Assembly (NCBI RefSeq): GCF_022548875.1
Contig: NZ_JAKZEW010000016.1
Coordinates: 432 to 64,431 of the forward strand
Direction: 5' to 3'
Source: Glycomyces sp. L485
GTDB lineage: Bacteria; Actinomycetota; Actinomycetes; Mycobacteriales; Micromonosporaceae
Length of the DNA stretch: 64,000 nucleotides
Below, in pieces: positions 1 through 64,000 of the stretch; the stretch's first letter is position 1; each line of letters starts with the position of its first letter. The notes under the pieces were generated by a model. That model made no database searches. It was not told the DNA's origin and saw only the letters and a list, made by a program, of their open reading frames with translations. The translations under genes were made by a program, and so were the position numbers.

Positions 1-242
1 CTCATCGCTGCCCGCCTGAAGCCCAAACGAGAAGCACCGGGGAGCCGAGGATCCCGGCCCCTCCCCCTACTCCCCCTCGTCGCTGCCGCCCTTGGCGCAG
101 AGCGGCCATCCGCTGCATCGCTCCCGCCCTCGCACGCGCGGCCATTTCCGGGCTCCTCAGGCCGTACCCCGACCGCCCGAACTCGAAGGCATCAAGTGAC
201 CTGCGGATGGATCAGCCAGCTGAAAATCGACTTCTAGGCCAC
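1..242. other. Left-edge segment without a supported gene
   Basis: No reading frame here has a start, ribosome site and recognisable product. The stretch is GC-rich up to about position 230 and then becomes AT-richer going into the GH51 promoter. It may hold the end of a gene that lies outside the window, but nothing identifies one. Confidence 0.5.
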
Positions 243-270
243 TTGACAAGCTATAGTTTATCGGTAAAGT
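243..270 (+). promoter_or_regulatory. Putative sigma-70-type promoter of the GH51-LacI operon
   Basis: TTGACA lies at 243-248 and TAAAGT at 265-270, separated by 16 bp. This is a good -35 box and a fair -10 box. The -10 box falls inside the first operator-like palindrome (257-268), so a bound LacI protein would block RNA polymerase. No transcription start is known; the assignment is by motif only. Confidence 0.5.
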
Positions 271-292
271 AGTCGCCACTATATCGATAAAT
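257..292. promoter_or_regulatory. Two LacI-type operator candidates (TTTATCGATAAA class)
   Basis: TTTATCGGTAAA at 257-268 is an imperfect palindrome. ATATCGATAAAT at 281-292 contains the perfect palindrome TATCGATA at 282-289. Their centres are about 24 bp apart, so they face the same side of the helix after roughly two turns. They lie just upstream of the GH51 gene, whose operon ends with a LacI gene, so autoregulation by that LacI protein is the simple inference. The half-site differs from the GGATAWCG sites found elsewhere in the window. Confidence 0.55.
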
Positions 293-330
293 CATTTCGT
301 TTGAGCCACCGCATCCAGAAAGGCTCCCCA

Positions 331-1860
331 GTGTCGAACACCTCCGTTCCAGCAGTGATCAATGTAGATCTCGAAGGTCCCGTCATCAACCGCCACGTCT
401 ACGGGCACTTCGCCGAGCATCTCGGCCGGTGCATCTACGGCGGGTTCTACGTCGGCGAGGACTCCGACATCCCCAACGAAGGCGGCATCCGCCTCGATGT
501 CGTCGAGGCCCTGCGGGCCCTCGACATCCCGAACCTGCGCTGGCCCGGCGGCTGCTTCGCCGACGAATACCACTGGATGGACGGCATCGGCCCCAAGGAC
601 GAGCGGCCCTCCATGATCAACACCCACTGGGGCGGCGTCGAGGAGAACAACCACTTCGGCACCCACGAGTTCATGGCTCTGTGCGAGCTGCTCGGTACCG
701 AGCCCTACATCAGCGGCAACGTCGGCTCCGGCACCGTCCGCGAGATGAGCGAGTGGGTCGAGTACCTCACCCGCGACGGCGACTCCCCCATGGTCCGGCT
801 TCGCAAGGCCAACGGCCGCCAGGAGCCGTGGCGGGTCAAATTCTGGGGCCTGGGGAACGAGACGTGGGGCTGCGGCGGCAACATGAGCGCCGGGCACTAC
901 GCCGACGAGGCCCGCCGCTACGCCACCTACTGCCGCGACTACGGCGACAACAAGCTCTACCGCATCGCCGCAGGGGCAGCCGACTTCAGCTACGACTGGA
1001 CCGAGACGCTCATGAAGCAGCTCAGCCACCTCGGCTGCCAGCGCGCCGAACGGCCGCTGTACCAGGCCGTGTCGGTGCACTACTACACGATCGCCGGGAC
1101 CTGGCAGGACAAGGGCTCGGCCACCGAGTTCGACACCGACGAATACTACGAGACGATGGTGAAGGCCGCCCGCACCGACGAGCTGCTGACCGGGCACTCG
1201 AACGTCATGGACTGCTACGACGAGCAGAAGACCATCGGTATCGTCCTCGACGAGTGGGGCACCTGGTGGAACGTCGAGCCCGGCACGAATCCCGGCTTCC
1301 TGTACCAGCAGAACACCCTCCGGGACGCCCTCGTCGCGAGCCTGCACTTCGACATCTTCCACAGGCACGCCGACCGGCTCGTCATGGCGAACATCGCCCA
1401 GACGGTGAACGTGCTCCAGGCGATGATTCTCACCGACCCCGACTCGGGTGCGCTCGTGCTGACCCCGACCTACCACGTGTTCGAGATGAACAAGGGCCAC
1501 CAGGACGCCTCTTCGCTGCGGGTCGACACGCCCGACGGGCTGCCGAGCCGCGAGGTCGGGTCGACGCGGCTGGACACCGTGTCGGTCTCGGCCAGCCGCA
1601 AGGACGGGCGCCTGCTCGTCTCGCTGTCCAACCTGGATGCCGACGAGGACGTCGACGTGGAGTTCGACTTGCGGGGCGGATCGGTCGGGGAGGTCTCGTC
1701 GCGTATCCTCACTGCTGGGGCGCTCCAGGAGCACAACGCTCCCGACGCTCCCGAGGCCGTCGCCCCTCGCGTGCACGAAGAGGTGTCGCTCGCCGACGGC
1801 CGCCTCCGGGTCCACGTCCCGGCCCACTCTTTCGTCACCGTGGAGGGCACCATCGCATGA
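331..1860 (+). CDS. abfA: Alpha-L-arabinofuranosidase, GH51
   Basis: Predicted intracellular retaining glycosidase that removes terminal arabinofuranose from arabinan, arabinoxylan or arabinogalactan oligosaccharides. The acid/base Glu sits in the GNE motif (about E177) and the nucleophile Glu in DEWG (about E308). [11 protein letters not shown] near the N-terminus is typical of GH51, and the length of about 509 aa is normal. No signal peptide is visible, so it should act on imported oligosaccharides. GTG at 331 is chosen because AGAAAGG at 317-323 is well spaced from it; a TTG at 301 in the same frame has no such site. The LacI gene follows 43 nt downstream. The glycoside hydrolase family is clear; the natural substrate is inferred. 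Confidence 0.93.
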
Positions 1861-1903
1861 TCTCGGTTGCGCGCGTCGACGTCGCGGTCACCCGGAGCAG
1901 TCC

Positions 1904-2902
1904 ATGGTGACCATGAGCGACGTCGCGCGACTCGCCGGGGTCTCGAAGATGACCGTCTCGAACGTCGTCAACGAGCGCGGCGGTGTGAGCGAGCCGGTCC
2001 GCCGCCGCGTGCTCGACGCCATCCGGTCCTCCGGCTACCGCGTCAACGTCTCGGCCCGGACCCTGAAATCCGGCAAGACGGGTGTCATCGGCCTGGCCGT
2101 GCCCCACGTCAACGCCGCCTACTTCGGTGTCCTCGCCGAGCAGGTCATCGACCAGGCGGGCCGGCGCGGCTTCCACGTCGCGATCGAGCAGACCGGCGCG
2201 GCCGCCGAGGGCGAGATCGAGGCGATCGCGTATTCGCACACGCTCCAGTTCGACGGCCTCATCCTCAGCGCGGTCGGCCTCGACCCGAAGGACCAGCGCC
2301 TGCCGGGCGGGGACTTCCCGATCGTGATGCTCGGCGAGCAGGACTTCGCGGCCGTCTTCGACCACGTCGGGATGCCGAACGAGGCCGGGACCAGGGCGGC
2401 GACGGAGCACCTGGTCGACCGCGGTTGCCGCCGGATCGCGATCGTGACCGGCGGTGACTTGAGCGGCGTCAACGTCGTGACCCGCCGCCACCGCGGCTAC
2501 ACGGAGGCGCTGCTGGAGCGAGGCCTGCCGGTCGATCCGGCGCTGCGCGAGACGCTGGGCCCGTGGAGCGCGGCCGGCGGCCGCGAGGCGGCCCACCGCC
2601 TGGTCGACTCCGGCCGGGAGTTCGACGGCGTCGTCGCGGTGACCGACTCCGTCGCGCTGGGACTGCTGCGCGGCTTCGCCGACCGGGGTGTGCGAGTGCC
2701 TGAGGACGTCCGCGTCGTCGGGTACGACGACGTCCCCGACGCCGAGTTCGCGGTCCCTTCCCTGTCCACGGTGGCGCCCGACCACCGGTGGATGGCCGCG
2801 AAAGCGGTCGAGCTCGTCACCGCCCGCATCGAAGACCCCTCACGTCCGACCGGGGAGCACACCGCGCCGTTCGCACTGCGCGAGCGCGAGTCCACCCGCT
2901 GA
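1904..2902 (+). CDS. LacI-family transcriptional regulator, GH51 operon
   Basis: About 332 aa with an N-terminal LacI helix-turn-helix (DVARLAGVSKMTVSNVVN) followed by a periplasmic-binding-protein-like sugar-sensing domain. ATG 1904 follows GGAG at 1894-1897 with good spacing. The gene is the second cistron after the arabinofuranosidase gene, so it probably represses its own operon through the palindromes at 257-292 and is relieved by arabinose or an arabino-oligosaccharide. The ligand is inferred from context only. It differs from the two other LacI proteins in the window, which sit near a different operator type. Confidence 0.88.
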   Translation: MVTMSDVARLAGVSKMTVSNVVNERGGVSEPVRRRVLDAIRSSGYRVNVSARTLKSGKTGVIGLAVPHVNAAYFGVLAEQVIDQAGRRGFHVAIEQTGAAAEGEIEAIAYSHTLQFDGLILSAVGLDPKDQRLPGGDFPIVMLGEQDFAAVFDHVGMPNEAGTRAATEHLVDRGCRRIAIVTGGDLSGVNVVTRRHRGYTEALLERGLPVDPALRETLGPWSAAGGREAAHRLVDSGREFDGVVAVTDSVALGLLRGFADRGVRVPEDVRVVGYDDVPDAEFAVPSLSTVAPDHRWMAAKAVELVTARIEDPSRPTGEHTAPFALRERESTR

Positions 2903-2985
2903 CAGGCCCCACCGGGCCGTAGCGGGCGGTACCGTCGCGGTTACGGTGAACCGCAGGGGAGCGATGAGGTCTGGAGGCCGAACGG

Positions 2986-4188
2986 ATGGGCGTTTTCAGC
3001 CGACTCACGGCCTGGTGGCGAAGCGGCTCCGGCGACGGCGCGGAGCCGACCGGGCACCCGCCTGTCGACCGCTCCGGAGGGAGGACGCCCGGGCCGCTGC
3101 GGCCCCGGGCGCCCAAGCGCTGGCACTCCGCGCCCGAGGCCGCCGACCGCGAGCCGCCCCGCGAGGAGAGCGGCCCGACCGTCGTCGACAACGCCGTGTA
3201 CTCCGGCGGCGAACGCATCGAACCCGATTCGCTGGAGCGCACCTACGAGCTGGTGCGCGAGGGCCGCGGCATGGGCTGGATCGGGCTCTACCGGCCCGAC
3301 AGGGCCGCCGTCGAGTCGATCGCCGCCGAGTTCGGAATGCACGAGCTGGCCATCGAGGACGCTCTCGAAGCCCACCAGCGGCCCAAGCTCGAACGCTACG
3401 GCGAGACCCTGTTCGTGGTGCTCCGCCCCGCCCGCTACGTCGACCCGATCGAGGTCATCGACGTCGGCGAGCTCCACGTCTTCCTCGGCAGCGACTTCGT
3501 CGTCACCATCCGCCACTCCGAGACCCCCGACCTGCGGGCGGTCCGCAGCCGCCTCGAAGCCGAACCCGAACTGCTCTCCCTCGGCCCCGAGGCGGTGCTG
3601 TACGCGATCATGGACAAGATCGTCGACGACTACGCGCCGGTCCTGCGGGGCCTGGCGATCGACCTCGACGAGATCGAGGCGCAGGTCTTCGACGGCGACT
3701 TCGAGGTCTCGAGGCGCATCTACCAGCTCGGCCGCGAGGTCATCGAGTTCCGGCGGGCCGTCGAGCCGCTCCTGGACCTGTTCGCGGCGCTGCGCTCGGG
3801 CTTTGAGAAGTACAAGGTGGACTTGGAATTGCAGCGGCTGCTGCGTGACGTCGAGGACCACACGGTGCGCGTCGCCGAGCGACTCGAATCGTTCCGCGAG
3901 CTGCTGAGCACCATGCTCACGGTGAACGCGGCGGTGGTCGGCCAGCGCCAGAACGAGGAGATGCAGCGGCTCAGCGAGGCGAGCCTGTCGCAGAACGAGG
4001 AGGTCAAGAAGATCTCGGCGTGGGCGGCGATCCTGTTCGCGCCCACGGTGGTCGGGACCGTATACGGCATGAACTTCGACCGCATGCCGGAGCTGCACTG
4101 GCTGTGGGGGTACCCGTTCGCGGTGGGGCTCATGGCATCGGTCTCGATCACGCTGTATCTGGTGATGAAGTGGCGGCGCTGGCTGTAG
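2986..4188 (+). CDS. corA: CorA-family divalent-cation (Mg2+/Co2+) transporter
   Basis: 400-aa protein with a long cytoplasmic N-terminal domain and two C-terminal membrane segments. The signature GMNFDRMPE lies at the end of the first membrane helix, and the protein ends in a basic tail. GMN is the selectivity-filter motif of CorA pentamers, which carry Mg2+ and related ions down the membrane potential. The first 60 residues are proline- and arginine-rich and not conserved-looking, a common actinobacterial extension. ATG 2986 follows GGAGG at 2973-2977. The acylphosphatase gene starts 13 nt after the stop, so the two may be co-transcribed. Confidence 0.9.
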   Translation: MGVFSRLTAWWRSGSGDGAEPTGHPPVDRSGGRTPGPLRPRAPKRWHSAPEAADREPPREESGPTVVDNAVYSGGERIEPDSLERTYELVREGRGMGWIGLYRPDRAAVESIAAEFGMHELAIEDALEAHQRPKLERYGETLFVVLRPARYVDPIEVIDVGELHVFLGSDFVVTIRHSETPDLRAVRSRLEAEPELLSLGPEAVLYAIMDKIVDDYAPVLRGLAIDLDEIEAQVFDGDFEVSRRIYQLGREVIEFRRAVEPLLDLFAALRSGFEKYKVDLELQRLLRDVEDHTVRVAERLESFRELLSTMLTVNAAVVGQRQNEEMQRLSEASLSQNEEVKKISAWAAILFAPTVVGTVYGMNFDRMPELHWLWGYPFAVGLMASVSITLYLVMKWRRWL

Positions 4189-4201
4189 GGAGGTTGGGCC
4201 G

Positions 4202-4480
4202 ATGATTCGCAAGCGCGTGGTGGTGCACGGCAGGGTTCAGGGCGTGTTCTTCCGCCAGGAGTGCCTGCGGCGGGCGCGGGTGCACGGTGTCGGGGGCTGG
4301 GTGCGCAACCGCCTCGACGGGACGGTCGAGGCGGTGTTCGAGGGCGGCCGGGAGAACGTCGAGGCGATGGTCGCCTGGGCCCGCCACGGTCCGCCTTCGG
4401 CGCACGTCGACCTCGTCGAGACCTTCGAGGAGCCCGTCGAGGGCGTCGCGGGGTTCGAGGTCCGGTACGACCGGAGCTAG
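4202..4480 (+). CDS. acyP: Acylphosphatase
   Basis: 92-aa protein covering the whole acylphosphatase fold. It should hydrolyse carboxyl-phosphate anhydrides such as acetyl phosphate or 1,3-bisphosphoglycerate in the cytoplasm. The phosphate-binding loop GRVQGVFFR supplies the catalytic Arg (R18), and WVRN supplies the catalytic Asn (N36). Length is normal. It follows corA by 13 nt and converges with the LacI gene at 4621. Confidence 0.92.
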   Translation: MIRKRVVVHGRVQGVFFRQECLRRARVHGVGGWVRNRLDGTVEAVFEGGRENVEAMVAWARHGPPSAHVDLVETFEEPVEGVAGFEVRYDRS

Positions 4481-4620
4481 TCGAAGACGGGCGCGCCGTC
4501 CCTGGTGAGCTACCTGCGGAGGCGAATTCGTCCGGGTCGAGGACGGCGATGAGCGCGTCGGGCCGGCTGCTTCGGCCCCGGTCGTCCGCGCCCGACCGCG
4601 TCAGGCCTCTTCCGCCGGAT

Positions 4621-5679
4621 TCAGAGGCGGCGCGGCCGGGCGACCGAGTCGCGGACGACGATGTGGGTGCCGAGGACGACCTGATCGTTCACGGCCGGCT
4701 CCCCGCGGTGGAGGCTCAGGCGCACCGCCTCGCGGCCGAGCTGCTCGTGCGGCACGTGGACGGTCGTCAGGGCCGGTGTGAGGTCGGAGGCGAGCGGGAT
4801 GTCGTCGAAGCCGACCACCGACATGTCCTCGGGCGTCCGCAGGCCGAGGTCTCTCAGGGCCTTGAGGACGCCCGCGGCGATCATGTCGGTGGCCGCGAAG
4901 ATCGCGGTGACGTCCTCGCGCTCGGCGAGGAGCTCGCGGGTGAGCTTGATGCCGTGGGACTTGAGGAACTCGCCTTCGAGGATGAGCGACTCGTCGACCT
5001 CGACGCCGAATTCGGCGTGCGCGCGGAGGAACCCGGCGACGCGCTCGTCGGTGGTGGACAGTCCAGGCTTGCCGCCCATGAAGCTGATCGTCCGGTGCCC
5101 GGCGGACAGCAGGTGCGCGGTCATGGCGTGCGCCCCGCCCTCGTTGTCGTAGTGGACGGTCGTGGTCGGCACGTCCTCGCCGAGCGAGGGCCGTCCGCAC
5201 AGGACCAGGCGCGAGCCGGCCTTGTCGAGGGCGCGGGCGAAGTACGACATCCGCGCGATGTGGCTCTCTTCGGCGTGCGCGCCGCCGACGACGATCACGG
5301 CTTCGGCGTGCTGCTCGCGCATGAGCTCGACGACGGCGACTTCGCGCTCCGGATCGCCGTGGGTCGTGCAGAGCAGACATAGCCTCCCCTCGGAGGCGGC
5401 CTGCTGCTCCACGCCGCGGGCGATGTAGGCGTAGAACGGGCCGGTGACGTCGTCGACGACGAACGCGACGGTCTTCGTCGTCGCCCCGGCGAGGGCCCGG
5501 GCGTGGGCGTTGACCACGTAGTCGAGCTCTCTCATGGCGCGCAGCACCTTCAGCCTCGTGCCGGGTGCGACCGGGTAGTTCCCGGACAGCACCCGCGAGA
5601 CCGTCGGCACCGACACGCCGGCGAGCGCGGCGACGTCTTTGATCGTGGTGCGCCCCTCGCCGTCGGGCTTTCTCGCCAC
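4621..5679 (-). CDS. LacI-family regulator, last gene of the ABC-importer operon
   Basis: 352-aa LacI protein: helix-turn-helix at about residues 12-32 (IKDVAALAGVSVPTVSRVL) and a sugar-binding core ending in the GFDDIPLASDLTPALTTV region typical of the family. GTG 5679 starts 4 nt after the stop of the downstream permease gene, so it is the last cistron of the importer operon. It is a good candidate for the protein that binds AGATAACGTTATCT at 9349-9362, giving feedback control. The inducer is unknown; an imported oligosaccharide is the likely class. Confidence 0.9.
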   Translation of the reverse strand: MARKPDGEGRTTIKDVAALAGVSVPTVSRVLSGNYPVAPGTRLKVLRAMRELDYVVNAHARALAGATTKTVAFVVDDVTGPFYAYIARGVEQQAASEGRLCLLCTTHGDPEREVAVVELMREQHAEAVIVVGGAHAEESHIARMSYFARALDKAGSRLVLCGRPSLGEDVPTTTVHYDNEGGAHAMTAHLLSAGHRTISFMGGKPGLSTTDERVAGFLRAHAEFGVEVDESLILEGEFLKSHGIKLTRELLAEREDVTAIFAATDMIAAGVLKALRDLGLRTPEDMSVVGFDDIPLASDLTPALTTVHVPHEQLGREAVRLSLHRGEPAVNDQVVLGTHIVVRDSVARPRRL

Positions 5680-5683
5680 GGCG

Positions 5684-6613
5684 TCAGCCCTTGATGGCGC
5701 CGGTGAGGACGCCCTTGGTGAAGTATCGCTGGAGGAACGGGTAGACCAGCAGGATCGGGACGGTTGCGAGGACGATGACGGCCATTTGGAGGGTGACGCC
5801 GGGGGGCGGTGGCTGGTCGGGGGAGACGTAGGCGCCGGGGATCTGCACGCCCGCGAGCACGTACTGCTGGAGCACGACTTGGATCGGCCATTTCTCGGAG
5901 TCGTTGATGTACAGCAGCGCGTTGAAGTAGGTGTTCCAGTAGCTGACGGCGTAGAACAGTCCCATCACCGCCAGCACCGGTTTGGACAGCGGTATGACGA
6001 TCTGCAGGAAGATGCGCCATTCGCCGGCTCCGTCGATGCGGGCCGCCTCGATGAGCTCGCTCGGCAGGTTCATGAAGAAGTTGCGGATGACGATCATGTT
6101 GAACGCCGAGACCAGGCCCGGGATGATCAGGCTCCACAGCGAATCGATCAGGCCGAGGGACTTGACCAGCAGGAAGTTCGGGATGATCCCGGCCGAGAAG
6201 AACATGGTCGCCAGGACCATGATGAGGATCGCCTTCGAACCGGGCACCTGCTTGGTGCGGGAGAGGCCCCAGGCCAGCATCGAGGAGGCCGTCAGTGACA
6301 GGAACGTGCCGACCACGGTCACCCACAGCGAGTTCCTCAGGCCCGTCGACACCGTGCCGCCGTTGAAGATCGCCCGGTAGGCGTCCAGCGAGTACGCGGT
6401 CGGGAAGATGACCCCGGCCCGCGCCTGCTCGGGAGAGGCGAAGCTCATCGCGATCACATAGACCAGCGGGTAGAGCATGGTGACGACGATGACGGCGATC
6501 ACCAGTGCCTTGATCAGGCGCAGCCCGAGCGGTGGGGGGTTGAGCCAGGGCGGCAGACCGGCCTGTTTGCGGCGCTGCACGTCCTTCGGCAGTGAAGCGG
6601 TATGGGCCGACAT
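5684..6613 (-). CDS. Carbohydrate ABC transporter permease 2 (MalG/LplC-like)
   Basis: 309-aa inner-membrane permease with six predicted membrane helices. The cytoplasmic EAA loop (IEAARIDGAGEWRIF) docks the ATPase. It pairs with the permease encoded by the preceding gene to import oligosaccharides (CUT1 class). ATG 6613 shares its A with the TGA stop of the first permease gene (1-nt overlap), indicating translational coupling. No ATPase gene is present nearby; actinomycetes commonly use a shared MsiK-type ATPase encoded elsewhere. Confidence 0.92.
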   Translation of the reverse strand: MSAHTASLPKDVQRRKQAGLPPWLNPPPLGLRLIKALVIAVIVVTMLYPLVYVIAMSFASPEQARAGVIFPTAYSLDAYRAIFNGGTVSTGLRNSLWVTVVGTFLSLTASSMLAWGLSRTKQVPGSKAILIMVLATMFFSAGIIPNFLLVKSLGLIDSLWSLIIPGLVSAFNMIVIRNFFMNLPSELIEAARIDGAGEWRIFLQIVIPLSKPVLAVMGLFYAVSYWNTYFNALLYINDSEKWPIQVVLQQYVLAGVQIPGAYVSPDQPPPPGVTLQMAVIVLATVPILLVYPFLQRYFTKGVLTGAIKG

Positions 6614-7596
6614 CAGAAGATCCCCTCTCCGCCGAGCTTCTTGGCGATTTTGTTGGCGCTGAGCACCAGGATGGTGCCGATGATGCCTTTGAGCAGGCCT
6701 GCGGCCGTGGCGATGCCCCATTCGCCGCCGAGCACACCGCGGAAGTAGACGAAGGTGTCCAGTACCTGTGCGGCGTCGGCGCCGACCATCGGCTGCTGCA
6801 GCAGGAGCTGCTCGAACCCGACGGTGAGGATGTTGCCGAGGTTGAGGATGAGCAGCAGCATGGTGACCGGGATGAGGCCCGGCAGGGTCACGTGCCAGAT
6901 CCGCCGCCAGGCCGAGGCGCCGTCGACGGCGGCGGCCTCGTGCCGTTCCTGCGGGATGCCGGCGATCGCGGCGAAGAAGATGATCGTCCCCCAGCCCACG
7001 TCCTTCCAGATGGCCTGGGCTACCACCAGGAGTTTGAACGTGTCGGCGTTGGTCATGGCGTCGAAGCCGCCCACACCGAGGTCGCCGAGGATGTTCGCGA
7101 CCAGGCCGCCGCCGCCGAACACCTGCTGCCACACCGAGATGACGATGACCCACGACAGGAAGTGCGGCAGGTAGACGACGGTCTGGACCATGCGCTTGAC
7201 GCGGTTCGACATCAGGGAGTCGAGCAGCAGCGCTAGAGCGATCGGGGCCGGGAACGCGAAGATCAATTGCAGGAACGCGATGAGCAGCGTGTTGCGCAGC
7301 GCGGTGAGGACTTCGGGGTCGTTGAAGATCCCCACGAAGTTGTCCACGCCGACCCACGGGGATCCGGAGAAACCGCGGAAGGGCGAGAAGTCCTGAAAGG
7401 CCACGATGTTGCCGAGCATCGGGACGTACGCGAACACCAGGAAGAACAACGCGCCGGGGGCGATGAACGTGTACATCCAGCGTTCGCGCCAGATCCTCTG
7501 GCGCAAGGTCAGGGTGCGGCGCTTCGGTGCGGCGGGGGCCGGCCCCGAGGATGCTTCGCGCTGATCCTCGGAGCCGGCGGCGATCTGCGTGCTCAC
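6613..7596 (-). CDS. Carbohydrate ABC transporter permease 1 (LplB-like)
   Basis: 327-aa permease, with a basic cytoplasmic N-terminus of about 40 residues, then six predicted membrane helices. The EAA loop HEAAAVDGASAWRRIWHVTLP is clear. Its closest recognisable type is the LplB/YtcP group that works with large Tat or Sec lipoprotein binding proteins for plant or algal oligosaccharides. GTG 7596 abuts the TAG stop of the binding-protein gene (no gap). It should form a heterodimer with the next permease. Confidence 0.92.
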   Translation of the reverse strand: MSTQIAAGSEDQREASSGPAPAAPKRRTLTLRQRIWRERWMYTFIAPGALFFLVFAYVPMLGNIVAFQDFSPFRGFSGSPWVGVDNFVGIFNDPEVLTALRNTLLIAFLQLIFAFPAPIALALLLDSLMSNRVKRMVQTVVYLPHFLSWVIVISVWQQVFGGGGLVANILGDLGVGGFDAMTNADTFKLLVVAQAIWKDVGWGTIIFFAAIAGIPQERHEAAAVDGASAWRRIWHVTLPGLIPVTMLLLILNLGNILTVGFEQLLLQQPMVGADAAQVLDTFVYFRGVLGGEWGIATAAGLLKGIIGTILVLSANKIAKKLGGEGIF

Positions 7597-9252
7597 CTAG
7601 CTCGCCTCGTCGAGTGCTTTGGTGTACTCGGAGCGGACCTGCTCACCGCCCTGCGACATGTACTCGGCGATGAACGAGTCGAGGTCGTCGACGCTCTCGC
7701 GTCCGGTGACGACGCCGCGCTCGAAGTCGTTGAGCAGCTCGGTCAGCTGGTTGCCCTTGCGGACGAACGTGTCCGAGGCGGCCTCGAGGCCTTCCAGGTC
7801 GCGGACGATCGAGTTCTGCGCCGCGCTCTCCATGACCTCGGAGAACGACTCGGCCCACGCCCGGTTGGACGGGTGGCCGCGCCAGGACTGCTCGCCGGAG
7901 TCGACAGCGACGTACTGGACACCGAGCTCGGCCCCGTTCTCCTCGATGCGGGCCGGCAGGCCGTCCTCGTTGAAGTCGAAGTGACGGCCCTCGATGCCGT
8001 TGTGGACGAACAGGTTCTCTTCCGAACCGTAGGGGGCGGAGATGTAGTCCAGGACGTTGAGCACCTCGACCAGGCGGTCCTCGTCCTCGAGCAGCGCGTG
8101 GGACAGGCACGTCGAACGGCCGTAGGGGATGTTCTGGACCACGACCTGGCCGGTGCCGTCGAAACCGGGAAGGTCGAAGAAGTCGTACTTCGCTCCAGGC
8201 AGGTCGATCTCCTTCTGCGCGATGCCCTCCGCGCCGAGGAACATGCCATGGTGCGTCCACTCGAGGGCCGCGCCGGAGACGATGTCGGCGGGGTTGGTGG
8301 TCATCGAGACCGGGTCGAACACGCCTTCGTCCCAGGCCTGGGCGAGCCAGGTGAGCATCGCGCGGAAGTTCTCGGTCTCCATGGCGTGCACCAGGTCGCC
8401 GCTGGCGTTCAGCTGCCAGTCGGCGCCGACCTTGAACAGGCGCCGCCACATGATCGGCTCGTACTTGTTGATGCCGTAGACCTTCTGACCGCCGGGGCCC
8501 GAACCGAGGGCGGTGACCTCCTTGAACGCGGCCAGCAGCTGGTCGGCGTCGGCCGGGGCCAGACCGATCCCGGTCTGCTCGAGCAGGTCGACGCGCATGA
8601 TGGGCATGTTGGTGAGGGGCGGGACCAGCGAGGGGATCTGGTAGATCCGGCCGTCCTTGAGGCTGGCCTTCCAGATGTGCTCCTGGCGCGCGGCCAGGTT
8701 GGGCCACTGGAGGATGTTGTCACCGGAGAGGAACTCGGACAGGTCGGCGAAAGCGCCGTCGCGGATGCCCTGGAGGTTGACCGCGCTCTGGTCGTTCATG
8801 AAGACGAGGTCGGGGACGTCACCGGAGGCGAGCATCGTCGAGAACTTCTCGTCGAAGACCGGCTGGGGGACGAACTGGGGCTCGAAGCTGACGCCGAGGC
8901 GCTTGTTGAGCTCCTGCCAGTAGGGGTTGTCCTCCAGCGGGGTGGACGGGTCCCCCCAGGTGAGTTGGAAGGTCGTGACCGCACCACCCGAACCGGGCTC
9001 ACGGTCGACGGACTTGAAGAACGACTGCACCGCGTCGGTGTAGACCGGGATCATCCCCGGGGTGTCGCTGGCGAAGAACGGCTCGACCTCGGGGGTCGGG
9101 GCGGCCTGGTAGGTGGGCAGATCGAAGTCGCCTCCGGCCGCGGACGAGTCCTTGGCGTCGTTCGAGCAACCGGTGAGCGCTCCGCCCGCGGCCAGGCCGC
9201 CGGCGCCGAGCCCGACGGCTCCCAAGAAGTTGCGGCGTGAGAATTCGACCAT
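7597..9252 (-). CDS. Sugar-binding lipoprotein of the ABC importer (LplA-like)
   Basis: 551-aa extracellular solute-binding protein. The N-terminus has a Tat-like motif (SRRNFLG), a hydrophobic stretch and the lipobox LTGC with Cys29 as the lipidated residue, so it should be anchored outside the membrane. At over 500 aa it is larger than MalE-type proteins, as in the LplA/YtcQ group that binds oligosaccharides. ATG 9252 follows AGGAGG (9260-9265). First gene of a four-gene operon (binding protein, two permeases, LacI) with a perfect palindrome about 100 bp upstream. The exact sugar is not deducible; nearby GH36 and lyase-like genes suggest galactose- or uronate-containing glycans. Confidence 0.92.
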   Translation of the reverse strand: MVEFSRRNFLGAVGLGAGGLAAGGALTGCSNDAKDSSAAGGDFDLPTYQAAPTPEVEPFFASDTPGMIPVYTDAVQSFFKSVDREPGSGGAVTTFQLTWGDPSTPLEDNPYWQELNKRLGVSFEPQFVPQPVFDEKFSTMLASGDVPDLVFMNDQSAVNLQGIRDGAFADLSEFLSGDNILQWPNLAARQEHIWKASLKDGRIYQIPSLVPPLTNMPIMRVDLLEQTGIGLAPADADQLLAAFKEVTALGSGPGGQKVYGINKYEPIMWRRLFKVGADWQLNASGDLVHAMETENFRAMLTWLAQAWDEGVFDPVSMTTNPADIVSGAALEWTHHGMFLGAEGIAQKEIDLPGAKYDFFDLPGFDGTGQVVVQNIPYGRSTCLSHALLEDEDRLVEVLNVLDYISAPYGSEENLFVHNGIEGRHFDFNEDGLPARIEENGAELGVQYVAVDSGEQSWRGHPSNRAWAESFSEVMESAAQNSIVRDLEGLEAASDTFVRKGNQLTELLNDFERGVVTGRESVDDLDSFIAEYMSQGGEQVRSEYTKALDEAS

Positions 9253-9348
9253 GAGGGGTCCTCCTAATTAGGTAAAGCGTCTGTACGAAAAGGGCTGGGC
9301 GTCGCACCGCATCCGGTCGGTGATTCCCACCTGCGGCGGCCGCTTGAT

Positions 9349-9362
9349 AGATAACGTTATCT
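9349..9362. promoter_or_regulatory. Perfect LacI-type operator upstream of the importer operon
   Basis: AGATAACGTTATCT is a perfect 14-bp palindrome with a central CG, 97 bp upstream of the binding-protein start. It matches the GATAWCGWTATC core found at 13859-13890, 13978-13991, 16059-16072, 17207-17220 and 24012-24025. Confidence 0.75.
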
Positions 9363-9518
9363 TCACTCAACGAGGCCGTCAACAGCTACTGGTGAGAAAT
9401 CTATATGTCTGGAATTGCGCCCACTACTTGCCATGAAAGCGGTATTTCTGGGCACCCGGAACTGACCTGACCGAAATGGTCGGCAGGCTATCCGAGGCAA
9501 TGCTTAGAAAACGGTTCC

Positions 9519-9562
9519 ATCCAGGATTGCCGACACCGGCGTCGGCGTCGGCAATCCTGGAT
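9519..9562 (-). terminator. Strong intrinsic terminator of the large secreted enzyme gene
   Basis: Perfect 16-bp inverted repeat: left arm 9519-9534, right arm 9547-9562, 12-nt loop. Reading leftward the stem is followed by a short T-run (GTTTTC). It lies 8 nt past the stop of the 9570-13838 gene and separates that gene from the importer operon. The rest of the 9253-9569 gap holds the operator at 9349 and no gene. Confidence 0.85.
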
Positions 9563-9569
9563 CACCTGA

Positions 9570-12500
9570 TTATTCGGCGGGCTCCAAGGCCGTCACGGCC
9601 GCGTCGATGGCGTCGGCGGCCGCGTCCACCTCCTCCTGAGTGGGTTCGGCGCCCTCGGCCAGGAGCGCGAGGCCCGCTTCCCGGGCCTCGGCCAGGTCGG
9701 CCCAGGTCACGGCCGTCCAGTCGGCCTCGGACAACTCGCCTGTCTCCTCCAGGTAGAGGTCGAGTCCCGAGGGGTCCACCGGGATGCGGTTGAACTGGAT
9801 CTCGGCCAGGTTCGTGTAGCCGTTGGGCGAGTAAACCCTGAGCGCCCCGTAGCTAACGGCCTCGTCCAGCGGGATCTCAGTCCAGCCGCTTCCGGCCAGG
9901 TCCCCTATGACCGCGAAGGTCTCCCAGGTCTCACCTCCGTCGTCCGAACCCTGCAGCTGGAATCCGCGGGCCCGGTGCGCGTGGCCCGGGCGCGGCTGGA
10001 CCTTCACCGATTCGACCGTCAGCGTTCGACCGTCGTCCGGGACCACCTGCACCCAGCCGGTCGCCGAGGTGGTGTCGGTGTAAGTGGAGGCGTCGCCGTC
10101 GAACATCAACCAGCCGTTGGCGGCCGCATCCCGCGAACCGTCCCACGAGGGGCTGCTGGCGCTCACCCAGGACTGCTCGACCGGCATGACCGTCGAGGGC
10201 GGGTCCTCCAAGAGGTCCCAGGCCTCGAGCAGCCGCGTGGAGAGGGCGTCGCGGTCGGCGCCCTCCTCCTCCGCGGCCGCCTTGACCGCTTCGAGCTCGC
10301 GGGTGAACAGGACGGCCGAAGCCCGCGAATGCCGGTTCAGGTCGACCGCTTCGGCCCGCGCGACCACCGCGTCGAGTTCGACTCGGAAGTCCCCGTACAG
10401 CCGCAGCTCGGCGATGCCGATGATGGTGCCGTTGAGCACCCGCAGGTACCGGTAGCCGCCGTCGTCGAGCGAAGGACGGTTCTGCCAGTCGTAGGTCGGC
10501 TCGGACGGATCGGTCAACCTCGTCCAGTTGACCAGGTCGTTCGACCCCTGGAGCACCTGGGCCCACATGCGGGAGAGACCGTAGCCGTCCTGTCGCGGCC
10601 TGAGCTCCGCCCGATCGAGCGAGACCGACGCCCCTTCACCGAAGTCCCAGATCACGTAGTAGTCGCCGTCGACGGCACGCACGTCGCTGTAAGTGTCGAT
10701 GTCCCCGTCGGTCATCCGCTGGGCGTGCCAGACCTTCGACGAGTCGGGTTCACCGTCCAGGTCGACGACCTCTCCGAGCCCGGCCAGATCGACGAAGTCG
10801 CGCTGATCGGACGCGAACAGGTTCGATTCGTCGGTCGTTCCATGGAAGGTGTCGGCGCTCTCGCCGTCGGCGGTGGTGTGGTCGATGCCGACCGTGAGCA
10901 TCTGCCCGCCGCTCAACTCTCCGAGTGTCGTCGTGGCCGTCCAAGCCTTCCCGTCTTCACTGGTGGCTGCGACGGACTGCCCCGCGACAGCGACCTCGAC
11001 GTCGCTGATCGACTCCCGGCTCGCGAACGTCACGGTCACGCTGTCGCCGGCCGTCACACGACCGTTGACCGCGTCGTCGGACGACAGGGAGACCTCGGTG
11101 ACGTCGCCGACCGCTTCAGTGCGGTCGCCGTGGATCCGCAACTCCCCCATGGAGAAGATATTGAGGTGGCCGATGGGCACACCGGGCTCGTCGACCTGGA
11201 ACCTCAGGAACCGGAACTCCTCGCCGACCTGGTCGTCTACGACCGGGATTCGCTCCCAGTCGTTGGTGTCCGAGGTCGGCCGCTCGGTCAGCAGCGTCCA
11301 GTTCGCTCCGTCCAGCGAGCCGTACGCGTTCGCGCCCTGATACCGGGTGGGGAAGGCGTGGCGCGCCCGGAAGTCGAACTGCGAGGTCGACACCCGGTAG
11401 TCCGGACCGAAGTCCAGGGTGAAGAACGTGCTGAGCAGATCGCCGCCGAACGAGGTGTTGTCACCGTCGGCCAAGGCGTTCACCCCGCCGGAGTTGATCA
11501 TCGTCGGCGTGACGATGTCCGTGTAGTCCAGCGTCCCGTCCTCAAGGGGCGGGTTGAGCAGCCTCAGTCCGTCGATGGCGTCCCTCAGCGCGTCGAAGGC
11601 GGTGCGGAACTCCTCGTCGGTGCCGTACTCGGAGGCCTCCCTGGCGTCCTTGAGGGCGGCCTCGAAGGGCTCGCGGGTGACGGTCGTGTAGACCGCGTCG
11701 GCGTCGACCCCGTCGGCGACGGCGACGTAGATCATCTTGGGCCGGTTCTTGGCCACCACGAGCTCGAACGTCCGCGCGGTGACGGACTCACCGTCGTCGG
11801 CGACGATCTGGACCGCGTGCCGACCACGGTCGCGGTCGGTCGGCTTCCAGGTCACGATCCCGGTCTCGGCATCGAACGACGCCCCGTCCGGGAGGCCGGC
11901 AGCGGAATGGGCGACCGATCCGCCTTCATCCGCTGAAGACAGGTCGTGGGCGGACTCCGAGTCGGGCCATAGGTAGTAGCGGTCTCTGGTCTGCTCGAAC
12001 TTCGGAGCGGTGAGGTTGTCCTGGGCCGCGAGCATGACGGTGTCCAAGTCGACCGTGGCGCCACCGGTACCGCTCACGCGGTAGAAGTGCACGTTCGTTC
12101 CGATCGCCCGATAGGTGATGTATCTCCATTCCCCTTCGGTGTCAGGCAGTTCCACGGTGTCGATGGTCGTCGGTTCGGGTTCGACCGGATTCAGGCCCGA
12201 CGGCTCCTCCTTGCGGAGCACCTCGAGCGTCGCCGGCCCATCGGTCCGCACCAGCACACCGATTCCCTTGTCCCGGGGGTACATCAGTCGACTGACCGCG
12301 CTGGTCGTGCCCTCCTCGTCGGCCGTGGCCCGGGCGAAGGTCCGCCCCTCCTCGGTGACGATCTCGGTACCCGAGTCGAGCGGGAATGCATAGCGGCCGA
12401 ACGAGATCGCAGTGTCCTCAAGCAGGGTCGGCTCGGTGCCGGCGATCTCGGGCGGGAAGGCGACCCAGTACTCGACGCTCTTGTCGCCGGGGGCCCAGAA

Positions 12501-13838
12501 GTTCCTGGTGCCGGTTCCGTACTGGTAGAACGGGCCGTCCATGCGCGAGTGGAGCTCGGCCAGATGCGGCGCCTCCGCCTCGACATCGACGCCTTCGCGG
12601 TAGGCGTACTGGTAGTACAGCTCCGAGAGCGGGTTGAAAACGCGGCCGCGGTAGGCCTGGGAGAGGGTCCCGCCGGTCTCGCGCTCATCGATCCACCGGG
12701 TCGGCGCGCCCATCATGAAGCCGTAGAAGGCGTCGGCCCCCTCGAGGAGGCGGTTGCCCAGGAAGTTGTAGGCGGTGACGGCGTCATCGGCGGTGGAGAC
12801 GGTGCCGTCGCCCGGATCGACCAGCGTGTCCTGGACGTCGAGGAAGCGGGCCAGGGCGGCGAAGTTGTCGATGTTGGTCTCGCCGTGGGCCTGGTCGCGG
12901 CCCATCTCGCGGACCTGCACGAAGCCCTCCCCGTAGGGGTTGAGCGGATCGTCGGCCTCGATGTACGGCATCTGCGGAGCCATCGCCCCGTTGTCGTAGC
13001 CGTCGTAGGTGGAGTTCACGGTGAACCACTCGACGCCCTTGGCGTAGCCCTCGGCGTCATCGAAGTAGATCGCGGTCGCGATGCGCCCGTAGAGACCGAA
13101 ATTGTGCTGGTTCATCCAGCGCTCGTTCGAGTAGTTGAACACGTCCACGATCGGATCGGCGAAGTTGCCCAGGAGCTTCTCGTCGTCCTCGGCGCTCCAG
13201 ACCACGTCGTAGCCCTCGTGCTCGCCGGGAGTCGAGTCGTCGACCGGTTCGGTGGCGCGGACGATCTCGGCGGCCATGAGGAACTGGGACAACGGCTTCC
13301 CGGTGTGGATGTGCGCGTCGGGGAAATAGACGTAGCCGTCGGGGTTCATGTTCGACCAAGTGCGCAGCCCCATGATCGCGCCCTTGCGGTACGCCTCGTC
13401 ACCGGTCATCGTCCACAGCAGCGCCTGAGTGAGCACGCCGAAGGAGTCGCGGGTCAAGCGCCCGCGCAGGCCTCCTTCGCTGAAGTTCGAGGTCACGGGG
13501 ACCTCAGGCTCGCCCCGGACCATGTTGTCGACGGTGTAGTTCCGCTGTGCCCAGGGGCGGACCTGGGTCATCGCGTCAAAGTAGGAAGCCCAGGGCTCCT
13601 GACCGGAGCGCACCATCTCCTGGGCGTTGCGGAGGTCGGCCGCGGACAGCCCGACGCCGGGGTGGACGAACCCGGCGTCCGACACCGTCTCGTTGATCTC
13701 GACCACATGATCGGTGAGCAGGTCCTCATAGCCTGCGGCGCGGGCGGGCGACGGGGCGGCGAACACCGTCGCCACCACCGCCAATGCCGCCAGCAGCGCG
13801 GTCAGGCGCAATCGCCTGCGGTCCAAGACTTGCGTCAT
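9570..13838 (-). CDS. Large secreted polysaccharide lyase-like protein with F5/8C-type modules
   Basis: 1422 aa. Residues 1-34 are a Sec signal peptide ending ARA. Residues about 40-480 look like the alpha-toroid of the alginate-lyase/chondroitin-lyase superfamily, with the Asn/His-rich motifs MNQHNFGLYG (near 241) and GRDQAHGETNIDNF (near 313). A putative Ig-like repeat (about 650-700) is followed by three discoidin-like (F5/8 type C) modules near 785-905, 1035-1150 and 1235-1350, interleaved with FIVAR-like helical segments near 735, 1155 and 1365. Predicted function: extracellular cleavage of an acidic polysaccharide while bound to glycan. RBS AAGGGG lies at 13847-13852. The lyase assignment is by motif pattern and needs structural comparison; the substrate is unknown. 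Confidence 0.65.
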   Translation of the reverse strand: MTQVLDRRRLRLTALLAALAVVATVFAAPSPARAAGYEDLLTDHVVEINETVSDAGFVHPGVGLSAADLRNAQEMVRSGQEPWASYFDAMTQVRPWAQRNYTVDNMVRGEPEVPVTSNFSEGGLRGRLTRDSFGVLTQALLWTMTGDEAYRKGAIMGLRTWSNMNPDGYVYFPDAHIHTGKPLSQFLMAAEIVRATEPVDDSTPGEHEGYDVVWSAEDDEKLLGNFADPIVDVFNYSNERWMNQHNFGLYGRIATAIYFDDAEGYAKGVEWFTVNSTYDGYDNGAMAPQMPYIEADDPLNPYGEGFVQVREMGRDQAHGETNIDNFAALARFLDVQDTLVDPGDGTVSTADDAVTAYNFLGNRLLEGADAFYGFMMGAPTRWIDERETGGTLSQAYRGRVFNPLSELYYQYAYREGVDVEAEAPHLAELHSRMDGPFYQYGTGTRNFWAPGDKSVEYWVAFPPEIAGTEPTLLEDTAISFGRYAFPLDSGTEIVTEEGRTFARATADEEGTTSAVSRLMYPRDKGIGVLVRTDGPATLEVLRKEEPSGLNPVEPEPTTIDTVELPDTEGEWRYITYRAIGTNVHFYRVSGTGGATVDLDTVMLAAQDNLTAPKFEQTRDRYYLWPDSESAHDLSSADEGGSVAHSAAGLPDGASFDAETGIVTWKPTDRDRGRHAVQIVADDGESVTARTFELVVAKNRPKMIYVAVADGVDADAVYTTVTREPFEAALKDAREASEYGTDEEFRTAFDALRDAIDGLRLLNPPLEDGTLDYTDIVTPTMINSGGVNALADGDNTSFGGDLLSTFFTLDFGPDYRVSTSQFDFRARHAFPTRYQGANAYGSLDGANWTLLTERPTSDTNDWERIPVVDDQVGEEFRFLRFQVDEPGVPIGHLNIFSMGELRIHGDRTEAVGDVTEVSLSSDDAVNGRVTAGDSVTVTFASRESISDVEVAVAGQSVAATSEDGKAWTATTTLGELSGGQMLTVGIDHTTADGESADTFHGTTDESNLFASDQRDFVDLAGLGEVVDLDGEPDSSKVWHAQRMTDGDIDTYSDVRAVDGDYYVIWDFGEGASVSLDRAELRPRQDGYGLSRMWAQVLQGSNDLVNWTRLTDPSEPTYDWQNRPSLDDGGYRYLRVLNGTIIGIAELRLYGDFRVELDAVVARAEAVDLNRHSRASAVLFTRELEAVKAAAEEEGADRDALSTRLLEAWDLLEDPPSTVMPVEQSWVSASSPSWDGSRDAAANGWLMFDGDASTYTDTTSATGWVQVVPDDGRTLTVESVKVQPRPGHAHRARGFQLQGSDDGGETWETFAVIGDLAGSGWTEIPLDEAVSYGALRVYSPNGYTNLAEIQFNRIPVDPSGLDLYLEETGELSEADWTAVTWADLAEAREAGLALLAEGAEPTQEEVDAAADAIDAAVTALEPAE

Positions 13839-13858
13839 TGCACGTCCCCTTCAGCTTG

Positions 13859-13890
13859 GATATCGTTATCCATTGATAGATAACGATATC
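13859..13890. promoter_or_regulatory. Double operator in front of the large secreted enzyme gene
   Basis: GATATCGTTATC at 13859-13870 and its exact reverse complement GATAACGATATC at 13879-13890 form a 12-bp inverted repeat with an 8-bp spacer. Each arm is itself a near-palindrome of the regulon type. It lies 21 bp upstream of the start codon, in the 89-bp gap after the GH36 gene. Confidence 0.7.
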
Positions 13891-13927
13891 GCTCTCGGCC
13901 GCGCATGGCAAGAGCTTCCAAGCTGCG

Positions 13928-16051
13928 TTATCCGATCGTGAACACCCGCGCCGAAGGACCAGTGACCGACTTGAGATAGATAACGTTATCCGTCTGGTTG
14001 ACCGTCCATGGTTCGAGCTTGCGCGGGAACACCTCGGTGACGGTGCCCGCCAAGCCGGTGATCTCGATCGTCGACGCCCCCGGGCCGCGATCCCACACGG
14101 CGAGCAGGGTCCGGCCGTCACCGAGGTCGAGAGCGAGGCACAGCGACGCCGCGTCCCAGTCCGGGAGGCCGAGCGGCCAGGACGGCACGGCGTGCGGAAG
14201 CCGGTCCCGCAGCGACTTGTGGACGGCGACGGCATCCCGGACGAGCGCCGACTGCTCAGGGCGCAGCTCGTGGAGGAAGCCCGACAGGTACAAGCGACCG
14301 GACAGACCGGTGACGAGGGTGAACGCGGTCTCCTCGTCGGTCATGTCGACGTGCGGGTAGGCCCAGTTGCCGCACTGCTCGGGCAGGATCGTCGCCGGGG
14401 CCGATGCCGCCACCGGCGGGTAGAGGCGGAAGTCCTGCTGGTCGCTCGTCGACTGGAGGTGCGTCGCCGACAGCAGGGCGTAGTCCGCTCGCATGGCGCC
14501 CGAGGAGCAGTTCTCGATGAGCAGGCCTGGATGGCGCTCCTGCGTCTCGACCAGCCAGTCGCGGAACGCGCGGGTGTGGGCGAGCAGGCCGTCTCCGGCC
14601 GTCGTCGCTCGCCACTCCGTCCCGGCACCGGGATTGATGTTGTAGTCGAGCTTGAGGAACGACACGCCGTAGTGGCCGACGAGGTGGTCGACGGTCTCGT
14701 CGAGGTGCGCGCGGGCGGCCGGGTGGCGGAAGTCGAGATGGTACCGCTCGTGCTCCTGGACGCGCCGCCCGAAGCGCTGGAAGAACGCCTCGTCGGGGAG
14801 GGACCGGGCAGCCGGGCTGCTCACGCCTACGATCTCGGGTTCGAGCCAGATGCCGCTGCGCATGCCGCGGGCGTGGATGTGGTCGATGACGGCCTTGAGG
14901 CCGTTCGTGAAGCGGCCCGGCGCCTCGCGCCACTCCCCCACGGTCGACCACCAGTCGCCGATCGCCGGGTCGGCGAACCAGCCGGCGTCGATGCAGAAGT
15001 ACTCGGCTCCGGCGTCGGCCGCCGCGTCGATGAGCGGGGTGAGCGCCTCGGTGGACGGCTGTCCCATGAGGGTGTTCATGAAGTCGTTGTAGACCACCGG
15101 GAGCGCCTCGTCGGCCACCCGCGACTCGCGGATCCAGCGCCGGTAGCGGGTCAGCTCGGCGATCGCGCCGTCGCGGCCGTCCGAGGAGACGGCGACGGCG
15201 ACCGGGACTGTCGTGAAGGAGTCGCCGGGCTCGAGCTCGTGCGCGAATTGGTGTTCGAGGTCGGTCGGTCCGAGGAGGCTCGCGACGCCGCCGCTCATGG
15301 CCTGCGCGATGTCGCAGTGCCAGGCGGCGCTGGTTTCCAGCTGCCAGGCGACGGCCTCGCCGGTCGCGGCGTCGGCGAGCATGCCTGCGGCGAGGTGCTC
15401 CCCCGTGGACCAGGCGCCGTGGCTGCTGAGGCCGAAGTGTCCGCGACCGTCCTGTCCGTGCAGGTCGAGGGCGAGGCGGGGCAGCAGGTCGCGGAGCGGC
15501 CGTTCGCGCCAGCGGTTCTCGGCCAGCCATTCGCTCTGGGCGGTGGCGAGGGTGAAGCCGTCGAGCGAGTTCTCGCTCGTCCCGAATCCGAACGTGGCAG
15601 TGGAGACGGCGGTGAGCAGTACCGTTGTCGCGCCTGAGTTCTCGACGGTGTTCTGGACGCGCACGGCCCGCGTGCCGACCGGGCGGGTGAGGGTCGAGTG
15701 GACGACCAGCCCGGTGCGCTCGTCGCGCTGCGTGACGGTCACCTGGTCGGCCTCTGGGAGGTCTTGGACCTGGTGGCCGACGTACCGCAGCCGGCCTCCG
15801 ACGGCGGAGCGGAAGTAGGCCTGGCTCGTGCGCCCGCGCTGCTCCTCCGCGGTGAAGAGCTCGACGAGCGGGACGTCGTCGCGGCCGAGGACGAGCGAGC
15901 GGTCGATGCCGACGAGGGCGACCGGCCGGTCGGTGTCCCAGCTCAGGTCGACGAATGTCGGTTGCTGCGCGGACGGCGGCGCGGCTTCGGGTCCAGTGGT
16001 GATGGTTGACTCCTCGGTCCGGGGCACGCCCGGATGGCGGGCGGCGCACAA
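13928..16051 (-). CDS. Alpha-galactosidase, GH36 (first of two)
   Basis: Up to 707 aa. N-terminal beta-sandwich, then a TIM barrel with the GH36 motifs: CIDAGWF, the nucleophile Asp in KLDYN (about D469), ENCSSG, and the acid/base Asp in TSDQ (about D537). No signal peptide, so it should cleave terminal alpha-galactosides inside the cell after import. The start is uncertain: TTG 16051 and GTG 16027 both lack a ribosome site. GAGGAG is well spaced only from an ATC codon (Ile, in TITTGPEA), which would be a rare non-canonical start. The gene has an operator just upstream and another inside its 3' end, and is followed after 89 bp by the secreted enzyme gene. Confidence 0.88.
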   Translation of the reverse strand: MCAARHPGVPRTEESTITTGPEAAPPSAQQPTFVDLSWDTDRPVALVGIDRSLVLGRDDVPLVELFTAEEQRGRTSQAYFRSAVGGRLRYVGHQVQDLPEADQVTVTQRDERTGLVVHSTLTRPVGTRAVRVQNTVENSGATTVLLTAVSTATFGFGTSENSLDGFTLATAQSEWLAENRWRERPLRDLLPRLALDLHGQDGRGHFGLSSHGAWSTGEHLAAGMLADAATGEAVAWQLETSAAWHCDIAQAMSGGVASLLGPTDLEHQFAHELEPGDSFTTVPVAVAVSSDGRDGAIAELTRYRRWIRESRVADEALPVVYNDFMNTLMGQPSTEALTPLIDAAADAGAEYFCIDAGWFADPAIGDWWSTVGEWREAPGRFTNGLKAVIDHIHARGMRSGIWLEPEIVGVSSPAARSLPDEAFFQRFGRRVQEHERYHLDFRHPAARAHLDETVDHLVGHYGVSFLKLDYNINPGAGTEWRATTAGDGLLAHTRAFRDWLVETQERHPGLLIENCSSGAMRADYALLSATHLQSTSDQQDFRLYPPVAASAPATILPEQCGNWAYPHVDMTDEETAFTLVTGLSGRLYLSGFLHELRPEQSALVRDAVAVHKSLRDRLPHAVPSWPLGLPDWDAASLCLALDLGDGRTLLAVWDRGPGASTIEITGLAGTVTEVFPRKLEPWTVNQTDNVIYLKSVTGPSARVFTIG
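13978..13991. promoter_or_regulatory. Operator-like palindrome inside the 3' end of the GH36 gene
   Basis: AGATAACGTTATCC matches the regulon palindrome at 13 of 14 symmetric positions. It encodes part of the C-terminal TDNVIYLK segment of the GH36 protein, and lies about 140 bp upstream of the next gene, so it could act with the double site at 13859-13890. Confidence 0.5.
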
Positions 16052-16058
16052 GCTAATT

Positions 16059-16072
16059 GGATATCGTTATCC
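16059..16072. promoter_or_regulatory. Operator upstream of the first GH36 gene
   Basis: GGATATCGTTATCC, a near-perfect palindrome of the regulon type, lies 8 bp upstream of the longest possible GH36 start and 53 bp past the LacI stop region. It overlaps where a promoter -10 box for this gene would be expected. Confidence 0.7.
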
Positions 16073-16109
16073 AGACGGTACACGCCGAACCCGCGGGAAC
16101 GTTCGAAGG

Positions 16110-17162
16110 TCAGGCGGCGACGCCGATCATGACGCCGCGGACGATGAGCGAAGTCTTGTGCGCGACGCGCCGCTTCGCGATTTCAGGCGTCGGCTCGTCG
16201 ACGGCCATCTTGAGCGCGGACTCGCCGAACTCATGGAGCGGGACCCCGACCGTGCTGAACTCCGGCAGGACGTCACCGAGCATCGGCACGTGGTCGAAGC
16301 CGGTGACCTCGATGTCGCGCGGCGTCTCCAGGCCCCGGCGACGCAGGGCCGCGATCGCGCCGACCGCCATCCCGTCGCTCATCGCCGCGATGACGTCGAG
16401 ATCGCGCAGGCGATCGCCGAGGATGTCGACCGCCAGGTGGCCGCCGTCGCGGTCGAAGCCGTGATGGAAGATGAGCTCCTCCGGCACCTCGATGCCGTGG
16501 CGGGCGAGGCCGGCGAGGAAGCCGGCGACGCGGTCCCGGGAGGTGATCTGCTCTTCGGGACCGGCGAGGATCGCGAAGCGGCGGTTGCCCGCGGCGGCGA
16601 GCTCGTCGGCGAGCGCGGCGGCGGCGTCGTGGTTGTTGACTGTCACGCGGGAGTAGTCGTGATCACTGTCTCCTATGAGGACGATGTTCGCGCCGTGGCG
16701 CTGGAGCACCTCCAACTGGGTCTTGACCGCCAGTTCGCGCTCGAGGTTCGTGGTGCGACTGGTGGCCAGGATGATCGCCCGGTGCCGTTCGCCGCGGAAC
16801 TGGGTGAGCAGCTCGACCTCGCGCTCGGCGTCGTCGTGGGTGGCGCGGACGGCGACCGAGAGCCCGCGGTCCTCGGCGGCGTCGAGGATTCCGGCGATGA
16901 TGGTCGCGGCGCCGAAATCCTCCACGTCGCTCACCAGCAGCCCGATCGTGCGGGCGCGGCCTTCCTTGGTGGCCTGGGCGGCCGCGCTCACGGAGTAGCC
17001 GAGGACGCGCGCGGCGTCTTCGACGCGTTCGCGCAGCTCGCGGTTGCCGCCCTTGCCGCGTACGCCGCCATTGAGCACGCGCGACGCCGTGGGCACCGAG
17101 ACATCGGCCAGGCGCGCGACGTCGGCCAGTGTGACCGGCTTCGAGGTCGAATTGCCTACCAC
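16110..17162 (-). CDS. LacI-family regulator of the GH36/lyase regulon
   Basis: 350 aa: LacI helix-turn-helix (VTLADVARLADVSVPTASRVLNG) then a sugar-sensing core. GTG 17162 is chosen because GGAAGGGGAG ends 6 nt before it; an ATG at 17222 in frame overlaps the operator-like site and has no such signal. Transcribed toward the GH36 gene, with only 58 bp between its stop and the longest GH36 start. With its own upstream palindrome (17207-17220) and the shared sites at the GH36, lyase-like and importer genes, it is one of two candidate master repressors of the regulon, the other being the LacI encoded at 4621. Confidence 0.88.
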   Translation of the reverse strand: MVGNSTSKPVTLADVARLADVSVPTASRVLNGGVRGKGGNRELRERVEDAARVLGYSVSAAAQATKEGRARTIGLLVSDVEDFGAATIIAGILDAAEDRGLSVAVRATHDDAEREVELLTQFRGERHRAIILATSRTTNLERELAVKTQLEVLQRHGANIVLIGDSDHDYSRVTVNNHDAAAALADELAAAGNRRFAILAGPEEQITSRDRVAGFLAGLARHGIEVPEELIFHHGFDRDGGHLAVDILGDRLRDLDVIAAMSDGMAVGAIAALRRRGLETPRDIEVTGFDHVPMLGDVLPEFSTVGVPLHEFGESALKMAVDEPTPEIAKRRVAHKTSLIVRGVMIGVAA

Positions 17163-17206
17163 TTGGGTCTCCCCTTCCGGCGGCACCGGTTCCGCGCCGC
17201 AGTTCC

Positions 17207-17220
17207 GGACATCGATATCC
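17207..17220. promoter_or_regulatory. Putative autoregulatory operator of the LacI gene
   Basis: GGACATCGATATCC is an imperfect 14-bp palindrome with a central CG, 45 bp upstream of the preferred LacI start. It differs from GGATATCGATATCC by one base and fits the regulon pattern. Confidence 0.55.
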
Positions 17221-17282
17221 ATAATACGTCCAGGCCTGCGGACGGTGACCGGTCAGGCCCCGCGTCGCGCCCGGTCGCGACC

Positions 17283-19655
<2,373 letters not shown>

Positions 19656-19665
19656 CTTCGTCGAT

Positions 19666-20091
19666 TCACCGCTCTCGGACCTGGTTGAACCGCAGCATAT
19701 TGCCGGCGGGATCGCGGAAGGAGCAGTCGCGGACGCCGTACGGCTGGTCGGTCGGCTCCTGGAGCACCTCGGCGCCCGCGGCGCTGATGCGATCGAAGAC
19801 GGCGTCGACGTCCTCGGTGCTGAAGATGACCCCGCGCAGCAGGCCCTTCGCCAGCAGTTCCTCCAAGGCCTCCTTGTCGGCGGGCGGGGTGTTCGGGTCC
19901 GCCGACGGCGGTTCGAGGACGATGTCCACGTCGGGCTGCGACGGCGATCCCACGGTCACCCAGCGGAACCCCTCGAAGCCCACGTCGTTGCGGACCTCGA
20001 AGCCGAGGACGTCCCGGTAGAAGGCGAGCGCCTTGTCGTGGTCGTCGACGGCGATGAAGCACTGCGAAAGCTTGATGTCCATGGGTTTCAT
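19666..20091 (-). CDS. VOC-family (glyoxalase/bleomycin-resistance fold) protein
   Basis: 141 aa with a typical vicinal-oxygen-chelate pattern: QCFIAVDDHDKALAFYRDVLGFEV at the N-terminus and FRDPAGNMLRFNQ at the C-terminus. Members bind metals and small molecules and act as glyoxalases, dioxygenases or drug-binding resistance proteins. ATG 20091 overlaps the AraC stop by 4 nt (ATGA), so the two are translationally coupled. Placement between an AraC regulator and a UvrA-like ATPase favours a drug or electrophile detoxification role, which is inference. Confidence 0.85.
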   Translation of the reverse strand: MKPMDIKLSQCFIAVDDHDKALAFYRDVLGFEVRNDVGFEGFRWVTVGSPSQPDVDIVLEPPSADPNTPPADKEALEELLAKGLLRGVIFSTEDVDAVFDRISAAGAEVLQEPTDQPYGVRDCSFRDPAGNMLRFNQVRER

Positions 20092-20513
20092 GCTAAGCGC
20101 GGCGGCGCGGATTTCACTTCTCGAATCCTGACCGGTCTCGTGTAGGCCTTGGCGATGCAGGCCGGGATGTTCGCGCCCTCGTCGTGGCCGCGGGCCCGGT
20201 AGGCGCTCGGACTCTCGCCGACCAGCTCGGTGAACCGCGAGCTGAACGAACCCAGCGAGGTGCAGCCGACCGCGAAGCAGACTTCGGTCACCGACAGGTC
20301 GCCCCGTCGCAGCAGGGCCTTGGCCCGCTCGATCCGGCGCGTCATCAGGTAGGTGTACGGCGTCTCCCCGAAGGCGGCGCGGAAGCTGCGGGAGAAGTGG
20401 CCCGGCGACATCAGGGCACCGCGCGCCAGCGCGGGAACGTCGAGCGGTTCGGCGTACTCGCGGTCCATCCGGTCGCGGGCCCGGCGGAGCCGGACGAGGT
20501 CCTCCAACGTCAT
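20088..20513 (-). CDS. AraC-family regulator, DNA-binding domain only
   Basis: 141 aa containing the double helix-turn-helix of AraC/XylS proteins ([20 protein letters not shown], then the [20 protein letters not shown] signature) with almost no extra sensing domain. Such stand-alone MarA/SoxS-like proteins are usually controlled by their own level or need a separate sensor. It is the first gene of the operon with VOC and UvrA-like genes and diverges from nucS across 104 bp. Confidence 0.88.
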
Positions 20514-20617
20514 GCGAGCAGCATCCCACGGGAATGCGACAGCCGGCCCGACGCACAGGTCTCAGGCTGGAGTCGGCAGGGCTGGGCGAATCGGACGGCA
20601 CGGGTAGGGTGCTGGGC

Positions 20618-21283
20618 ATGCGTTTGGTTGTGGCCCGTTGCTCGGTCGACTACACGGGGCGGCTCTCCGCCCACCTGCCCATGGCCCCGCGGCTCATCAT
20701 GATCAAGGCGGACGGGAGTGTGCTCGTCCACGCCGACGGCGGGTCGTACAAGCCGCTGAACTGGATGACGCCGCCCTGCACGGTCGTCGAGTCGGATTCG
20801 GCGTGGACCGTGACGTCGAAGAAGTCCGGAGACCAGCTCCAGATCACCATCGAGGAGATCCTGCACGACTCCTCGCATGAGCTCGGGACCGATCCGGGGC
20901 TGCAGAAGGACGGAGTCGAGGCGCACCTGCAGGAGCTGCTCGCCGCCGACACCGCCCCGCTCGGAAAGGGCTGGTCGCTGGTGCGTCGGGAGTATCCGAC
21001 CGCGATCGGGCCGGTGGACCTCATGTGCCGCGACTCCGACGGGAAGCACGTCGCCGTCGAGATCAAGCGGCGCGGCGAGATCGACGGCGTCGAGCAGTTG
21101 ACGCGGTACCTGGAGTTGCTCAACCGGGATCCGCTGCTGGCGCCGGTCGACGGGGTGTTCGCCGCGCAGGCCATCAAGCCGCAGGCGCGCGTGCTCGCCG
21201 AGGACCGCGGGATCCGGTGCGTGGTCCTGGATTACGACGACATGCGCGGGGCCGTCGACGAGTCGCAGCCACGGCTGTTCTGA
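20618..21283 (+). CDS. nucS: Mismatch-specific endonuclease NucS (EndoMS)
   Basis: 221 aa. The C-terminal half is a RecB-like nuclease with D134 (GPVDL) and the E148-x-K150 pair (VEIKRRG). It cuts both strands at mismatches and provides mismatch repair in actinobacteria that lack MutS/MutL. The last five residues, QPRLF, fit the QxxLF beta-clamp-binding consensus, as expected for clamp-stimulated bacterial NucS. ATG 20618 is preceded by a modest GGGTAGGG purine run. Length is normal. Confidence 0.93.
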
Positions 21284-21288
21284 CAGAA

Positions 21289-21315
21289 GAGGGCCGCAGC
21301 GGTGCCGCGGCCCTC
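21289..21315. terminator. Bidirectional terminator between nucS and the 21329 gene
   Basis: GAGGGCCGC (21289-21297) pairs perfectly with GCGGCCCTC (21307-21315) around a 9-nt loop, between two converging genes. T-runs are weak on both sides. Confidence 0.7.
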
Positions 21316-21328
21316 AACGACGGAATCC

Positions 21329-21736
21329 TCAGAGGTTCTCCAGGTCTTCGATGAGCTGGTCGCACTCCTCTTGAGACAGGCCCTGCTCCTCGCACTGCGC
21401 CCGGTACTCGTCGCGGTACTCGTTGACGGCGTCGTTTACGACGTTGACGACGAAGATGTTGATCGCGATTGCGACGCCGATGGCGAGGACGCCGAGGATG
21501 ATTCCGGTCAAGCCGGTGCCCTTGCCCTTGCCCCCGCGCTTGCCGGAGACGACGACGGCGACGATGCCGAAGATGAGGGCGAGGATGGCCAGGATGATCC
21601 CGACCACGTTGATGATGGGGATCACGCCGAGCACGAGGCCGATGATGCCGAGGACGAGGGCGGTGACGCCGAAGCCGTTACCCTGTTTCTGGACTGGCTG
21701 GGCAGGTTCGGCGGGCGGGGCGGGCGGGTAAGTCAC
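21329..21736 (-). CDS. Small DUF4190-like membrane protein
   Basis: 135 aa. A proline-rich N-terminus (about 20 residues) precedes two hydrophobic Gly/Ile/Val-rich segments (about 22-65) and a third (about 75-100), and the protein ends with an acidic tail containing two Cys (CEEQGLSQEEC). The arrangement resembles DUF4190 proteins common in Gram-positives, function unknown. GTG 21736 follows GAGGAG. It lies convergent to nucS and alone. Confidence 0.75.
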   Translation of the reverse strand: MTYPPAPPAEPAQPVQKQGNGFGVTALVLGIIGLVLGVIPIINVVGIILAILALIFGIVAVVVSGKRGGKGKGTGLTGIILGVLAIGVAIAINIFVVNVVNDAVNEYRDEYRAQCEEQGLSQEECDQLIEDLENL

Positions 21737-21894
21737 GGGGGACTCCTCAGATTTCTAGGGATCAATTCGTTCGGGCGGAACATCGTGATTTTAGTGGGTC
21801 GGCGCGAGCACTGAGCCGTCCCAATGCCTCTGTACACGAGAGAGGCTCATCACTTCAGCGATCCGGGTCGGCGTCGTCGCAGACCGTGACAGTC

Positions 21895-23973
21895 CTATTC
21901 GGCGCGGCGCAGGCGCAGGATCGCCGAATCCCAGTCGGTGTCGGCCCACCGCAGCGGCAGGCCATGGGCATGAAGGCCGGCGCCCCAATGGATCTCCCCG
22001 GTGTCCTCGTCGACCCAGCGTGAGCCTGCCGCGACCGCGGCGGGCCGCAGCGGCGCCTGCGGGCGGTTGAACCGCGACGGGGTCTTGAACGCCAGCACCA
22101 CGATCCGGTCGCCCAGGACATATTGGACGCCGGTCAGCTGCTCGGTCTCGGGGTCGCCCAAGCGGTACTGGGCGCCGTGCTGCACCACGGCCCGGATGTC
22201 CTTGTAGACGGCAACGTGCTCGGCGGCCTCGTCGAGCTCGGCGTCACTCCACTCGGACAGGTCGCCGCCCACGGCGAGCAGTCCGGCGCCGGCCACCTGG
22301 AACCGGAACCGGAGCGTGGTCACCCGCCTGGTGAACGGGTTCGGCACGTCGGTCACCCACGCGCCCATGGCCCTCGCCGGGTAGGCCTGGCTGAAGCCGT
22401 GCTGGATCGCGACGCGGTCACCGGCGTCGGTGTTGTCCGAGGTCCACACCTGGTCGACGTAGCGCAGGATGCCCGGGTCGACACGTGCCGCCCCGCCTGC
22501 GCAGCCCTCGATCCGCACATGCGGGTGTGCCTCGCGGAGTTTGCGCTTGAGCTCGTAGACGGCCTTGACGTGGTCGATGTAGACGCGGTCGGGGTCGGTC
22601 CCGTCGGGCCGCCCGACCTCGGTGAAGGGCCGGTTGTGGTCCCACTTGAGGAAGTCGATGTCGTTGTCGCCGAGGAGCTTGTCGAGCGTCGCGAAGGCCC
22701 ATGCGGCGACCTCGGCCCGGGAGTAGTCGAGCACGAGCTGGGCGCGCAGCTCGGTGCGGTCCCTGCCGGTCTGGTGGATCGCCCAGTCGGGGTGGGCGCG
22801 GTACAGGTCCGAGTCGGGGTTGACCATCTCCGGTTCGATCCACAGCCCGAACTTCATGCCTTTGGCGTGGACGGCGTCGATGAGCGGCTTCAGGCCGTTC
22901 GGGAAGCGGTCGGGGTTGGGCCACCAGTCGCCGAGCCCGGCGGTGTCGGAGGTGCGGGAGCCGAACCAGGCGTCGTCGATGACGAACTGCTCGCAGCCGA
23001 TCCGGGCCGCGAGGTCGACCAGCGGCATCTGCTTCTTCTCCGAGACGTCGAAGGTAACCGCCTCCCAGGAGTTGAACAGGACCGGGGCGTCCTCTTCGGC
23101 GGTCGGCATGACGTGCCGCCGCAGGTGCTCGTGCCAGGCGCGGGAGGCCCCGCCGAAGCCGTCGGCGCTGTAGTGCGCGGAGTAGACGGGGGTCTCCCAG
23201 GCCTCCCCGGCCTCGAGGTGCCAGCGCAGGCCTTCCTGCCCGGCGCCGCCGGTGAGGGTCAGGCGTCCCTGGGTGGAGCGCCGGATCTGTACGCGCCACG
23301 ACCCGGACCAGGCGAGTGCCGAGGAGTAGACCTCGCCGCCGGTCTCGGTGGCGGTGCCGTCGTCGATCAAGCACCACGGGTTGGCCTGGTGGCTGGTGTT
23401 GCCGCGACGCGAGCCGAGAAGCGTCTCGCCGACGGGCAGCTCGACGCGCCGCAGTTGCCATTCGGCGGCCCATTCGCCGGACAGGTGCGAGAGCCGGTAG
23501 TCCTTCCAGTGCGGCAGGGTCCAAGCCGCCGAGTCGAAGCGGCCGATCTCGACGGGGGCGCCGGTTTCCAGGACGGCCCATCGGTCGATGACGCCGGTGT
23601 TCCAGATCCGGTAGTGCAGCGTCAGGGCGAGTTCGCGATCGGTGAAGACGATCGCGAGGTGGTCGCCGTCGACGGTGTGGTCACGGTAGTTCCAGGCGAA
23701 GCCCTTGGCGCCGTCGGGGTGCCGCAGTTGGAGCGACGGGGTGGCGAACTGTGGCCCGAGCTCGCCGAGGAGTTCGACGCCGTTGTGGATCCTGTCGTCG
23801 AAGGAGTACTCCTCGCCGCGGTCGCGGAGCAGTCCGGCGACGGCCCCGTCGGGGATCGGCGGGCCCCAGTAGTACTGCCGGGGCATGCCCTGGTCGCAGA
23901 GCCCGACGACATAGGAGTGGCCGGGCCCGGAGAGGTGCCAGGCGCCTGCGGCTTCGTCGAAGCTGATGGTCAT
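21895..23973 (-). CDS. Alpha-galactosidase, GH36 (second)
   Basis: 692 aa, the standard size of AgaA/RafA-type GH36 enzymes. N-terminal beta-supersandwich, then a barrel with FVIDDAWFG, WIEPEMVNPDSDLY, the nucleophile Asp in FLKWDHNR (about D445), EGCAGGAARVD, and the acid/base Asp in WTSDNTD (about D513). Its motif spelling (KWD, EGCAGG) differs from the first GH36 (KLD, ENCSSG), so they belong to different subgroups and are not recent duplicates. ATG 23973 follows AAGGAG. No signal peptide. An operator of the shared regulon lies about 40 bp upstream, linking it to the importer and lyase-like genes although unrelated genes lie between. Confidence 0.93.
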   Translation of the reverse strand: MTISFDEAAGAWHLSGPGHSYVVGLCDQGMPRQYYWGPPIPDGAVAGLLRDRGEEYSFDDRIHNGVELLGELGPQFATPSLQLRHPDGAKGFAWNYRDHTVDGDHLAIVFTDRELALTLHYRIWNTGVIDRWAVLETGAPVEIGRFDSAAWTLPHWKDYRLSHLSGEWAAEWQLRRVELPVGETLLGSRRGNTSHQANPWCLIDDGTATETGGEVYSSALAWSGSWRVQIRRSTQGRLTLTGGAGQEGLRWHLEAGEAWETPVYSAHYSADGFGGASRAWHEHLRRHVMPTAEEDAPVLFNSWEAVTFDVSEKKQMPLVDLAARIGCEQFVIDDAWFGSRTSDTAGLGDWWPNPDRFPNGLKPLIDAVHAKGMKFGLWIEPEMVNPDSDLYRAHPDWAIHQTGRDRTELRAQLVLDYSRAEVAAWAFATLDKLLGDNDIDFLKWDHNRPFTEVGRPDGTDPDRVYIDHVKAVYELKRKLREAHPHVRIEGCAGGAARVDPGILRYVDQVWTSDNTDAGDRVAIQHGFSQAYPARAMGAWVTDVPNPFTRRVTTLRFRFQVAGAGLLAVGGDLSEWSDAELDEAAEHVAVYKDIRAVVQHGAQYRLGDPETEQLTGVQYVLGDRIVVLAFKTPSRFNRPQAPLRPAAVAAGSRWVDEDTGEIHWGAGLHAHGLPLRWADTDWDSAILRLRRAE

Positions 23974-24011
23974 GATCGCTCCTTGTGTTCGAACCGGCCC
24001 AGTGTGCCATT

Positions 24012-24025
24012 GGATAACGGTATCC
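24012..24025. promoter_or_regulatory. Operator between the second GH36 gene and manC
   Basis: GGATAACGGTATCC is a near-perfect palindrome of the regulon type in the 110-bp divergent gap. It is 38 bp from the GH36 start and 58 bp from manC, so GH36 is the expected target. Confidence 0.7.
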
Positions 24026-24083
24026 CTGGTTATGCGTCCACCGGGTGAACGGCCACGCGGGGATGGCATGCAAGACTATTGGC

Positions 24084-25172
24084 ATGCTTCACGCGGTGGT
24101 CCCCGCAGGCGGTTCCGGAACTCGGCTCTGGCCCCTGTCTCGCGCGCAACGGCCCAAGTTCCTGCTGCCGTTGACCGGCTCCGAGTCCTCCCTCCTCCAG
24201 TCCACGGTCGAGCGGGTCCGCGTGCTCTCCCGCCCCGACCACGTCTACGTCGTCACCGGCACCGCCCACGCCGTCGACGTCGCCAGGCAGTTGCCGGACG
24301 TGCCCGGTGACAACATCCTCGTCGAGCCCTCTCCGCGGGACTCGGCCGCCGCGATCAGTCTGGCCGCCGCGGTCATCGCCGAGCGCGACCCCGGCGCGAT
24401 CATGGGCTCCTTCGCCGCCGACCACTTCGTCCCCGACGCCGAGGCGTTCGCCAAGACCGTCGAGCGGGCCATGGAGTTGGCCGCCACCGGCCTGCTCATG
24501 ACCATCGGCATCAACCCGACCGGGCCCGACACCGGCCTCGGCTACCTGCGCCTCGGCGAGAGGGTCGGGCCGGGCTTCAAGCTGGCCGCGTTCGTGGAGA
24601 AGCCCGACCAGGTGTCCGCCGTCGAGTACGTCTCCTCGGGCAACTACCTGTGGAACGCGGGCATGTTCGTCTGGCGCGTGGACGTCTTCCTCGACGAGCT
24701 CGCCCGCCACCGCCCGGCCCTGCACGATGCGGTGCGGACCCTCGCCGCCGCTTGGGACTCGAACGGCCGCGACGCCCTGTTCGGCGAGCTGTGGCCGACG
24801 CTGGAGAAGATCTCGATCGACTACGCGGTCATGGAGCCGGCCGCGGCCTCCGGCAAGGTCGGCGTCGTCCCCGGCGACTTCGACTGGCACGACGTCGGCG
24901 ACTACGACACGCTCGGGCAGGTCCTCAAAGCCGCCGACCGGGTCGGAAACGTCGTCGTCGAGCACTCGGGCTCGGGCGAGGTACTGCTGACCGAGTCGAA
25001 GCGCAATGTGGTGGTGCCCTCCTCGGGGCGTCTGGTCGCCACCGTCGGAGTCGACGACCTCATCATCGTCGACACCCCCGACGCGCTCCTGGTGTGCCCG
25101 AGGGACCGGGCCCAGGAGGTCAAGGGCGTGGTGGAGGAACTGAAACAGGCGTCCAGGACCGATCTGGTCTAA
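24084..25172 (+). CDS. manC: Mannose-1-phosphate guanylyltransferase
   Basis: 362 aa. Converts mannose-1-phosphate and GTP to GDP-mannose for cell-envelope mannosides and glycoproteins. The nucleotide-binding signature GGSGTRLWPLSR is at residues 9-20 with catalytic-type K25 (RPK), and the sugar-binding FVEKP is at 170-174. Single-domain enzyme, lacking the C-terminal isomerase domain of bifunctional forms. ATG 24084 is chosen because the family begins directly with this loop; there is no clear ribosome site. It starts the mannose gene block that also holds manB and manA. Confidence 0.92.
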   Translation: MLHAVVPAGGSGTRLWPLSRAQRPKFLLPLTGSESSLLQSTVERVRVLSRPDHVYVVTGTAHAVDVARQLPDVPGDNILVEPSPRDSAAAISLAAAVIAERDPGAIMGSFAADHFVPDAEAFAKTVERAMELAATGLLMTIGINPTGPDTGLGYLRLGERVGPGFKLAAFVEKPDQVSAVEYVSSGNYLWNAGMFVWRVDVFLDELARHRPALHDAVRTLAAAWDSNGRDALFGELWPTLEKISIDYAVMEPAAASGKVGVVPGDFDWHDVGDYDTLGQVLKAADRVGNVVVEHSGSGEVLLTESKRNVVVPSSGRLVATVGVDDLIIVDTPDALLVCPRDRAQEVKGVVEELKQASRTDLV

Positions 25173-25180
25173 TACCGGCC

Positions 25181-25690
25181 ATGCCGTCATCGCAACGCAG
25201 CCGCACCGTCGTCGCACTCGTCCTACTCGCCTGCGCCGCGGTGTTCATCGCAGTGGCCCTCTCGCAGTGGATCTACGGTGCGGGCCTCGATCCGCGCGAC
25301 GACTACGGCTCGCGCGCGGCCGGAATCGAGTTCACCGACACCGCCCGCAGCACCCTGTTCTCGTTCGTCCCCGTGGCGGCGCCGGCCCTCGCGGTCTTCC
25401 TACGACCCGGACGAGTGATTCGGCGCCTTGCCCGAATCGCTTACGCCTTCTACATCGTTATCGGTGTGCTGCTGGCGTTGTCGGCGGCGTTGTACGGATA
25501 CGACGATGCGACCCAACTCGCCTCGCTGGGGCGGGTGTGGATCGACGACCGCGCCGCGACCGAGCGGCTGCTCCTTGATGGAGTGTGGTTGGTCCTGGCC
25601 GGCGTGGGTCTGATGTCCGTGCGATGGAACCGCATACAGGAGAAATCCTCTATTGTGCCGCAAGAAAAGCAAGACCCCCCGAAGGAGTGA
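25181..25690 (+). CDS. Hypothetical four-helix membrane protein
   Basis: 169 aa with about four hydrophobic segments (near 10-30, 58-75, 85-105 and 130-148) and a short charged C-terminal tail. ATG 25181 lies 8 nt after the manC stop, so it is probably the second cistron. I recognise no family. The reading frame continues upstream through manC in another frame, but the hydrophobic pattern begins only at this ATG. Confidence 0.65.
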   Translation: MPSSQRSRTVVALVLLACAAVFIAVALSQWIYGAGLDPRDDYGSRAAGIEFTDTARSTLFSFVPVAAPALAVFLRPGRVIRRLARIAYAFYIVIGVLLALSAALYGYDDATQLASLGRVWIDDRAATERLLLDGVWLVLAGVGLMSVRWNRIQEKSSIVPQEKQDPPKE

Positions 25691-25995
25691 GTCTGAGGGG
25701 TCCTTCCATCGCTCGGATCACTGTGCGCTATCGTCTGATATCGAAACGTTATCGAATAGCGATGAGCACTCATCGTCCATCGAGATGAGCAAGGCGGCGC
25801 GACCCCAACTTCAGGTCGCCCGCGGGCACCAGGACCTCAATCGCATGCGGCAGGCCGGCGGCGCCGCATTAATGGGTCGTACGCGCGGCTGGGGAGGGGC
25901 GCGTTCGATCCTCGGGTCTGACATCCGGTGCCGTGCAAGTGATTGCAGGGGGTAGCACCGGCTCGACCGGTGCGCATACGAGGAGGCGGACGTAT
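25691..25995. promoter_or_regulatory. whiB upstream region with two inverted repeats
   Basis: 305 bp without a gene. CGATGAG (25760-25766) and CTCATCG (25769-25775) form a 16-bp palindrome. GCACCGG (25955-25961) and CCGGTGC (25967-25973) can form a 5'-leader hairpin just ahead of the strong AGGAGG at 25981-25986. No promoter boxes are assigned with confidence. Long leaders with hairpins are common for whiB genes. Confidence 0.5.
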
Positions 25996-26427
25996 ATGGA
26001 CGGCCGTGACTACCTGGCCGACCTATTGGGCAACGTTCCGGAGTGGCAGGTTCGCGCGCTGTGCGCGCAGACCGACCCGGAGGCGTTCTTCCCCGAAAAA
26101 GGGGGGTCGACGCGCGATGCGAAACGCATATGCGCCCGATGCGAGGTCAAAGAAAACTGTCTACAGTACGCACTCGAACACGATGAACGATTCGGCATCT
26201 GGGGCGGCTTGTCGGAGCGCGAGCGTCGCAAGATCAAACGCCAGGCCCGCGAGGCCGCCCGCAGGCGGGCGGAGCGCGCCATGCCCGTGGTGGTGTGCAT
26301 GCCGACCCCGATGATCAACCCCGAGCTGGAGCCGCAGACGGCCCTCGTTCCCGAACCGATGCCCGTGGGCTCGGTGCTGGCCGAGGAGCGGTCGACCGAA
26401 CGCGACCGCGTTCCGGTGGCGGCCTAG
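25996..26427 (+). CDS. whiB2: WhiB-family iron-sulfur transcription factor (WhiB2/WhmD-like)
   Basis: 143 aa. The four cluster-binding cysteines are C23, C46, C49 and C55 (C-x2-C-x5-C), followed by the GIWGG turn at 67-71 and a basic stretch, RRKIKRQAREAARRR. WhiB proteins bind a [4Fe-4S] cluster and the primary sigma factor; WhiB2/WhmD acts in septation. Subgroup assignment rests on position next to manC and the metallopeptidase-like and DUF3499 genes, the place of whiB2 in mycobacteria and streptomycetes. AGGAGG is 9 nt before the ATG. The C-terminal 45 residues are low-complexity. Confidence 0.9.
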   Translation: MDGRDYLADLLGNVPEWQVRALCAQTDPEAFFPEKGGSTRDAKRICARCEVKENCLQYALEHDERFGIWGGLSERERRKIKRQAREAARRRAERAMPVVVCMPTPMINPELEPQTALVPEPMPVGSVLAEERSTERDRVPVAA

Positions 26428-26451
26428 GGAACCAGCCGAGAAAGCACGTGA

Positions 26452-26477
26452 GGGGTGGGACAGCGTCGTCCCACCCC
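26452..26477. terminator. Bidirectional terminator between whiB2 and the metallopeptidase-like gene
   Basis: GGGGTGGGAC (26452-26461) pairs perfectly with GTCCCACCCC (26468-26477) around a 6-nt loop, between two convergent genes. Confidence 0.8.
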
Positions 26478-26495
26478 CGCGCTCTTCCCATGGGA

Positions 26496-26927
26496 TTATG
26501 GCTCCAGGTCTTCGGGCGGCAGGTTCAGCAGCGACGCGAGCTCCTCGGCGAGGACGCTGTAGACCAACATCTCCAACTCCAGCCGCGCGACCGCCCGCAG
26601 CTCGATCGGCCTGCGGTACAGCACGATCCGCGGTGCGGCGGCACTCGTCCCAGGCCGGGCCGGATACAGCTTCGCCAGCGGAACCCCGCGGTCCTCGACG
26701 ATGTCGGCGTCGTACTCCCGCGACGGCGGCGGGACCTCGTCCACGGCGAACTCGATGTGCCGCAGACTCGTGAACTTCGGCCCCAACGACTCGGCAAGGT
26801 GCCGCTCGATCGCCACCACCGTCTCCATGACCAGGGCATCGAACTCCTCGACGGGCGTGCGCCGCATCGGCAGGGCCCTCGGCGCCAACGGCCCCCGCAT
26901 ACCCCGCCCGTGACGATCTCTCCGCAT
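26496..26927 (-). CDS. Metallopeptidase-family (zincin-like) protein, Rv3259 type
   Basis: 143 aa. Fits the small zincin-like family found beside whiB2 (Rv3259 in M. tuberculosis). The usual HExxH site is not visible: the corresponding helix reads VLAEELASLLNLPPEDLEP, so it is probably inactive as a peptidase. The first 20 residues are Arg-rich and variable. AAGGTGG precedes the ATG. It is convergent with whiB2. The assignment rests on synteny and the C-terminal pattern. Confidence 0.72.
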   Translation of the reverse strand: MRRDRHGRGMRGPLAPRALPMRRTPVEEFDALVMETVVAIERHLAESLGPKFTSLRHIEFAVDEVPPPSREYDADIVEDRGVPLAKLYPARPGTSAAAPRIVLYRRPIELRAVARLELEMLVYSVLAEELASLLNLPPEDLEP

Positions 26928-27212
26928 GCGCCCACCTTAAGTGGTCTCGTGTGATCTTTAACGGCCCGTATCCGGCCCGTTCTCCGCCTCGCCGCGTCGT
27001 CGAAGGTCTGGTCGCAGCCTCGTGGCACCCGGTCCTCCTCCGCCCTCTTGGCGAAGCCTGCGAGCCATGGACTGGCATTGCGAGGAGACGAATGGCCTCG
27101 GATCCAGCCACGCCCGAACCACACGTCACCTCCTGGCCTCCATTGAGACTAATCGGCCCTCCCGACTGCTCAGCGCCACCGAGTTCGATACCACGAGTGG
27201 TAGTTTCGTGGT

Positions 27213-27647
27213 GTGAGGTCGGATCGGCGTTGCTCCCGGAACGGCTGCCGCCAGCCCGCGGTGGCCACATTGACATATATCTACTCTGATTCAACGGCTG
27301 TGGTGGGCCCGCTCGCGACGACACGCGAGCCCCACAGCTATGACCTGTGCGATACCCACGCACGTCGGCTCACCGTGCCCCACGGATGGGAACTGGTCCG
27401 ACACCAGGGCGATTACACGGCGCCGATGCCCACCGACGACGACCTGGTGGCCCTGGCCAACGCCGTCCGCGAAGCGGCCACCACCGAGCGGGCCGAGCCC
27501 GAACCGGACCCGGCGAAGCCCTCCGGCCGTCAACTCGGCGAGCCGCCCGAACCGGCGCCGCGCCAGGGCATGCGCCCCACCGCGCCGCCTATGAGCGCCA
27601 GGAGGCACCTCCGGGTAGTCTCTGGCGACGAGGACGCGGGGCGTTAG
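27213..27647 (+). CDS. DUF3499-family protein with zinc-type Cys/His motif
   Basis: 144 aa. CSRNGC (C7, C12) and CDTH (C46, H49) look like one zinc site; the second half is proline-rich and variable. Family members sit between whiB2 and manB across actinobacteria (Rv3258c type) and have no known function. No ribosome site is visible, but TAGTTT at 27201-27206 ends 6 nt before GTG 27213, the spacing of a -10 box for a leaderless mRNA. An inverted repeat (27190-27196 with 27206-27212) abuts the start. Confidence 0.82.
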   Translation: MRSDRRCSRNGCRQPAVATLTYIYSDSTAVVGPLATTREPHSYDLCDTHARRLTVPHGWELVRHQGDYTAPMPTDDDLVALANAVREAATTERAEPEPDPAKPSGRQLGEPPEPAPRQGMRPTAPPMSARRHLRVVSGDEDAGR

Positions 27648-27709
27648 TCTCGTTACACCGGCTCCGCGCAAGACCTGCTACTGGACCTCTGAAAGGCGGA
27701 CACACTCAC

Positions 27710-29089
27710 GTGGCTCCCCAGCTCAGCGATTTCGTGAAGGCCTACGACGTCCGAGGACTCGTCGGCTCCCAGCTCACACCGGAGGTCATGGAGGCCATCG
27801 GTGCGGCCGCCGTGGCGGTGACCGGCGAGCGGACCTGGGCCGTCGGCCACGACATGCGCGACTCGGGCCCGGGCTTCGCAGAGGCCTTCGCCCGCGGAGC
27901 CACCGCCGCCGGAGCGGACGTCATCGAGGCCGGGCTGTGCTCGACCGACATGCTGTACTACATCGCCGGGGCCCGCGACGTGGCCGGCGCGATGTTCACC
28001 GCCAGCCACAACCCGGCCGAGTACAACGGCTTGAAAATGTGCCTGCCCGCGGCCCGCCCCATCGGCCTCGACACGGGGCTGGCCGACATCCGCGACAAGG
28101 CGCAGGCGATCCTCGACGGCGAGACCGCCCCGACCAGCGAGACGCCGGGCACGGTCCATTCGGAGGACTTCCTCAGCGGTTACGCCGCCTACATGCGCGG
28201 GCTGGTGGATCTGTCGCGCATCCGACCGCTGAAGATAGTCGTCGACGCCGGCAACGGGATGGGCGGCTACACCGTCCCCGCCGTCCTGGGCGACCAGATC
28301 CTCGGCGCGCTGCCGCTGGAGATCGACCCGATGTACTTCGAGCTCGACGGCACCTTCCCCAACCACGAGGCCAACCCCCTTGAACCGGCGAACATCGTCG
28401 ACCTCCAGGCCCGCGTCCGCGAGACCGACGCCGACCTGGGCCTGGCCTTCGACGGCGACGCCGACCGCTGCTTCGTCGTCGACGCGAACGGCGACCCGGT
28501 CACGCCCTCGGCGATCACCGCGCTCATCGCCACGCGCGAGCTGGGGCAGAACCACGGCGGCGTCATCTGCCACAACCTCATCTGTTCCAAGGCCGTCCCC
28601 GAGATCGTCGCCGAGCACGGCGGGAGGCCGGTGCGCACCCGTGTCGGACACTCCTACATCAAGGCCGTCATGGCCTCTGAGCAGGCCGTCTTCGGCGGCG
28701 AGCACTCGGGCCACTACTACTTCCGCGAGTTCTGGTACGCCGACACCGGCATGCTCGCGGCGATGCACGTCCTGGCGGCCGTAGGCGATTCGGGCAAGAA
28801 CCTGGCCGAGCTCTCCGAAGAATTCGTCCGCTACGTGCCCTCCGGCGAGATCAATTCGAAGGTCATCGACGTACACGCGAAGATCGACGAGGTCGCCGCC
28901 CACTACGAGAGCGTCGGCGGCGCAGAGACCGACCGGCTCGACGGCCTCACCGTCAGCTTCGAGGACGGCTCGTGGGCGAACCTGCGGCCGTCGAACACCG
29001 AGCCGCTGCTGCGGCTCAACGTCGAAGGCCCCGACCAGGTCTCGATGGAACGGCTGCGCGACGACATCCTCCGCATCGTTAGGAACTGA
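27710..29089 (+). CDS. manB: Phosphomannomutase/phosphoglucomutase
   Basis: 459 aa. Interconverts mannose-6-phosphate and mannose-1-phosphate, feeding ManC. The phosphorylated serine is in TASHNP (S99), the Mg2+ loop is DGDADR (D248, D250, D252), the sugar-binding loop is GGEHSGHYYFR, and the phosphate loop is RPSNTEPLLR. These are the four hallmarks of the alpha-phosphohexomutase family in normal order. GTG 27710 gives the usual N-terminus just before KAYDVRG. The Trm112-like gene starts 4 nt after its stop. Confidence 0.94.
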   Translation: MAPQLSDFVKAYDVRGLVGSQLTPEVMEAIGAAAVAVTGERTWAVGHDMRDSGPGFAEAFARGATAAGADVIEAGLCSTDMLYYIAGARDVAGAMFTASHNPAEYNGLKMCLPAARPIGLDTGLADIRDKAQAILDGETAPTSETPGTVHSEDFLSGYAAYMRGLVDLSRIRPLKIVVDAGNGMGGYTVPAVLGDQILGALPLEIDPMYFELDGTFPNHEANPLEPANIVDLQARVRETDADLGLAFDGDADRCFVVDANGDPVTPSAITALIATRELGQNHGGVICHNLICSKAVPEIVAEHGGRPVRTRVGHSYIKAVMASEQAVFGGEHSGHYYFREFWYADTGMLAAMHVLAAVGDSGKNLAELSEEFVRYVPSGEINSKVIDVHAKIDEVAAHYESVGGAETDRLDGLTVSFEDGSWANLRPSNTEPLLRLNVEGPDQVSMERLRDDILRIVRN

Positions 29090-29093
29090 AAGC

Positions 29094-29270
29094 ATGCCCG
29101 TCTCCCCCGCGCCCGTCCTGCTCGAACTGCTGCGCTGCCCGGACCCCCACCACGCCCCGCTCGCTTACGACCGCGAGGCGAACTGCCTCACCTGCTCTCA
29201 GTGCGACAAGGTGTTCCGAGTCGAAGACGGCATCCCCGTGATGCTGCTCGACTCCGTCAAGGAGGAATGA
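29094..29270 (+). CDS. Trm112-like small zinc-type protein
   Basis: 58 aa: LLELLRCPDPHHAPL, then CLTCSQC and a conserved-looking VEDGIPVML end. This is the Trm112p-like/YcaR pattern (about 60 aa, Cys pairs that may bind zinc). Eukaryotic Trm112 activates methyltransferases; bacterial roles are mostly unknown. ATG 29094 is 4 nt after the manB stop, and the SIS gene starts 4 nt after its stop, so it is inside the manB-SIS transcript. Confidence 0.85.
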   Translation: MPVSPAPVLLELLRCPDPHHAPLAYDREANCLTCSQCDKVFRVEDGIPVMLLDSVKEE

Positions 29271-29274
29271 GAAG

Positions 29275-30471
29275 ATGGGCCCAGACGACGACGGCGTGGC
29301 AGGCATCACCGGCGACCGGCTCGCCGACGAACGGCGCATCGAAGGCGAGCTGACCGAGTCGACGAACCCGGGCGGCGCGCTGTGGGCCCTGGCCTCGGCC
29401 GGGCCGCAGCTGCGCGAATCGGCGGCCCTGGCCGCCGACGCCGGCCTCGGCGTCCTCGCCGACGAGGGCCGCCCCAGGGCAGTCGTCGTCGCGGGCGTCG
29501 GCACCGCCGCCCGCACCGGCGACATCCTCGCCACCGTTGCCGGGCCGCGCTGCCCCGTGCCCGTCCTCGGACACCGCTCAGCCGGCGTCCCCGGCTGGGT
29601 CGGCGCCGCCGACGTCGTCCTCGCCGTCTCCGCATCCGGACGCAGCCCCGAGGCGCTCGCCGCCGCCGAGGCCGCCGCGCGCCGCGGCGCGCGCCTCGTC
29701 GCCATCGGCGCCCCCGACTCCGAACTCCAGGCCGTCGCCGAACGCGCCCGCGCCCCCTACGTCGCCGTCCCGCGCCGGGCCCCGGCAAGACTCTCCTTGT
29801 GGGCCTTGACGATCCCGGTGCTCATGGCCGGCCGCGAGCTCGGGCTCGTCCCCCTCGCCGAGGCCGACATCGCCGAGACCGCCAAGCGCCTCGACGAGGA
29901 CGCCGAGCGCAGCCGCGTCGGCGCCGACGCCTACGTCAACCCCGCCAAGGAGCTCGCGCTCAACCTCGCCGGATCGATCCCGGTGGTCTGGGGCTCCAGC
30001 CCGCTGGCGGCGATCGCCGCCCGCCGCTTCGGCGACATGCTCGCCGCCAACGCTCGCTATCCGGTCGTCTCCGGCGAGCTCGGCGAGGTGGGCCGCGGCC
30101 GAGTCGGCCTGCTCGACGGCGTCTTCGGTTCGCTCGCCGAAGGGCACAAGGACATCTTCGCCGACGAGAGCGAGGAGGAGGAGCTCACGCGTCTGCGGAT
30201 CGTCCTCATGCGCGACGACGGACTCGACGGCGACGACACCGCGCCCAAGCCCGACACGCGGCGCGCCGAAGCCGTCGCCACGCTCGCCGAACGGCGCGGC
30301 GTGCGCTGCGACGTCATCCCCGCCGAAGGCGGCTGCGCGCTCGAGCGCCTCGCCTCGCTCATCGCGATCCCCGACTTCGCATCTGTCTACCTCGCTCACG
30401 CCCACGGCCTGGACCCGATGCGGGTCCCCGCGGTGTCCGAGATGAAGGACGAGGCCCTCGGCGGCGAGTAG
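29275..30471 (+). CDS. SIS-domain protein (phosphomannose/phosphoglucose isomerase-like)
   Basis: 398 aa. Two sugar-isomerase folds: the N-terminal half has AVVVAGVGTAARTGDILA and AVSASGRSPE (phosphosugar-binding Ser/Gly loop), and the C-terminal half has VVWGSSPLAAIAARRFGDMLAANAR, as in bifunctional PGI/PMI proteins. Homologues lie between manB and manA in actinobacteria (Rv3256c type), with no proven activity. A GGAGG at the end of the previous gene serves as ribosome site. It may isomerise a hexose phosphate or bind one as a regulator. Confidence 0.82.
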   Translation: MGPDDDGVAGITGDRLADERRIEGELTESTNPGGALWALASAGPQLRESAALAADAGLGVLADEGRPRAVVVAGVGTAARTGDILATVAGPRCPVPVLGHRSAGVPGWVGAADVVLAVSASGRSPEALAAAEAAARRGARLVAIGAPDSELQAVAERARAPYVAVPRRAPARLSLWALTIPVLMAGRELGLVPLAEADIAETAKRLDEDAERSRVGADAYVNPAKELALNLAGSIPVVWGSSPLAAIAARRFGDMLAANARYPVVSGELGEVGRGRVGLLDGVFGSLAEGHKDIFADESEEEELTRLRIVLMRDDGLDGDDTAPKPDTRRAEAVATLAERRGVRCDVIPAEGGCALERLASLIAIPDFASVYLAHAHGLDPMRVPAVSEMKDEALGGE

Positions 30472-30529
30472 GCCGCAGGAGCGAGCCGATACAGTTGTCA
30501 TCTCCGGATTGAACGAGTGAGGAGCGGCT

Positions 30530-31678
30530 GTGCAGGGGCTTGACGGTGTCATCCGCAACTACGCATGGGGTTCACAGGTCGACATCGCCAGACTCCAGGG
30601 CCGCGAGTACCCCGCCGAGCTCCCCGAGGCCGAAGAGTGGTTCGGCGCCCACCCGACGGCCCCGTCGATCCTCGACGACGGCCGGCCGCTGGACGACGCC
30701 ATCGCCTCCGAGCCCGCGAAGCTCCTCGGAGCGCGCGCCCTGGACGAGTTCGGCCCGAGGCTGCCGTTCCTGCTGAAGCTCCTCGCCGCCGACCAGCCGC
30801 TGTCGCTGCAGGCACACCCGAACTCCCGCCAGGCGCACTCCGGCTACCAACGGGAACTGCGCATCGGCATCGACGCCGCCTACCGCAACTACGTCGACGG
30901 CAACCACAAGCCTGAGCTGATCGTCGCCCTCACCGACTTCCGCGCGCTCTGCGGCTTCCGTGACCCGCTCGAAAGCGCCGACCGCGTAGAAGCGCTCGGC
31001 GTCCCGGGCCTCGAGGGGCTCGTCGAGGGGTTGCGCGACCGGCGCCAGGGCCTGCGGTGGGCAGTCCCGAACCTGCTGGACACCAACCGCGAAGAATGCC
31101 GGGAGCTCATCGACCAGGCCGTCAAGGCCGCCTCCGAGACCGACGCCGAGGGCTCGACCGTCCTCACCGAACTGGCCCGCTACTACCCCGACGACCCGGG
31201 CGTCCTGGTGAGCATGCTGCTCAACCATGTCACGCTGCGGCCCGGCGAGGCGGTCTACATGCCGGCCGGGAACCTGCACGCCTATCTCAAGGGATTCGGC
31301 GTCGAGATCATGGCCGCCAGCGACAACGTCCTGCGCGGCGGGCTCACCAGCAAGCGCGTCGACGTCCACGAGCTGCTGCGCGTCCTGGACTTCCGGACGA
31401 TGGACGAGCCGCGCGCCGACGCTCGCGACGACGGGTCGGTGCGGACCTGGCCGGTCCCCATCGGCGACTTCGCGATCAAGTGCGTCCAGGTCGGGCCCGA
31501 GGCCCCGGCCTTCGACATCGACGGCCCGAGGATCAGCCTGTGCACCGGCGGGTCCGTGACGGTGTCCGACGCAGACGGGAGCGTCACCCTCTCCCCCGGC
31601 CGGGCCGCGTTCTCCGCGGCCACGGCCGGGCCGCTCCGCGCCTCCGGCGAAGGCGAGCTGTTCATCGCCTCCGCTTAG
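30530..31678 (+). CDS. manA: Mannose-6-phosphate isomerase, type I
   Basis: 382 aa. Zinc enzyme converting fructose-6-phosphate to mannose-6-phosphate. The zinc ligands are Q94 and H96 (LQAHPNS), E129 (HKPEL) and H250 (GNLHAY). The type I signature of the C-terminal half is present (LHAYLKGFGVEIMAASDNVLR). GTG 30530 follows GAGGAG at 30519-30524. Its stop codon overlaps the stop codon of the convergent GNAT gene (TTAG at 31675-31678). With manB and manC it completes the route from fructose-6-phosphate to GDP-mannose. Confidence 0.94.
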   Translation: MQGLDGVIRNYAWGSQVDIARLQGREYPAELPEAEEWFGAHPTAPSILDDGRPLDDAIASEPAKLLGARALDEFGPRLPFLLKLLAADQPLSLQAHPNSRQAHSGYQRELRIGIDAAYRNYVDGNHKPELIVALTDFRALCGFRDPLESADRVEALGVPGLEGLVEGLRDRRQGLRWAVPNLLDTNREECRELIDQAVKAASETDAEGSTVLTELARYYPDDPGVLVSMLLNHVTLRPGEAVYMPAGNLHAYLKGFGVEIMAASDNVLRGGLTSKRVDVHELLRVLDFRTMDEPRADARDDGSVRTWPVPIGDFAIKCVQVGPEAPAFDIDGPRISLCTGGSVTVSDADGSVTLSPGRAAFSAATAGPLRASGEGELFIASA

Positions 31679-32718
31679 GCGAGCTTCTTCTGGAACACGA
31701 GCTCGCGGAAGAACCTGCGGTAGCCGACGGCCTCGTTGATGTCGATCATGTGGCTGTTGACCTCGGCGTTCCAGGTGACGACGTACCGGATCATCGGCCT
31801 GTAGCGGCGCAGCTGGCGCTGGTTGGCGATCTTGAGGATCGTGCCGAGCCGCCTGCCGCGGTGCGCCGGGTCCACGATCGTGTCGTCCTGCCAGGCGAAC
31901 TCCTCTTCGCCGGGGTCGACATTGATGGCCGTGTATCCGGCGACCTCGCCGGAGTCGACGCGGCGGACGGCGGCGGCGACGGTGAGCTGGCCGCGGTCGG
32001 CGAGGGACTGCTCCTCGGCGCGGATGCGTTCGGCGTCGTACACGGCCGGGCGGATGTCGAGTTCGCCCATGGGAGGGTCGGTCCACATGCGGGCCTCCAT
32101 GCGGGCGACGCCGTCGACCAGTTCTTCGGGTGTGCGGACTGTCCACTCCACCAGCTCGTAGCCTCCGGCCCGTTCCCATGCCTCGGCAAAGCGTCTGGCG
32201 AGGTCGTCGTCGTCCACCTTGGTGAGGTCGTTCCGGCGGCAGATCTCGGTGTCGGCCACGGCGTAGCCGTGCTTCTCGGCGAAGTGCTTGCCGGGCGTGT
32301 CGGTCCCGGGCCGATCGAAGATCTCATCGACCGCGTAGGAGATGACGGTGTCGCGCCCGTTGACCGCGGCGCGTTCTTCGAGAAGTTCGAGCAGGCGCGT
32401 GCCGACGCCGCGGCGGCGCCAGTCCGGGTGCACCTCCAGGTCGGCCTCCGCCATGTGCAGGTTGTCCTTGGCGGGCATCTGGATGCCGAGGTGCCCCACT
32501 ACGGTCCCGTCCGCGACGGCGGCCCATCGCTCGACTCTGTACGAGGAGAGGGGCAGCAGGAGTCGCAGGCGCTGGAGCGCCGGGCTGGGTCGGGGGAAGC
32601 CGTCGATGTCGTGACGCACGGCCGCGATCTGCGTGTCGACCCAGGAGCGAACGAGACCGTCGTTCATCGGGTCGATCGGAACGATTCCAACGTCATTGCT
32701 ACTCACATTCCCGACCAT
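31675..32718 (-). CDS. GNAT acetyltransferase with two GNAT domains
   Basis: About 347 aa. The first GNAT domain spans roughly 1-170 with the acetyl-CoA motif RRRGVGTRLLELL; the second (about 180-347) has RGRRLGTILKIANQ. Tandem GNAT proteins of this size include mycothiol synthase (MshD)-like enzymes; the substrate cannot be named from the sequence. Start uncertain: ATG 32718 or GTG 32706 (SSNDVG). The frame stays open further upstream, but that stretch is low-complexity. Its stop overlaps the manA stop. Confidence 0.8.
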   Translation of the reverse strand: MVGNVSSNDVGIVPIDPMNDGLVRSWVDTQIAAVRHDIDGFPRPSPALQRLRLLLPLSSYRVERWAAVADGTVVGHLGIQMPAKDNLHMAEADLEVHPDWRRRGVGTRLLELLEERAAVNGRDTVISYAVDEIFDRPGTDTPGKHFAEKHGYAVADTEICRRNDLTKVDDDDLARRFAEAWERAGGYELVEWTVRTPEELVDGVARMEARMWTDPPMGELDIRPAVYDAERIRAEEQSLADRGQLTVAAAVRRVDSGEVAGYTAINVDPGEEEFAWQDDTIVDPAHRGRRLGTILKIANQRQLRRYRPMIRYVVTWNAEVNSHMIDINEAVGYRRFFRELVFQKKLA

Positions 32719-32875
32719 TCCGCAAGGCAGCGGCGCGCGCAATTGATTTTGCGGAAACGGGAGGCTCGCTCCCGAAGCAGGCGGCCCTCGGGGGACCCCT
32801 GGTGGAAGTTCATCGACGGGAGACGACCAGTGCTGCGAGCCGCGAAGCGAGGCCGAGACAGCAGACATTCCGGGC

Positions 32876-33002
32876 ACAATAATGTGCCGGGCGGCCACCC
32901 CAGACCGCCCGGCACTCCCCCCGGTTTGGTTACCCCGCGCGTCACCGGCGACGTTCTCCGACCCTGTGGGCCATCCCGCCGCTGTGACGCTGCGTATTTG
33001 CA
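32876..33002 (-). ncRNA. Candidate structured leader or small RNA
   Basis: A transcript from the promoter at 33030-33003 would start near 32996. It would fold into a long stem: 32984-32989 with 32940-32945, then 32977-32982 with 32948-32953, with a further inner helix. About 25 nt later comes a perfect 11-bp GC hairpin (32884-32894 with 32905-32915) followed by ATTATTGT. The product would be about 115-120 nt, or a leader with attenuator for the GNAT gene 160 nt further on. No Rfam family is assigned. No conservation data are available. Confidence 0.4.
32884..32915. terminator. Terminator-like hairpin in the GNAT-ahcY gap
   Basis: GTGCCGGGCGG (32884-32894) pairs perfectly with CCGCCCGGCAC (32905-32915), loop 10 nt. 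Leftward it is followed by an A/T-rich ATTATTGT, rightward by a C-run. The leftward reading is the better terminator. Confidence 0.6.
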
Positions 33003-33030
33003 ATATTACCCATAGCCCCACGAGTGTCAA
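33003..33030 (-). promoter_or_regulatory. Consensus leftward promoter
   Basis: On the minus strand TTGACA (33030-33025) and TAATAT (33008-33003) are separated by 16 bp. It points away from ahcY, toward the structured segment and the GNAT gene. Confidence 0.6.
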
Positions 33031-33045
33031 GCCGAATCGGGGGTT

Positions 33046-33068
33046 GACACGGAAAAACTTTCCGTGTC
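33046..33068. promoter_or_regulatory. Inverted repeat at the ahcY promoter region
   Basis: GACACGGAAA (33046-33055) and TTTCCGTGTC (33059-33068) form a perfect 10-bp inverted repeat with a 3-bp spacer. It overlaps a TTGACA at 33044-33049 on the plus strand and also forms GTGTCAA/TTGACAC with 33024-33030. A dimeric regulator controlling ahcY is one reading. No good -10 box follows, so the promoter itself is unproven. Confidence 0.45.
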
Positions 33069-33124
33069 CCCCGCCACCACGCCGTTCGACGGCTCACATA
33101 CGCCCGGCGCGTAGCATTTCTTCC

Positions 33125-34588
<1,464 letters not shown>

Positions 34589-34595
34589 AACACGA

Positions 34596-34637
34596 GCGAG
34601 CAAGGGCCTGGTCCGACCGGACCGGGCCCTTGCTCGC
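34596..34637. terminator. Bidirectional terminator after ahcY
   Basis: Perfect 13-bp stem (34596-34608 with 34625-34637) plus an inner GGTCC/GGACC pairing, between two convergent genes. It reaches to within 8 nt of the stop codon on both sides. Confidence 0.85.
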
Positions 34638-34644
34638 ACTACGT

Positions 34645-35541
34645 CTATGCCTCGTCGATGACTTCGCGGGCGATCTCGGCGATCCGCTCGACGATGGGGA
34701 CGCCCTCGACGTCGTCGACGGCCCCGCTGGTCAAGATCGCCATCTTGACCGGGTCGTCGCCCTCGCCGCCGAGGACGCCGATCGAGTTGACGACCCACAG
34801 TCCTCCCAGTTGCGACTCGACGTCCCAGCCGTTCTTGAGCCAGACCGACTCGCCCTCCTTCGCAGCCGCCGAGACGCCCCAGGCCTGGGCCTCGCTCACG
34901 CCTCCCATGAGCTCGCGGCCGAGCTCGACCTGCTCGGCGTCGAGCGCGCCTTCGAAGAGATTGAGGTCGGCCAGGATCAGTTGGTCGGCGGCGATGGTTT
35001 CGGTCAGGCCCCACCGACCGTCCGGATCGGAGACCGTGTTCGCCAGGCCGTAGCGCTCGTGCGCGGCGTCGAGGGCGTCCTTGCGGCCCAGGAAGTTGAA
35101 CAGCTCCGTCGTGGAGTCGTTGTGGGACTGGGTGATCATGCGCTCGAGCAGTTCCCGGTGGCCCGCAGGGATCGCGTCCGCCGAGCCCCAGTACTGCTGG
35201 ATCATCGCGAGGATCTCCATCTTGACGATGGAGGCGGTGATGTGGAGCTGATCGCCGTTGTAATCCAGGTGCATGTCGTCTCGCTCGACGGCTATCGAGG
35301 CCTCCACCCGGGTGCCGGTCGATGCGAGGTACTCCTCGACCCGGGCGGCGAGCTCGGCTTCGAGCTCCTCCCGAGAGGGGCTGAACCAATTGTGGAGCAC
35401 GGACTCCGCCGCGTTCGCGCCCACGCCCGCGAAGGACGCGCCGCCCACGACGACCAGCGCGGCCGGAACCCCGATGCTCAGGACCTTCCTGCGATTGAGG
35501 CGCGAATATCTCGTTGTGTCGCTTGATTTGCGAATCATCAT
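34645..35541 (-). CDS. Exported class A beta-lactamase-fold serine hydrolase
   Basis: 298 aa. N-terminus has a Tat-type motif (NRRKVLSIG) and a hydrophobic stretch, so it is exported. The active-site Ser-x-x-Lys is S104-I-V-K107, the SxN motif is S139-H-N141, and the KTG box is changed to K236-N-G238. The Glu-x-x-x-Asn element expected in a class A omega loop is not evident, so efficient deacylation of beta-lactams is doubtful. It could be a peptidoglycan or other serine hydrolase. Two adjacent ATG codons (35541, 35538) make the start slightly uncertain. Confidence 0.78.
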   Translation of the reverse strand: MMIRKSSDTTRYSRLNRRKVLSIGVPAALVVVGGASFAGVGANAAESVLHNWFSPSREELEAELAARVEEYLASTGTRVEASIAVERDDMHLDYNGDQLHITASIVKMEILAMIQQYWGSADAIPAGHRELLERMITQSHNDSTTELFNFLGRKDALDAAHERYGLANTVSDPDGRWGLTETIAADQLILADLNLFEGALDAEQVELGRELMGGVSEAQAWGVSAAAKEGESVWLKNGWDVESQLGGLWVVNSIGVLGGEGDDPVKMAILTSGAVDDVEGVPIVERIAEIAREVIDEA

Positions 35542-35648
35542 GCAAGGCTAGGAAACCGACCGAAAGGAGTCAATACGGCAAGACTTGAAAATCTCCCGGA
35601 ACCAGTGTCAGACATGTCATATCGACATGAAGCAACCCAGAAGACGCG

Positions 35649-35683
35649 AAAAGGCGTATGACCGAGACGGTCATACGCCTTTT
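35649..35683 (-). terminator. Terminator of moeZ
   Basis: Perfect 16-bp stem (35649-35664 with 35668-35683) with a 3-nt loop and a T-run (CTTTTC) on either strand. It lies 12 nt past the moeZ stop. Confidence 0.9.
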
Positions 35684-35694
35684 CGACGTTCGGT

Positions 35695-36873
35695 CTAGTA
35701 GGTCGGCAGGCTCGGGTCGACCTGGTTGATCCAGCCGAGGACTCCGCCTTGGACGTGGACGGAGTTCTTCAGGCCGGCGGCCTTCGCCGCGGCCAGCGCC
35801 TCGGCCGAGCGGATCCCGGACTTGCAGTAGAACACCGCCTGGCGCTCGGTCGGCAGGTCGGCCAGCGCGGCACCGGAAACGATGTCGCCCTTGGGGATCA
35901 GGCGCGAGCCGGGGATACGGACGATCTCGTACTCGGCGGGCTCGCGGACATCGATCAGATCGATCTCGCGGCCTTCCTTGATCCACGCCTCGAGCTCGCG
36001 GGCGGTGATCGTGGAGCCGACGGCGGCCTCGGCGGCCTCGTCGGTGACCGCGCCGCAGAAGTCGTCGTAGTCGATCAGCTCGGTGACCGTCGGGTTCTCG
36101 CCGCAGACCGCGCAGTTCGGGTCCTTGCGGACCTTGATCTTGCGGTATTCCATTTCGAGGCCGTCGTAGACCATGAGCGAGCCGACGAGGGGCTCGCCGA
36201 TGCCGGTGATGACCTTGATGGCCTCGTTGACCTGGATGGACCCGATCGAGGCGCACAGGACGCCGAGGACGCCGCCTTCGGCGCAGCTGGGGACCATGCC
36301 GGGCGGCGGGGGCTCGGGGTACAGGCAGCGGTAGCAGGGGCCCTGCTCGGCCCAGAAGACGGAGGCCTGGCCGTCGAAGCGGAAGATCGAGCCCCACACG
36401 TAGGGCTTGCCGAGCAGCACGGCCGCGTCGTTGACCATGTAGCGGGTGGCGAAGTTGTCGGTGCCGTCGACGATGAGGTCGTAGTCGGCGAAGATCTCCA
36501 TGACGTTGTCGTTGTCCAGCGCGGTGTTGTGGATGACGACGTCGATGTTGGGGTTGATCTCGCGGATCGTGGCGGCGGCCGATTCGGCCTTGGGGCGGCC
36601 GACGTCGGACTGGCCGTGGATGATCTGGCGCTGGAGGTTCGACTCGTCGACGGTGTCGAAGTCGACGATCCCCAGGGTGCCGACTCCGGCGGCGGCGAGG
36701 TACATCAGTGCGGGCGAACCGAGTCCGCCGGCGCCGACGCAGAGGACGCGGGCGTTCTTGAGACGTTTCTGGCCGTCCATCCCGACATCCGGGATGATGA
36801 GGTGGCGGGAATAGCGCCTCACCTCGTCGACGGAGAGGTCGGCGGCTGGCTCGACTAGCGGCGGCAAACTCAT
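35695..36873 (-). CDS. moeZ: MoeZ: adenylyltransferase with C-terminal rhodanese domain
   Basis: 392 aa. Residues about 15-265 are a ThiF/MoeB domain with the nucleotide loop GAGGLGSP, the RQIIHGQSDVGRPKA region and zinc cysteines (CYRCLYPEP, CAVCGENP). Residues about 290-392 are rhodanese with active-site Cys in YCKSGIRSAE. It adenylates and thiocarboxylates ubiquitin-like sulfur carriers (MoaD, CysO, ThiS), feeding molybdopterin, cysteine and thiamine routes. ATG 36873 lacks a clear ribosome site. The gap to the DUF3152 gene is 61 nt; this moeZ-DUF3152-TetR-DUF3107 neighbourhood matches Rv3206c-Rv3208A. Confidence 0.95.
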   Translation of the reverse strand: MSLPPLVEPAADLSVDEVRRYSRHLIIPDVGMDGQKRLKNARVLCVGAGGLGSPALMYLAAAGVGTLGIVDFDTVDESNLQRQIIHGQSDVGRPKAESAAATIREINPNIDVVIHNTALDNDNVMEIFADYDLIVDGTDNFATRYMVNDAAVLLGKPYVWGSIFRFDGQASVFWAEQGPCYRCLYPEPPPPGMVPSCAEGGVLGVLCASIGSIQVNEAIKVITGIGEPLVGSLMVYDGLEMEYRKIKVRKDPNCAVCGENPTVTELIDYDDFCGAVTDEAAEAAVGSTITARELEAWIKEGREIDLIDVREPAEYEIVRIPGSRLIPKGDIVSGAALADLPTERQAVFYCKSGIRSAEALAAAKAAGLKNSVHVQGGVLGWINQVDPSLPTY

Positions 36874-36934
36874 ATAACTAGTAATGCATATCCACTCTGT
36901 GGAAATTCCATCGGGAAGACGGGTGTGCCGGGTT

Positions 36935-37768
36935 TCACGAGTCGGCGTACTCGTCGGGGGGCAGTTCGGGGCCGCCGTACTCCCCCGCGGGGCCTCGCAG
37001 GTAGGTCTCGCCGTCGGGGTAGGGCCAGGCGTTGCCGGTGCATCCGGCCAGCTGGTACGTCTGTTGTGCCATGACCGGGGACGGCTCGCCCGCTTCGGGG
37101 CAGACCTCGTGGGGGTGGCCGAGGCGGTGGCCGACCTCGTGGTTGATGACGTATCCGCGGTAGTCGTCGAGGGTGTCGTCCCAGTGTTCGACGCCGGTGA
37201 GCCAGCGCGCGGAGTTGATGACGACGCTGTCGCCGTTGCGGCACGAGACGGTGGTGTCGGGGTGGCTGCACAGGATCGAGCGCTGCTCGGGGCTGGCGAG
37301 GTAGATGGTGAAGTCGGCGCCGGATTGGCCGACCTGCTGGAAGCGCCAGGCACCGCCGGCGGTCCACGAGCGGGGGTCTTCGAGCGTGGCGGCGACGAAG
37401 TCGCTGAATTCCCGGGGGTCGATTTCGAGGCCGTCTTCGACGGCGACGTTGTAGGTCAGGAGCGTCCCGGAATCGCCGGCGACACCGGTGAGGCTCGGTT
37501 CGGCGTAGGTCCAGGTGCCGGTCCCGGAGTAGTACAGCGGCGGGGTCGGTTCCGCACCGGGCGTCGTGGGGACGCTGTGGTGCTCGGTGGGGGCGACGTA
37601 GGTGTCGAACAGCGGTACCTCGGTGTCCATGGCCTGCGGCGCTTCGTCGTCGGCGGAGTGGACGACGAAGCGCATGCCCAGGCCCGCCATGAGGATGAGG
37701 ACCGCCAGGAATACGGTGCGCCGTCGCCTGCGAATGCGGCGTCGGCGATCTGAGCGTCCCTCGGTCAC
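36935..37768 (-). CDS. DUF3152 protein, putative metzincin-type zinc peptidase
   Basis: 277 aa. Arg-rich cytoplasmic N-terminus, one membrane anchor (about 18-38), then a proline/threonine-rich linker and an extracellular domain. HEVGHRLGHPH (H210, E211, H214, H220) fits HExxHxxGxxH, the metzincin zinc motif. Cysteines (CSHPDTTVSC, CPEAG, CTGN) may form disulfides outside the cell. The DUF is widespread beside moeZ in actinobacteria and uncharacterised. GTG 37768 overlaps the hydrolase stop by 4 nt (GTGA), so translation is coupled. Confidence 0.85.
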   Translation of the reverse strand: MTEGRSDRRRRIRRRRRTVFLAVLILMAGLGMRFVVHSADDEAPQAMDTEVPLFDTYVAPTEHHSVPTTPGAEPTPPLYYSGTGTWTYAEPSLTGVAGDSGTLLTYNVAVEDGLEIDPREFSDFVAATLEDPRSWTAGGAWRFQQVGQSGADFTIYLASPEQRSILCSHPDTTVSCRNGDSVVINSARWLTGVEHWDDTLDDYRGYVINHEVGHRLGHPHEVCPEAGEPSPVMAQQTYQLAGCTGNAWPYPDGETYLRGPAGEYGGPELPPDEYADS

Positions 37769-38766
37769 ATTGGCGAGTCTAGGTCAGCTTCGGCCGTCTG
37801 TGGGCCAGCGCCACCGGTTTGGTGAACCTCGTCGAGCATCGCGACCATCGCGCGGGCGACGGCGGCGGGGTCTTCCATCATGGCGACGTGGCCGACGCGG
37901 TTGAGGATGAGCAGGCGCGAGTCGGTGATGGCGGTGCCGGTCTCGGGTGCCTGCCTGACGTCGATGACGCGGTCCTGCTTGCCCCAGACGACGAGCGTGG
38001 GGACCTCGATCTGCCTGGCGAGGCGCCACAGCGAGTGCGTGCCGGGCACGAACGACTGGAAGAACGAGGCCATGAGGCCCCGGTAGGTGGAGATGTAGGC
38101 GCTGGAGTTCCACGGCACGGCCAGGCGGCGCCGGGCCTCGGCGATCGCCTCGCGGCGCCGCTGGGGGTGGATCTTGTCGGGGTCGGCCCAGGTGCCGAGG
38201 ACGATCTCCTCGACGAGCTGCTGCGGGGTGCGGCCGCGCATGGCCCGACTCGCGAAGCGCGCGAGCTGCGGCAAAGCGAGCATGGGCACGAATTTTGCCT
38301 GGTGGGAGCGGCGGGGATTGACGAACGGCATGGCCGGGGAGATGAGTGTGAGCGTGCGGATCATCTGCGGGCGCGTCCCGGCGAGGTAGACGGCGACGGC
38401 GCCGCCGAGGGAGTGCCCGGCGAGGTGGACCGGGCCGCGCCCGGACTCGGCGATCCACGAGGCGACGTCCTGGGCGAGCGAGGGGATGGTGGTGCGGCCT
38501 GACGGGGCGGAGTGCCCGAAGCCTGGCAGGTCGATCGCGTCGACGGCGAGGTGGTCGGAGAGGGCGTCGGCCAGGTCCGTCCAGTTCTGGGCGGAGCCGC
38601 CGAGCCCGTGGACGAAGACGGCCGGCTCGGCTTCGGGACTGGTGGGCGGGGTGTGCCGGATGAACACGCGTCGGCGGCTCACCTGGTGCTCGATGCCTGG
38701 CCACGGCGGGTGCGGGCGGACCGGGATGCGCACCCGATCCGCGCCGACCAGCCGTGCTCGCCTCAT
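37765..38766 (-). CDS. Alpha/beta-hydrolase
   Basis: 333 aa. VFVHGLGGSAQNW is the oxyanion region, GHSLGGAVA is the nucleophile elbow (Ser), and the late VGHVAMMEDP supplies the catalytic His. Lid residues lie between about 160 and 230. It could be an esterase or lipase acting near the membrane; the substrate is unknown. No clear ribosome site at ATG 38766, which is 5 nt after the stop of the proline-rich gene. It belongs to the operon with DUF3152 and probably moeZ. Confidence 0.85.
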   Translation of the reverse strand: MRRARLVGADRVRIPVRPHPPWPGIEHQVSRRRVFIRHTPPTSPEAEPAVFVHGLGGSAQNWTDLADALSDHLAVDAIDLPGFGHSAPSGRTTIPSLAQDVASWIAESGRGPVHLAGHSLGGAVAVYLAGTRPQMIRTLTLISPAMPFVNPRRSHQAKFVPMLALPQLARFASRAMRGRTPQQLVEEIVLGTWADPDKIHPQRRREAIAEARRRLAVPWNSSAYISTYRGLMASFFQSFVPGTHSLWRLARQIEVPTLVVWGKQDRVIDVRQAPETGTAITDSRLLILNRVGHVAMMEDPAAVARAMVAMLDEVHQTGGAGPQTAEADLDSPM

Positions 38767-38771
38767 GGAAG

Positions 38772-40235
38772 TCAGTGTGCCACTTCGGCCGCCAATGCGG
38801 ACAGCGTCGCCGAAACCACCGCCTTGAAGCGTTCGGCGGTGACGACGGCGGCGCCGGCGAGGCGGCGGACGGACTGGCCGTCGAGCCACAGTACGACGAC
38901 GACGGCGGTCTTGACCGGGCCGGTGGTGACGATCGAGGCGTGCTCCACCTCGACTCTGGCCTCGGTCTCGCCGAAGTACGGGCGCAGCGCCTCCACGGTG
39001 GCCGCGGCGGCGGCGTGCTGGACGTGCCAGTCGATCGGCGGGACCGTCACGGCGCCGGCGGACTCGTAGTCGCCGACGGCGAGGGTGACGCTCACTTCCG
39101 CTTCGAGGCCGGCCGAGTCGATCTCGACGCGGCGCATCTCGACCGGTCCGACGACGCGGAGCTCGGCTTCGGCGGGCGCGGCCGGTTCGAGCTCGGCCTG
39201 GGCCTCCTCGCCCGGCTCGTCGACGGTCTGCGGGCCCGGCGAGGTGGCGCGCTGCTCGGCGACGACGGCCGACACGGCCGCCTGGACCTCGTCGGGGTCG
39301 ACGCCGTCGTCGAGCTCCAGGCGCAGGCTGGGGCTGCCGTCGGGAGCGGTCACGTGGTAGGCGTCGCGTACGCCGGGGACCTCGCGGACCCATTCGAGGA
39401 GCTGCCCGGATTCGCCGTCGCCCGGCTCGTCGTCAGTGGTCACCGGAGGGGTGGGCTCGAGCGGGGGCTGACGCGAGGCCGGCGGGGTGCGCGGCGGCGC
39501 CTGTTCGGTGACGGGGCCCCGCGGCGGCGGCGAGGGGAGCCCTGCGGGCACGCTCGGGGTCGGGTGCCGGGCCGGCGGGCTCGGCAGCTGCGGGTCGACC
39601 TCGGTGACCGGCAGCGCCGCGGCGTTCGGCGCCTGCTCGGTGCCCTCGGACGGCGGTGCCGGGTGATTCGCCGGGGTGGGCTGCGCGGTCGGGATCGCAC
39701 CGGTGACGTTCGGGGCGCTCGGCGCGCCGGGGGGCGAGACGGGGCCGACGGGCGCGGACGGGTGCTGCGGGACGCTGAACTGCTGCCCCGGCCCCATGTC
39801 GGGGTTCGGGACGCCGCGGTCCTGGTTCGCGCCCTGAGGCGGCGCACTGTGCTCCTGGTTCATCGCCGGCGGGGGCGCGAACGGCGACTCCGGCTGCTGC
39901 CCGGGCTGGTGCTGGGTCGCGGGCGGGATCGGCTCGAACTGCTCCCCAGGCGAGGCACGCCGCGTCGCCGGCACCATCGGCCCGGTCTCGGCGATCTCCA
40001 CGGGAACCCCCGGCATCTGGCCGGTCGGCTCCTCTGAATAGCGGTGGCGTCTGCCCCGGTCCGGATCGAAGCGGTACTGCTCCGGCTGCTGCCCGCCGCC
40101 TTGCGGCACGCCCTCGTCGGTCTCCGGCGCGGGCTCCTCCGACGGACCCCAGGACCGGCCTATCCGGCGGCGGGCCGGCTGTTCGTCTCCCGATGGACGT
40201 TGCGGCTCTTCCGGTCGGTTCTGGTCATACACCAC
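38772..40235 (-). CDS. Proline-rich protein with conserved C-terminal domain
   Basis: 487 aa. Residues 1-280 are low-complexity, rich in Pro, Gln and acidic residues with several PPA/PSAP stretches and no membrane segment. Residues 285-487 are ordered: a short domain LLEWVREVPGVRDAYHVTAPDG and a C-terminal alpha/beta region ending VVTAERFKAVVSATLSALAAEVAH. I do not recognise the family. A strong GAAGGAG lies 7 nt before GTG 40235. It leads the operon with the hydrolase, DUF3152 and probably moeZ genes, and diverges from the TetR gene. Confidence 0.7.
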   Translation of the reverse strand: MVYDQNRPEEPQRPSGDEQPARRRIGRSWGPSEEPAPETDEGVPQGGGQQPEQYRFDPDRGRRHRYSEEPTGQMPGVPVEIAETGPMVPATRRASPGEQFEPIPPATQHQPGQQPESPFAPPPAMNQEHSAPPQGANQDRGVPNPDMGPGQQFSVPQHPSAPVGPVSPPGAPSAPNVTGAIPTAQPTPANHPAPPSEGTEQAPNAAALPVTEVDPQLPSPPARHPTPSVPAGLPSPPPRGPVTEQAPPRTPPASRQPPLEPTPPVTTDDEPGDGESGQLLEWVREVPGVRDAYHVTAPDGSPSLRLELDDGVDPDEVQAAVSAVVAEQRATSPGPQTVDEPGEEAQAELEPAAPAEAELRVVGPVEMRRVEIDSAGLEAEVSVTLAVGDYESAGAVTVPPIDWHVQHAAAAATVEALRPYFGETEARVEVEHASIVTTGPVKTAVVVVLWLDGQSVRRLAGAAVVTAERFKAVVSATLSALAAEVAH

Positions 40236-40409
40236 TGAGATTCTCCTTCATATTCCCGCCTCGAAGGTACCGTGGTGCGACTAGTAACGTGAACCCGCAT
40301 TTGGCCGCCCCGTACGCTGGGAAGCTGGATTCAACCGTCCGTAAACTTCAAGGTGATCGCAAGATCTGACGACTGACGGATGGGCGACACGACCGAGGAG
40401 AGGTGCCGG

Positions 40410-41030
40410 GTGAACAGCGCTGGAGAAGGCAGGGTACGACTGCCCAGGAGCGAGCGCCGGGCGCAGCTGCTGCAGGCCGCGCAGGAGGTGTTCGTCTCCC
40501 GCGGCTACCACGCCACCTCGATGGACGACATCGCCGAGCGGGCCGGTGTCTCCAAGCCCGTGCTCTACCAGCATTTCTCCTCGAAGCTGGAGCTCTATCT
40601 GGCGCTGCTGGACGGGCGGGCATCCGAACTGGTCGGCCGCATCCGGGAGGCGATGGACCGTTCCGAGGACAACAAGGAGCGCGTCGACGAGGCCCTGCGG
40701 GCCTACTTCGACTTCGTCGACTCCCAGGGCGAGGCGTTCCGGCTCGTGTTCGAGTCCGACCAGCGCAACGACCCGGCCGTCGCCGAGCGGGTGCTGCGCA
40801 TGGAAGCCGAGTGCGTGGCGGCGCTGTCCGACACGATCATGGCCGACGCCCAGGTCGACAAGGCCCGTGCCGAGCTGCTCGCGACCGGGCTCGTCGGCGC
40901 CGCCGAGGTCGCCGCGCGCAAGTGGATCGCCTCGGGCCGCGTGGTGCCGAAGGAGGAGGCCGTCCAGCTCATGAGCACCTTGGCGTGGCGCGGCATCTCG
41001 CACTTCCCGCTCGAAGGGGACGAGGAGTAG
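40410..41030 (+). CDS. TetR-family transcriptional regulator
   Basis: 206 aa. Helix-turn-helix at about 20-55 (EVFVSRGYHATSMDDIAERAGVSKPVLYQHFSSK). GTG 40410 follows GAGGAGAGG by 6 nt; an ATG at 40380 in frame has no such site. This is the Rv3208-type TetR found between the DUF3152/moeZ genes and DUF3107 in many actinobacteria, and likely controls its divergent neighbour operon and/or itself. Ligand unknown. Confidence 0.9.
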   Translation: MNSAGEGRVRLPRSERRAQLLQAAQEVFVSRGYHATSMDDIAERAGVSKPVLYQHFSSKLELYLALLDGRASELVGRIREAMDRSEDNKERVDEALRAYFDFVDSQGEAFRLVFESDQRNDPAVAERVLRMEAECVAALSDTIMADAQVDKARAELLATGLVGAAEVAARKWIASGRVVPKEEAVQLMSTLAWRGISHFPLEGDEE

Positions 41031-41138
41031 GGTTCGGCCGTTCGCTGCCAGCGCACACGCGGTGACGTCCGGCGTGTGCGGGCACGAGTAATGTTGCATC
41101 GTCTGAAGACGTCAGAGGATTTTGTTTGAGGAGGGCCC

Positions 41139-41366
41139 GTGGAGGTCAAGATCGGTGTCCAGTACGCCCCGCGTGAACTGGTACTGGAGAGCAAGCTGTC
41201 GTCGAAGGACCTGTCCGCGACGATCGAGCAGGCCGTCGCCGAAGGCGGCGTGCTCCGGCTCGAGGACGTCAAGGGCCGCCAGGTGATCGTCCCGGTCGAG
41301 AAGATCGCCTATGTCGAGGTCGCCGCGCAGTCGTCGCGGCCGGTTGGGTTCACCGTCGACTCATAG
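41139..41366 (+). CDS. DUF3107 family small protein (TB9.4-like)
   Basis: 75 aa: MEVKIGVQYAPRELVLES at the start and an acidic middle, matching DUF3107 (Rv3208A/TB9.4), an actinobacterial family of unknown function that follows this TetR gene. GTG 41139 is preceded by GAGGAGGG. A terminator lies 14 nt after the stop. Confidence 0.88.
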   Translation: MEVKIGVQYAPRELVLESKLSSKDLSATIEQAVAEGGVLRLEDVKGRQVIVPVEKIAYVEVAAQSSRPVGFTVDS

Positions 41367-41380
41367 CCCGCGATGCTTGC

Positions 41381-41407
41381 ACGGCCCGGAGCGCTGCTCC
41401 GGGCCGT
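41381..41407. terminator. Bidirectional terminator between DUF3107 and lpqB
   Basis: ACGGCCCGGAGC (41381-41392) pairs perfectly with GCTCCGGGCCGT (41396-41407), loop GCT, followed on the plus strand by TTTC. It sits between two convergent genes and lies 5 nt past the lpqB stop. Confidence 0.88.
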
Positions 41408-41411
41408 TTCG

Positions 41412-43158
41412 CTATCCGGGGAACGTGAACGGCGCGGAGCCCTGGACGAGCTGTCCGTCGGCGTCCTCGACCGGCTCGATGGTAGTGCTGTAGACCCGGT
41501 ACAGGACCGAGCTGATGACGACTATGTTCGGCTCGCCGCTGTCCTGGTCGGGCTCGACCGGGTCGGCGGTGTTGGCGGCGATCTGCTCGGCCAGCGGATA
41601 CGGGGAGGTCCCCGCCTGGTCCTCGATCTCTGCGTTGTCGAGCGCGACGCGGAACAGCTTCTCGCCGGTGCCGCCGGTCCGCTCGCCGGCGACCCACACC
41701 CAGTCCTCGGAGCTCCAGGCGACGTCGGTGACGGCGGTGATGCCGAGACCCAGGCGCCTGAAATCGCCGATCTGGAAGTTGCCGTCGGCGTCGTGGCTGA
41801 GCGGGACGGCCCAGGCGCGGCCGCCCTCGACATAGGCGAGGCGGCGGCCGTCGGCGGCGGCGGACAGCGCCTCCACCTCCTCCCCGGCGAGGACCTGGGC
41901 GGCCTCCGAGTCGGTGTCGACTGCGGTGAGGACGCCGTCGTCGATGAGCACGACGGTCCTCTCGGTCAGCCACTGGGGGTCGCGCAGGTCGCCGGTGACG
42001 CCTTCGACGGTGGTCATGTTGCGGTCTCCGGCACCGATCTGGAGGACGTCGCCGTCACCGGTGTCGACGACGGCGGCGATCCGGTGGTCGGCGGCGACGG
42101 CGACCTGTTCGAGGCCGGGCGTGCTGAATCCGACCCACGGGTGGTCGGAAGAGTCGTCGGTGACCCGGTCGTTCGCGAACTGCCACACGGTGTCCTCGGA
42201 GATGAAGTAACCGACCTCGTCGTTCTCGTCGGTGACCGGCGCGATCGCGTTCCAGTCGCGCCAGTCGGCGAGGCTGCCGGTGGCGACCTCCTCACGGTTG
42301 ATGCGCAGCGAGAACTCCCCGGTGAGGCCGAGGCTCCAGGCGATCTGGGCGGCGATCGCGTCGACCGTCTCCGCGTCGAGCTCGGTGGGCTGCTCGCCGA
42401 GGGTCAGGTCGATCGCGACGACGTCGTCCTCACGACTGGACTGGCCGGTGGTGCCCGAGGGTATGGCCGAGCGGGCTGCCGGGCGGACCCAGTCGAAATT
42501 GCCCTGGAGGAGCCAGCCGAGCCGGATGCCGTTCGCGGTGTTCTCGTCGAGGTTGTCGTAGATCCACCGCAGGTCGGGCACGAGCAGGTCGGTCTCGCCG
42601 GCGGCGCCGGTGGCCTGGAAGTAGAGGGGGGCCTGGGCGTAGGCGCTCTGGAACTGGCTGCGCAGCATCATGGCCTGCCTGGGCAGTTCGCTGATGGTCC
42701 AGTTGTCCTGGAGGCCGTCGCGTTCGAGGACGAACTGCTCCTCGTACTCCCGAGGCGCGTTGTTCATGAGCACCGATCCGTCGGGCAGGTAGGTGCCGAC
42801 GACCGAGCCGGTGACCGTGACGGTCTGCAAGTCCACATTGGTGCCGTCTCCGAGCGTGTAGTCGACACCGTCGAGCAGGCCGATGCCGTCGGCCGTCTCG
42901 GAGAACTCCCGGTCGCCGCCGGTGAACTGGTTCAGCCGCTCGTCGCGGCCGTTCGGCTCGCCCGAGGAGGCCCTCAGGAAGTTCTGGACCGTGGTGCTCG
43001 CGTCGTTGGTCGGCAGGAACTCCTCGGGCTCGACCGGGGACGACTGGTCGAAGTCGGTGGGAGCGGGCTCGATCGGCTCGGGGGCCGAGGAGCCGGGGAT
43101 GCCGCAGGAGGCGAGCAGCGGCACGGCGAGGCAGGCGGCGGCGAGACCGGCCAGGGTC

Positions 43159-43169
<11 letters not shown>
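41412..43169 (-). CDS. lpqB: Lipoprotein LpqB
   Basis: 585 aa. Lipobox LLASC with C22 as lipidation site, an N-terminal GerMN-like region, and a C-terminal half of repeated beta-strand units like a propeller (WLTERTVVLIDDG, VAWSSEDWVWVAGER). LpqB binds or modulates the MtrB sensor in mycobacteria and links it to cell-wall events. ATG 43169 lies inside the end of mtrB (11-nt overlap) behind GAGGAGG, so the three genes are tightly coupled. Confidence 0.93.
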
Positions 43170-44768
<1,599 letters not shown>

Positions 44769-44769
<1 letters not shown>

Positions 44770-45464
44770 TATCCCAATCCGGCTTTGTACCCGACGCCGC
44801 GGACGGTCTGGATGAGCTGCGGGCGCTCTGGGTCGGGTTCGATCTTGGCGCGCAGGCGCTGCACGTGGACGTTCACCAGGCGCGTGTCCGCCGAGTGGCG
44901 GTAGCCCCAGACCTGCTCCAGGAGCACCTGGCGGGTGAAGACCTGGCGGGGCTTGCGGGCGAGCGCCACCAGCAGGTCGAACTCGAGCGGCGTCAGCTTC
45001 ACCTCGGCGCCGTTGAGGGTCACCTGGTGCGCGGGCACGTCGATCTGGACCTGGAGACCGGGCTTGCCGATCTCCAGGCGCTCGGGCGTGACGTCGTCGC
45101 CGCGCCGAAGGCGGGCGCGGATGCGGGCCACGAGCTCCTTGGGTTTGAACGGCTTGACGATGTAGTCGTCGGCGCCGGATTCGAGGCCGAGCACGACGTC
45201 GACCGTGTCGGACTTGGCGGTGAGCATGACGATGGGCACGCCGGACTCGCCGCGGATGGCCTTGGCGACGTCGATGCCGCTCATGCCGGGCAACATGAGG
45301 TCGAGCAGGACGATGTCGGGACGGTGTTCCTTGAACGCGGCGAGCGCCTTCTCGCCGTCGGTGACGAATGTGGGGGTGAAACCTTCGGTGCGGAGGATGA
45401 TGCCGAGCATCTCCGCCAGTGCCGGGTCGTCGTCAACGACGAGTACACGTGCTCTCATGGACAC
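44769..45464 (-). CDS. mtrA: Response regulator MtrA
   Basis: 231 aa, OmpR type: receiver domain with acidic pocket D11-D13, phospho-acceptor D55 (VLLDLMLPG) and K105-type lysine in VKPFKPKEL, then a winged-helix domain (TPLEFDLLVALARKP, VNVHVQRLRAKIE). GTG 45464 follows GAGGTGG by 7 nt; the next ATG (45458) also fits the family. The usual mtrAB-lpqB order is kept. A hairpin lies in the short gap to ndh, 28 bp upstream of the start, so the promoter is either very close or inside the ndh 3' end. Confidence 0.96.
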
Positions 45465-45491
45465 CAGTTTTCCACCTCACAAAAGCCGAGA

Positions 45492-45517
45492 GCACCACGG
45501 GTGGTCACCCGTGGTGC
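45492..45517 (-). terminator. Terminator of ndh
   Basis: GCACCACGGGTG (45492-45503) pairs perfectly with CACCCGTGGTGC (45506-45517). Leftward it is followed by CTCTCGGCTTTTG. It lies between the ndh stop and the mtrA start. Confidence 0.75.
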
Positions 45518-45531
45518 CCCAACTGTATCGA

Positions 45532-46908
45532 CTAAAGCTCCGCTTTCTTGGCCCGAACCGGGTCGGCGTCCGCGGCGATGGCCTCGAACGGCTCCCGGCC
45601 GAGGCTGATTTCACCGAGTTGCACCATTTCTCGCTTGGTGAAGAACCCGACGATCCAGTCGGCGAGGATGCGGCTCTTGCGGCCGACGCCGGGCACGCGC
45701 GACAGGTGGTAGCCGCGGTGCATGGTCCAGGCGAGCAGGCCCTTGGCCTTGAAGCCGTACGTGTTGGCGACGCCCTTGTACAGGCCGAGGCCGGCCACCG
45801 AGCCGATGTACTTGTGCTCGTACGGCTTGAGTGCCGCGCCGACGTGCTGGGCGTAGATGTTGTCGGCCAGCACCTGGGCCTGCCGGACGGCGTGCTGCGC
45901 GCTCGGCGTGCAGAACGGCATCGGGAAGTCGGAGGTGTCGGGGACCTGGCACGAGTCGCCGGCGCCCCAGGCGCCTTCGACGACCTCGCCGACCTGCGTG
46001 GTGCCGGGCTCGACACCGCTCGCGACCTGGAGGCGCGTGTTGCACTCCAGGTGACCCTTCGGGCCGATCGGCAGGTCCGTCTTCTTGAGCAGCGGGTTGG
46101 GCATGACGCCGGCGGTCCAGATGATGGTGTCGGAGTCGAACTCCTCGCCGTCGGTGAGGACGACGTGGCCGCCCTCGCAGGACTTCAGGGTGGTGCCGAG
46201 GCGGATGTCGACGCCGCGCCTGGTCAGCTGCCGGGCGGCGTACGCGCCCATCTGCGGGCCGACCTCGGGCATGATCTTGTCGGCGTACTCGACGAGGTAC
46301 CACTTGATCTCGTCGGCGTCGAGCTCCGGATAGCTCTTCACGATCGTGGCCGTCAGGTCCTCGAGCTCGCCGAGGGTCTCGGCGCCGGCGAAGCCGCCGC
46401 CGACGGTGACGAACGTGAGCGCCTTGCGGCGGATGTCCGGGTCGGTGGTGCTGGCGGCGACGTCGAAGCGCTGCAGGACGTGGTTGCGCAGCCAGATGGC
46501 CTCGCCCATGGACTTGATGCCGATGGCGGCGTCGGCCAGGCCGGGGATCGGCAGCGGGCGGGAGACCGAACCGGGGGCGACGACCACCTGGTCGTACTCG
46601 ATCTCGCGGGTCGGACCGGCGATCGGCTGCACGGTCAGCTTGCGCAGACCGTGGTCGATCTCGGTGACGCCGCCGGTGACGATGGTGCAGTGCTTGAGCG
46701 CTTGGCGCAGCGGCACCACGCCGTGGCGCGGGGAGATGTTGCCGGCAGCCGCCTCGGGCAGGAAGGGCTGGTAGGTCATGTGCTGATTGGGGTCGATGAC
46801 CATCAGTTCAACTTGGCCGCGCTTGATGTCGCTTTTCAGCTTCTTGCTCAAGCGTTCGGCAACGTAAAAACCGACGTGACCGGCACCTATCACGACTATA
46901 CGTTTCAC
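45532..46908 (-). CDS. ndh: Type II NADH dehydrogenase (NDH-2)
   Basis: 458 aa, single-subunit respiratory enzyme passing electrons from NADH to quinone without pumping protons. FAD loop GAGHVGFYVAERL at the N-terminus, NADH loop VGGGFAGAE around 165, and a C-terminal membrane-associating region (KAKGLLAWTMHRGYHL). GTG 46908 has no visible ribosome site and lies 4 nt after the stop of the membrane-protein gene, so it may depend on translation of that gene. It appears to be the last gene of the MoxR-DUF58 operon. Confidence 0.93.
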   Translation of the reverse strand: MKRIVVIGAGHVGFYVAERLSKKLKSDIKRGQVELMVIDPNQHMTYQPFLPEAAAGNISPRHGVVPLRQALKHCTIVTGGVTEIDHGLRKLTVQPIAGPTREIEYDQVVVAPGSVSRPLPIPGLADAAIGIKSMGEAIWLRNHVLQRFDVAASTTDPDIRRKALTFVTVGGGFAGAETLGELEDLTATIVKSYPELDADEIKWYLVEYADKIMPEVGPQMGAYAARQLTRRGVDIRLGTTLKSCEGGHVVLTDGEEFDSDTIIWTAGVMPNPLLKKTDLPIGPKGHLECNTRLQVASGVEPGTTQVGEVVEGAWGAGDSCQVPDTSDFPMPFCTPSAQHAVRQAQVLADNIYAQHVGAALKPYEHKYIGSVAGLGLYKGVANTYGFKAKGLLAWTMHRGYHLSRVPGVGRKSRILADWIVGFFTKREMVQLGEISLGREPFEAIAADADPVRAKKAEL

Positions 46909-46912
46909 GTGT

Positions 46913-47542
46913 TCAATTCTGACTACGGGAACTGGGGTTGTGTAGTGAACGTGCGAGGACGTAGATCACTGTGAGAGCCGCCATGATTCCGATACCCACT
47001 GCGACGGCCGCGGGCATCGCGGCGAAATAGGCGGTGAACAGGGCCAGAATCCCGGCGAAGGCCAATGTCGAGACCGAAACTATTCCCAGGTGGCGCGCCC
47101 AGGTGAGGATGATCTCACCGTCCACTGCGGTAGTCGTACGAAAACGCTGGGCGACGGTCGCGGCCGAATGGCCCGCGTACAGCAGGACCGCGACGAACGC
47201 GGCCGTCCACAGGCCGGCCGGGGACTCGTCCACGGCGGTGCCGGCGAGCCAGGCGCCGATGACGACCCCCGAGAGGACGAGCGGCGCGATCCCGCGGGGC
47301 CGGGACGCGGCGAGCACGGCCGCGATGACGACGAACACCACGTACATCGCCGAAGTCGCCCACTCGGGCGGGACGGCGAGTTCGGCGGCGATGAAGTAGG
47401 ACAGGCCGACCGTGACGCGCATGAACACGGCAGCGGGCGCCAGTCGGCGCAGCCACGAGCCGATCTCGCGGCGGGCCGTTCGGACGCGCACACGGGTGCC
47501 TTCCCTGACCGCCTCGAACAGTCCGCGCTGGACATCGCTCAC
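46913..47542 (-). CDS. Hypothetical polytopic membrane protein of the MoxR operon
   Basis: 209 aa. After a basic N-terminus (about 35 residues) come about six hydrophobic segments. No recognised family. GTG 47542 overlaps the DUF58 stop by 4 nt (GTGA). It lies between the DUF58 gene and ndh, so it probably acts with the MoxR-DUF58 proteins at the membrane. Confidence 0.72.
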   Translation of the reverse strand: MSDVQRGLFEAVREGTRVRVRTARREIGSWLRRLAPAAVFMRVTVGLSYFIAAELAVPPEWATSAMYVVFVVIAAVLAASRPRGIAPLVLSGVVIGAWLAGTAVDESPAGLWTAAFVAVLLYAGHSAATVAQRFRTTTAVDGEIILTWARHLGIVSVSTLAFAGILALFTAYFAAMPAAVAVGIGIMAALTVIYVLARSLHNPSSRSQN

Positions 47543-48894
47543 CGGTACCGCCTCCTGACCAGGGCCGCGAGGACGTTGTCGAGCGAGGCCGAGCCGCTCC
47601 ACGGCTCGACGGCGACGCCGAGGTCGCTCAGCTCCATGACGGTGTTGGACCGGTTCAAACGCCACAGCCGCTCCGCGTACGGCGTCCAGTGCGTGCGCAT
47701 CGGCGGGGCGACATAGTCGGGCAGGGTGTCGACGCACAGCACCGCGCGGCCCGAGCGGGCCAGCGCGGCGACCAGGCCGACGGAGCGGTCGGTGAGCAGC
47801 GGCGTGAACACGACATGGAGGCTGCGCTGGTTGTCGAGCTGTCGGCGCAGCATGTCGACCGACGGCGGCAGCGGGTCGGGCGGGATGTCGACCGAAGCGA
47901 GCCAGCGCAGCACCGCGGTGTTGTGGCGCCGGCCCGCGCCGCCCCGCATGCGGCGCCCGCGCGAGCCGAACTCGACGCAGCCGACGCGGTCGCCTTGAAG
48001 CGCGTAGTGGGCGGCGACGGCTCCGGCGGCTCGGACGGTCAGGTCGGCCACGGACGCGGTGCCGTCGATGCCGCCGGACTCGCCCGCCTCGAGCTGGAGG
48101 TCGAGGATGAGGGTGACGTCGGTGTCGCGTTCGGACAGCGTGGCGTTGACGTAGAGCTCCTGGGAGCGGGCGGAGGTGCGCCAGTCTATGCGGCGGAGCC
48201 GGTCGCCGGGCTGGTAGAGCCGGACTTCGGCGAGTTCGCCGGAGTCGCCGAGGCGGCGGGAGCGGTGGACGCCGGCGACGCCGTCGGCGAACGGCAGGGA
48301 CTCGGCCGATTCGAACCAGTCGGGGACGGGCAGGACCCACACCTTCGTGGACGGGACGACTTGGACGGTGGTCTCCAGCAGGCCGCCGCAGGCGAAGGAC
48401 TGGACGTGCATGGGCCCCAGGTGGTGGCCGCCCCAGCGGCGGGCGTGTCCGGCGACGGTCATCTCGCGGGCGCTGGCCGGTCCGATGCGCTCGGCGAAGT
48501 CGCCGCGGCCGACGTGCAGTTCGATGAAGTGGTCGGCGGCGGCGGTGACGAGGGTGGTTACGGGAGCGGGCTCGGCGTTGGCGACGGTGAGGACGGCCGT
48601 GGCGGTGCCGCCTTCGGCGCAGGTGTCGTCGGTGACGCCGAGGGTGGTCTTCGGAACGGCGGTGGGCCTCTCGCGCAGGAGCAGGGCGGTGCCGACGACG
48701 AAGGGGGCGGCGAGGAGCGCGAGGTCCACGCGCCCGAAGGCGACCGAGGCGAGCAGGCAGGCGGTGGCGATGACGACGGCCCGGGTGAGGGAGGCGGTGC
48801 GGCGCCACTCGACGGGTTTCTCGCGGGGACGCTGCCGCGGCGTCCGGGCGTTGTCGGTGCGCAGACGCAGCGCCGGGTCGGCTGCCAGGCTCAT
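47539..48894 (-). CDS. DUF58-domain membrane protein
   Basis: 451 aa. Two membrane helices near 38-75, a beta-rich middle, then the DUF58 domain with its signature RRIDWRTSARSQELYVN (about 240). DUF58 proteins are partners of MoxR ATPases and carry a vWA-like core. ATG 48894 overlaps the MoxR stop by 4 nt (ATGA). Confidence 0.88.
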   Translation of the reverse strand: MSLAADPALRLRTDNARTPRQRPREKPVEWRRTASLTRAVVIATACLLASVAFGRVDLALLAAPFVVGTALLLRERPTAVPKTTLGVTDDTCAEGGTATAVLTVANAEPAPVTTLVTAAADHFIELHVGRGDFAERIGPASAREMTVAGHARRWGGHHLGPMHVQSFACGGLLETTVQVVPSTKVWVLPVPDWFESAESLPFADGVAGVHRSRRLGDSGELAEVRLYQPGDRLRRIDWRTSARSQELYVNATLSERDTDVTLILDLQLEAGESGGIDGTASVADLTVRAAGAVAAHYALQGDRVGCVEFGSRGRRMRGGAGRRHNTAVLRWLASVDIPPDPLPPSVDMLRRQLDNQRSLHVVFTPLLTDRSVGLVAALARSGRAVLCVDTLPDYVAPPMRTHWTPYAERLWRLNRSNTVMELSDLGVAVEPWSGSASLDNVLAALVRRRYR

Positions 48895-49901
48895 CGTCGG
48901 GCGGGGATCTCGCCGTAGGTGGGACTCTGTGCGGTCTGGGGGGCGTCGACGCCGTGGCAGATGTCGGCGACGACGACGGCCGGGTCGATGCGGCGCATCC
49001 ACAGTTCGGGGCGCAGGGTGATGCGGTGGGCGAGCGCGGCGCCGGCGACGCCTTTGACGTCGTCGGGGGTGACGAAGTCGCGTCCGGCGAGGACGGCCAG
49101 GGCGCGGGAGGCGAGCAGCAGCGCGAGCGACCCGCGCGGCGAGGCGCCGACCTGGAGCTGCGAATGGTTCCGGGTGGCGGCGACGATGGCGACGATGTAG
49201 CGGCCGACGGAGTCTTCGACGGTGACGTGTTCGAGGGCCTGCTGCATCTTGACGAGGGTCTCGGCGTCGATGACCGGTGAGAGTTCGGCGTCCTCCTGCC
49301 TTCTGGAGATGCGGCGCTGGAGGACCTCCCATTCCTCGTTCTCATCCGGGTAGCCGAACGAGACTCGGAGCAGGAACCGGTCGAGCTGCGCTTCGGGCAG
49401 CTGGTAGGTGCCTTCGAACTCGACGGGGTTCGAGGTCGCCAGCACCGTGAAGGGCCGCGGCAGCCGATACGTCTCGCCTTCCACGGAGACCTGCCGCTCC
49501 TGCATGGCCTCCAGCAGAGCGGACTGAGTCTTCGGCGGGGTCCGGTTGATCTCGTCGGCCAGCAGCAGGTTCGTGTGCACGGGCCCCTTGCGGTAGACGA
49601 ACTCGCCGGTCTTCTGGTTGTACAGGAATGAGCCTGTGACATCGGCGGGCAGCAGATCCGGCGTGAACTGCAGCCGCCGGAAGTCGAGCCCGAGGCTCTG
49701 CGCGAAGCACCGGGCGGTGAGGGTCTTCCCGAGGCCGGGCAGATCCTCCAGCAGGATGTGTCCCCCGGCCAGGATCCCGGCGAGCACGAGCCGCAGCGAC
49801 TCCTCTTTGCCGACGATGACCGACTGGACGGACCCCAGGACCGCCTGGGAGTGCCGCGCCACCTCGTCGAGGCTGATCGGCGGGCTGTCGTCGTGCTGCA
49901 T
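48891..49901 (-). CDS. MoxR-family AAA+ ATPase
   Basis: 336 aa. Walker A is LPGLGKT, Walker B is LLADEINR, sensor 1 is ATSNP, and the C-terminal lid contains GASPRGSLALLLASRALA. MoxR ATPases act as chaperones for vWA/DUF58 partners, which are encoded next door. ATG 49901 shares its A with the preceding stop (TGATG). Confidence 0.93.
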   Translation of the reverse strand: MQHDDSPPISLDEVARHSQAVLGSVQSVIVGKEESLRLVLAGILAGGHILLEDLPGLGKTLTARCFAQSLGLDFRRLQFTPDLLPADVTGSFLYNQKTGEFVYRKGPVHTNLLLADEINRTPPKTQSALLEAMQERQVSVEGETYRLPRPFTVLATSNPVEFEGTYQLPEAQLDRFLLRVSFGYPDENEEWEVLQRRISRRQEDAELSPVIDAETLVKMQQALEHVTVEDSVGRYIVAIVAATRNHSQLQVGASPRGSLALLLASRALAVLAGRDFVTPDDVKGVAGAALAHRITLRPELWMRRIDPAVVVADICHGVDAPQTAQSPTYGEIPARR

Positions 49902-50410
49902 CAGATCTCCTCGATCTTGGTGAGGTATTCGTCGAGCTGCCAGGGTGTCGGGCAGTCGGCGACCGGTCGGGTGAGGAACGCGTAGGTGCGTTCGCCGAGC
50001 AGCTCGCGGCACTGCTCGGGGTCGGCCTCCATGGAGAGCCCTCGGCGCAGGCGGAGACGCTCGTCGACAAGTTCGACGAGCTGGCGCTTGACGGAGCCGC
50101 TCTCGAAGCGGCCGGGTTTGGTCTCGGCGAAGATGAGCTGGTCCTCCCAGCGGTTGACCTCGACGAAGGGCCGCCAGGTGGGGGCGTTGACGGTGCGGGT
50201 GAACAGTTCGGGGGCCGGTTCGGCGTCGGTGCGGAGGGCCGAGACGATCGAGCCGGCGGCGAGCGAGGCCAACCCCAGGAGCACCAGCTGCCACAGCAGC
50301 AGGTCGACGCCGGAGAGGCGCGCGAGCCCCCAGATCGCCGCTGCCGCGGCGACGACGCCGACGGCGGGCCAGAACGGTACTCGCCCGAACGGGGCGAGGA
50401 ACTCCCTCAT
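49901..50410 (-). CDS. Hypothetical membrane protein between DUF4129 and MoxR genes
   Basis: 169 aa. Two hydrophobic helices (about 13-30 and 36-58) then a cytoplasmic domain with charged Arg/Glu-rich helices (VKRQLVELVDERLRLRRG) and a C-terminal PTPWQLDEYLTKIEEI. It resembles small accessory proteins in MoxR-DUF58-DUF4129 operons, but no domain is recognised. Overlaps both neighbours by 1-4 nt. Confidence 0.75.
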   Translation of the reverse strand: MREFLAPFGRVPFWPAVGVVAAAAAIWGLARLSGVDLLLWQLVLLGLASLAAGSIVSALRTDAEPAPELFTRTVNAPTWRPFVEVNRWEDQLIFAETKPGRFESGSVKRQLVELVDERLRLRRGLSMEADPEQCRELLGERTYAFLTRPVADCPTPWQLDEYLTKIEEI

Positions 50411-51105
50411 CGCCTCTCCCGGACGCCGAGCTGCCGCTGCAGGTCGACGAGTGCGTCCCGGGCACGGTCACGATCGGCCTCGCCGACCGCATGGGGCGAA
50501 TACCGGGCCAATAGATAGGCCTCCGACAGCCGCTTGAGCGACTCGCCGTCCAACTCATGGTGCTGCAGCAGCTTCCGCACCAGATCAGAAGGCGTGTCGG
50601 ACGGCTCCCGCGGGATCCCGACCCGCTCGCCGGCGCCTTCGAAATGCACCCAGCAGGCGATGATGGCGCTGCGCGGGTCGGCCCCGAGGTCGATCTCGGC
50701 GAGCCCGGCCGCGACGGCCCGCTCGACGAGGGCGATGTCGCGATGGAGGTGCTCGGGTTCGGGCTCTGGCCGGGCCTCGCGGACCTCGGTGTCGACGAGC
50801 CACCACATGAGGCGCCTCGCCAGGAACACCAGCAGCAGCGAGACCGGAACTCCGACGAGGATCGCCAGCGCCAGCCATGAGATCCATGAGGGCAGCGAGG
50901 CGTCATCCCGCACTTCCTCGGGCATCTCCTGGGTCGGCGGGAGTTCCTCGGGCTGCGGAGCGAGGGCCGGAGGTTCGCGGGTGCCCTCCATCTGGAACGG
51001 CAGCTCGCCCTCACGCCACTGAACTCCAGTCCCGTGGGCGGCGAGCCCGACGACGATGAGCGCGGCGACGGCCACGACGACGGGCAGCCAGCGGTGGCGC
51101 GTCAA
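50407..51105 (-). CDS. DUF4129-like membrane protein
   Basis: 232 aa. N-terminal membrane segment (about 7-24), a proline/glutamate-rich extracellular stretch, a second membrane segment (about 75-95), then a cytoplasmic helical domain with the DUF4129 pattern (ADPRSAIIACWVHFEGAGERVG ... RPSDTPSDL-type region and ARYSPHAV). DUF4129 proteins go with MoxR and DUF58 and are often membrane-assembly factors. The start is TTG 51105 behind GCGGAG, the only plausible one. First gene of the operon. Confidence 0.82.
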   Translation of the reverse strand: MTRHRWLPVVVAVAALIVVGLAAHGTGVQWREGELPFQMEGTREPPALAPQPEELPPTQEMPEEVRDDASLPSWISWLALAILVGVPVSLLLVFLARRLMWWLVDTEVREARPEPEPEHLHRDIALVERAVAAGLAEIDLGADPRSAIIACWVHFEGAGERVGIPREPSDTPSDLVRKLLQHHELDGESLKRLSEAYLLARYSPHAVGEADRDRARDALVDLQRQLGVRERR

Positions 51106-51241
51106 CCCGCGCTCCGCTTCTGGATGATGGGCCGTACCGAGACGGCGTGAGTCATGGGAAAACCTCGTGAGGGCGACTTCAACTCATGTTGCGTGACGCC
51201 CACCATAACGCCCGAACCGCACTGCCGCCCACCAGCCCTGC

Positions 51242-52243
51242 TCACCGTTGATACCGCTTGGCGAGGTACTCCTCCACTGCTGCTCGGCTGCTCAGCCACC
51301 GGCCGGCCTCGTTCTTCGCCGCGCGAAGTCGGCCGCGGATGGCGGCGGCGCGAAGCGACGGCTCATTCACCGCATCGGTTGTGAGACTCGCCAACGGCAC
51401 CAGTTGCTCTCGCGCCGCGAGCGCGGGCAGGGCGAACCGCTCAATGCTGTCCAGCACCTGTCGGACCAGCATTTCGGCAAGTCTCGAGAGGTTTCCCGCG
51501 TCGGCGGCCTGCAGACAGTCGAGGTAGCGATCGCGATGCCGTTTCTCGATGACGATCGGCGTGAACCCCCGCCGGGCCAGCAGCAGATTGAGCAGCAGAC
51601 GACCGGTGCGGCCGTTCCCGTCAATGAACGGGTGGACCTGCTCGAACCGATGGTGAAGGTAGGCGAACCGCTCCATCACATGTCCACCTGGAAGTTCGTC
51701 CATACCGCAGGCCTCGTCGACCCAGGTTCGCATCTGCGAATCGACCTCGGTCCAGGACGGCGGCTTCATGCCGCCCGGGAACCTCGCTATCTGGTGACGC
51801 CGGAAATCGCCGGGGCCTTCTTGTTCGGAGGCGTGCGGATGCGGTTCGACCTCCCAGACGAGCCGCATGGTCTGGTAGTGGACATTGCGGACCTCCTGCA
51901 ATGTCAGCAGAGGCCGGTCCGCCTGTCCGGCGCCCCCGCGCCTCGCCTGGCTATAGACCCACTTTGCGGCGTCCGCGTACCCGCGTACCTCGAGGTATTC
52001 GACCATCGGCTTCGCATGGGTGGTCCGGCCCCGTTCGAGCAGTTGCTCCACATCCTCCAAGGCGAGCGTGTTGCCCTCGATGGCCGTGCTGTGGTGAGTG
52101 TCGCGGTGCCACAGGTCCGACCAGATGTCGGCGGCCTGCTCCTCACTCGGGAGGCCGCCGTAATCCTCATTGAGCTGGGCTATCGCAGCGTCGAGACGCT
52201 CGTACAACGAGCGCCGAGAGGGCCTTCCGCGGGGAGCCATCAT
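51242..52243 (-). CDS. Fic-domain protein with N-terminal self-inhibitory motif
   Basis: About 333 aa. Fic catalytic motif HPFIDGNGRTGR begins at H204, so the active-site His and the GNGR phosphate loop are intact. STAIEGN at about S52-N58 matches the (S/T)xxxE(G/N) inhibitory helix, making it a class II (self-inhibited) Fic. Such enzymes transfer AMP or another nucleotide part to hydroxyl residues of target proteins. C-terminal part resembles a winged helix. Start ATG 52243 or the adjacent ATG; GGGAGG is unusually close. It lies 98 bp downstream of the CHAT gene on the same strand, with a TACAAT-like -10 box between. Confidence 0.86.
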   Translation of the reverse strand: MMAPRGRPSRRSLYERLDAAIAQLNEDYGGLPSEEQAADIWSDLWHRDTHHSTAIEGNTLALEDVEQLLERGRTTHAKPMVEYLEVRGYADAAKWVYSQARRGGAGQADRPLLTLQEVRNVHYQTMRLVWEVEPHPHASEQEGPGDFRRHQIARFPGGMKPPSWTEVDSQMRTWVDEACGMDELPGGHVMERFAYLHHRFEQVHPFIDGNGRTGRLLLNLLLARRGFTPIVIEKRHRDRYLDCLQAADAGNLSRLAEMLVRQVLDSIERFALPALAAREQLVPLASLTTDAVNEPSLRAAAIRGRLRAAKNEAGRWLSSRAAVEEYLAKRYQR

Positions 52244-52341
52244 CCTCCCAAAAGAGTTCGGCAATGAAAGAATTATTGTATCGAACACATTTGATGATCT
52301 GGGTGAAGCGACCTCGGCAGGAAGGGCAACAAGCACCAGGG

Positions 52342-54879
52342 TCAAGACTGGTTTGCGATCCCGGATAACGCGCCGAAGCAGACGAAGGGGTGCCATGGGC
52401 GGTTCTCCCCCACTGCGGCGAGGGCTTCGGCCGGGCTCGCTCCTGTGGCGCAGCAGCGGTGGTAGTCGACCATCATCTCGGCGGCAAGATCGTCGGGGAC
52501 GCGGCCGAGGCTGGAGACGACGGTGGGGGTGCCGGCGTGAAGGAGAGCGGCGGTGAAACCGAGCGTCTCGTGCCCCACGGCGACGGTCGAACGCCCGAGA
52601 TCGCAGGAGGACAACACGACGTGCCCGGGCGGCTGGTCGAGGCCGAGGAGCTCATAAGCGTTGAGCGGGCCCTGGCGAAAGTCGAGCCGGGAGAACAGGA
52701 CGTTGTCGGGCTCATGGTGCCCGTGGGCGGCGAGGTGTGCCACCGAGGCGCCGTCGAGGGCTTTGAGGATCAGTTCGGGATCGGACTCGTCGGCGCGCAT
52801 GAGGTGCGCACCGGGGTATAGGTCCGCGATCGAATCGATCTCGGTTCCAGCGGTGTTCAGCGCGGGACCCGCGGCGACGAGCGCGGGTCCGTGGACCGCA
52901 GGGCGACTGACGGCGCGCATCCAAGCTTCGGAGGACGGAGCGACGGTCATTGGGCGCCCACGGAGCGGAGGCAGCAAAGGCCAAGGTACCCAGGCGATCT
53001 GGCTATGCGGCACGATGACGACCTGCCGGTCGCCGACGAACTCGCTGATCGGATACCAAATGCCGTCAGCAAGTGCCTCGGCATTGCGGCGCAGCGAACC
53101 TTCGACGCTGAGTCGCAGGCGATCAGGAAGCTTGAACGGCGCGCCCAGCGCATCGAGGTCCGCTCCGAGGCGACGGCCGGTCTCGGCGGCGGCATCGAGT
53201 TTCATCAGCTGAACATGCCGAATCGATCCCGCCCCGGCGAGCACCGCGCGCAGATAGCCGCCGACCTCGAAGAGGTTGACGATGACCGTGCCGCGTTCTC
53301 GCGCGCGCTCGTGAATTCGCTCGGCCGGGATTCGCTCGGACTGCTGACGCGGCCCCGGCTTCGTCCTGTCGTAAGCGCGGATCTCCTCTTCGAGTTCATG
53401 AACGCGCTTCAGCGCCTCATCCGCCTCCTTGCCCTCGACTTGCAAGTCCCACAGGCGCTGCCGCGCCTGGCGCAGACGCGCCAGAGCCTCGCGCGCCTCG
53501 GGGTCCGCACTCGGCTTCACAGGAGGAATGCGCAGGGCCTGTCCGCGACAACGCTCGGCCCATTCCAGCATCATCACGGGACTTCCACTCGTGGTGGCTC
53601 CAGTCAGTCCCATGCTCGCGAGCTGAATGCCGAGTGCCGACACGCCCGCCTGAAACTCCATGGAGCCGAACTGGGTCCGATACTCGTCGAGTAGGTTCAA
53701 GCCGGCCTGAAGCGCCGGGAACGGGTCCCGGTTCCGTGCCCGAGCCAGTTCGGCCAGCGCCAGATGCCGCGCCAAGTTCGCAGGAAGCTGCTCGTATCCC
53801 TGCGCCTCCAGCGGCCGAGAAAGCCGTTCCTGAGCGGTCTCCAGATCGCCTGCACGGATGTACGAGCGAGCCGCCAGAATCCTGGCCTGGTCTAGGCGCA
53901 GGGTCAGACCGCGGCTTTCAAGCGCGTCGCAGAGCCTGTCCACCTTGCTGGAAAAACCGGAGTCGTCACGTTCGGCGTCGAACCTTGCCTGGAGTACCAA
54001 TAGCTGCGCGAGAAAGGACCACGTCTCGATGCCTTGCGAGTACAGCGAATCCAGAGCCTGCCGCGCCCAGGTCTCCGCCATTTCGTAGTCGCCCGATTCA
54101 TGGGCGATCACGGCTCGGCGGTATTCGGTGAAGGCGGAGTTGCGAACATCGCCGTGCAGCCGCCAACTGGCGATGGCCTCATCGCAGTGCTCTCCGGCCT
54201 GTCGATTCATGCCGACTCGCATGAGCGCCTCCGCGTAGGAGCCATTGACAAATGCTTCCAGCTCGGGAGCATGCTCACGGTACAGAAGTCGCACTTGCTC
54301 GAATCCGGAGATCGCCCGAGTGATCTCCCCGAGATCCAGCCAGAACAGCGCCTCAGCATGTTGAGCCTTGGTTGAATGCACATGATGGCCCGCAACTGCG
54401 AACAGCTCACGGGCACGCTGTTCGCTCTTGAGCCCTTTCTGGAGCTCTCCAAGCTCTCGCCAGACCGCTGCCCGGTTGTGGAACAAAGCCCCGTAGAGCC
54501 AATCGGGCCCATGCTCCTCTAGCATGGGCTCTGCTTTTTCGAACCACTTCAGCGCCTCGGGTAGTCGGCCGTTCTGCCATAGGATGAAGGCTCTTTGATG
54601 GAGCAACATCCCGCGGTCTGCCGGTGTTGCACAAGAGTCAGCATGATCCAGCATCGCCAGCCCCGAAGGAGCGTCCCCGGAGAAAGCCAACCCGGGTGCG
54701 CGGATCGCCAGAATCATTACAGCCAGGCGAGCTGTGGCTGTGCCAGAAACTGGGGGATTCTCGGGATCCCATCCCAACAGCCCCAGCGCATGTTCAAGCA
54801 CTTCGGTCGCTTCAACGATTCGACCGCGTCGTTGCAGACGCTGACCACGTGAGAACAGTCGCCAGGCGCGGGGAAGCAT
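52342..54879 (-). CDS. TPR-CHAT caspase-like protease
   Basis: 845 aa. Residues about 1-450 are helical repeats of TPR type (for example RLPEALKWFEKAEPML, DYEMAETWARQAL), about 465-510 a coiled coil, and about 560-845 a CHAT peptidase domain. The Cys-His dyad is present: H719 in HLAAHGHHEPDN and C759 in LSSCDLGRS. CHAT proteases cut specific proteins, often under control of their TPR part, as in the separase clan and craspase (TPR-CHAT). No signal peptide: intracellular. ATG 54879 is 10 nt after the stop of the small upstream gene. Last of the four-gene S8-ECF operon. Confidence 0.9.
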   Translation of the reverse strand: MLPRAWRLFSRGQRLQRRGRIVEATEVLEHALGLLGWDPENPPVSGTATARLAVMILAIRAPGLAFSGDAPSGLAMLDHADSCATPADRGMLLHQRAFILWQNGRLPEALKWFEKAEPMLEEHGPDWLYGALFHNRAAVWRELGELQKGLKSEQRARELFAVAGHHVHSTKAQHAEALFWLDLGEITRAISGFEQVRLLYREHAPELEAFVNGSYAEALMRVGMNRQAGEHCDEAIASWRLHGDVRNSAFTEYRRAVIAHESGDYEMAETWARQALDSLYSQGIETWSFLAQLLVLQARFDAERDDSGFSSKVDRLCDALESRGLTLRLDQARILAARSYIRAGDLETAQERLSRPLEAQGYEQLPANLARHLALAELARARNRDPFPALQAGLNLLDEYRTQFGSMEFQAGVSALGIQLASMGLTGATTSGSPVMMLEWAERCRGQALRIPPVKPSADPEAREALARLRQARQRLWDLQVEGKEADEALKRVHELEEEIRAYDRTKPGPRQQSERIPAERIHERARERGTVIVNLFEVGGYLRAVLAGAGSIRHVQLMKLDAAAETGRRLGADLDALGAPFKLPDRLRLSVEGSLRRNAEALADGIWYPISEFVGDRQVVIVPHSQIAWVPWPLLPPLRGRPMTVAPSSEAWMRAVSRPAVHGPALVAAGPALNTAGTEIDSIADLYPGAHLMRADESDPELILKALDGASVAHLAAHGHHEPDNVLFSRLDFRQGPLNAYELLGLDQPPGHVVLSSCDLGRSTVAVGHETLGFTAALLHAGTPTVVSSLGRVPDDLAAEMMVDYHRCCATGASPAEALAAVGENRPWHPFVCFGALSGIANQS

Positions 54880-54889
54880 TCTTCACATG

Positions 54890-55423
54890 CTACAGCCGTA
54901 CTGCTGGCGTTACTACCACCGCCGGGAGCCCATCCCTCTGCAATTCCTCGCTCGGGCGGATGACCATCTGGAACATATCCCCATGAGGTAGGCCCTCGAG
55001 CACGAAACGGCCGCTCTCTTCAGTCGATGCCCTCCGAGTCCCTTCGGGACTTCGCAGCTCGACCTCATAAGTCCCCTCTGGACCGATCCACCCGTCGAGC
55101 CGCACTTCGCCTGCTGCGGAAGGTCGCGGCGTGACCATAACCGTCACAGTCTCACAGTCGAAGGTGATCGAAGCTGGATCACCTTGGCCGACAGCGAGTT
55201 CGGTTTCACCTCTTACGAGAGTGAACTCGGTCGGCCTTGAGATTCCGGCAACTCGCGCGTCGAGTTCGGCTTCTAGTTCCAGGGCGAACAGCACTCGTTC
55301 ATTGAGGTCGTCCGGGATCGGATCGTCCCTGCCGTGAAGCTCGTTGATCACCGTCATGATGCGCTGATCGCAGGAGTCCAACGGCTCGTTCTCACCCTGC
55401 CCGTCGTGTTCAGGCCGCGTCAT
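54890..55423 (-). CDS. Small acidic protein with beta-rich C-terminal domain, possible sigma partner
   Basis: 177 aa. Residues 1-60 are acidic and helical (DQRIMTVINELHGRDDPIPDDLNERVL); residues about 80-177 look like an Ig/carboxypeptidase-regulatory-like beta-sandwich (GPEGTYEVELRSPEGTRR, FVLEGLPHGDMFQMVIRP). No membrane segment and no zinc anti-sigma motif. ATG 55423 sits behind AGGAG inside the end of the sigma gene, a 14-nt overlap. That is the usual place of an anti-sigma gene, so it may bind or restrain the sigma factor, or be a protease substrate. Unrecognised family. Confidence 0.7.
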   Translation of the reverse strand: MTRPEHDGQGENEPLDSCDQRIMTVINELHGRDDPIPDDLNERVLFALELEAELDARVAGISRPTEFTLVRGETELAVGQGDPASITFDCETVTVMVTPRPSAAGEVRLDGWIGPEGTYEVELRSPEGTRRASTEESGRFVLEGLPHGDMFQMVIRPSEELQRDGLPAVVVTPAVRL

Positions 55424-56024
55424 CGTCCCGCTCCTCACCTCTGCCCCAGGCCGGATCGGCCAGCAGCGTCTTCCTCAACTTGTTCAGGCATCGGCCCCTG
55501 GTGGGGCCGATGCTTCCCCTCTTCATCCCCAGTGTTGCGGCGATGTCGTCATAGTCGGGCCGATCGGCAGCCGCCACATAGGCGAGCAGCCGTCGGCACC
55601 TCTCTGGCTGTGCAAGGAATGCGCGTCGGACGGCCTCGTGCTCGGTATCGCGGACCAGGCCGTCCTCAATACCCTCGATGGTCGGCTCCTGAATGTCGAT
55701 GGGATCGGCGACGATCTCGCGGCGGGAGCCGCCGATCAACCTCCAGGCTTCGCGTCTGACCGTAGTGAGCAGCCACTTCGTCAATGCTCGCGGTTGTTCC
55801 AACTCATTTCCCGGGCGCCACAGGCGAAGCCACGCCGTCTGCACGGCATCGGCGGCGCTCTCCCGATCGAGTCCGGCTCGACGCGCCGCTCTCCAGAGCA
55901 GCTCGTTGAGTTCCTCGACCAATGTCCGCTGGGCCTTCTTGTCACCAGCACGCGCAGCGAGATACAACTGTGCCCGTCTGTCATAGTCCACAGCAGCCAC
56001 CGAATGAGCCGGAATCGCGTTCAT
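55410..56024 (-). CDS. ECF RNA polymerase sigma factor
   Basis: 204 aa with both ECF regions: sigma-2 (about 25-95; AADAVQTAWLRLWRPG, LTKWLLTTVRREAWRLIG) and sigma-4 (about 140-190; RPDYDDIAATLGMKRGSIGPTRGRCLNKLRK). No fused C-terminal extension. The stop overlaps the next gene and the start is 9 nt after the S8 peptidase stop. It probably transcribes its own operon and a small regulon. The presence of two flanking protease genes is unusual. Confidence 0.92.
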   Translation of the reverse strand: MNAIPAHSVAAVDYDRRAQLYLAARAGDKKAQRTLVEELNELLWRAARRAGLDRESAADAVQTAWLRLWRPGNELEQPRALTKWLLTTVRREAWRLIGGSRREIVADPIDIQEPTIEGIEDGLVRDTEHEAVRRAFLAQPERCRRLLAYVAAADRPDYDDIAATLGMKRGSIGPTRGRCLNKLRKTLLADPAWGRGEERDDDAA

Positions 56025-56033
56025 TTCTTCAGG

Positions 56034-57572
56034 CTAACGGTTTTTCAACCGCTCCAGGGCCCCGAGTGCTCTTGCCGCGGCTTGAACGGAGTCCTCTGCC
56101 TCCGACGACCCGACCTCCGCCATCGCGTTCACCCAGAATGCCGCCGCGAGCGGCGCCGCGAACGATGTTCCACCCCATACCGCATAGCCCGACGAGAAGT
56201 CGTCGGGATCGTGGCTTTCGCGGTAGCGATCGGCGAAAGAAGCGCGAGATCGGCGGTCAGGCATCAGCGAGCCTTTTGCTTCGCACGGAAAAGTACTGAC
56301 GAGCCCAGCACCAGTCGCGAAGCAGGCGACCCACGGGCCGTCATTCGAGAACATCGCTACGTTCCGATTCGGATTGAGCGCGCCAACACTCAGCACCGGA
56401 GCCGTCCCTTCCGGGCGGGGATGTGCGGCGTACGCGGCCGGGTAGAACGGCCGATCCGAGGACTGGTTCCCGGCTGCCGCGACGACCGCGACTCCGAGAG
56501 AGGTGAGCCGTTCAATGGCCTGCCCCATCCAGCCTCCAGGCTGGTCTTCGGGATTCTCGTCGACGTAGCCGAACGCGAGCACTACGATATCGACGCTGAT
56601 CGCATCATCGTCACCGTCGCGGGCAGCTTCGACCTGATCGGCAACATGATGAAGTGCTCCGACCACCTCGTGCTCGTACGCCAGACCATCATTGTGGACG
56701 ACTCTCAGCGAATAGACCTGGGAATCAGGAGCGACCTGGCGGATCAGGCCGGTCATGAACGTGCCGTGACCGAAGTGCGTAGCGACCTCGCCAAGCAGCG
56801 TGTTCTCATGCACCGGGCCTTCCCACGGCTCGTTCAGCGGCAGTGCGGGACTGTCAGAATCCTTGCCGAACGTCTCTTGGAATGCTCGATCGACGAGGAC
56901 GAATGCATCCTCACCGGAGGTGAGGTCAGCGACATCGAATCCTGGATGCTCCTGGGGCACACCAGTGTCGAGAATAGCTACTCGGATGCGGCGGTCCATG
57001 GGCTTACGCGGTGGCATTGGATTCACCATGTCCACTGGGATCCGGCCGAGAGGCTTGAGTTTTCCTGAACCGGGTGGCTCGGCTTCGCTGATACCGGGTG
57101 TAGCACACGAAACGAGGAGATGCTCCAAATGAACCTTCTCGGTCAGTTCCGTGGACAGCTGCCCCTCGTCTGCGGCCGTATACAGCGACTGGAGCAGGCC
57201 CCAGGCGTCCACAGCTGCCGGGTCTCCGTGTCCGGTGAGGGAAACCGGCACGCGCTTCGCGCCGTGCCGCGAGCCCGCGTTACTCGCCGCTTGGCATTCG
57301 AGCCGCAGGCCGATGGGGCGCACCGCGCTTTCCAGTCTCCGCCGGGCTCCATCGTCGTCGAGGATTGATTCGTCGATGAGCAGTCGGTCATAGCGGTAGA
57401 TCGTGCCGACCGGCATCGAGGTGCCTGGCGCGCGAACGACCTGACCGGGGCGCAGCACGCGGCCGTGGTGGCGGTCGAGACTCATCGCGGGCAGGTTGGG
57501 CACACCGCTCATGCGGTCGCGCCCCGGGTTCGGCTCCAAGTGAGGTTCTTCGTTGGCGAAGACCAAACGCAT
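56034..57572 (-). CDS. Cytoplasmic subtilisin-like serine peptidase (S8)
   Basis: 512 aa. Catalytic triad D202 (VAILDTGVP), H269 (HFGHGTFMTG) and S470 (WGGTSFAAPLAAAF), plus the oxyanion Asn in AAAGNQSSD. There is no signal peptide or membrane segment, so it should be intracellular. About 190 N-terminal residues precede the catalytic domain and may be a prodomain or a partner-binding part. ATG 57572 follows AGGAG. First gene of the S8-ECF-small protein-CHAT operon, behind a perfect inverted repeat. Confidence 0.9.
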   Translation of the reverse strand: MRLVFANEEPHLEPNPGRDRMSGVPNLPAMSLDRHHGRVLRPGQVVRAPGTSMPVGTIYRYDRLLIDESILDDDGARRRLESAVRPIGLRLECQAASNAGSRHGAKRVPVSLTGHGDPAAVDAWGLLQSLYTAADEGQLSTELTEKVHLEHLLVSCATPGISEAEPPGSGKLKPLGRIPVDMVNPMPPRKPMDRRIRVAILDTGVPQEHPGFDVADLTSGEDAFVLVDRAFQETFGKDSDSPALPLNEPWEGPVHENTLLGEVATHFGHGTFMTGLIRQVAPDSQVYSLRVVHNDGLAYEHEVVGALHHVADQVEAARDGDDDAISVDIVVLAFGYVDENPEDQPGGWMGQAIERLTSLGVAVVAAAGNQSSDRPFYPAAYAAHPRPEGTAPVLSVGALNPNRNVAMFSNDGPWVACFATGAGLVSTFPCEAKGSLMPDRRSRASFADRYRESHDPDDFSSGYAVWGGTSFAAPLAAAFWVNAMAEVGSSEAEDSVQAAARALGALERLKNR

Positions 57573-57611
57573 GGGAGCTCCTCTCGTCTCGGGGTGTTAT
57601 GCGGTTGTTCG

Positions 57612-57648
57612 GTTGAGGAGAATGTTCCTCGGAGTCATTCTCCTCAAC
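57612..57648. promoter_or_regulatory. Perfect 13-bp inverted repeat upstream of the S8 gene
   Basis: GTTGAGGAGAATG (57612-57624) and CATTCTCCTCAAC (57636-57648), 11-bp spacer. It lies 40-76 bp before the ATG. There is no T-run, so a protein-binding site or leader hairpin is more likely than a terminator. Confidence 0.6.
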
Positions 57649-57851
57649 TTTCGCCGGGTTGTGGGTCCCGGCGGTATTCGATTTGTCGGGGGGCACTCAA
57701 GCCCAGAATGCGGCTGTCGTCACAGGCTGGACTGTTTCAACCGCGTTCTTTACGGTAAGAGACGGTCGATCGCCCGGAGATACACGCGGCTGCTGATTTT
57801 CTGCGATCGGCAGGCACGTGGAATCAGCTCCCGCTCCTGCGGACACGAAGA

Positions 57852-57882
57852 ACGGCCCCACTCGGTGTTCGGGTGGAGCCGT
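57852..57882 (-). terminator. Terminator of the DUF397 gene
   Basis: ACGGCCCCAC (57852-57861) pairs with GTGGAGCCGT (57873-57882), one wobble, followed leftward by TTCTT. It lies 20 nt past the DUF397 stop and insulates the S8 operon. Confidence 0.65.
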
Positions 57883-57902
57883 GTTCGGTTTGCGACTCGG
57901 AG

Positions 57903-58163
57903 CTAGTCCCTGCTCGGCTCGTCTTCCCAGGTCTCGACGTCGAACTCGCCGTCCCTGACGCCTTCGACGAACGCCTCCCACTCCGAGGGCGTGTAGATCA
58001 GGATCTCGCCCTCGGGCTGTTCGGCCATGCGCAGTGCCACGAGGCCGTTGTCCGCGTAGCCGATCTCCAGCGCCGCCGGGGTCCCGTCCTCGTGCGTCGT
58101 GCGTTCCCAGCGGGCATTCGCCGTGTCGAACTCGCCCTTCAGGGGGTGGTCACGCTTTGTCAT
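57903..58163 (-). CDS. DUF397-domain protein
   Basis: About 86 aa. The pattern LVALRMAEQPEGEILIYTPSEWEAFVEGVRDGEFD is the DUF397 core. In actinomycetes DUF397 genes usually come with an adjacent XRE helix-turn-helix gene (BldB/WhiJ-type sets); no such partner is seen here within the window. Start ATG 58163 or GTG 58166. Confidence 0.82.
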   Translation of the reverse strand: MTKRDHPLKGEFDTANARWERTTHEDGTPAALEIGYADNGLVALRMAEQPEGEILIYTPSEWEAFVEGVRDGEFDVETWEDEPSRD

Positions 58164-58177
58164 CACCCAAGCATAAA

Positions 58178-58205
58178 GGGCTCGGGCCTGTGTCGGCCCG
58201 AGCCC
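58178..58205 (-). terminator. Terminator of pruA
   Basis: GGGCTCGGGCC (58178-58188) pairs perfectly with GGCCCGAGCCC (58195-58205), followed leftward by TTTATGC. It lies between the pruA stop and the DUF397 start. Confidence 0.85.
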
Positions 58206-58247
58206 CCTTTGTCCTAGTCGCTCACGGCGAAGCCTGCGAGCGGTGAA

Positions 58248-59876
<1,629 letters not shown>

Positions 59877-60054
59877 CGCGCTCTCCCATTGATTCGATGG
59901 TAATTGCAGGCATAATTCTGTGATCCACAGGCTACCCTACGAGCTCTTATATCGCCATAGTCGCACAGTTCCGATTGGGTTACACAGTGCGATATGAACA
60001 AAAGCACGACCGGTGTGATGTAGGCGTCTACAGGCGGATACGTACCCTTGGACC

Positions 60055-60963
60055 GTGACCGATACACAGGATTCGCGCACCGAGACCGCCCCGAAGCCGA
60101 GACACCGCGGCACGGCCGCCTCCTGGGTGCTCGGCATCGGCGCGCTCGCCTCGCTCGGCGCCGTCCTCATGTCGCTGTACTCCCTGACCGGCATGTCCGA
60201 CGGGCTCGACGACACCGGCGCGATGCTCCTGGCACTCAGCCTGTTCAGCCCCATCATCATCGCGATGTTCGCCGGCGCCGTCGGCGGGACCGTCGCCGGT
60301 CGCCTCCCCGGCCCCCGCGTGCCGCTCACGGCCGCCGGCTTCACCGCCGTCGGCCTCGCCGCCGCCGGAGCCGCCTACGCCCTGTTCAGCGTCGACGCCC
60401 CCATCGCGCTGGCCCTCGGCCTCATCATGCTCGGCTCCGCCTTGATCGGCGGGCTGTTCTCGCTGCCGCGCCACCGCGCCCCCGTCATCGCCGGGCTCCT
60501 GGCCACGCTGCTGCTGCTCGGGCTCATGGTCCTGCGGGGACTGGCCGAGTCCTCCTCGGCCAGCCTGTTCAGCGACCCGCTCGACGAGTACGGCGCGCTC
60601 GGCACCATCGCCCCGTTCCTCGCGGGCCTGGCCTGCGGGCTGTGCGCCTTCGCGGTCCTGCGCAAGGCGGCCGCCCCGAAGCGCCTCTACAGCTACCTCT
60701 TCGCCGGTGCGATCCCCGGCGCGATCTGGCTGCTGTCGACGATCATCGCCCAGGTCGGCGTCGAAGTGATCCTCTCGCTCGGCGTCGACCAGGTCTCCTC
60801 GCTCGACTCGGCGTACCTCACCTTGACGTTCCAGTGGCAGTACAACGGCGCGATGACCGTCCTGTTCGCCGGGGCCCTGTGCTCGGTCCTCGCCTACGGA
60901 CTGCTGCTTCCCAAGGCCGAGAGGACCTCGTCGAGCTCCGAGGGCGCATACCAGTCGAGGTAG
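60055..60963 (+). CDS. Hypothetical membrane protein
   Basis: 302 aa with about eight hydrophobic segments rich in Gly, Ala and Leu and short loops. No recognised family. GTG 60055 lacks a clear ribosome site. Its last 70 nt overlap the convergent gene at 60894-61361; the C-terminal residues past 282 (after LLLPKAERTSSSSE) are polar. Confidence 0.65.
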   Translation: MTDTQDSRTETAPKPRHRGTAASWVLGIGALASLGAVLMSLYSLTGMSDGLDDTGAMLLALSLFSPIIIAMFAGAVGGTVAGRLPGPRVPLTAAGFTAVGLAAAGAAYALFSVDAPIALALGLIMLGSALIGGLFSLPRHRAPVIAGLLATLLLLGLMVLRGLAESSSASLFSDPLDEYGALGTIAPFLAGLACGLCAFAVLRKAAAPKRLYSYLFAGAIPGAIWLLSTIIAQVGVEVILSLGVDQVSSLDSAYLTLTFQWQYNGAMTVLFAGALCSVLAYGLLLPKAERTSSSSEGAYQSR

Positions 60964-61361
60964 TGGGCCTCCACGGCCGAGGCGTCGGGTTCAGGCGAGG
61001 CGAGGACCTGGGCGATCTCGGCGGCCGCGTCGGCGTCATCGACGTGGATCGCCGCGACCTTCTTCAACTGCACCGTGCCGTGCAGATCCGCGCCGGTGCC
61101 GGTCCGGTGCTCGGCGAGGAGCCTCTCCTGCACGTCAGCTGAGACGACCACGCGCCGCGGTGCCTGGCCGACGAGCAGACCCAGCGAAGCCAGCGCGGCG
61201 TCGTCGAACGCCGTGTACTCCAGGTCCTCGATGTCGGTGTCCGGATGGGACTCGCGCAGCATGCGAGTCACCAGGTGGACCGGCCCGGCCGACTTGAGCT
61301 CCCCGGTCTCGGCGAGCGCGCGCAGCATCGCCGCGTTGGCGGGGACGTAGATTCTCGTCAT
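60894..61361 (-). CDS. Conserved hypothetical protein (DUF6912-like)
   Basis: 155 aa, starting MTRIYVPANAAMLRALAETGEL and containing PRRVVVSADVQERLL. No domain is identified with certainty; it resembles small actinobacterial proteins encoded beside secA (DUF6912), recalled from memory. ATG 61361 follows secA by 4 nt, so the genes may be co-transcribed. Its 3' end overlaps the converging membrane-protein gene by 70 nt. Confidence 0.6.
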   Translation of the reverse strand: MTRIYVPANAAMLRALAETGELKSAGPVHLVTRMLRESHPDTDIEDLEYTAFDDAALASLGLLVGQAPRRVVVSADVQERLLAEHRTGTGADLHGTVQLKKVAAIHVDDADAAAEIAQVLASPEPDASAVEAHYLDWYAPSELDEVLSALGSSSP

Positions 61362-61365
61362 GCCC

Positions 61366-64000
61366 TTATTGTGCTGCGCCGCCGGGGGCGCCGTGGCAGC
61401 GCTTGTACTTCTTGCCCGAGCCGCACGGGCACGGCGCGTTGCGGCTGGGCTCGTTCCCCGCCTGCCGCTGGTTCGGGTTGGCCTGCTTGGCGGGCGGCTC
61501 GGTCGTCGCGGCGCGCGGCCCGGCCGAGCGGACGCTCTTCGACGCGACCTTGGCGCTGCCCTTCGTGCCGGCGCCCGGCGTGCGGGTGACGCTGCGCTTG
61601 CCCTGCAAGGCCTTCGGCGGACGGACCTCGCCGCTGGCGTCGGTGTCGCGCACGACGGCGGCGCCGGTGCCGGCCGCGCCGTCGATCGAGGGCGAGGTCA
61701 GGCGCAGGTGCTCGGGCTTCTTGAGCGGCTCGAGGCCGCGGATCTCGGCCTCGGGCTCGGCCTCGGGTTCGCCGGGCTTGCCCTCGCCTTCCTTGGGGCG
61801 CGCCTTGAGCTCGGCGTTCATGAGGAACCTGACGGTGTCCTCCTTGATGCCGTCGAGCATCGTCTGGAACATGTCGTACGCCTCGCGCTGGTACTCGATG
61901 ACCGGGTCGCGCTGGGCGTAGGCGCGCAGGCTGATGCCCTGCTTGAGGTAGTCGACCTCGTAGAGGTGCTCGCGCCACTTGCGGTCGATCGTCTGGAGCA
62001 TGACGCGGCGTTCGAGCTTGCGGAGCACCTCGGCCCCGAACTGCTCCTCGCGGGTGGCGTAGTAGGTGTGGGCGTCCTCGCGGACGGCCTCGAGGAGCAC
62101 GTCGGGTTCGAGGCCGTCGATGCCGCCGACGCGTTCGACGAGTTCCTTGTGGGTCAACTGGATCGGATAGAGCTGCTTGAAGGCGCTCCACAGCTCGTCG
62201 AGGTCCCAGTCGTCGGGGTAGCCGTCGGCGGTCGCACCGGCGACGTAGGCCTCGACGACGTCGTCGATCATGTGCTCGACCTGGTCGTGGACGTCGTCGC
62301 CGCGCAGGACCTTGAGGCGCTCGTCGTAGATGACGGTGCGCTGGTTGTTCATGACCTCGTCGTACTTGAGGACGTTCTTGCGGATCTCGGCGTTGTGGCC
62401 CTCGATCTGGGACTGCGCCGACTCGATCTGCTTGGTCACGAGCTTGGACTCGATCGGGACGTCGTCGGGCACCCGCAGGCGGTTCATCATGGCGCGCACG
62501 GCGTCGGCGTTGAACCGCTTCATGAGGTCGTCCGACAGCGACAGGTAGAAGCGGGACTCGCCGGGGTCGCCCTGGCGGCCCGAGCGGCCTCGCAGCTGGT
62601 TGTCGATGCGGCGGGACTCATGGCGCTCGGTGCCGAGGACGTAGAGCCCGCCGACGTCGCGGACCTCGTCGGCCTCGGCGGCGCAGGCCTCCTCGAACTT
62701 CTTGAGGGTCTCTTCCCAGGCGGCCGCGTAGGTCTCCTCGTCGGCCTCGTCGACGCCGCGGTTGCGCAGCTCGGCGGCGGCCATGTACTCGGGGTTGCCG
62801 CCGAGCATGATGTCGGTGCCGCGGCCGGCCATGTTGGTGGCGACGGTGACCGCGCCGCGCTGGCCGGCCTGGGCGATGATGTCGGCCTCTTTGGCGTGGT
62901 TCTTCGCGTTGAGGACGTTGTGCGGGACGCCCTTCTTCTTGAGCCCGCGCGCGAGCGCCTCGGACTTGTCGACCGAGACGGTGCCGACCAGGACCGGCTG
63001 ACCGGTCTCGTGGCGTTCGACGATGTCGTCGACGACGGCGTCGAACTTGGCGTCCTCGGTCTTGTAGATGACGTCGGGCCGGTCGTTGCGGATCATGGGT
63101 TTGTTCGTGGGGATGGGGACGACGCCGACGCCGTAGACGCGGTGGAACTCGGCGGCCTCGGTCTGGGCCGTGCCGGTGATGCCGGCGAGCTTGTCGTACA
63201 TCCGGAAGTAGTTCTGGAGGGTTGTGGTGGCGAACGTCTGGTTCTCCTGCTTGATCTCCACCCCCTCCTTGGCCTCGATGGCCTGGTGGATGCCCTCGTT
63301 GAAGCGGCGGCCGGCCAGGACGCGGCCGGTGAACTCGTCGACGATGAGGACCTCGCCGGCCTCGGAGACGATGTACTCGCGGTTGCGTTCGAACAGCTCG
63401 CGGGCCTTGATGGCGTTGTTGAGGTAACCGACCAGGGGCGTGTTCACCGAGTCGTAGAGGTTCTCGATGCCGAGCCGGTCCTCGACGCGGGCGACGCCGG
63501 ACTCGCTGATCGCGATGGTGCGCTTGCCCTCGTCGACCTCGTAGTGCTCGTCGCGCTTCAGCGTGTCGACGATCCGGGCGAACTCGGTGTACCAGCGCTG
63601 GTTGTGCTCGGCGGGCCCGGAGATGATGATCGGCGTGCGGGCCTCGTCGACGAGGATCGAGTCGACCTCGTCGACGAGCGCGAAGCCGTGGCCGCGCTGG
63701 ACGAGGTTGTCGATCGAGGCCGCCATGTTGTCGCGCAGGTAGTCGAACGCGAGCTCGTTGTTGGTCGAGTAGGTGATGTCGCAGTTGTAGGCCTCGCGGT
63801 GCTTCTCCGAGCCTTCGCCGGGAAGGACCACGCCGACGCTCAGGCCGAGGAAGCGGTGGATCTCGCCCATCCATTCGGCGTCGCGTCGGACCAGGTAGTC
63901 GTTGACGGTGACCTGGTGGACGCCTTCGCCGGAGAGGGCGTTGAGGTAGACCGGGAGCGTGGAGACGAGGGTCTTGCCCTCGCCGGTCTTCATCTCGGCG
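61366..64000 (-). CDS. secA: Preprotein translocase ATPase SecA (partial, 5' end outside window)
   Basis: The visible C-terminal 876-878 aa start inside the first nucleotide-binding site ([10 protein letters not shown], Walker A) and end with the zinc-binding tail [14 protein letters not shown]. It includes the DEAD-type DEVDS motif, the preprotein-binding region and IRRLRVP-type helices ([18 protein letters not shown]). SecA drives Sec-dependent export with ATP at SecYEG. The missing N-terminus (about 100 aa) lies beyond position 64000. Confidence 0.97.

Follow-up and report, generated by a model that had tools for sequence, protein, structure and literature searches.

An ECF sigma factor module with two proteases in Glycomyces sp. 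L485: a proposed self-regulating, protease-gated switch

What would an ECF sigma factor, two proteases and a small protein of no recognised family do together in one compact operon? The question is raised by four genes within the window, i.e., the whole 64,000 nt stretch of Glycomyces sp. L485 DNA analysed here, for which an earlier note had proposed a signal-controlled protease relay around the sigma factor, serving stress, cell fate or defence. As the note described, the genes lie on a single strand (minus), with a gap of 9 nt between the subtilase (S8) and sigma genes, an overlap of 14 nt between the sigma and small-protein genes, and a gap of 10 nt between the small-protein and CHAT genes. 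The features of the locus are as follows.

57757–57784, minus strand: promoter-like site TGTATC (57779–57784), N17, CTCTT (57757–57761), the proposed target of the module sigma
57573–57756, minus strand: conserved 5' leader, 184 nt, from the promoter-like site to the S8 start (alignment of 22 Glycomyces leaders; predicted hairpins)
57612–57648, minus strand: leader hairpin GUUGAGGAGAAUG...CAUUCUCCUCAAC (predicted folding energy)
56034–57572, minus strand: S8 family subtilase, 512 aa, heading the operon (Pfam PF00082, Peptidase_S8, 8e-21)
55410–56024, minus strand: ECF sigma factor, 204 aa (Sigma70_r2 3e-8; TIGR02937 1e-13)
54890–55423, minus strand: small two-domain protein, 177 aa (AlphaFold pLDDT 83; Foldseek FN3/Ig matches)
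55211–55213, minus strand: Arg71 codon of the small protein, invariant in the alignment; proposed scissile site between R and G
52342–54879, minus strand: TPR-CHAT protease, 845 aa (Pfam CHAT 1.5e-27 plus TPR; model pLDDT 89)
52723–52725, minus strand: codon of the CHAT catalytic His719, invariant in 29/29
52603–52605, minus strand: codon of the CHAT catalytic Cys759, invariant in 29/29

The catalytic residues reported for the two proteases are in place, the subtilase triad (D202/H269/S470) being kept in 28, 28 and 27 of 28 clusters and the CHAT dyad (H719/C759) in all 29 aligned sequences. The Pfam match to Sigma70_r2 bears out the ECF identity of the sigma factor; together with TIGR02937 it covers residues 31–187, large extra domains are absent, and region 4, which was recognised by alignment and has no Pfam match, carries a conserved GSxGPxRGRCL. 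A simple hydropathy scan of the four proteins found neither a signal-peptide-like nor a membrane-spanning stretch, consistent with the subtilase being intracellular. The small protein, for which a GTG at 55438 is an alternative start (giving 182 aa), likewise remains unrecognised, with no match above cut-off in Pfam or NCBIfam, anti-sigma families included. Neighbouring genes specify a P5C dehydrogenase, a Fic protein and a DUF4129 protein (Pfam/NCBIfam) and, by eye, a MoxR-like ATPase. The Fic gene (51242–52396) was considered as a fifth member and rejected, as a co-linear relative occurs in just two of 21 Glycomyces loci (L032, L049); two more (L045, L048) have weak relatives on the opposite strand.

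The gene order is not peculiar to this genome, and the idea of a module stands. The order S8-sigma-small-CHAT was found in 43 of 62 named loci, more than chance would give, and a further 10 have sigma-small-S8-CHAT. The small domain directly follows the sigma factor in 61 of 63 small-domain matches of the named loci; of the two exceptions, one is the latter part of a copy split by a frameshift (L092) and the other lies at the edge of a contig (L075). In 7 of 18 distant loci, CHAT and S8 are on opposite strands. Tandem S8-CHAT pairs occur in two 19-kb loci (L118, L119), which carry two and three small copies and one sigma gene. In a sample of the phylum, the small protein was present in at least 33 of 396 genomes and at least 20 of 237 genera, which are lower bounds as only nine candidates were scored per genome; loci L118–L135 come from 16 small-positive genomes of this sample and two others.

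In Glycomyces the module is chromosomal and follows one constant gene in 21/21 named loci. A single pattern scan of viral contigs confirmed no relative, and the plasmid collection gave no true plasmid, its one match being an 11.85-Mb record. The one match in the phage collection was an unverified 7.5-kb faecal scaffold with all four genes. The constant chromosomal place in Glycomyces, together with the viral and plasmid collections, speaks against a mobile defence island, and this reading was rejected, a verdict confined to the mobile-island form and not extending to a defence function as such. Among the anti-phage models of PADLOC, the sigma factor, small protein and CHAT had no match, and S8 matched a general subtilase model (E 1.5e-6) and, weakly, IetS (E 0.19). 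No gRAMP/Cas7-11 or CRISPR genes were seen beside the module (about 48.9–61 kb of the window).

The region upstream of the module contains the sequence GTATC-N17-CTC[CT] in 39 of 62 named loci, compared with 5 of 62 when the reverse strand of these regions is read and with dinucleotide-shuffle means of 0.05 of 21 and 0.095 of 41. The strict form of the site marks the module in 21 of 22 Glycomyces genomes and matches only twice more in all, which argues for autoregulation, and the conservation of the site suggests that it belongs to the module sigma. In distant genomes the promoter-like site stands immediately before the sigma, S8 or small gene; where it directly precedes the small gene, the proposed inhibitor would be under the control of its own sigma factor. 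The remaining 23 loci, 14 of them from Actinoplanes/Paractinoplanes or Micromonospora, showed no such site, and a looser pattern, applied to 21 of these 23, matched in two; the upstream stretches of L054, L068 and L075 are shorter than 900 nt. For the five loci with the site on the reverse strand too, no coding target was found. In Phytohabitans-type loci no divergent coding target was found; the reverse site points into an oppositely read STAS-like gene (by eye). The leader hairpin has a predicted energy of −11.6 kcal/mol or lower in 22/22 native Glycomyces leaders, and an Rfam search of the leader gave no match. The left arm of the hairpin repeats the Shine‒Dalgarno sequence GAGGAG, and the right arm, CUCCUC, is able to base-pair with the left arm or with the Shine‒Dalgarno sequence.

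Other targets of the sigma factor were also sought. None is claimed for Glycomyces: in 22 genomes a relaxed pattern matched 84 times, fewer than the 138 matches of the backward control. Twelve other genomes, picked for carrying the small protein, gave 55 relaxed matches against 24 in the control, and 12 distinct places among the 55 precede an S8, sigma or small gene. The remaining matches are leads only, with the intergenic position checked for few; among them are a patatin phospholipase, a UDG-domain protein, an AAA-LuxR regulator and, encoded divergently from S8, a protein with a weak resemblance to trypsin that stays below the Pfam cut-off. Only the LuxR lead recurs, in three of six genomes of one genus.

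Structure prediction gives the small protein two helices (residues 17–33 and 40–61), a disordered stretch (62–75) and an Ig/FN3-like domain (86–157) (AlphaFold, Foldseek). Its best sub-threshold Pfam matches were TrkA_C (E 0.056) and CarboxypepD_reg (E 0.1), and a PDB sequence search returned just short stretches at chance level (E 0.025, 0.031). The linker around Arg71 is predicted to be disordered and is otherwise variable in sequence and length, yet Arg71 is present in all 83 aligned homologues and in each of the 41 clusters at under 70% identity, a column derived from an alignment that itself favours matching residues. The 83 comprise the window protein and 82 others, i.e., the 84 small-domain matches in L031–L135 minus one duplicate and one short fragment (L092). 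The residue that follows (P1') is invariably small (G, S, A or T). On the grounds of conservation and predicted disorder, Arg71 is likely to be the cleavage site of the small protein. From the adjacency to the sigma gene and the placement of the promoter-like sites, we infer that the small protein is an anti-sigma factor; it is also the proposed substrate of CHAT.

Arg71 is also kept where CHAT does not adjoin, so any link between the two is one of genome rather than neighbourhood. Consistent with this, all four loci whose sigma-small pair lacks a CHAT gene within the sequence read (L089, L122, L129, L135) belong to genomes with a strong CHAT elsewhere, one of these distant CHAT genes adjoining an S8 relative, and the genome with an orphan small gene in L127 (G101) has a full module elsewhere. 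Across 61 genomes, CHAT was present in 36/36 with the small protein (22 of the 36 being from one genus) and in 8/25 without it; by genus the figures are 13/13 against 8/25 without a detected small protein (Fisher 6e-5), the strong CHAT of those eight genera counting against the association. Modelling of the CHAT protein returned separase (E 2.5e-16) and Csx29 (8eey, E 2.6e-15; 7y84, E 4e-13) as Foldseek matches, both over long alignments with TM-scores of 0.43–0.47 (for the two Csx29 structures, 0.41–0.43 of the model). It thus has the TPR-CHAT fold of Csx29, but its score against the NCBIfam model for Csx29 (NF041237), 13.1 bits, is below the 300-bit cut-off. TPR proteins were among the matches listed (60 of 89) in a PDB sequence search, and the first 246 residues alone had no match.

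Taken together, the module may be an autoregulated, cytosolic, protease-gated sigma-factor switch, a reading to which we give a probability of about one half. At rest, the small protein would hold the ECF sigma through its N-terminal helices. The TPR-CHAT protein, judged by fold and family, would be the sensor, a signal bound by the TPR part activating the Cys-His dyad. Active CHAT would then cut the small protein after Arg71 in the disordered linker, parting the Ig-like domain from the helices, so that the sigma factor is freed from its inhibitor or the latter is destabilised. Free sigma would transcribe its own module from GTATC-N17-CTC[CT] and perhaps also other genes in certain lineages. 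All four Glycomyces proteins (S8, sigma, small protein and CHAT) would rise together, newly made small protein resetting the switch and the subtilase serving as the enzymatic output.

The same proteins could be wired differently. According to the published ECF54 proposal, stated in section 3.3 of PMC8999054 (available in part), the proteases target the sigma factor directly and no anti-sigma is involved, which would make the small protein an accessory. This is unlikely, as direct proteolysis of the sigma factor leaves unexplained the small-sigma adjacency, the invariant Arg of a linker predicted to be disordered, and the extra small copies that accompany extra S8-CHAT pairs in L118 and L119. 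An invariant Arg can also be a contact, and a protein that matches no anti-sigma family might be a positive partner of the sigma factor (co-activator or adaptor) with Arg71 as a binding residue; however, conservation within a variable, predicted disordered stretch, followed only by G, S, A or T, is the pattern of a cleavage site, and we regard a positive partner as improbable. The CHAT protein could itself, alone or with the small protein as adaptor, use its TPR part to sequester the sigma factor and release it upon a signal, cleavage being secondary. CHAT does occur in every small-positive genome examined, and the transmembrane anti-sigma DdvA is in the Foldseek top 20 (8rw5, E 5.5e-13; 8rot, E 1.9e-12), but that match (TM 0.31, 25 Å rmsd) is probably due to helical repeats, and an invariant dyad would be needless in a pure binder, so sequestration appears quite unlikely.

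The position of the subtilase bears on the relay as first proposed, in which S8 would mature CHAT or cleave the small protein, leaving control of the sigma factor to CHAT or S8. Although S8 is present in 53 of 62 named loci with its triad conserved, it is absent from seven of the 62 modules (six Amycolatopsis, one Streptoalloteichus), a single-sequence search of three of those seven genomes found no convincing relative of the S8 encoded in the window, and Arg71 persists in modules without S8. In several distant genomes a sigma-type site lies immediately upstream of S8. Missing from some modules and directly preceded by such a site in others, S8 would be placed as an output and not as an upstream maturase, and the likelihood of its acting upstream is low. 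One protease-controlled module survives from the earlier relay, its upstream maturase probably does not, and the likely chain runs from CHAT to the small protein, the sigma factor and the subtilase.

Judged by gene context, the module very probably belongs to ECF54, a group of actinobacterial ECF sigma factors encoded beside subtilase, carboxypeptidase-like and CHAT genes; PMC8999054, in its available sections, credits the proposal to the work that reclassified ECF sigma factors and to a survey of actinobacteria. The sigma factor has no large extra domains, as in ECF54, and the gene context agrees, the carboxypeptidase part resting on the CarboxypepD_reg match of the small protein (E 0.1). Whereas ECF54 is described in those sections as under proteolytic control without an anti-sigma, the small protein is here the proposed inhibitor and substrate, and the promoter, autoregulation and cleavage site proposed here go beyond the published account. 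The protease-gated switch also resembles the Craspase/CASP arm of type III-E systems, in which Csx29 cuts Csx30, an ECF sigma inhibitor (PMC10028731, in part). Common to both are a TPR-CHAT protease of related fold, a protein cut in two (here proposed), an ECF sigma and sigma motifs in its own locus. In contrast to that arm, gRAMP/Cas7-11 and CRISPR genes were not seen next to the module, a subtilase is added, and the small protein, unlike Csx30, has 177 aa, an Ig/FN3-like C-terminal domain and no NCBIfam match. Craspase sites vary between orthologues (PMC11106740, available part), whereas the site proposed here is invariant; since they are not conserved, CHAT proteases need not prefer Arg. 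EACC2-caspase conflict systems occur with ECF sigma and TPR genes (PMC8195603) but have EACC2 and TRADD-N domains at their core, combined with C-terminal parts that vary, and neither a subtilase nor a small Ig-tailed protein is named in the part of that paper available. Regulated anti-sigma proteolysis is also known from RseA/DegS and RsiW (PMC10028731, in part), where release of an ECF sigma is protease-controlled, as proposed here; RseA is cut in a transmembrane segment, and no membrane span was seen here. The same logic as in the proposed switch, with an unrelated protease fold, is found in CalpL-CalpT-CalpS of type III CRISPR systems. There, the SAVED-Lon protease CalpL, activated by cyclic oligoadenylate, cuts an anti-sigma and thereby frees an ECF sigma.

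What is new here is the promoter-like site with the proposed autoregulation, the architecture of the small protein with its invariant Arg, and the co-occurrence of CHAT and small protein. In the available sections of PMC8999054, the regulation of ECF54 is offered as a guess only; with a substrate, cleavage site, promoter and output named, the circuit becomes directly testable. More tentatively, and with the odds against it, the module may be a CRISPR-free chromosomal counterpart, perhaps ancestral, of the Craspase arm: a cytosolic, separase-like TPR-CHAT protease with Rap-like repeats would sense a ligand and cut an Ig-tailed anti-sigma after an invariant Arg, and the sigma factor would fire its own operon with a subtilase executioner, giving a two-protease cascade joined by transcription. 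If the proposed switch is right, an Arg-directed CHAT protease would be on offer together with its natural substrate, and the CHAT-substrate-sigma cascade of type III-E systems would represent one version of a signalling device employed by actinobacteria in the absence of CRISPR.

The four genes lie on the - strand with the spacing given in the earlier note (9 nt, -14 nt and 10 nt), and the families it assigned are correct: Peptidase_S8 (512 aa), ECF sigma (204 aa) and TPR-CHAT (845 aa), together with a 177 aa small protein that has no family above the cut-off. The subtilase triad and CHAT dyad that it had described as intact are both conserved across homologues. A hydropathy scan found no signal peptide or membrane span in the four proteins, so the module looks like a cytosolic system.

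The note had proposed searching for the four-gene order elsewhere, and S8-sigma-small-CHAT is indeed present at 43 of 62 named loci. Ten others show sigma-small-S8-CHAT and seven sigma-small-CHAT without S8, while the remaining two are a locus truncated by its contig end and a Microlunatus locus with sigma-small alone. At 18 more distant loci the module genes reappear in different orders, and in seven of these CHAT and S8 lie on opposite strands. The small protein is present in all 22 Glycomyces genomes (that of the window, 20 named Glycomyces and a bin named to class level), in 13 of 38 genera in a profile search of the order sample, and in at least 33 of 396 genomes of the phylum sample. A four-gene set in the order S8-sigma-small-CHAT was also seen on L207 (MT838002.1), an unverified 7.5 kb faecal scaffold named 'Bacteriophage sp.', which is probably a mislabelled bacterial contig.

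A P5C dehydrogenase gene precedes the module in 21/21 named Glycomyces loci, and DUF4129 and MoxR-like genes follow it in 19 (one of the other two ends at a contig edge). Directly after CHAT there is a variable gene slot, occupied by a co-linear Fic gene in 2 of these 21 loci (window Fic, 51242-52396), a PIN gene with HTH in L033 and an MFS gene in L049. In L032 a CHAT-like fragment (14115-14282) lies after the Fic gene, and in the Glycomyces sambucus locus (L046, 10548-13045) the CHAT gene is broken across two frames, reflecting sequencing error or decay. Between the P5C dehydrogenase gene and the promoter-like site of the window is a small - strand gene (approximately 57943-58180), read by eye, whose product we take to resemble DUF397 proteins.

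Two non-coding elements precede the S8 gene in the window:

57757-57784, - strand, promoter-like site
57573-57756, - strand, leader between this site and the S8 start

The motif TGTATC-N17-CTCTT emerged from an alignment of 22 upstream regions. Within 900 nt upstream of the first module gene, GTATC-N17-CTC[CT] occurs at 20/21 Glycomyces loci and 19/41 others, compared with means of 0.05 and 0.095 loci (maximum 1) when these stretches were dinucleotide-shuffled 200 times; the reverse strand of the unshuffled stretches has it at 5/62 loci, all of which also carry the forward site. The loci are not mutually independent, yet the 19 outside Glycomyces come from a wide range of genera (Amycolatopsis, Phytohabitans, Micromonospora, Isoptericola, Flavimobilis, Pilimelia, Microlunatus and Actinorhabdospora, plus bins). 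Genome-wide, the strict pattern gave 23 matches in 21 of 22 Glycomyces genomes, 21 of them at the module (backward control, 1); matches to the relaxed pattern in Glycomyces genomes were no more numerous than in the control. In distant genomes the site lies upstream of the S8, sigma or small gene, with 82-93 nt between its start and the small domain in L127, L128 and L130. The simplest reading of these patterns is that the module's own sigma reads this putative promoter and so drives its own expression and that of its small partner and S8. In Glycomyces, CHAT belongs to the operon that the site would drive, but several distant lineages transcribe it away from that operon, an arrangement that would fit a standing sensor. 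In five loci (L061, L063, L064, L065 and L087) a reverse-strand GTATC site lies near the forward copy, giving an inverted pair, GATAC...GTATC, that is a possible operator. Candidate further targets of the promoter in distant genomes are:

L195, 3035-4060, patatin phospholipase
L206, 1471-2949, weakly trypsin-like protein divergent from S8
L201, 3005-4822, UDG-domain protein
L125, 12916-14853, AAA-LuxR regulator

The leader, about 190 nt in Glycomyces (longer in three), is conserved and possibly structured. A hairpin is predicted in 22/22, its left arm resembling Shine-Dalgarno GAGGAG and its right arm being CUCCUC or near. One base pair of the leader (alignment columns 15-46) shows compensatory changes (C-G 16, G-C 5, U-G 1). 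A conserved CGCAU, altered in L048 and L035, is complementary to AUGCG at the start codon and could pair with it, and the leader may add translational control. An Rfam search of it returned zero matches.

Across 61 genomes, CHAT (E <= 1e-40) was present in 36/36 with the small protein (E <= 1e-8) and in 8/25 without it; counted per genus, the figures are 13/13 versus 8/25 (Fisher 6e-5). Four stretches with a sigma-small pair and no CHAT (L122, L129, L135, L089) all come from genomes with a strong CHAT elsewhere, and G101, the genome with the orphan small gene of L127, has a complete CHAT-S8-sigma-small set on a different contig. S8 appears dispensable to the module, since no convincing relative of the window S8 was detected in the L069, L071 and L082 genomes. 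L118 and L119, which have tandem S8-CHAT pairs, carry two and three small-protein copies, respectively, and one sigma gene each, which fits a small protein that is a substrate of the protease pair and also serves sigma.

The small-protein model (pLDDT 83) has helices at 17-33 and 40-61 and an Ig/FN3-like domain at 86-157. Between them, residues 62-75 fall below pLDDT 50 and vary in sequence and length, except for Arg71, which is invariant in 83/83 aligned sequences and 41/41 clusters below 70% identity, and is retained in S8-less modules. The residue after it (P1') is G in 21 of these clusters, S in 11, A in 7 and T in 2, and the residue before it (P2) is V in 25 and A in 11. The CHAT model (pLDDT 89) matched separase best in Foldseek (E 2.5e-16, TM 0.47), followed by Csx29 of Craspase (E 2.6e-15, TM 0.43) and, more weakly, DdvA, an anti-sigma factor (E 5.5e-13, TM 0.31), and proteins with Rap-type repeats (E 1.3e-7). 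Separase cleaves after Arg. Loop 764-771, adjoining Cys759, is modelled below pLDDT 50, and in this would resemble proteases that become ordered on activation.

The gene neighbourhood itself is already known, as PMC8999054 places carboxypeptidase, subtilase and CHAT proteins around ECF54 members and suggests that they are controlled by proteolysis, with no anti-sigma factor involved. The caspase systems described in PMC8195603, which also include ECF sigma and TPR genes, are built differently from the present module. The proposed circuit would operate like Csx29-Csx30-CASP-sigma, as outlined in PMC10028731 and PMC11106740. The module is nevertheless not a member of the Csx29 system, because its CHAT scored 13 bits against the Csx29 model (cut-off 300) and no CRISPR genes were found among the neighbours examined. 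Among the literature matches listed (titles and abstract beginnings, with few subscription papers or bioRxiv preprints), the small protein is described neither as an anti-sigma factor nor as a CHAT substrate.

We give the whole circuit, running from CHAT through the small protein and sigma to the operon, a probability of about 0.5. The gene anatomy and its conservation, the promoter-like site, the invariant Arg and the co-occurrence are observed, and inhibition, cleavage, the signal and the output role are inferred from them. CHAT would sense a signal and cleave the putatively inhibitory small protein C-terminal to Arg71, releasing sigma to induce the operon; freshly synthesised small protein would reset the switch, and the subtilase would be its output.
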